Position numbers and translations under genes: made by a program. 23,644 nucleotides of DNA from the IMG/VR virus record IMGVR_UViG_3300020233_000060, positions 1 to 23,644 of that record. The stretch is one strand, 5' to 3'. The notes below the pieces were generated by a model. The model was not told the origin of the DNA, did no database searches, and saw only the letters and a list, made by a program, of their open reading frames with translations. The DNA is from a virus. This document shows positions 1 through 23,644 of the stretch, piece after piece (the stretch's first letter is position 1; every line of letters begins with the position of its first letter).

Positions 1-62
1 CCCAGAGTATGTTTCGTAAGTTTCTCTACGTTCGCGCCTTTTTTCGGTAGTTGAATGTGCAT
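1..62 (-). CDS. Start of an unknown minus-strand gene, cut by the window edge
   Basis: Only the first 20 codons are visible, reading M-H-I-Q-L-P-K-K-G-A and continuing past the left edge. The start is supported by a strong GGAGG ribosome site six bases upstream, within a stretch nearly identical to the one in front of the neighbouring gene at 99-278. It lies 36 bp downstream of that gene and is probably in the same leftward transcript from the promoter near 397-424. Too little is present to suggest a function. Confidence 0.6.
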   Translation of the reverse strand, partial: MHIQLPKKGANVEKLTKHTL

Positions 63-68
63 TTTATA

Positions 69-74
69 CCTCCG
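69..74 (-). promoter_or_regulatory. Ribosome-binding site of the edge gene
   Basis: On the minus strand this reads CGGAGG, six bases before the ATG at 62-60. It fixes the start of a gene of which only 20 codons are visible, and it repeats the ribosome site of the upstream gene almost base for base. Confidence 0.6.
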
Positions 75-98
75 TTAAAAGTTAAATTTTGGTACGTG

Positions 99-278
99 CT
101 ACGCCGCTACGCCTATCCTTACCGCCTCTTCGCGGTAGGTGTCCACATCCGCTGGTGTCGGGCGCGATGCAAAATACTCGCTCTGTCCGCCGTTTGCGTC
201 CGAGATCCACCAGCCGTTACCATCGTCCGTTTCGTCTGTAATCCAGATTCCGGAATACTTCGTTTCGATTATCCTCAT
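99..278 (-). CDS. Small acidic unknown protein (59 aa)
   Basis: I do not recognise a family. The product is a 59-residue acidic protein beginning MRIIETKYSG, rich in W, G and D, with two adjacent Trp (GWWISDANGG) and a C-terminal half that looks helical. An upstream in-frame ATG would add 17 residues. The inner ATG is preferred because GGAGG lies seven bases before it, while the outer one has no ribosome site. It is the first gene after the leftward promoter candidate at 397-424, so it is probably an early or regulatory small protein. That role is inference from position only. Confidence 0.6.
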   Translation of the reverse strand: MRIIETKYSGIWITDETDDGNGWWISDANGGQSEYFASRPTPADVDTYREEAVRIGVAA

Positions 279-285
279 TCTAATA

Positions 286-291
286 CCTCCG
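286..291 (-). promoter_or_regulatory. Ribosome-binding site deciding the start at 278
   Basis: On the minus strand this reads CGGAGG, seven bases before ATG 278-276. The surrounding stretch 276-295 matches 60-78 in front of the next gene apart from a few bases, so the two genes share a translation-initiation cassette. Confidence 0.6.
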
Positions 292-320
292 TTAATCTCC
301 CCCACCGGCGCAGTGCATAT

Positions 321-389
321 TGTTGGCACAATAGGATTGCACGTACAACCAGCAGGGGATTGATTTATTAAATAGTGTATGTGCCAACA
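321..389 (-). promoter_or_regulatory. Structured 5' leader: 10-bp perfect inverted repeat
   Basis: TGTTGGCACA at 321-330 and its exact reverse complement TGTGCCAACA at 380-389 flank a 49-nt loop. The upstream arm starts where transcription from the leftward promoter (-10 at 397-402) would be expected to start, so the RNA would begin with the stem. The repeat is seen directly. A role in mRNA protection or regulation of the small leftward genes is inference. Confidence 0.5.
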
Positions 390-396
390 TGGGTAT

Positions 397-424
397 AGAT
401 TAGCACGTCTATAGATGGTGTCAA
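397..424 (-). promoter_or_regulatory. Leftward sigma70-type promoter
   Basis: Read on the minus strand: -35 TTGACA (424-419, perfect), 16-nt spacer, then -10 TAATCT (402-397) preceded by TGC, an extended -10 element. The spacer contains an 8-bp palindrome TCTATAGA (408-415), a possible protein-binding site. It points at the two small minus-strand genes on the left. The weak -10 is the main doubt. Confidence 0.5.
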
Positions 425-456
425 CAACAATCCGACATGAGTAATCCTGATAACCA

Positions 457-473
457 TATAAGCATTACTTATA
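457..473. promoter_or_regulatory. 17-bp operator-like dyad
   Basis: TATAAGCATTACTTATA has two perfect 6-bp arms around a 5-bp centre. It sits between the two divergent promoters (-35 boxes at 419-424 and 506-511). A 17-bp dyad in this position is the usual geometry of a repressor operator such as those of phage lambda. Only one copy is seen, so a regulatory role is inference. Confidence 0.4.
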
Positions 474-505
474 CCTACTGCAAGTAACATGCCGAAACAT
501 TTGAC

Positions 506-533
506 TTGACAAGATTTGCAGAATCGTTATAAT
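506..533 (+). promoter_or_regulatory. Rightward consensus sigma70 promoter
   Basis: The -35 TTGACA (506-511) and -10 TATAAT (528-533) both match the consensus exactly and are separated by 16 nt. The expected start point is about 538-541, at the beginning of the pyrimidine tract. No gene starts within 300 bp downstream except terS, so it probably drives the terminase/virion operon or a leader RNA. Confidence 0.7.
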
Positions 534-540
534 CAAGATG

Positions 541-588
541 TTTTTCTTTTTTCTTTTTTTTCCCCTTTTTTTTCTTTATTTCTTTTTT
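541..588 (+). repeat. Homopyrimidine mirror repeat
   Basis: This is a 48-nt tract of T and C with a single A at 578. Around the central CCCC (562-565) the run lengths are mirrored: T8-C-T6-C-T5 going left and T8-C-TTTATTT-C-T6 going right, a mirror repeat with one 1-nt difference. Homopyrimidine mirror repeats are known to form intramolecular triplex (H-DNA) under supercoiling. The tract begins at about +1 of the consensus promoter at 506-533. Confidence 0.75.
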
Positions 589-848
589 AATCATGTACCG
601 GATATGAGCTGTTCCTAAAGAGTAGGCAACAACCAGTCAAACTGCTACGGCTGACGATACACGCGCCCGCCGCCCCTTCTACTCGATACCTATTCCAGTT
701 AACGCTACATAACATAGAACTATTCCAACGGTTGTACGCAGGCCAGAGCGGGATAGTGTGTATTAGTGTACATATGACTGAAATAGAACTATTCTAATTG
801 TCTTCATTACTTGACAAATGTGGGGGGAATGTGGGATATAGCTATAAT
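589..848 (+). promoter_or_regulatory. Gene-free leader before terS with repeated CTATTCC elements
   Basis: No credible gene is seen here. CTATTCC occurs at 690-696 and 720-726, and CTATTCT at 789-795. The last two lie within the 12-nt repeat ATAGAACTATTC (714-725 and 783-794), whose core ATAG-AA-CTAT is a short dyad. The stretch could hold regulator-binding sites or a packaging (pac) site next to terS; neither can be decided from sequence alone. Confidence 0.35.
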
Positions 849-1367
849 ATGTCTGCTATTACTCACCAATTGAAACCTGCTGAAATATCGTTTATCCATT
901 TGTATACTACCAATGGTTGCAACGTAGCTGATGCGGCCAGACGCGCGGGTATGTCGTTACATGTTGCGCGCCGGTTTGTTGCTACCGAGCAGTGCCAGCG
1001 CGGTTTACGTCAGGTTAGCGTTGATGTTGTTGAGCGTTGCGAGATTACGATGGACGAAGTAGTTGATAACGCGCGTGAGCTGGTGCGGATGGGTAGATTT
1101 GGGCGTGAGGGTAAGGCCGGTGAGATTGTGCGTGATAGTGGCGCATTGGCGAAGGGCAACGAACAGCTGATTAATCTGGCAGGGTTTTATGCGCGTAAGC
1201 AGATTGATGTTGACGTTCGCGAAGCCCCGTCTGTCTCGATTGAGCTGGCGAAGCGGATGGCCGAACTGATTCTGGCGGACGACGCGGCTGCGATCGAGCT
1301 TGTTTCGACGGAGGGGGGTGGGGGGTACATCGAGAGGGAACCTGCGGATATAGAGGTTACCCCATAA
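849..1367 (+). CDS. terS: Small terminase subunit (putative)
   Basis: This is probably the DNA-recognition subunit of the packaging motor. It is 172 residues with an N-terminal helix-turn-helix-like segment (about residues 20-45, NGCNVADAARRAGMS followed by a recognition-helix-like stretch), then helical oligomerisation-type sequence, a common layout of small terminases. The assignment also rests on position: terL starts two bases after its stop. I prefer ATG 849 over an in-frame TTG at 798, which lacks a ribosome site. The site for ATG 849 is itself weak (GTGGGA about 12 nt upstream). Sequence divergence among small terminases keeps confidence moderate. Confidence 0.65.
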   Translation: MSAITHQLKPAEISFIHLYTTNGCNVADAARRAGMSLHVARRFVATEQCQRGLRQVSVDVVERCEITMDEVVDNARELVRMGRFGREGKAGEIVRDSGALAKGNEQLINLAGFYARKQIDVDVREAPSVSIELAKRMAELILADDAAAIELVSTEGGGGYIEREPADIEVTP

Positions 1368-1369
1368 TC

Positions 1370-2830
1370 ATGACTCAAACAAAAATATCTGGGAACTCAA
1401 AAAAAATATCCACGGAACAAAAAATAAATTCTTTTGTTTTCAGCAGTGCTCGTAATAGCTTGAGTGCTTATTCGATATTGATTGACAGCAGTTACATCCT
1501 TGCTCCTCACATAGCTAGGCTTATAAACGCTTTAGAGCGTGTTGAGCGTGGTGAGTTGCGTAGGTTGATGGTTTTCATGCCTCCTCGTCATGGTAAGACG
1601 AAGCAGGCTAGTGAGATATTTCCATCTTGGTATTTGGGTAGGAATCCCGATAAGCAGGTAATTTCTTGTACTTACTCACAGGGTTTGGCTGACGATTACG
1701 GTCGTAGTGTTAGGGACAACATGCGTGATGACTATTACGGTCTTGTGTTTCCTGAATGTCGTTTGCGCAGTGATGGCGCATCTATTCGTCGGTTACAGAC
1801 TGAAAATGGCGGCGTTTATTATGGCGTAGGCGTTGGCGGCAGTGTAACTGGGCGTGGCGCTCATTTGTTATTGATTGATGATGCTGTTAAGGGTCGCAAG
1901 GAAGCTGACAGTGAGACTTTACGTCGTCGGTTAAAGAATTGGTATCAGAGTGTTGCTCGGACGCGTTTAATGCCGAATGCGTCGATTGTGATAATACAAA
2001 CACGTTGGCACGAGGACGATTTGGCTGGTTATTTGTTACGTGAGCATCTGCATGAGAACTGGGAAATTATAGAGATGCCTGCTTTGGACGCTAATGGTCG
2101 TGCTTTGTGGCCTGAATCGTTTGATGAGAAGGTACTTGAATCTACTCGCAAGTCTATAAGCGAGCGCGAGTGGAATGCTTTGTATATGCAACGTCCAAGC
2201 GGCGACGACGGCGATTATTTCAAGCGTCCGTGGTTTAATCGTTATGACGAGTTACCTTCTGACTTGCATTTTTATGGTGCGAGTGATTACGCGGTTACTG
2301 ACAGCGCTGGCGATTTCACTGAACACGGCATATTTGGGGTTGATTCGCATGAGAATATCTACGTTGTTGATTGGTGGAGCGGGCAAACTTCTCCTGATGT
2401 GTGGATAGAGTCGCAGATAGATTTGATATTGAAGCATAAACCTTTGCGTTGGCTTGGTGAGTCTGGCCCTATTCGTCGTTCGATTGAGCCTTTTTTACGC
2501 AAGCGTATGCTTGAGCGTAGCGGCTATTGCCATTTGGAATGGGTTGCAAGTATCGGTGATAAGCCAACGCGTAGTAGAGCGTTTCAGGCGCGTGCTTCTA
2601 TGGGCAAGGTCTTTCTCCCAAACACTGTATGGGGTGATGATCTTATTTCGCAGTTATTGCGGTTTCCGGCTGGCTTAAATGACGACAAGGTAGATGTTTG
2701 CAGTTTATTTGGTATGGCTATTGATAAGACCATCGGTAAGATTTCCCCTGCTCGACATAATGAGGCGAAAATTGGCGACTATGACGGTATGTTTGAAAAA
2801 CATGAGGTGGAAACATGGCGGACAGCGTAA
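1370..2830 (+). CDS. terL: Terminase large subunit (packaging ATPase-nuclease)
   Basis: This is the ATP-driven motor and nuclease that cuts concatemeric DNA and pumps it into the prohead at the portal vertex. The ATPase domain shows Walker A PPRHGKT (residues 71-77), Walker B HLLLIDD (165-171) and a motif-III-like IIQTRWHEDD (208-217). The C-terminal RNase H-like nuclease shows ASDYAVTDS (Asp306), LGES (Glu364) and LNDDKVD (Asp438-442), the expected acidic triad region. Its 486 residues are a normal length. It starts two bases after terS and overlaps the portal gene by 16 bp. Its codons look T-rich at third positions (GTT, CGT, TTT) compared with the A-rich downstream genes. Confidence 0.95.
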   Translation: MTQTKISGNSKKISTEQKINSFVFSSARNSLSAYSILIDSSYILAPHIARLINALERVERGELRRLMVFMPPRHGKTKQASEIFPSWYLGRNPDKQVISCTYSQGLADDYGRSVRDNMRDDYYGLVFPECRLRSDGASIRRLQTENGGVYYGVGVGGSVTGRGAHLLLIDDAVKGRKEADSETLRRRLKNWYQSVARTRLMPNASIVIIQTRWHEDDLAGYLLREHLHENWEIIEMPALDANGRALWPESFDEKVLESTRKSISEREWNALYMQRPSGDDGDYFKRPWFNRYDELPSDLHFYGASDYAVTDSAGDFTEHGIFGVDSHENIYVVDWWSGQTSPDVWIESQIDLILKHKPLRWLGESGPIRRSIEPFLRKRMLERSGYCHLEWVASIGDKPTRSRAFQARASMGKVFLPNTVWGDDLISQLLRFPAGLNDDKVDVCSLFGMAIDKTIGKISPARHNEAKIGDYDGMFEKHEVETWRTA

Positions 2831-4695
2831 GCCCTGTAGTCGAAGATTTGCTGTCGACGTTATGCCAGTGGTTCATCGCAGATGAGGATGCGTCGTACAC
2901 TCCTCGCACAAAAAGCGAACAATGTCGCGATTATGTTGATTCCGACCAATGGACGGCTGAAGAAACTGCACTTCTCAATAAGCGCAAACAACCGATTGTA
3001 ACGTCGAATCGCATTAAACCGAAAGTGGATTCACTTCTTGGCGCAGAGCGTCAACGCCGTACATTGCCGAAGGCTGTTCCTCGTAACGTTCCGTTTGACG
3101 AGTTGGCTGGTGCGGCGGCTACTGATTCGATTCGGTACGTGCTGGATAACAATAATTTCGATATGTTACGCTCGGATGTATTTGAAAATATGCTTGTTGA
3201 GGGATATGGCGGCTGTACGGTCGAGGCGGTGGAAAAAACTGATAAGCGCACAGATAAAACCGAGTTCATTATCATATTACAGCATATTTTGTGGGATAGA
3301 ATTGTTTACGATTCGCATAGTAGGAAACGTGATTTCAGCGATGCCAGACGTATGGGGCAGGTTATATGGATGGACTATGACGAAGCGCAGTCCCAGTTCC
3401 CTGATATACATGAATTTGATACGATAATTTCTGCTTCCGGCGGAACCTCAACCTCCTATGATAGCTCCGACGGCGATACTTATGGAGACAAGCCGTGGTT
3501 GAGATGGATAGACCCTGACCGTAAACGCGTAAGAATTGTAGAAACATGGTGGAAAGAAGGCCATGGCGAAAATCAGGTAGTTAAATTTGCGAAGTTCACG
3601 CGCGCCGGAATCATCGAAACTGGCGAATCACAATATGAAGATGATGAAGGCAATCCGGTATGGCCGTATGAGATGGCTTCTACTTTTGTGTCGCGTGATG
3701 GCTCAAGGTACGGTCATGTATTGCAGTTATTGAGTCCGCAAGATGAAATAAATAAGAGACGCTCCAAAGCGCTTCACTTGATAAACATGCGCCAGATTAA
3801 GTATGAGGCCGGTGCGGTAGACGATATTAGCGTAGCGCGTAAAGAAATTGCCAAGCCAGACGGCATGATACAGGTTAATCCGGGCTCTGTATTCGAGATA
3901 CTCCCAACATCAGATATGGTTGTAGGCCAGTTGAAACTTCTGGAAGAGGCAAAGCGTGAAATAGACGCTATTGGCGCTAATGCCGCATTTTCAGGTAAGG
4001 AAAATCGGGTAATGAGCGGTACAGCGTTGAAAAATCGGGAAAATTCTGGGTCGCGGGAGGTTGAGCCGATATTTGACCCGCTACGAATGTGGCAACTGAA
4101 TGTATACAGAAAAATATGGTGTTGCATCAAGATGTTTTGGAAGTCTCCAAAATGGTTAAGGATTACCGACGACACGCGCAATATCAAATTTGTTGGTATA
4201 AACACGGACGAAAAGATGCAAATGGCCGCGCAAGAGATGGAAGGTGGCGGCGAATCGCCTGTTTCCGGCATGGTTGGCAATCTTGGAGAACTTGATGTTG
4301 ACATAACGCTGGATGAAGCTCCGGACAGCGAATCCAAACGCGCTGAACAGTTTCAGATGTTGATGCAGATGCGCCAAGCACAGTTCCAGATACCGGATAA
4401 GGCAATTATTGAAGTATCTGATTTGAGAGATAAAGACAAATTATTGGAAAGTATGAAGCCCGCTCCGGAAGAGTTACAGGCTGAACAGGAAATGACGGCT
4501 ATACATATGGATCAGGAAATGAAAAAAAGGGAGATAGAAAATGAAAAATTACTTGCCGAAGTGAGAAAAACAGTAGCGACTGCCATGAAATTGGAGATGG
4601 AAACCGCAATGCACAGTATTACACCGCCGCCGGGTTTCGGGCGTAAAAGTGAAGAGGACGACGCTCAATCGGTCGAATCGCGCGAACCAGCGTAA
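2815..4695 (+). CDS. Portal protein, P22 gp1-like
   Basis: This forms the dodecameric ring at the unique head vertex through which DNA enters and leaves, and on which the tail is built. It is 626 residues, in the range of the P22-type portal (about 725), and longer than most siphovirus portals. The N-terminus reads like that family (KRKQPIVTSNRIKPKVDSLL, then GAERQRR, then a DNNNFD helix region). The C-terminus (about 545-600) is a charged helical stretch rich in E, K and M, compatible with a barrel or crown helix. The start follows GAGGTGG and overlaps terL by 16 bp. The order terL-portal-scaffold-coat supports the call. Confidence 0.88.
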   Translation: MADSVSPVVEDLLSTLCQWFIADEDASYTPRTKSEQCRDYVDSDQWTAEETALLNKRKQPIVTSNRIKPKVDSLLGAERQRRTLPKAVPRNVPFDELAGAAATDSIRYVLDNNNFDMLRSDVFENMLVEGYGGCTVEAVEKTDKRTDKTEFIIILQHILWDRIVYDSHSRKRDFSDARRMGQVIWMDYDEAQSQFPDIHEFDTIISASGGTSTSYDSSDGDTYGDKPWLRWIDPDRKRVRIVETWWKEGHGENQVVKFAKFTRAGIIETGESQYEDDEGNPVWPYEMASTFVSRDGSRYGHVLQLLSPQDEINKRRSKALHLINMRQIKYEAGAVDDISVARKEIAKPDGMIQVNPGSVFEILPTSDMVVGQLKLLEEAKREIDAIGANAAFSGKENRVMSGTALKNRENSGSREVEPIFDPLRMWQLNVYRKIWCCIKMFWKSPKWLRITDDTRNIKFVGINTDEKMQMAAQEMEGGGESPVSGMVGNLGELDVDITLDEAPDSESKRAEQFQMLMQMRQAQFQIPDKAIIEVSDLRDKDKLLESMKPAPEELQAEQEMTAIHMDQEMKKREIENEKLLAEVRKTVATAMKLEMETAMHSITPPPGFGRKSEEDDAQSVESREPA

Positions 4696-4718
4696 AGGTT
4701 CAATAGGAGATTTTTTTT

Positions 4719-5462
4719 ATGAACGAGCTTAACGAAAACGAAGAAGTGGAAGAGTATAGTTTTGACGATGTGTTAACTGAAGAGGTTGTACAGGAGACTG
4801 TAGAGCCTGCTACTGAAGAGGTTAGTGAATCAGTTGAAACGGGCGAAGGTGAAGAGGTTGATAAAACTGATACGCCATCCGGGCCGCCGCCGGAAGCTGG
4901 AACCGACCCTGAAGTCAAAACTGAAGCAAACACTATGCCCGTTTCCGCTCATACAGCCGCACGTAGGGACTGGCAGGAAAAGCAAGATGCTTTGAAAGCT
5001 GAACTTGAGAAAGCAAAGCAGGAACAAGAGCCGGTAGTGGATTTCAGCGAAGATCCCGCAGGCGCTTTCAAGGGTTTGGAGGCCAGCGTTGATTCTAAAA
5101 TTAACATGATTAAGGCTAACTTATCCACTGATTTTGCAAGAAAGGCTTTCCCTGATTATGACGAAATGGAGAAGCTGTTCATAACAGAAGTCGTAGTAGA
5201 CAATCCATCGCTTGCCAAACAGGTAAACGATAGTGCGAATCCGGCATTGCTCGCTTACGAGCATGCAAAAAACTATAAAGCCACCGAAGAGCTTAAAAAA
5301 GCTGGCGGCATTGAGGGACTGACGAAGTCGATTACTGAAAAAGTAACGGCTGAATTGGTCGCAAAAGGTAGTTTGCCGAGGACGCTAGCTGGGGTGTCAT
5401 CTTCTGCTGTTGGGGTTAAGCGCCCTGTAGCAGAAGTAGCGCCTTATGAATTTGACGATTAA
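4719..5462 (+). CDS. Capsid scaffolding protein (putative)
   Basis: This is the probable internal scaffold that directs coat assembly and then leaves. It has 247 residues. The first 65 are very acidic and low-complexity (E, V, T, S-rich), a proline-containing linker follows, then a charged helical part (about residues 85-107, KQDALKAELEKAKQEQEPV), a mixed helical part, and a C-terminus ending APYEFDD. No enzyme motif is visible. Acidic and coiled composition, length and position between portal and coat are the usual signature of podovirus scaffolds. AGGAGA lies eight bases before ATG. Confidence 0.75.
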   Translation: MNELNENEEVEEYSFDDVLTEEVVQETVEPATEEVSESVETGEGEEVDKTDTPSGPPPEAGTDPEVKTEANTMPVSAHTAARRDWQEKQDALKAELEKAKQEQEPVVDFSEDPAGAFKGLEASVDSKINMIKANLSTDFARKAFPDYDEMEKLFITEVVVDNPSLAKQVNDSANPALLAYEHAKNYKATEELKKAGGIEGLTKSITEKVTAELVAKGSLPRTLAGVSSSAVGVKRPVAEVAPYEFDD

Positions 5463-5475
5463 AAGGAGATAAAAG

Positions 5476-6555
5476 ATGGCCAATACATTGACTGCAGAAG
5501 GCCTAGCCCAAAAAAATTGGCGTGTAAAGTTCTGGAACGATTACCAAAACAAGTTTCGGTTCAAACCGTTTCTTGGGAAGAGTTCAAATAGTATGATTCA
5601 GGTTGTTGAAGACCTGCAAAACAAGCAGGGGAAATCAATAACCCTTCCACTGGTGAACGAACTTATGGGAGATGGTATTACCGGAGATAATACCTTGAGG
5701 GGCAACGAAACTCCTCTGAATTCCCGCTCGTTCGAGATGGTGGTGGATCAGTTACGCAATGCCGTAACAGTGCCAAAGATGGAAGGTATCGATAGCGCTA
5801 TTCCGCTATATGATGCCGCGCGTGGTGAACTTCAAAACTGGATGCTCACTAAGACCAGACTGGAGATAATCGCCGCCATGCACCGCATAGACGGTGTTGA
5901 CTACGCTGATGCAAGTGAAGTGCAAAAGGACGCATGGCTTACGAATAACGCAGACCGTGTACTTTTTGGCGCCGCGAAAAGCAATAACGCGGCCAATGAC
6001 CATTCAGTGGCTTTGGCTAATGTTGATGCAACGGCCGACAAATTGACCGCGAAAACCATATCTCTGGCAAAGCGTATGGCGAAAACCTGTACTCCGCTCA
6101 TACGGCCTACGAAAAGCCCGAAGATAGACGAAGATTGGTTTGTGTTGTGGGTGCCGCCTTTGGCGTTCCGCGACATTCAGGCCGATTTACGCGCTTCCAA
6201 CCGTGATGGCTGGCTTCGTGGCGCGAATAACCCGATTTTCAGGGGAGGCGATTTGATTTCCGAAGGCGTGATAATCAAAGAACTTGAGGAGATTCCAATT
6301 CTGTCCGGTGTTGGCGCGGCTGGCATCGACGTTGCCCCGTGCTTCATGATGGGTGGGCAGGCGCTTGCTATCGCATGGAGAGAGCGCACGAGGGTCTACA
6401 CTGAAAAGGTTGATTATACCAACCTCAAGGGCGTAGCTATCGGAGAGATAAGGAAAATCGACAAGGTTCGCTTCGGTACCGGTGCGGCTGATACCACAAC
6501 CCCGAAAGACCATGGTGTTCTTACCATGTATGTTTCCGGAGTTGCCGACGCTTAA
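5476..6555 (+). CDS. Major capsid protein, N4-gp56-like
   Basis: This is the main shell protein of the head. Its 359 residues match the usual length of the N4-gp56 coat family. Family-like features seen are the N-terminal aromatic segment (QKNWRVKFWNDYQNKF), then GKSITLPLVNELMGDG followed by ITGDNTLRGNE, a region RNAVTVPKMEG, and WVPPLAFRDIQADLRASNRDG in the second half. It has a strong AAGGAG ribosome site and is followed at once by a G6/C6 hairpin. The HK97 fold is known for the family rather than seen here. A P22-like tail with this coat type would be a modular combination. Confidence 0.85.
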   Translation: MANTLTAEGLAQKNWRVKFWNDYQNKFRFKPFLGKSSNSMIQVVEDLQNKQGKSITLPLVNELMGDGITGDNTLRGNETPLNSRSFEMVVDQLRNAVTVPKMEGIDSAIPLYDAARGELQNWMLTKTRLEIIAAMHRIDGVDYADASEVQKDAWLTNNADRVLFGAAKSNNAANDHSVALANVDATADKLTAKTISLAKRMAKTCTPLIRPTKSPKIDEDWFVLWVPPLAFRDIQADLRASNRDGWLRGANNPIFRGGDLISEGVIIKELEEIPILSGVGAAGIDVAPCFMMGGQALAIAWRERTRVYTEKVDYTNLKGVAIGEIRKIDKVRFGTGAADTTTPKDHGVLTMYVSGVADA

Positions 6556-6563
6556 TAAATAAT

Positions 6564-6584
6564 GAGGGGGGATTTTCCCCCCTC
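6564..6584 (+). terminator. G6/C6 hairpin after the coat gene (partial terminator or processing stem)
   Basis: GAGGGGGG pairs perfectly with CCCCCCTC (8-bp stem, loop ATTTT). The following bases are GCTTTAAAG, so there is no good T-run and termination may be weak or absent. It may instead stabilise the 3' end of the coat mRNA. Confidence 0.6.
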
Positions 6585-6606
6585 GCTTTAAAGAAAGGAT
6601 TTTAAA

Positions 6607-7029
6607 ATGGCTACTTTTCAAACTGCACAAGCTATGGCGGGTGCACCTGCTTTTCAAGGGCTTGGCAATCAGGCTTGTATAGCTCATGGGACGTATGCAG
6701 TTTCTACTGCATGGTTGGTAAACGATGTTATCCAGATGGTCAAATTGCCGAAAGCGGCGATTGTAACCGATGTCATGGTAATATCGGACGATCTGGATTC
6801 AAACGGAGTGCCACTGCTTACCCTCAACGTAGGCTACGGTGGCGACCCCAACTACTGGATTAACGCTTCACAGGTGGCGCGCTCCGGCGGGGTTGCAAGA
6901 GCCGCCGCGTTAACGGCGCATCCGCTCATATTGTCGGAGGAAGATACTCTTGATCTTGTGATTACAGCGGCGGCGGCTACGGCTGCGGCTGGCAACATCT
7001 CGCTGATCGCTTTTTACGTTAACCCGTAA
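6607..7029 (+). CDS. Small structural protein, possible capsid decoration protein
   Basis: The role is not certain. The product is 140 residues, Ala/Gly-rich and mostly beta-like, with no enzyme motif. It has a central VTDVMVISDDLDSNGVP segment and ends LIAFYVNP. Proteins of this size and sequence style often follow N4-gp56-type coat genes and are taken to be virion components. Its gene is bracketed by two very similar G6/C6 hairpins (6564-6584 and 7039-7058), which would give it its own mRNA level, as expected for a protein made in many copies. Ribosome site AAAGGA. Decoration is the best guess. Confidence 0.55.
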   Translation: MATFQTAQAMAGAPAFQGLGNQACIAHGTYAVSTAWLVNDVIQMVKLPKAAIVTDVMVISDDLDSNGVPLLTLNVGYGGDPNYWINASQVARSGGVARAAALTAHPLILSEEDTLDLVITAAAATAAAGNISLIAFYVNP

Positions 7030-7038
7030 CTTTAATTT

Positions 7039-7058
7039 GGGGGGCTTAATTGCCCCCC
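7039..7058 (+). terminator. Intrinsic terminator
   Basis: GGGGGGC and GCCCCCC form a perfect 7-bp GC stem around TTAATT, followed by TTGTTTTTA. This is a canonical intrinsic terminator, and stronger than the one after the coat gene because of its T-run. The next gene starts 28 bp later, so some readthrough or a further promoter is needed for the rest of the operon. Confidence 0.75.
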
Positions 7059-7085
7059 TTGTTTTTATGAAAGGAAAAGGAAATT

Positions 7086-7433
7086 ATGGCAAAGTTCAAG
7101 TATATAGGCCCTAAAGCGCAGGTGGTGGGTTTTGGGATTATTTTCAAGAAAGATATTCCCGCGCGTGTTGACAACGAAAACGCAATTGCTTGCCTTCGCG
7201 GGTCAAACTATTTTGACGAATATCTCATTGAAGACGAGGAAGTCGTCTCTGACACCAATAGCGTTGACAATAACTCGCTTATCATTGAGGCTATCAAAGA
7301 GCTTAAGTCCGAAAACGACCTTGCGAAATTTACTGCGCAAGGCCTTCCGAGAATGGAGGAAATAGAGAAGATTCTCGGTTTCGACATAACGAATGAAGAC
7401 AGAGAAAAGGCGCTGGAAGAATTGAAAGGATAG
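7086..7433 (+). CDS. Unknown protein in the head-tail region (115 aa)
   Basis: I do not recognise a named family. An N-terminal beta-like part (MAKFKYIGPKAQVVGFGIIF) is followed by an acidic linker and a C-terminal helical tail from about residue 88 (LPRMEEIEKILGFDITNEDR). The tail resembles the short helix-turn-helix-like ends seen on small phage virion proteins. It lies between the putative decoration gene and the head-tail adaptor candidate, whose start is three bases after its stop. A head-completion or decoration role is plausible by position only. Confidence 0.5.
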   Translation: MAKFKYIGPKAQVVGFGIIFKKDIPARVDNENAIACLRGSNYFDEYLIEDEEVVSDTNSVDNNSLIIEAIKELKSENDLAKFTAQGLPRMEEIEKILGFDITNEDREKALEELKG

Positions 7434-7436
7434 CAT

Positions 7437-8090
7437 ATGTCTACAGACTGGAGTTTTACGCGTGAAAAATTAAGGGATGCCGTCTTACGCAAACTGGGTG
7501 TACTGGGGCAGGGACGGGTGGCTTCGGCTGATGATGATGCAATCTTTTTTGAAACCCTTGATGCCGCGCTTAAAGAACTACACGTTTTAGGCGATTTATG
7601 GTGGAACATAGATGGCGCTCCAACCGATCTTACTATGACAGCTACAAATGCTACCGTTGCGGGGCCAACAGATATGGTATATCCAAGTTCTTTGAAGGTT
7701 AGGGTAAATGGTACTGATTACGATGTTGATATTGTTACTCATGGGAGATTTCAGGAGATTAAGCAAAAGACAAATGCTGGTCGGCCAACGAAAGCGTATT
7801 TGAGCGGAACCACGTTTTATTTGTGGCCGGTACCGGATATTACTTATACCGGCAAGCTAACGTACTATAAAAAGCCTGATAATAGCGCCGCAGATACGCA
7901 ACCTGATGTTCCAGTGTGGGCGTTTAATTCTCTTGTAGATATATTGAAGTACAAACTCATTGATGATTATGCTGTACCAGCTACGAAGGTAAGTAGGTTT
8001 GCAATGGAGGCTGGTCTTGCTGGTAAGAAAATAAGAATAATGAACGCACCAAAACTGTCAATAACGCCCGTAGAGGCTGATTATTTTTAG
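7437..8090 (+). CDS. Head-tail adaptor (P22 gp4-like), putative
   Basis: This is probably the ring that joins the portal to the tail hub. It has 217 residues. The N-terminus has the typical sequence style of such adaptors (LRDAVLRKLGVLGQGR, then an acidic stretch and a helix ALKELHVLGDLW), a beta-rich middle reading MVYPSSLKVRVNG and TFYLWPVPD, and a C-terminal helix PVWAFNSLVDILKYKLIDDY. The LWPVPD-type segment is common in gp4/gp6-like connectors. It lies upstream of the tailspike and the gp10-like hub, as in P22 order (4 before 10). P22 gp4 is smaller (166 aa), so homology needs testing. Confidence 0.6.
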   Translation: MSTDWSFTREKLRDAVLRKLGVLGQGRVASADDDAIFFETLDAALKELHVLGDLWWNIDGAPTDLTMTATNATVAGPTDMVYPSSLKVRVNGTDYDVDIVTHGRFQEIKQKTNAGRPTKAYLSGTTFYLWPVPDITYTGKLTYYKKPDNSAADTQPDVPVWAFNSLVDILKYKLIDDYAVPATKVSRFAMEAGLAGKKIRIMNAPKLSITPVEADYF

Positions 8091-8099
8091 GAGTAAGAT

Positions 8100-10622
8100 A
8101 TGGCCGAGTATTCATTAACCCCAAACCCGATACAACAATTTTCTGACCTTAACGGTGATGTGCTCGCAGGTGGCTTGCTGTACACGTATCTGTCTGACCT
8201 TTCCACGCCGCGGGAGACATACAGGAGTGCCGGTGGGGTACCTAACACGAATCCGGTTGTGCTTGACTCACGCGGTGAAGCACTTATCTATCTTGAGAAG
8301 TCCGTGCGATATGGGTTTGTTTTAAAGGATTCAGCTGATGTAACTATTTGGACATCGGATACTATCGAACCGACGGGATTCGCACAAATACAATTACTGG
8401 CTGATTTGGCGGATGTATCAGATTATGCAAAAGGTGATGCGCTTATAGGTTACAAGCGAGAATCGACCGATACCTCCATAGCAACGAGTCTGCACGAATT
8501 GTTTGAGACGGGGGATATATCAGTATTTGATTTCATCCCGACAAACCAGCATGACTTCATACTCAACGGAGACACTGCTTCGCAGGATTCTGCGGCTGTT
8601 ACAACCGGCATAAAAAACGCAGGCGCTCATGTAGCCGCGCTTGGTAGAAACAATGGGACGTTGGTATTCCCCGGCTCAAAGTACCTCATTGACGATACGC
8701 TCACTATTCCAGCAGGCAAACGATTCAAATTCAGGGGGGATGGACGGCGCAGTACGTTTTTCGTAGCTGATACTGGCGTGAGTTGGGCTAATGGTAGAGC
8801 GATGCTCAAACTTTTTGACATCATAGAAGCAACCGGAAGTTCGTTCCATATGGAGAATATCAGCTGGAATGGCAACAATGACAAATATGGCGGTGGCGGT
8901 GGAGCCATGATGGGAATAGATGTCAACAAACTTACCTACGCTACCTTTACTAACGTTTCAGTTCAATTTTGTAATGGTACAGGATTAAAACTTAATGGTA
9001 CGTGGGATTGCAGGTTTACAGGCGTTGACGTAAGACACTGCGGAAACATTACTACATCATCTCCGGGCGTTCATATCCCGTATAACAGCGCGGCGGGAGA
9101 TCGTCTGACTTATTCGATGCTATGGGTTGGTGGAGTAATTGAACGCAACAGGTACGGCGGTGTTCTCATGGAATCTTCAAATGCAATACGGTTTGTCGGG
9201 ACAAAATTCCATGGTCGCACACTGTCAGATGACACTGAAGCCCGTGGTTATCCAGCTGAAGATTTTCTTGTACGTGGCGAGGATGTAAGGACATTTATTA
9301 TGGATGCGTGTCTTTTCACTCTTGCCGGTAAATACGCCGTTCATTTAAAGCAAGGTGCGGAAAGTAATGTCCCATATTTCGCGATATCAGATTGTACTTT
9401 TGGGCGTACCGCAAATTATCGTGTAGGCACTGTTATGACTCCTACGGTAACGGTAGCGCTTAATACCAAGGTTGCGGTATTAAGCGCCGTTACTGCGAAT
9501 CTTGATAATACGCCAGTAAAAATCATGGGAGCAACAAGCAAATTGGCTTTTGAGCCGCCATATCCCGTAATCAATACAAATTTGTACACCTATTTCAAAA
9601 AGCCAAAAGCAAGGCAGGCAGGGAAAGTGTATGCCTTTGATGATTTCATGATTCCCATTGTGCCTAACGGGTATAAGTATCAGTGTATAGTTCAGGGGAC
9701 AGCTTCAGTCTCTACCGACGTCGCACTTCCGCCAATTCCCGGGAATACCTTCGTTGACGGGACGGTAACATGGGTATGCCGAGACGATGATTATTACCAA
9801 CTGCAGGATGCCGCTGATGTAGCTGTTTCCGGAGCGGCAATGTATCCGGTTGACGCGGCGTGGAATATCTATATCGAGGATGGTAAGGGAATTGTAAACG
9901 GTAATCTATTCTCATGGTCGGAGCACAGTTCGTTAATAGCTGGTGGTGGCGATATACGAGTTGTCTCAACAGTTGCTGAAATAACCGGCATCAATTCACA
10001 CAACAATTCTATTGTAAAAGTGGATAACAGTTCATCGTCTGTGGCTCAAGTAGAGGTGGCTAACAACTATGAACTGTACAATGACGCTTTATACACAACT
10101 GTGCAAAAGGTGGGTGTAATGGGAGAAGTACAGCCGCGCATGGAACTCAAATCTGATGGTAAGGTAAGATTTGGTGGTGGCGAATATCCGACAGATGTTT
10201 CAATATCAAGAACTGATCTGGGAGAATTACAAGCTGGTGAATTGTTCAAAATCCAAGGGTATGACGAGCGAGGAGATAACAACATATGGGCGGCGACAAC
10301 CGCATACGCGCTAGATGTATATGCAATGCCACTCACTCCAAACGGGTACAGATGGAAATATAAATGTACTGTGGCAGGAACGTCTGCGGGTACAGAGCCA
10401 GTATGGCCGCAAAATCCGAGAACCGTTGTTCTGGATGGTACCGTTGAATGGACATGCGAAAATAAGCATGGATTATTGGTGATACCGTATACCGACAATA
10501 CCGGTGCTGTTAGAACCTTTTATTTGTGGGCTGACTCGACTGGTAGGTTAAGAATCAGAACTTCAAATACAGGATTGCCGAATGCTGTCAACGATGGTGA
10601 TCCCGTGGGCACGCAAACGTAA
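8100..10622 (+). CDS. Tailspike with P22-style head-binding domain and beta-helix
   Basis: This is the receptor-binding tail protein, probably degrading or binding host surface polysaccharide. Residues 1-92 form a head-anchoring domain (NPIQQFSDLNGDVLAGGLLY, then NTNPVVLDSRGEA). Residues about 137-480 look like a right-handed beta-helix of the pectate-lyase type (a TLVFPGSKYLIDDTLTIPAG entry, GDGRRSTFF, then turns rich in N and G). Two related about 60-residue modules follow at about 505-562 and 727-789, each with a P-x(2)-P-N-G-Y core and DGTV-x-W-x-C end. The 840 residues are longer than P22 gp9 (667). AGGAG overlaps the preceding stop, and its own TAA shares one base with the next ATG. Catalytic residues cannot be assigned. 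Confidence 0.8.
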   Translation: MAEYSLTPNPIQQFSDLNGDVLAGGLLYTYLSDLSTPRETYRSAGGVPNTNPVVLDSRGEALIYLEKSVRYGFVLKDSADVTIWTSDTIEPTGFAQIQLLADLADVSDYAKGDALIGYKRESTDTSIATSLHELFETGDISVFDFIPTNQHDFILNGDTASQDSAAVTTGIKNAGAHVAALGRNNGTLVFPGSKYLIDDTLTIPAGKRFKFRGDGRRSTFFVADTGVSWANGRAMLKLFDIIEATGSSFHMENISWNGNNDKYGGGGGAMMGIDVNKLTYATFTNVSVQFCNGTGLKLNGTWDCRFTGVDVRHCGNITTSSPGVHIPYNSAAGDRLTYSMLWVGGVIERNRYGGVLMESSNAIRFVGTKFHGRTLSDDTEARGYPAEDFLVRGEDVRTFIMDACLFTLAGKYAVHLKQGAESNVPYFAISDCTFGRTANYRVGTVMTPTVTVALNTKVAVLSAVTANLDNTPVKIMGATSKLAFEPPYPVINTNLYTYFKKPKARQAGKVYAFDDFMIPIVPNGYKYQCIVQGTASVSTDVALPPIPGNTFVDGTVTWVCRDDDYYQLQDAADVAVSGAAMYPVDAAWNIYIEDGKGIVNGNLFSWSEHSSLIAGGGDIRVVSTVAEITGINSHNNSIVKVDNSSSSVAQVEVANNYELYNDALYTTVQKVGVMGEVQPRMELKSDGKVRFGGGEYPTDVSISRTDLGELQAGELFKIQGYDERGDNNIWAATTAYALDVYAMPLTPNGYRWKYKCTVAGTSAGTEPVWPQNPRTVVLDGTVEWTCENKHGLLVIPYTDNTGAVRTFYLWADSTGRLRIRTSNTGLPNAVNDGDPVGTQT
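9610..9790 (+). repeat. First copy of a duplicated tailspike module (coding)
   Basis: It encodes about residues 505-562 of the tailspike, aligning with the module at 10278-10467 over A-x(3)-YA, P-NGY, C-x-V-x-GT and DGTV-x-W-x-C. The repeat is seen at protein level; the DNA is diverged. Confidence 0.6.
10278..10467 (+). repeat. Second copy of the duplicated tailspike module (coding)
   Basis: It encodes about residues 727-789, with PNGYRWKYKCTVAGTSAGTE followed by PVWP and a DGTVEWTC end. Similar modules occur in other phage tail proteins and are thought to bind carbohydrate; that role is inference here. Confidence 0.6.
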
Positions 10623-12022
10623 TGATACTAGACATTAACTTTGTTGGGCCGTCTTATGAAGACAGGTCTGTAGACGTATCAGCGCAAAAGTGTATTAACC
10701 TTTTCCCTACAAAAGATGGTGAGCGACCGGCGCTTTACGGAACGCCCGGACTCAAACTTCTCGGAACTGCCGGTTCGGGGCCAATACGTGAAGTGTATGA
10801 AATGAACGGTAAGTTGTATGTGGTATCAGGAAACGAATTTTACCATATCAATAAAACTGATTATTCTGCACAGCTGATTGGCATACTATCGCGCCTTGAT
10901 GGAAAGCCTTCAATTGCCGATGATGGCAACAAGATGCTTATCGGTGATGGAAATAGGGCGTTTGTTTTCGACCCTTCGGCAACAAGAAACAATCTGATAA
11001 GTTTGAGTAATACTGACTTTAAAGCCGCTACTACCGTGGTCTACATGAATAATTTTTTTATCAGGCACGATAAGGACAGTGTGAGTTTCAGAACCAATAC
11101 TTTGGGCGATATTATGACGTGGCCAGCGCTTGATTTTGACAATGCCGACAGAGACCCAGACCCGATAACAACGTTAATTTCAGACCATAACGAGCTATGG
11201 TTATTCGGGAAACGGTCAGCTGAAGTGTGGTATTACTCCGGCAACGCGAATTTCCCTTTTTCAAAAGTTCCGGGAGCTTACATCGAAATGGGATGCGCGG
11301 CGGCTCGTAGCGTCGCAAAGGCCGATAATACAATTTACTGGCTTGCACACAACAACGAAGGTGGACGCACAATTGTGATGGCTAAAGGTTATTCACCGGC
11401 GATAATATCTACACGGGCTATAGAATATAAACTTGACAGTTACGCAGTGGTAGACGATGCAATAGCATACACGTACAAACAGGAAGGTCGGACGTTTTAT
11501 GTACTTACCTTCCCGACCGAAGACGTTACATGGGTTTATGACGCGTCAAGCAGGCTTTGGCACCAAAGGAAGTCTTATGGCATGGGAAGGCATCTATCTA
11601 ACTGTCATGTATTTTGGGAAAATAAGCATATCGTTGGTGATTACAAAAACGGGAATTTCTACGAAATGGATATGGATACGTTTAGCGATAACGGTACTGA
11701 CATCGAACGCATAAAGACATCTTCACATATAGAGATGGATGGTTTAACGCTTTTTCATAATTCTTTGGAACTTATGGTTGAGACCGGTAATGTTTCGACA
11801 AGCCAGAATCCGGTAGCAAGGTTATCGTATTCAGACGACCGTGGACATTCATGGTCAAATGAAATGTGGAATGACCTTGGTAAAATCGGTGAATTTTACA
11901 GACGTTCAAAATGGTACAGGCTGGGATCAGCGCGTTCACGCGTGTACAAATTGCGTATGTCGGATGCCATAAGAACGGTGATACTGGGCGCAAAACTTGA
12001 TGTAATGAAAGGGACTCACTAA
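10622..12022 (+). CDS. Packaged-DNA stabilisation protein, P22 gp10-like tail hub
   Basis: This plugs the connector after packaging and forms the tail hub. Its 466 residues nearly equal P22 gp10 (472). Family-like features are the N-terminal VGPSYEDRSVDVSAQKCINL and FPT, TPGLKLLGTAGSGPIRE, repeated beta-propeller-like blades (GKLYVVSGNEFY, NELWLFGKRSAEVWYYSG), and VTWVYDASSRLWHQRKS near residue 305. Its start shares one base with the tailspike stop and its stop shares one base with the next ATG, so the three genes are translationally coupled. Needle-position and ejection genes follow, as in P22. Confidence 0.85.
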   Translation: MILDINFVGPSYEDRSVDVSAQKCINLFPTKDGERPALYGTPGLKLLGTAGSGPIREVYEMNGKLYVVSGNEFYHINKTDYSAQLIGILSRLDGKPSIADDGNKMLIGDGNRAFVFDPSATRNNLISLSNTDFKAATTVVYMNNFFIRHDKDSVSFRTNTLGDIMTWPALDFDNADRDPDPITTLISDHNELWLFGKRSAEVWYYSGNANFPFSKVPGAYIEMGCAAARSVAKADNTIYWLAHNNEGGRTIVMAKGYSPAIISTRAIEYKLDSYAVVDDAIAYTYKQEGRTFYVLTFPTEDVTWVYDASSRLWHQRKSYGMGRHLSNCHVFWENKHIVGDYKNGNFYEMDMDTFSDNGTDIERIKTSSHIEMDGLTLFHNSLELMVETGNVSTSQNPVARLSYSDDRGHSWSNEMWNDLGKIGEFYRRSKWYRLGSARSRVYKLRMSDAIRTVILGAKLDVMKGTH

Positions 12023-12531
12023 TGGCGCACCAAAAAGAACTTGCGGAAATACCCACACGGATACTTGGTGATTTATCATCTCCCGAAGGAACAAGAGTAT
12101 TTGTTAACTGGTTGCAACAAGTCATTGTAAGAATTTCAGATAATGACCAGATATTGTGGAAGCAGTTAAACAAATCTGGTACAACACTGAAAGATTTATC
12201 AAAAAGAGAGTATTCCGACCTTCAAAATACCCCTGACACTACAACCAATTCAGAAGTTGATTCAAAGGTTGAAGCGCATGCCGCATTAACGGTTACCCAC
12301 GGTTCTAACGGCGATATAGTCGGCAAAAGCGATGTAGCCACGGCAACTGATAAAGGAGTTGTTAATATGGGTGGGGTCGTAGCGGATGTCTCTATTGCAG
12401 ATGCACCTACGCAAGGAGCCACATACGTGCAGGCAGACGTTCAGGCCATAGCAACGCTTGCCAACGCTAACAAGGTCGCTATAAACGCCCTTATCGCGAG
12501 CTTAAGGAATGCGGGGGTTATCGCAACATAA
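12022..12531 (+). CDS. Tail protein in the needle (gp26) position
   Basis: The exact role is uncertain. The 169-residue protein has an N-terminal part (about 1-60) with IPTRILGDLSSPEGTRVFVN and predicted helices, a segment VTHGSNGDIVGKSDVATATD (about residues 94-113) of a type often seen in phage tail and fibre proteins, and a C-terminal helix (about 135-165) of A, N and I. In P22 the gene after gp10 is the tail needle gp26, but no long trimeric coiled coil is obvious here. Both gene junctions are 1-nt stop/start overlaps. Confidence 0.55.
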   Translation: MAHQKELAEIPTRILGDLSSPEGTRVFVNWLQQVIVRISDNDQILWKQLNKSGTTLKDLSKREYSDLQNTPDTTTNSEVDSKVEAHAALTVTHGSNGDIVGKSDVATATDKGVVNMGGVVADVSIADAPTQGATYVQADVQAIATLANANKVAINALIASLRNAGVIAT

Positions 12532-13082
12532 TGGATTATTTGATATTCGCTCCACCAAGATGCCGGACGGCGTGGCTTGCAAACTTCCTTACATATGGGA
12601 ATTCGTATTGCTACCACGAAGGATTGGCGCAATGCAAAGATATTGCCGATCTTAAAAAACTTGCGGTAGATGGAAAAATCACCGGCAATAGCGATAGCGG
12701 GATGCTTTTGTTTCCCGACAAGATGATTGAGATGTTTCCAAACGCCAAGGTTATTTTACTTCGGAGGCCAAGATATGAAGTGCTTAAATCATTGTCAAAG
12801 ATTTTCCCAAACAACCCAGATGAATGCTTAAAAACTATGAAGATGTGTGAAACGTCTTCAAAGTGGATAGTCAACAATGTTGATAATCTCTTGATGAGCG
12901 ACTTCAGTTCACTTGAAAACGAAAATGAATGTAAAGGAATATGGAATTTCATAAATCCTGACGAAACGTTTTGTATAAGGAGATGGAAGATGTTGAGCAA
13001 TTTTAATGTGCAACTTCATACAATCGAGTATAATTCGGATATTATGGCTACTATGATGAAAAACAAGATGGAGGTAGCGTAA
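12531..13082 (+). CDS. Sulfotransferase-like enzyme in the virion operon
   Basis: This is a probable PAPS-dependent sulfotransferase-fold protein. Residues 6-16 (FAPPRCRTAWL) match the 5'-phosphosulfate P-loop of the family (consensus like PRSGTTWL) directly after the first beta strand. Residues 74-88 (VILLRRPRYEVLKSL) match the 3'-phosphate-binding segment, with Arg78/Arg79 and Ser87 as candidate ligands. At 183 residues it is shorter than most sulfotransferases (250-300), and the acceptor-binding part may be reduced. It is embedded with 1-nt overlaps on both sides between tail and ejection genes, so it is expressed late. The substrate is unknown; host-surface glycan or a virion component are guesses. 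Confidence 0.65.
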   Translation: MDYLIFAPPRCRTAWLANFLTYGNSYCYHEGLAQCKDIADLKKLAVDGKITGNSDSGMLLFPDKMIEMFPNAKVILLRRPRYEVLKSLSKIFPNNPDECLKTMKMCETSSKWIVNNVDNLLMSDFSSLENENECKGIWNFINPDETFCIRRWKMLSNFNVQLHTIEYNSDIMATMMKNKMEVA

Positions 13083-13741
13083 TGGCAGCTATGGCTTTTG
13101 CATTTATCGCGGGTAGCGTTATCAGTGCCGGTGCGAGTATATACGCCGGTGAGAAAGCCGCTGGTGCGGCGCGGGACGCTTCGGCGGCGGCGAATGTCAT
13201 AGAACGTGAAAAGATGGCTCAAGCATGGGAGATGTACCAGCAAAACCGTGAGGATTTAGCGCCATGGATGGAAGCCGGAAAAAGAGGCCTTGACCAATAT
13301 GAATCGTTACTTGAAGACCCTTCACAAATTGTCAAATCGCCGGGTTATGAATTTCGGCTTGGTGAAGCGCTGAAGGCCGTTCAAAACCGTAGTGGCGTTG
13401 CAGGTTCGGTATATGGCGGTAGCGCATTAAAAGAGATGCAAAAGTACGCTTCGGACTATGCTTCCGGCGAATTCGGCTCGAGGCTTGCGCAACTGGCGGC
13501 GTTATCGGAGATCGGGAGGGGAACAACCGGACGAATAGGACAGATAGGCGAGAATGTCATAGGGCAGGAGATTGCGTCGGGAGCAAGAATGGGCGGCAAC
13601 ATTATCAACGCTGGAAATGTACGAGCATCTGCATACGGTGCCCAAGCGGCTGGCGTAAATCAGGCAGTTCAGGGCGGGTTCAGCAACTACATGCTTTATG
13701 ATTACCTAAAAAAGAAACCACCAACAGTATTGACCGCATAG
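13082..13741 (+). CDS. DNA ejection protein, P22 gp7-like
   Basis: This is probably an internal virion protein released with the DNA. It has 219 residues. The N-terminus is hydrophobic and Ala/Gly-rich (AFAFIAGSVISAGASIYAGE). A helical part ending in NREDLAPWMEAGKRGLDQYE precedes the SPGYEFRLGEALKAVQNRSG segment, which is characteristic of phage DNA-transfer proteins of this group, then GGSALKEMQKYASDYASGEF. P22 gp7 has 229 residues and the same place in the order, before gp20 and gp16. The start shares one base with the preceding stop. Confidence 0.75.
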   Translation: MAAMAFAFIAGSVISAGASIYAGEKAAGAARDASAAANVIEREKMAQAWEMYQQNREDLAPWMEAGKRGLDQYESLLEDPSQIVKSPGYEFRLGEALKAVQNRSGVAGSVYGGSALKEMQKYASDYASGEFGSRLAQLAALSEIGRGTTGRIGQIGENVIGQEIASGARMGGNIINAGNVRASAYGAQAAGVNQAVQGGFSNYMLYDYLKKKPPTVLTA

Positions 13742-13750
13742 GAGATTATT

Positions 13751-14707
13751 ATGCCATATCACAGTGGAGGAGCATTCAAGCCTTTTGATTTAGGAAAGGT
13801 GCTGGCAACTGCTGAAACAATCAAGGGCGCAAGACAGCAAGGCATTTTAAACCAGATGAAAATAGCCGGTGCCGGACAGGAAGCAGAGATTGCGGCAAGT
13901 AAAGAAGCGAGAGACGTTCAGACTTTCGAGATGAAACAAAAAATGAACGCTGTAGTATTTGAGGCCGCTCAATCAGAAAAGGATTATAAAAAGCAGAAGC
14001 GGTTTTTTGAAAACCAAGGTCGGCTTTTCGGTTTGGTGCAAAGCGCAAACGACATTTCGGGAATAATAGCCATTGCGGAGCAAAAAGGCATGGATACTAA
14101 ACCACTACAAATGCTTCTGGAACAAATTAAGGAACTTCCTCCAAAAAAACAGCAAGAGGTTATCGCAAACGTCAGGAAAGGTTGGCGTACCGCAGAAGAA
14201 CAGCTAAAGTTTACAAAACAGCAAGTGGATGAAAAGCGTTACGAAGCCAAGCTCGCTGAAGAAGCAAGGAAAGAGCAGGAAAAGCAGGCAAAGGAAACGC
14301 GCAAAGCCGAAGATAATGCAAAAAAGGCGGCGAATGAAGTCAAGGCCGCCGCAAAAAAGGAAACCCAGAATGAAGTAAAATCACTCCAGAAGAAACTTGA
14401 CAGGGTGAATAAAGCCCTTTCGACAGATAAGGGTTTAGAAGGAAGTGCGCGAAGTCAAAATATAACCTCCATGGAGAGCAGATTCCTTCGGTCAGATGTT
14501 GAAGTATTCGATTCTGAAAAAGCTGAAACAGCGCTTCGTGAACAACAAAAGGAATTACAGGCGAAAATCGCAAAACTCAAAGCGGAGCTGAAGCAGGGCG
14601 GTGAAAATGTCATACCGGGACTTCCCGAAGGCGCAAAGATAATAGGGACATCCGGCGGAAAACCTGTATACCAAACCCCTGATGGTAAGCAATTTGTGGC
14701 GGAATAA
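13751..14707 (+). CDS. Ejection protein with long coiled coil, gp20-position
   Basis: This is probably the second internal ejection protein. It has 318 residues. Nearly the whole length from residue 20 to 280 is charged helix, with the strongest coiled coil at about 150-225 (runs of E, K, A, Q) and 250-280. It ends in a short Gly/Pro-containing tail (GLPEGAKIIGTSGGKPVYQT) typical of such proteins. It starts after AGGAGA overlapping the previous stop and shares one base with the next start. Homology to P22 gp20 (471 aa) is by position and composition, not by motif. Confidence 0.6.
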   Translation: MPYHSGGAFKPFDLGKVLATAETIKGARQQGILNQMKIAGAGQEAEIAASKEARDVQTFEMKQKMNAVVFEAAQSEKDYKKQKRFFENQGRLFGLVQSANDISGIIAIAEQKGMDTKPLQMLLEQIKELPPKKQQEVIANVRKGWRTAEEQLKFTKQQVDEKRYEAKLAEEARKEQEKQAKETRKAEDNAKKAANEVKAAAKKETQNEVKSLQKKLDRVNKALSTDKGLEGSARSQNITSMESRFLRSDVEVFDSEKAETALREQQKELQAKIAKLKAELKQGGENVIPGLPEGAKIIGTSGGKPVYQTPDGKQFVAE

Positions 14708-17700
14708 TGGGATTCCGCGAAGTTACGGGTGAAATACAGCTTGATGAACCGCCAGTACGGTTCCGCGAAGTTACGGGTGAGATAACGCTTGATACGCCAG
14801 CGTTACCAGATAAGCCTGAAACAGCGCCCCAACAAATAGCAGAAGCCCCTACAGCCGCACAAAATTTGCCCGAAACGCTTCAAGTCCCGGGCATTGGCGA
14901 TACTGGCATAAAGTTATCTCCAAAAACCTCCGCGTTTCTTGTTGGTTTGGGATATGGCGCTACCGATATATATCGCGGTATTAAGCAGATATTTGGCGCA
15001 GACAAAAAAGAGATGAAGGCCGATGCCAAATTAATGGAAGTTTTGCGTGCAGACCCAGAAGTGGGAAAGTATGCAACAGGAGGCCAATTCGCAGGTACCA
15101 TGGTTGACCCGATAGGACTTGCATTGCCAGTCGCTAAAGGCAAATCAATACTGCAGATGGCAAAGATAGGCGCCGGGGTTGGCGCGGTAACTGGAGGCCT
15201 TGGGTATGTCGAAGAGGGGCGCACAAGGGCGGAAAACGTTGCTTTGGGAGCCGGTGCGGGCGCTGTACTTATGCCCACTGTCGGTGGCATAACAAATATC
15301 GTAAGAAAGATGCGTGGTAAAAAGCTCATTCCATTACGCGCCGAGCCAGCGAAAAAGCCTACTCGGTTCCGAGAAGTGAAAGGTGATATTAAGCTGGATG
15401 AAGTTCCACAAGGAAAACCTACTACATTCAGAGAGGTTCCGCCAGATATTATACTTGACCGCCCACCATCTGATACCAAGGTGGTTATGGTAGAGGCACC
15501 ATACGTTAAGGGGCTGGGAGATATACCACCAGCGCCGAAACCACCCGTTAAGCGTGAAGTGCCGCAAGCAAAACTCGAAGCGCTTCAATCCAAACTCGGT
15601 AAACCAAAACTGCAAAAACCCAGAGAAACAAAGCTATCTAAAAAATCGACTATCGACCTTGGTAAAGACATCCTCAAGGATATTAACGAAAGCATGGGGC
15701 AAGTAGGCGCTGTCGGGGATGTTCCCAAAACGCCGAAGCAAGTAGCGGCCGCGAAGCGTGCGCAAGAGGGCATGATGGATATGCGACGCCGTGCAAAAAA
15801 CGCTGGGAAGTCCACGGCTGGTTATCTGAAAAGTCTTGGGTACAGTAAGGTTAACGCGGAAAGGATGATGCGCGCCGTCGGGATTATTGAAGGCAAGGAA
15901 ATTTCCGCTGTCGGCAAAGCGAAAATAGCATCTGAAAAACTTGCGATGAAACGTATGGTGGAAAGCAAGCAGAAGATTTTGCGGGACAAGGCCGTGCGCA
16001 CAGAACAGCTTAAAATGCTTAAAGGCGGCATCCAGATTCGGGATAAGGCAACCGCCGTGCTTGGCAAGGAGCGTAATGTCGCATCAATAAAGCTACAAAA
16101 AGCCGTGCGCACAGAACAAAACAAGGCATTACGCGAAGTGATGAAAGTGAGATCGAAACTTCGCTACAACATAGAGCGCTTGAAGGATGAAAAAATCACG
16201 ATGGCGCAAGTAAAAAAAGACATCTATCAAATGACGACCGAGGCTTTGCCGCCCAAAAGCAGGGGCTTATTACTTAAGTCTGTTGAAACCGCAAAAACCA
16301 AAAAAGATTTTTATAAAGCTTTCGCGCGCGTCGCAGGCGAAAGCGAAAAGATAGTCCGTAAAGAGATTACTGCCGGTATCGACAAAACACTTCAAAACAT
16401 TGAATCCATCCCGCTTAAATGGCAAGACAAAATAACCGAGTCTCTTCAAGACATAAACCTCAAGGGAATGTCCCAAAAGACCGTATCAAAACTTGAAGGC
16501 CTGAAACAGTTTCTTGCTGAAAATCCAGCTGAATTTCTCAAGTTCGGGAAAAAGACCACCAAGCTGGCAGGACGGATAGGACGGCTCGAAAAACAAAACA
16601 TATCGGATATGGAATTGAGAGACCTGATAAAGCTAAACTCCAGAATATCGCAGGCATACGGTGAAGGGAAACTTGCAAAACAACTCATTGAAAACGCCAA
16701 AACTTTGGCGCAAAGCAAAACGCTTGACGCTATTGAAGCATCATCACGCAATATGGATGTGGCAATCAAAAGACCGGTAGCGGTTAAGCCGATAGCGTTT
16801 AAATTGACAAAAAAATCAACGTGGGATATTGCTCTTTCGGAGGCATCGCAAAGCATAAGCGATGGATACATGAAGTATGTAACTTCCGACGTAGGCTTTG
16901 AGGTGTTGGATAAAAACCGTAGGTTCGGGGCAAACTGGCGCACGTTCAAGGAACCGTTTGACAAAGCCCACGAAAACTACAAGGAAATGAGTACCGGCAT
17001 CATCGATAGATATTTCAACTTCAAAGAAGGCGTGGAAAAGCAGTTCGGACGTAAATTCCAAGATTACGAAATGGAGCGTATCATGATATACGCAACCGAT
17101 ATGCAGGAAGGCGGGCGGCTGAAACTATTGAATAGCGGGATAGATGAAGAAACAATCAACTTCATAAAACTTACGCCTTCCGAAAAGAAACTTTACGAAT
17201 ATGTACGCATTCAATACGATGCCTTGCGCCCATCTATCGACAAAACAATGCAGGAAGTTTACGGTACGCGGCTTGATAAGGTTGATAACTATGTAAGCTG
17301 GCAAACGGATTTTGACAATTCAGACAAAGTTTTTGACCGCATTAAAGACGATTATGTACGGACTTCTAAAACAAGGCAAGGGTTTACAAAGTCAAGGGTG
17401 TTTGGCGGGAAGCAGGTAATCAAGTTGAATTTTGAGGAGGTGTTTGTTAAGCACGTTCACGATTCTACATATTTTGCAAACACCGAGCCGGTACTTAACA
17501 AGATTGGCAAAATTGCAAGAGATACTCAATACGCCACTGCCGTAGGAAAAAAAGGCCAGCAATGGACGCAGGAATGGATTGACCTTATGGCGCGCAAGGG
17601 AGTGCCAGAAGGATACAAGCCCGGCGCGCTAAATACTTTCAATAACGCGATAGGAGCCGGAGTGTTGGGCTTCAGGCTTTCACCGATAATAAAGCAACCG

Positions 17701-18654
17701 CTTGCGAAAATTGACGCTATGGCGCTTATAGGCAAAGATGCCTTTATCCACGACAAGGACTTCTTTTCAAAAGGACTTTGGGATTCTATCCACAAGATAA
17801 GCAAGCAACAACGGTTCCGAACGCTTGACGATCCCGCATATGTTGAGTTCGCAAAAAACAAGAAGCTCGCTAAATGGCAAAAGGCTGGGTACGCCGGAAT
17901 CAGGTGGACTGACCAGATAACGGCTGATACGGTTTGGTACGGTGCATATCGCAGGTATCTGGCGGATAATGGGTACGCGTTTAATATGGCTGATTTCAAG
18001 GCAGTGAAGTTTATAAACCTCGACGGCGTTAGATTCGCTGATTACATTACAAGACGGACGCAAGGTTCGGCTGAATACAAAGACCTCGCAAAACTGCTTA
18101 CCGGCAAAAACAAGGATATTGCCAGAACGTTATTCAAGTTCCAAACGTTCGTTTATAACGCCAGCATATTACTTCCGCATGACGCTATAAATGTCGCGGC
18201 GCGTACCGAGAAAGATTACGGAAAGGCGCTTGGAATAGCTATGGCGGTTGGGGTTGCCGGGCTTACGGAAGATTACGTAACCAGTGGAATAGCGCAGATA
18301 TTCAGTCCTGAACAGTACGCGAAAAAAGAAAGAGAAAAGAAGTTCACCGCCAGATTGTTCGATGGGCTTGTTGGCAAAATCCCAGTTGTGAGCAACATCT
18401 ATGGCGCATGGAAATACGATAGTGTCGGCCTGCCGATAGTAGATATTGCCAGCACTGGCCTTAAGGGCGCGAAAAGCATGGTTACCGGCAAACGGCCAGA
18501 GACAAAGGCGAAGGGTTTAATAAGAATGCTGGAAGCTGTAGCCGTGATGAGTGGAATACCCGGTGCCGGTCAAGCGGGACAGATAATCCGCAAGGGGATA
18601 GATGAATTATCAGCAAAACCAAAAAACAACCGACCGAGGGCAATACGAAAATGA
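14707..18654 (+). CDS. Giant ejection/internal virion protein (1315 aa), gp16-position
   Basis: This is the largest protein of the window, probably packaged in the head and ejected to help DNA cross the envelope. Residues 1-255 carry four copies of a FREV-x(2)-[DE]-I-x-LD motif (starting at 3, 19, 221 and 241). Residues about 146-200 are Gly/Ala-rich and hydrophobic, a possible membrane-active segment. About 300-700 is basic helical sequence with repeats of KAVRTEQ. The C-terminal half includes FRLSPIIKQPLAKIDAMALI and a hydrophobic stretch near 1170-1200. This resembles phage large polyvalent/internal virion proteins. No lysozyme or protease motif was seen. It overlaps the next gene by ATGA. 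Confidence 0.65.
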   Translation: MGFREVTGEIQLDEPPVRFREVTGEITLDTPALPDKPETAPQQIAEAPTAAQNLPETLQVPGIGDTGIKLSPKTSAFLVGLGYGATDIYRGIKQIFGADKKEMKADAKLMEVLRADPEVGKYATGGQFAGTMVDPIGLALPVAKGKSILQMAKIGAGVGAVTGGLGYVEEGRTRAENVALGAGAGAVLMPTVGGITNIVRKMRGKKLIPLRAEPAKKPTRFREVKGDIKLDEVPQGKPTTFREVPPDIILDRPPSDTKVVMVEAPYVKGLGDIPPAPKPPVKREVPQAKLEALQSKLGKPKLQKPRETKLSKKSTIDLGKDILKDINESMGQVGAVGDVPKTPKQVAAAKRAQEGMMDMRRRAKNAGKSTAGYLKSLGYSKVNAERMMRAVGIIEGKEISAVGKAKIASEKLAMKRMVESKQKILRDKAVRTEQLKMLKGGIQIRDKATAVLGKERNVASIKLQKAVRTEQNKALREVMKVRSKLRYNIERLKDEKITMAQVKKDIYQMTTEALPPKSRGLLLKSVETAKTKKDFYKAFARVAGESEKIVRKEITAGIDKTLQNIESIPLKWQDKITESLQDINLKGMSQKTVSKLEGLKQFLAENPAEFLKFGKKTTKLAGRIGRLEKQNISDMELRDLIKLNSRISQAYGEGKLAKQLIENAKTLAQSKTLDAIEASSRNMDVAIKRPVAVKPIAFKLTKKSTWDIALSEASQSISDGYMKYVTSDVGFEVLDKNRRFGANWRTFKEPFDKAHENYKEMSTGIIDRYFNFKEGVEKQFGRKFQDYEMERIMIYATDMQEGGRLKLLNSGIDEETINFIKLTPSEKKLYEYVRIQYDALRPSIDKTMQEVYGTRLDKVDNYVSWQTDFDNSDKVFDRIKDDYVRTSKTRQGFTKSRVFGGKQVIKLNFEEVFVKHVHDSTYFANTEPVLNKIGKIARDTQYATAVGKKGQQWTQEWIDLMARKGVPEGYKPGALNTFNNAIGAGVLGFRLSPIIKQPLAKIDAMALIGKDAFIHDKDFFSKGLWDSIHKISKQQRFRTLDDPAYVEFAKNKKLAKWQKAGYAGIRWTDQITADTVWYGAYRRYLADNGYAFNMADFKAVKFINLDGVRFADYITRRTQGSAEYKDLAKLLTGKNKDIARTLFKFQTFVYNASILLPHDAINVAARTEKDYGKALGIAMAVGVAGLTEDYVTSGIAQIFSPEQYAKKEREKKFTARLFDGLVGKIPVVSNIYGAWKYDSVGLPIVDIASTGLKGAKSMVTGKRPETKAKGLIRMLEAVAVMSGIPGAGQAGQIIRKGIDELSAKPKNNRPRAIRK
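14713..14780 (+). repeat. 20-nt direct repeat encoding the first two FREV motifs
   Basis: The sequence ttccgcgaagttacgggtga is present at 14713-14732 and exactly again at 14761-14780, a 48-nt (16-codon) period. It encodes FREVTGE twice and indicates a fairly recent tandem duplication at the start of the giant ejection gene. Confidence 0.85.
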
Positions 18655-18944
18655 CCGACCAACGAATACTTGATTCAAAGTTCAGAGAAGATATGGTTGC
18701 AAACATGGCAACCGGCAAAGAGCATATGAAAAATCAAACCGAAAAGATAGAGAACCTCAAAGATAGCGTTGAGCGGATAGAAGAGAAAATTACCACTGCC
18801 TTTGACGGCGTTAACTTAAAGGAGATAAAAAAGACGGTCGAATCTCATTCAAGGATATGGTGGGGAATATCTCGCGTTGGCAGTGTTGTCGGCGGAGCTT
18901 TGTGGGCGATATGGTTTGCATTCACGAGAGATATTTTTAAATAG
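18651..18944 (+). CDS. XhlA-like coiled-coil membrane protein (lysis-associated)
   Basis: This is probably a lysis-cassette membrane protein. Its 97 residues have helical coiled coil at about 28-66 (IENLKDSVERIEEKI) and one strong transmembrane segment at about 68-92 (SRIWWGISRVGSVVGGALWA). A coiled coil followed by a C-terminal membrane anchor is the layout of haemolysin XhlA-like holin partners. Its ATG overlaps the stop of the ejection gene (ATGA), and the amidase follows 18 bp later with its own ribosome site. A spanin is less likely because the anchor is C-terminal and no lipobox is present. Confidence 0.6.
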   Translation: MTDQRILDSKFREDMVANMATGKEHMKNQTEKIENLKDSVERIEEKITTAFDGVNLKEIKKTVESHSRIWWGISRVGSVVGGALWAIWFAFTRDIFK

Positions 18945-18962
18945 GTGTGGTAAGGTAAGCAT

Positions 18963-19412
18963 ATGCGTGAAATAAACAAAATCATCGTTCATGTTTCAGA
19001 TTCCGCATGGGGCGATGCCGCTATTATCCGGCAATGGCACAAAGACAGGGGATGGCGCGACATCGGCTATCACTTTGTCATCACAAACGGTCGGCCGGCA
19101 TCCCGCGCGGCATACCGCGAAGCAGATGATGGTATCGTTGAAACTGGTAGGCCGGTAAAGCAGGCAGGCGCGCACGTCAGAGGACAAAACTCAAAGAGTA
19201 TTGGCATCTGCTTGATAGCAAAAAACTGGTTTACGCCGAAGCAATTCCATGAATTATTTGAACTGATTACGCAACTACGCAAAAAATATGGGAGTATACC
19301 TGTTTACGGGCACAACCATTTCGACAAAAGTAAAACATGCCCGAATATCGAAGCGAGCCTGCTTGCGGAGATCGTTGAAGGCGGATATAAAAATAGCAAA
19401 GTATGGGATTAA
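18963..19412 (+). CDS. N-acetylmuramoyl-L-alanine amidase endolysin (T7-lysozyme-like)
   Basis: This cleaves the amide bond between N-acetylmuramic acid and L-alanine in peptidoglycan to lyse the host. Its 149 residues are the size of T7 lysozyme (151). The Amidase_2 zinc site is visible: His10 in KIIVHVSDS, His117 in GHNHF and Cys126 in KTCPN. Tyr36 (GYHFVI) and Lys124 are at the places of the T7 catalytic Tyr46 and Lys128. There is no signal peptide, so it needs a holin, and membrane-protein genes lie on both sides. AAGG lies seven bases before ATG. Confidence 0.92.
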   Translation: MREINKIIVHVSDSAWGDAAIIRQWHKDRGWRDIGYHFVITNGRPASRAAYREADDGIVETGRPVKQAGAHVRGQNSKSIGICLIAKNWFTPKQFHELFELITQLRKKYGSIPVYGHNHFDKSKTCPNIEASLLAEIVEGGYKNSKVWD

Positions 19413-19428
19413 AATAGGAGATTAACAC

Positions 19429-19716
19429 ATGGGTTTAGAAACATTACTGCCATACCTTGCTCCCATAATAGCCAGCAACGTCAAGGGCGTTGCCACGTGG
19501 GTTGGAAGCAAAAAGGGCAAGGGACAGGCTTTCAACAAAAGGAAAGCCGTCAGAACGCTTGTGAGCGGCATTGTAACGATGATAATCGCCCGTGTTCTGG
19601 GAATGGAACCAACCGATGCCAACCTTGCTCAAGTAACGCTGGAGTTCGGGTTTATCATAACCTTCGTAGATGTTCTATTCATGAAGTACGCCTTCAAGAA
19701 GCTCGGCCTTGCGTAA
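19429..19716 (+). CDS. Holin candidate (small two-helix membrane protein)
   Basis: It is 95 residues with two clear hydrophobic segments at about 41-58 (VRTLVSGIVTMIIARVLG) and 70-87 (TLEFGFIITFVDVLFMKY), separated by a short acidic loop. A basic patch (KKGKGQAFNKRK) precedes the first. The N-terminal 25 residues are amphipathic. Size, topology and position directly after the endolysin fit a class II-like holin; no specific family is recognised. AGGAGA is eight bases before ATG, and the TAA shares a base with the next start. Confidence 0.6.
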   Translation: MGLETLLPYLAPIIASNVKGVATWVGSKKGKGQAFNKRKAVRTLVSGIVTMIIARVLGMEPTDANLAQVTLEFGFIITFVDVLFMKYAFKKLGLA

Positions 19717-19913
19717 TGGGCAGGGAAGTTTTCCCGTTGCATTCCAAGCATCGTTCCTTGTCATTTCAGGGGAGTGAATGTCCATGTTGTGATGGTCGAC
19801 CTAAAAAAAATGAAATCAGCAGGGCGCGCCGCAGAGTTGAAACAGCCATTATAGAGGAGCAGTTAGATGGGGAGAGAGATAGTCCCGCCACGGGGCAAAA
19901 TTACCAATCTTAA
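19716..19913 (+). CDS. Cys/Arg mini-protein A (65 aa), paralogue of the next gene
   Basis: Its function is unknown. It starts MGREVFP, has ECPCCDGRP (Cys22, 24, 25) and then the basic helix SRARRRVETAIIEEQ. The next gene has the same order of elements (MGREIVP, HNCTCADD, NRNRRRVEKALIQEQ), so the two arose by tandem duplication. Its start is the TAATG overlap with the holin candidate, with no clear ribosome site of its own, so coupling is likely. Its last 15 codons overlap the start of the second gene in another frame. The clustered Cys and basic helix would suit metal and nucleic-acid binding; that is inference. Confidence 0.6.
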   Translation: MGREVFPLHSKHRSLSFQGSECPCCDGRPKKNEISRARRRVETAIIEEQLDGERDSPATGQNYQS

Positions 19914-20049
19914 AAACGTTTCATGTCTGCGTAAAGGCTCCTCACATAATTGCACGTGCGCAGACGATAAGCGCGATATTAACCGCAACCGGCGCCGGGT
20001 AGAGAAAGCGCTTATACAAGAACAGATGGTGGATGTAGTTCAGGGATAG
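19867..20049 (+). CDS. Cys/Arg mini-protein B (60 aa), 3' end inside tRNA-His
   Basis: This is a paralogue of mini-protein A: MGREIVPPRG start, Cys20, Cys29 and Cys31, and the conserved NRRRVEKALIQEQ helix. GAGGAG lies seven bases before ATG, within gene A. Its last seven codons (M-V-D-V-V-Q-G and TAG) are read from the 5' half of the tRNA-His gene at 20028-20103, so tRNA processing would cut its mRNA. The ancestral C-terminus may have been replaced when the tRNA joined. Unknown function. Confidence 0.6.
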   Translation: MGREIVPPRGKITNLKNVSCLRKGSSHNCTCADDKRDINRNRRRVEKALIQEQMVDVVQG

Positions 20050-20103
20050 AACGCCAGATTGTGGCTCTGGTAGTCGTAGGTTTGAATCCTACCATTCACC
20101 CCA
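20028..20103 (+). tRNA. tRNA-His (anticodon GTG), CCA encoded
   Basis: It folds fully by eye. G-1 (20028) pairs with C73 (20100), the identity element of tRNA-His. The acceptor stem GTGGATG/CATTCAC has one G-U pair. The D stem is GTTC/GAAC, the anticodon stem CCAGA/TCTGG with loop TTGTGGC (anticodon 20061-20063), and the T stem GTAGG/CCTAC with loop TTTGAAT, ending CCA. All stems are intact, so it looks functional. It is the last element of the late operon and overlaps the end of mini-protein B by 22 bp. Confidence 0.95.
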
Positions 20104-20216
20104 ATTACTAACATGATACTATTATGTACTAATTTAGTATTTAGACAATAAAGTCGATGTTTAGATGACTATTGCATCTTGGCATTGATAAACATAGTTA
20201 AAAAAACGCAATAGAT
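20104..20216. other. Convergent AT-rich gap between late operon and right arm
   Basis: No gene is seen. A 13-nt near-palindrome TACTAATTTAGTA (20127-20139) and 7-bp arms CTATTGC (20169-20175) and GCAATAG (20208-20214) are present. On the minus strand a run of T follows GCG near 20200-20206. A bidirectional termination zone is expected here, but no strong GC hairpin is visible. An attachment site next to the tRNA is possible but unsupported. Confidence 0.35.
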
Positions 20217-20582
20217 TTAGTCAGTAAACAAGGTATTTTCTAAACGCCGAATAATGGCATGTTCGGCTTCGTCTATTTCGGCTTGGCTAACATATCGAGC
20301 TTCCGCACACGATACCAACGTCGCCACAAGTATATGGCAAACCTCATGAAAGGCGCACCTTTCAACCTGAAGTGTCGTTACCGGCTCATCGCTCCATTGT
20401 TTCGGCAAATAAAAATCACACCTTCTTGACATCACGTTGTACCAGACATGAGCAAGGCCGGGTTTTCTGGCTTCTGGAGTTTTATGGTGAAAAAAGGCAC
20501 TCCAGTCAACAAGCCCAAAACGCTGTATCCATTTCTCGCATTCAGCTTTAAACACCTCGAAGTCAGCCTTTGTGGTTTTCAT
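20217..20582 (-). CDS. HExxH putative metallopeptidase (121 aa)
   Basis: This is a small zinc-protease-like protein. The motif HEVCH (His79, Glu80, His83) sits in a hydrophobic helix (CAFHEVCHILVATL), the gluzincin/minigluzincin signature. Candidate third ligands are the acidic residues in SQAEIDEAEH (about 99-108). The upstream part has a beta-like stretch AHVWYNVMSRRCDFYLP, as the strand preceding such a helix often does. The gene is last in the leftward cluster and starts right after the stop of the zinc-ribbon gene (TAAATG). Target unknown. Its first 15 bases recur at 20836-20850. Confidence 0.7.
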   Translation of the reverse strand: MKTTKADFEVFKAECEKWIQRFGLVDWSAFFHHKTPEARKPGLAHVWYNVMSRRCDFYLPKQWSDEPVTTLQVERCAFHEVCHILVATLVSCAEARYVSQAEIDEAEHAIIRRLENTLFTD

Positions 20583-20850
20583 TTAAACAAGCTCCCTCGT
20601 TCCACAATGGCACTCTCTAAAGTTTCTCCATCTGTGCTTGTGATTAAGGCCTTCTCTCCACTCATATTTGCAGTCCTCGCAAGCCCCCGCCCTTTTCGCT
20701 TTTTGCTTCGTTACGCAATCAGTACAGCCCATAATCGCGCTACAGCCAAAGCATGTGTAGTAACTTTCAAAAACTTCGCTATTGCATTTCGGGCAAACTT
20801 TTTCCCGAATCATTCGTGTCATACCTTCACCAATTCTTTGTGGTTTTCAT
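20568..20850 (-). repeat. 15-nt direct repeat bracketing the zinc-ribbon gene
   Basis: ATGAAAACCACAAAG (minus strand) occurs at 20582-20568, as the first five codons of the HExxH gene, and again at 20850-20836. The second copy reads as a dead 7-codon ORF, MKTTKNW then TGA (20827-20829). The repeats are 268 bp apart, with the zinc-ribbon gene between them. Confidence 0.8.
20583..20822 (-). CDS. Zinc-ribbon protein (79 aa)
   Basis: This is a cysteine-rich protein with CPKC (10-13), CFGC (24-27), CTDC (33-36), CEDC (48-51) and CHC (71-73). These are enough for two or more zinc sites, with basic and aromatic residues between them. No catalytic motif was seen; nucleic-acid or protein binding is likely for the class. 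The start could be the first ATG or the fourth codon, also ATG. GAAGG lies two bases before the first and eleven before the second, so the shorter form (76 aa) is quite possible. It is flanked by a 15-nt direct repeat, a sign that it was inserted. Confidence 0.65.
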   Translation of the reverse strand: MTRMIREKVCPKCNSEVFESYYTCFGCSAIMGCTDCVTKQKAKRAGACEDCKYEWREGLNHKHRWRNFRECHCGTRELV

Positions 20851-20853
20851 CGG

Positions 20854-21009
20854 TCAATGTAGAGAGTCAAGATGGAAGTAAATAGCCACCAACAGGTACG
20901 CCGTCGCCCTGTCGTATTCTCCAGCGGTGATAGCGGCAACACCAAAAAAGAAGGCTACCAAACCTATCATGGCGGAGATTGCCCGCCTATATACTTTCGG
21001 TGTTTTCAT
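20854..21009 (-). CDS. Small two-helix membrane protein (51 aa)
   Basis: It begins MKTPKVYRRA, followed by a hydrophobic segment at about 10-29 (AISAMIGLVAFFFGVAAITA), a short polar turn (GEYDRA) and a second segment at about 35-46 (ATAYLLVAIYF). It has a basic N-terminus. It overlaps the end of the upstream gene by ATGA (21009-21006), a standard coupling arrangement, and the downstream zinc-ribbon gene is 31 bp away. Not recognised as a family; it could be an accessory membrane or superinfection-type protein, by size only. Confidence 0.6.
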   Translation of the reverse strand: MKTPKVYRRAISAMIGLVAFFFGVAAITAGEYDRATAYLLVAIYFHLDSLH

Positions 21010-21440
21010 GTCTTTCTAAAAAGTTCCTCTAAATCTTTCAAGTCAAAACAAACCCATCCCGATCCCGAGTATTTAGGGTATCTTCCATAACTAACCCCTA
21101 CTTGCACTTTCACCCCGTCCGCGCAACCAAAGTTTATTGTGGAGTAAAGGGGGGATTCACAATACTGACCCCAACATAAACTAAATAACCATCTCGCAAA
21201 GGGCCTGCTCTGAATAATTTTTCTAAAACGCGCTATATCGTGGGATTCAGATGTATCTTCTACAATCCTTTTCCCGTCTTTCTCAACTGTAAAAGATATG
21301 ATGAATTTCCCATCGCCTGTCGCGGTTATTTTTGCGTTCAAAACAATCTTTGATGTAGCTTGCTCTATTTGCTTGATAGAAGTGAAGCTGTGTCCCTTAA
21401 CCTTATATTCAGTAGATGATGCTGTTATTGTTTTTTTCAT
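21006..21440 (-). CDS. Unknown protein (144 aa)
   Basis: I do not recognise it. The N-terminal half is mostly beta (TEYKVKGHSFTSIKQIEQAT, then VLNAKITATGDGKFIISFTV), followed by a helical stretch (SHDIARFRKIIQSRPFARWL) and a Gly/Tyr-rich part (VGVSYGRYPKYSGSGWVCFD), ending in a charged helix. No signal peptide or enzyme motif. It starts four bases after the stop of the upstream gene, with AAGG unusually close to ATG. Part of the leftward right-arm operon. Confidence 0.6.
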   Translation of the reverse strand: MKKTITASSTEYKVKGHSFTSIKQIEQATSKIVLNAKITATGDGKFIISFTVEKDGKRIVEDTSESHDIARFRKIIQSRPFARWLFSLCWGQYCESPLYSTINFGCADGVKVQVGVSYGRYPKYSGSGWVCFDLKDLEELFRKT

Positions 21441-21444
21441 ACCT

Positions 21445-21879
21445 TCATTTCCTTTCCTTTCCTACATCAAGCAATTCCATTAAGACTTCCACTCCGATGT
21501 TGGTAGACAGTTCAAATGCTCCCCCATGAGGCACATCATGTTGAAAGATCGCAGTTATAAACACAGTTTCGCTCCCTTCTGCTTTCGTAAATTTCAGTCC
21601 CAGATAACATCGATTGTGGTTATGAACCTTACCAACCAGAACTACGTTGTATCCATCGACCATAGCCTCCTCATCGAATAACGTTTCCAGTTCGTCGGAG
21701 TCTATGGCATCAAAAATAAACTCTACTGTTCCGTGAGGGAAGTATGGCTGAACTAGCCCAGCAACAGCCACTTCCTCATCTCCCCTTCTTTTCGTAAGTT
21801 CTACCGCCATATAAATTCGTTCACGCTCAAACAACTTGCGAAACAGCATTATTTTACATTCGTCCTTTGCGGTCATCAT
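21445..21879 (-). CDS. Unknown acidic protein (144 aa)
   Basis: I do not recognise it. It is an alternating beta/helix protein with segments VAVAGLVQPYFPHGTVEFIF, VVLVGKVHNHNRCYLGLKFT and TVFITAIFQHDVPHGGAFEL, each like a strand pair with His residues in the loops, ending in an acidic helix. AAAGG lies seven bases before the chosen ATG. The frame stays open upstream to a TGA at 21933-21931 and beyond that to the 24-codon ORF starting at 22005, so the gene could have been, or could be, read as one 186-residue product. Confidence 0.6.
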   Translation of the reverse strand: MMTAKDECKIMLFRKLFERERIYMAVELTKRRGDEEVAVAGLVQPYFPHGTVEFIFDAIDSDELETLFDEEAMVDGYNVVLVGKVHNHNRCYLGLKFTKAEGSETVFITAIFQHDVPHGGAFELSTNIGVEVLMELLDVGKERK

Positions 21880-21930
21880 ATAAGCGCCTTTCTCAATATC
21901 GAAGCATTGCTGATAGTCAAGAGTAACGTG

Positions 21931-22005
21931 TCATTGTTTAGCTGGGAGGCTAAGCTCACCAATATAAACGCTTCCACTGCGATGTGTTCTATTTGTCGAA
22001 CTCAT
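21931..22005 (-). CDS. 24-codon peptide ORF with strong ribosome site
   Basis: ATG at 22005 follows AGGGAGGT by six bases, the best ribosome site in this cluster, and begins just after the radical SAM stop. The peptide is MSSTNRTHRSGSVYIGELSL and ends PAKQ then TGA. It is hydrophilic, with no membrane segment and no Cys. Possible readings are a stand-alone mini-protein, a leader, a substrate of the adjacent radical SAM enzyme, or the N-terminus of the downstream gene interrupted by UGA, with which it is in frame. None can be chosen from sequence alone. Confidence 0.45.
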   Translation of the reverse strand: MSSTNRTHRSGSVYIGELSLPAKQ

Positions 22006-22016
22006 TACCCACCTCC

Positions 22017-22856
22017 CTAAAATAGTAGCGCATCCTCATAATTCCAAGACTTGGTTACTTTCCCGTCTGGCCAAAATACAACAGAGCATATACCACCATA
22101 TCTACGTTCAAGTACTCTTTGTGATGATAAATCTTGACGCTTAAAACAGACTAAATGGTTTTGATATATATATTTCACCCAAAGATCGTAAGCATCTATT
22201 TTGTAGCTCATATATTTCCAGTTGTGCGCATAAGATGCCTCTTCTTCCAAAGTGAAAACATCTAATTTATCTATACTATCCCCGACTAATTGTCTGAAAC
22301 AAACACTGTCGTACCCTTCCTTAATCGCCTTTTTAATAAAATGTTGTATTGATTTGAATCCTTTATTAAAAATAGTTTTCCTACAGACCGTCTGTAACCG
22401 GACTGGAACACTTGCGTTGTATTTTTGCGCTGGGTACATTTTATCTATAAACGATATGTTAATATAATCCAATCTGGGATGTTTGAAAATTAAACTATCA
22501 TTATCGCCATTACTGTTTATTCCGACCTTGTTACCTTCCGGCATTTCGTTTTTCAAGTAAACGCTCTTGGGCATTAAGTCCCCACAAGTATCTAGCAGAT
22601 TTAGGGCTAAATCTTCATTCAATGTAGGCTCACCTCCGGTTAAAATTACATTTGCAGAAATACCAAGATGTTTTAATTCAAGTAATAGCGTTTTTAAGTT
22701 TTCCATATAACGCTTAGTATTGTTTGAGTAATTTTTAGACATGGCACCTTTCTCAATACACCATGCACACTTTCTATTACACAATTTTGTTGTAAGTAGT
22801 TGTATCTGTAGGGGGGTTTTATATATTTTATGATTAAATAACATTGGGTTGCTCAT
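22017..22856 (-). CDS. Radical SAM enzyme
   Basis: This uses a [4Fe-4S] cluster and S-adenosylmethionine to make a 5'-deoxyadenosyl radical. The cluster motif CNRKCAWC gives C-x3-C-x2-C (Cys26, 30, 33) after a first beta strand IQLLTTKL. GGEPT (74-78) is the SAM-contacting motif, and NSNG (114-117) continues the barrel. Three more Cys (187, 237, 257) could belong to a C-terminal accessory region, which reads GGICSVVFWPDGKV. It has 279 residues from ATG 22856; an upstream ATG at 22886 lies in the neighbouring gene and lacks a ribosome site. AGAGGG is only three bases before the chosen ATG. The substrate is unknown. It lacks the unusual QueE-type spacing of cluster cysteines. Confidence 0.88.
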   Translation of the reverse strand: MSNPMLFNHKIYKTPLQIQLLTTKLCNRKCAWCIEKGAMSKNYSNNTKRYMENLKTLLLELKHLGISANVILTGGEPTLNEDLALNLLDTCGDLMPKSVYLKNEMPEGNKVGINSNGDNDSLIFKHPRLDYINISFIDKMYPAQKYNASVPVRLQTVCRKTIFNKGFKSIQHFIKKAIKEGYDSVCFRQLVGDSIDKLDVFTLEEEASYAHNWKYMSYKIDAYDLWVKYIYQNHLVCFKRQDLSSQRVLERRYGGICSVVFWPDGKVTKSWNYEDALLF

Positions 22857-22863
22857 TTTCCCT

Positions 22864-23643
22864 CTATTTCTCAAAAGCATCCACAAGTCTCTTAAATCGC
22901 TCGCAAGCCGCAGGGTTCGCTTTTGTAAGCTCCTTGCGGGATTCTATTTTGCAGAAATTATAAATCACTTGTATCGCCCGCGCTTTTGTCGGGAGTAAGC
23001 CGGGGTGAAGATATGAAAGAGCATATTCCCAAAATTCCTTATCGTTTGAAAGCGAGTTCGCTTGTTGGCGCGCTGAAGAGTACTCCGAGCCATACTCTCC
23101 GGATGGGCAGTCCTCGTCGTACTGAATTTCTATATCATCCTTATAGACCTCTTGTGGCGGAACTCTTTTCCCATCCTTGATAAAACAAACCCCAGTCATA
23201 ACCATATCATTGAGCAATAGTCCCCTTTCGTCTGGTTCCATTGCCTCGCCTGAACAAGTTAGTTTAATCTCCATATCATCAGGATATGGCAGACCGCATT
23301 TATGCCCATCGAACCATGGCAGGCCACATTCATCACATTCATCTCCAGTCCATGGTATGCTGTATTCGAATCCATCTGGTGTTACACCGTCGGCTGATGG
23401 TGGCTCCTCAAACTCTTCTTTGGATTCTCCCCACTTCTCGCAGTACTCATCAATCATGTCATCAAGATTAACCAATTCTACTGGGACGCAGTCTTTTGCT
23501 TGGTCGTGAACCTTGTCTGAAACAAATAATGCTTTTGCAATAACCGCGTCGGCTTCCTTATTTTGGCGAAATAGCGGCTCCAAGCGATCCTCTTTTTCTT
23601 TGAGTAAAAATTCCAACCGCTTAATTTCATCCGCAAACTTCAC
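22864..23643 (-). CDS. Acidic unknown protein, at or across the right edge
   Basis: At least 259 residues. The first visible codon is GTG (23643-23641), which may be the start or an internal Val because only one base lies beyond it. The N-terminal 45 residues are a charged helix, likely coiled coil. The middle is very acidic, with a Cys cluster CDECGLPWFDGHKC (about 117-130) that could bind zinc. The C-terminal 90 residues are helical (KEFWEYALSYLHPGLLPTKA). Not recognised. Its stop is seven bases before the radical SAM start, so the two are in one transcript. Confidence 0.6.
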   Translation of the reverse strand: MKFADEIKRLEFLLKEKEDRLEPLFRQNKEADAVIAKALFVSDKVHDQAKDCVPVELVNLDDMIDEYCEKWGESKEEFEEPPSADGVTPDGFEYSIPWTGDECDECGLPWFDGHKCGLPYPDDMEIKLTCSGEAMEPDERGLLLNDMVMTGVCFIKDGKRVPPQEVYKDDIEIQYDEDCPSGEYGSEYSSARQQANSLSNDKEFWEYALSYLHPGLLPTKARAIQVIYNFCKIESRKELTKANPAACERFKRLVDAFEK

Positions 23644-23644
23644 C

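Follow-up and report, generated by a model that had tools for sequence, protein, structure and literature searches.

A perfect sigma70 promoter followed within a few bases by a long, nearly mirror-symmetric homopyrimidine tract stands ahead of the late genes of a viral genome fragment, and the same promoter-tract design recurs at ten loci in other viral contigs. Judged by its base sequence, the tract is probably a recurring promoter-proximal phage control element that could fold into triple-stranded DNA. A search that covered the open literature, and subscription journals only in small part, found no description of such an element.

Promoter and tract in the window

The window, meaning the whole stretch of 23,644 nt analysed, is an IMG/VR virus record of 23.6 kb whose plus strand carries a late gene block, with minus-strand genes at both ends. 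Its relevant features are:

99 to 278, minus strand: small divergent ORF with a Shine-Dalgarno site (ACGGAGG), starting 228 nt upstream of the -35 box
506 to 533, plus strand: perfect sigma70 promoter (12/12), with TTGACA at 506-511 (-35), a spacer of 16 and TATAAT at 528-533 (-10)
534 to 540, plus strand: discriminator and predicted start region, CAAGATG, placed by distance from the -10 box
541 to 588, plus (RNA-like) strand: homopyrimidine near-mirror tract, T5CT6CT8C4T8CT3AT3CT6, from sequence reading and run simulations
550 to 577, no strand assigned: exact mirror core TTTCTTTTTTTTCCCCTTTTTTTTCTTT, 28 nt, centred on 563.5, equalled by about 7% of shuffles
589 to 848, plus strand: non-coding leader from the tract to the first plus-strand ORF, in which no terminator and no Rfam family were found
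849 to 1367, plus strand: first downstream ORF, putative terS by position only, directly before TerL
1370 to 2830, plus strand: terminase large subunit (TerL), phrog_38, E = 1.4e-100
2815 to 4695, plus strand: portal, in the late gene block
5476 to 6555, plus strand: major head protein, in the late gene block

The promoter is the only 12/12 sigma70 match in the whole window, against 0.017 expected by chance per Markov-simulated window, and it agrees in full with the TTGACA-16-TATAAT consensus reported in an earlier note on this DNA. The note had predicted a start at the first bases of the tract, which holds to within 1-3 nt: +1 is likely G540, with a 6-nt discriminator (A538 is an alternative purine), and the tract begins at 541, after a gap of 7 nt from the -10 box. 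The T5 at 541-545 is compatible with initiation at G540, a start that is itself a prediction.

The tract lies at 541-588 with the run lengths around CCCC that the earlier note had given. It is purely pyrimidine over 541-577 (37 nt, compared with a longest run of 23 in 300 simulated windows), A578 being its sole purine. The combination of promoter and 37-nt pyrimidine run in the window is far beyond chance. The mirror symmetry claimed for the tract is exact over the 28 nt of 550-577 alone; base by base, 20 of the 23 pairs of the whole tract agree, and a 14-nt exact arm is reached in 6.7-7.6% of composition or run shuffles. By itself, then, the symmetry of the window tract is not significant, and it becomes so only jointly with the related elements described below. 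At the level of sequence, the idea of an all-pyrimidine, mirror-symmetric, triplex-capable start region at a consensus promoter is upheld, and the window has a homopurine-homopyrimidine tract with mirror arms of at least about 10 nt, as H-DNA motifs do.

Promoter and tract occupy a 570-nt non-coding divergent region that separates the minus-strand ORF 99-278 from the plus-strand ORF 849-1367. A search for an intrinsic terminator or attenuator on the plus strand from 541 to 849 found none. The placing of the tract "next to terS" needs a qualification: ORF 849-1367 directly precedes a clear TerL, but it matches no PHROG or Pfam family and has no recognisable homologue in viral contigs, so that "terS" is a positional label. 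BLAST of the region against phages gave no match, nor did a comparison of the major head protein with cellular genomes.

The leader and the flanks of the window hold several further features. Ahead of the first late ORF, the leader holds two copies (14/15 nt) of ATAGAACTATTCYAA, at 714-728 and 783-797, 69 nt from one another. Both contain an imperfect dyad, TAGAA-CTA-TTCTA, and are operator-like; the second copy ends 13 nt ahead of another TTGACA (811-816), and the exact 11-mer TAGAACTATTC is confined, within the window, to these two copies. An identical 13-nt Shine-Dalgarno block, TTAACGGAGGTAT, is present at both left-end minus-strand genes (66-78 and 283-295). The right-hand part encodes a tRNA-His (GTG) at 20029-20103 and a QueE-like radical SAM protein at 22017-22886; there is no support for a shared origin of the radical SAM genes that the window and contig L083 (see below) carry.

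Recurrence and matched arms in other viral contigs

In 2.9 million viral contigs we looked for a consensus promoter with T-rich pyrimidine DNA after it. Of three loci from the first scan, two resemble the window element: L083, reading TATAAT-ATACTTATG-T6CT8CCCT7CT6, and L084, reading TATAAT-AACAACAT-CT4CT5CTCCT5CT4CT. A second scan required only TATAAT and a C-centred tract, and five of its nine viral matches (L083, L084, L085, L087 and L091) also have TTGACA at 17 nt, which the pattern does not require; in 84,980 cellular genomes the same pattern has 20 matches, none of them with TTGACA. A third scan (38 matches) added L126 and L128. Among the matches listed from a promoter-free scan (at least 80 loci), three have an 11/12 promoter directly upstream (L171, L176 and L188), such promoters being sense in three cases and antisense in none, and the remaining loci have arbitrary centres. 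The patterns by which the members were found favour strong promoters, and those of the second and the promoter-free scans also favour partly symmetric cores; the members are all near-consensus in their promoters because most scans required it. A search of viral contigs for the exact core CTTTTTTTTCCCCTTTTTTTTC found no match.

The tracts of these ten members are 26-37 nt long, have a run of C at the centre and arms of matching length, and lie shortly 3' of an 11-12/12 promoter. In L085, L087, L091 and L126 the tract begins some 12-24 nt beyond the start site. A position control (tract 34-39 nt past the -10 box) gave three matches, two of which are L085 and L087; since these are members with a displaced tract, it is unusable as a negative control.

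The run lengths of left and right arms are 5-6-8/8-7-6 in the window, 6-8/7-6 in L083, 4-5/5-4 in L084, 4-1-5/6-1-3 in L085, 3-5-7/8-5-3 in L087, 6-8/8-5 in L091, 3-7/8-3 in L126 and 4-6/7-3 in L128. Whole-letter symmetry measures have too little power, and run lengths were tested instead. For five tracts not chosen for symmetry, the left and right run lengths match with a joint p of 2e-4 (within-tract run permutation); the value is 3.5e-5 with L126 and L128 added and 5e-6 with the window as well. These joint figures are approximate because edge runs were trimmed by hand in L084 (an outer single T on each side and a T inside the centre) and L091 (a leading TT); when the maximal runs are left untrimmed, the value is 0.03 for L084 and 0.46 for L091, each taken singly. 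Outer arm lengths correlate across members (r = 0.94). Among the promoter-linked tracts of the third scan, all seven of at least 26 nt with a CC or CCC core are near-symmetric and shorter ones are not, a rule that comes from the same data. Differing sequences with a common symmetry are the pattern that a triplex constraint would be expected to leave.

The three loci from the promoter-free scan bear on conservation and are given no weight as evidence of symmetry. L171 and L176 are closely related (98% over 700 nt); L188 is remote from both and can be aligned mainly where the promoter, the tract and a gene for a small basic protein lie. Their 29-nt tract is the same in L171 and L176, with a single central C-to-G change in L188, and the bases between -10 box and tract have diverged (TTCCCTACG, TTGTCTTCC and ATCCATG). 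Tract identity here is partly given by the scan pattern; the divergence of the adjacent spacer is not. A tract kept beside a diverged spacer favours a nucleic-acid function and disfavours a leader peptide.

The earlier note had named the keeping of symmetry in related phages as a test, and symmetry is indeed kept, though in unexpected places. TerL relatives of the window (at most 53% identity) have no comparable long pyrimidine tract upstream of terL, while about ten mostly unrelated viral contigs share the promoter-tract design. No such tract occurs in the examined stretches of ten related isolates (HTVC103P, SIO1, P12053L, CRP-4, ICP2, MEP401, HMO-2011, HTVC023P, CRP-13 and CRP-902) and of the uncultured genome ctOsX528.

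What the members have in common is a promoter-tract cassette, lying mostly in divergent intergenic DNA; no neighbour gene is shared. The tract lies beside a small-terminase gene only in the window (putative terS) and in L083, where that gene begins 44 nt upstream on the opposite strand. L087 and L091 encode a TerL of the window's family (phrog_38), that of L091 having 62% identity to Cobavirinae TerL such as that of Celeribacter phage P12053L, and their element is about 2 kb from terL, divergent from an adjoining tail fibre gene. The L084 element lies between genes for DNA polymerase and primase-helicase, the L085 element adjoins a polynucleotide kinase gene (RNA repair), and the L126 element separates two operons that diverge, a head protease being part of one of them. 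The lack of a common neighbour gene disfavours the packaging landmark that the earlier note had proposed, with L084, L085 and L126 adjoining replication, RNA-repair or other genes and L087 and L091 a tail fibre gene. A pac or cos landmark is not supported: the element is not constantly beside terminase genes, and the window "terS" has no family match.

A proposed triplex-capable promoter element and its rivals

We favour the reading that the tract is a functional promoter-proximal DNA element, in which a supercoiling-driven triplex and slow promoter escape tie output to phage DNA topology, while putting its chances somewhat below even. The element would be a homopyrimidine mirror repeat occupying the first transcribed stretch behind a strong sigma70 promoter, with the pyrimidines on the RNA-like strand, and would form a sporadic class in unrelated phages, working most likely as DNA. 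Under negative supercoiling, the mirror symmetry would allow half of the pyrimidine strand to fold back and supply a third strand, giving a triplex made of T.A-T triads and a few C+.G-C triads, hinged at the central C run. The all-pyrimidine start region would make promoter escape slow and dependent on supercoiling, and promoter output would thereby be tied to the topological state of the phage DNA. In the window, the element would control the putative terS-terL operon downstream. Mirror repeats are the substrate from which triplex DNA folds (PMC13125764), and at the T5 N25 promoter pyrimidine-rich initial transcribed sequences slow escape, a slowing that supercoiling relieves (PMC12464699). 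It is this behaviour of N25, together with mirror symmetry as a triplex signature, that makes a supercoiling-responsive promoter the best reading, one we hold with tempered confidence.

Several observations count against this reading, among them the non-significant symmetry of the window tract when taken singly and the lack of a tract in the TerL relatives and the ten related isolates. The 3' arm in the window is broken by A578, and a G/C-rich hinge is not ideal for H-DNA nucleation. In L085, L087, L091 and L126, the distance of 12-24 nt from the start puts the tract outside the escape region. More tentative is the idea of an undescribed class in which a mirror pyrimidine tract, kept symmetric through matched changes of run length, would form a DNA or RNA-DNA triplex at the start and so couple a strong promoter to the supercoiling or replication state. 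To our knowledge, no natural role for H-DNA has been established in bacteria or phages; a recurring cassette of about 100 bp whose symmetry is kept while its sequence changes would make such a role directly testable.

Known systems resemble the element in part. Like H-DNA motifs of the H-y type, it is a pyrimidine tract with mirror arms of at least 12 nt around a 4-nt centre, and being T-rich it would be expected to show little low-pH dependence. Those motifs are mostly known from eukaryotic DNA and plasmid inserts, whereas the window tract, a candidate triplex former, is fixed at a phage promoter start and has a C-run centre. TMECO is likewise a natural intergenic triplex-capable sequence in prokaryotes, but it forms a three-stem purine-motif triplex, G/C-rich and made by a single strand, and is reported to lack phage association and promoter activity (PMC4666352), unlike the T-rich two-arm mirror beside a promoter found here. 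T5 N25anti shares a consensus-like phage promoter and a pyrimidine-rich start at which escape is limiting and supercoiling helps; it is an artificial 18-nt replacement (PMC12464699), whereas the window tract is natural, longer and symmetric.

The strongest rival is a replication origin of the T4 oriF/oriG type, where the promoter would make a primer RNA and the A+T-rich tract would be a downstream unwinding element in a region of transcription divergence. We consider it unlikely, though a live alternative. The promoter at 506-533 is followed directly by the A+T-rich tract at 541-588, and the window element lies in a divergent region where the GC skew switches sign, but that skew is confounded with gene direction. 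The L084 element sits between replication genes (DNA polymerase and primase-helicase), while L091, with its strong terminator after the tract, looks more like a small RNA. Mirror symmetry is superfluous for an unwinding element, and U-rich RNA would be expected to pair only weakly with a purine template, which is unfavourable to a stable R-loop. T4 oriF and oriG also have a promoter and then A+T-rich DNA at a transcription divergence point, as a MotA-dependent middle promoter plus a downstream unwinding element with no mirror symmetry (PMC3016281); the window tract is nearly mirror-symmetric.

An RNA-level element is a further live rival, again an unlikely one. The U/C 5' end would bind S1, Hfq, Rho or a phage protein, or hold a purine-rich RNA in a triple-helical clamp, and would in this way determine stability or translation; in some members it would head a small RNA. 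This accords with the pyrimidines being on the sense strand (three sense promoters to no antisense among the matches listed from the promoter-free scan), with the strong terminator about 130 nt past the tract in L091 and with a terminator-like hairpin 30 nt past it in L188. In L171 and L176 a 12-nt purine stretch, AAAAAGAAAAAA, lies 219 nt downstream and fits both arms, making an RNA clamp possible there; it is not a general rule, the purine partner in cis being absent or at chance level in eight of the ten members examined (clear only in L171 and L176, weak in L188). Protein binding, for its part, gives no ground for mirror symmetry. Rfam at gathering score found only tRNAs in the window, L083, L084, L085, L087 and L091, and at E up to 5 nothing credible in the window leader or L091.

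It is improbable that the tract is neutral low-complexity DNA or an assembly artefact that came by chance to follow a promoter. Such runs do expand by slippage, the window tract taken singly is no more symmetric than shuffles allow and the TerL relatives have no such tract; yet the same layout with matched arms appears in contigs of different datasets, the tract of L171, L176 and L188 is conserved beside a diverged spacer, and the promoter-linked matches are viral, not cellular.

Reiterative (slippage) initiation at the T run, UTP-sensitive as at pyrBI or carAB and raised by the earlier note, is very unlikely. Those operons also have a T run within the first transcribed bases, and the window, L083, L171 and L188 have five or six T among theirs. 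But the pyrBI and carAB runs are short, as such control needs, whereas the tract here is 48 nt in the window and 26-48 nt with matched arms overall, is displaced beyond the initiation zone in L085, L087, L091 and L126, and has no link to pyrimidine genes. A Phe-rich leader peptide, read from ATG538 through a 26-codon frame (MFFFFLFFPLFFLYFFFNHVPDMSCS) on a leaderless transcript, is scarcely credible: the window, L083 and L188 each have an ATG directly against the tract, but there is no Shine-Dalgarno site, the window has no attenuator, every frame across a pyrimidine tract is open, and the start codon is missing in L171 (ACG) and L176 (TCC) though the tract is kept. Slippage, the leader peptide and the packaging landmark all have little support.

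Other promoter leaders met in the scans

Several other leaders came up alongside the members. Nine loci (L117, L121, L123, L131, L136, L141, L142, L143 and L144) have a consensus promoter, an AAAGGGG-like purine block and then a T run of about 18-24 nt, a group that is a candidate for slippage or for a separate element. In six others (L120, L125, L129, L134, L137 and L140) a consensus promoter precedes a conserved hairpin, GGGCAG-TCTTTTTTCCTTTCTCTT-CTGCCC, whose loop is rich in pyrimidines.

Two members, L087 (1850-2080, minus strand) and L091 (1-224, minus strand), have a similar G+C-rich stretch (CCATCC...AGG.TAA..CTTCCGGCA) 3' of the tract; a terminator-like end comes about 130-190 nt further on, and this may be a small RNA that belongs to no Rfam family. 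Five TerL relatives of the window (L035, L036, L037, L039 and L040) have a common TTGACT-17-TATAAT promoter some 530-560 nt ahead of terL; TTCATATAATTTTTTCAGTT comes after it (a base shorter in one copy), and there is no long pyrimidine tract. The roseophages P12053L (L269; 38681, and 30175 on the minus strand) and SIO1 (L273; 37512, and 8612 on the minus strand) each have two consensus promoters with the same leader, TATAATAGTCTTAACAAGTCTCCCCTGC, a conserved initially transcribed sequence.
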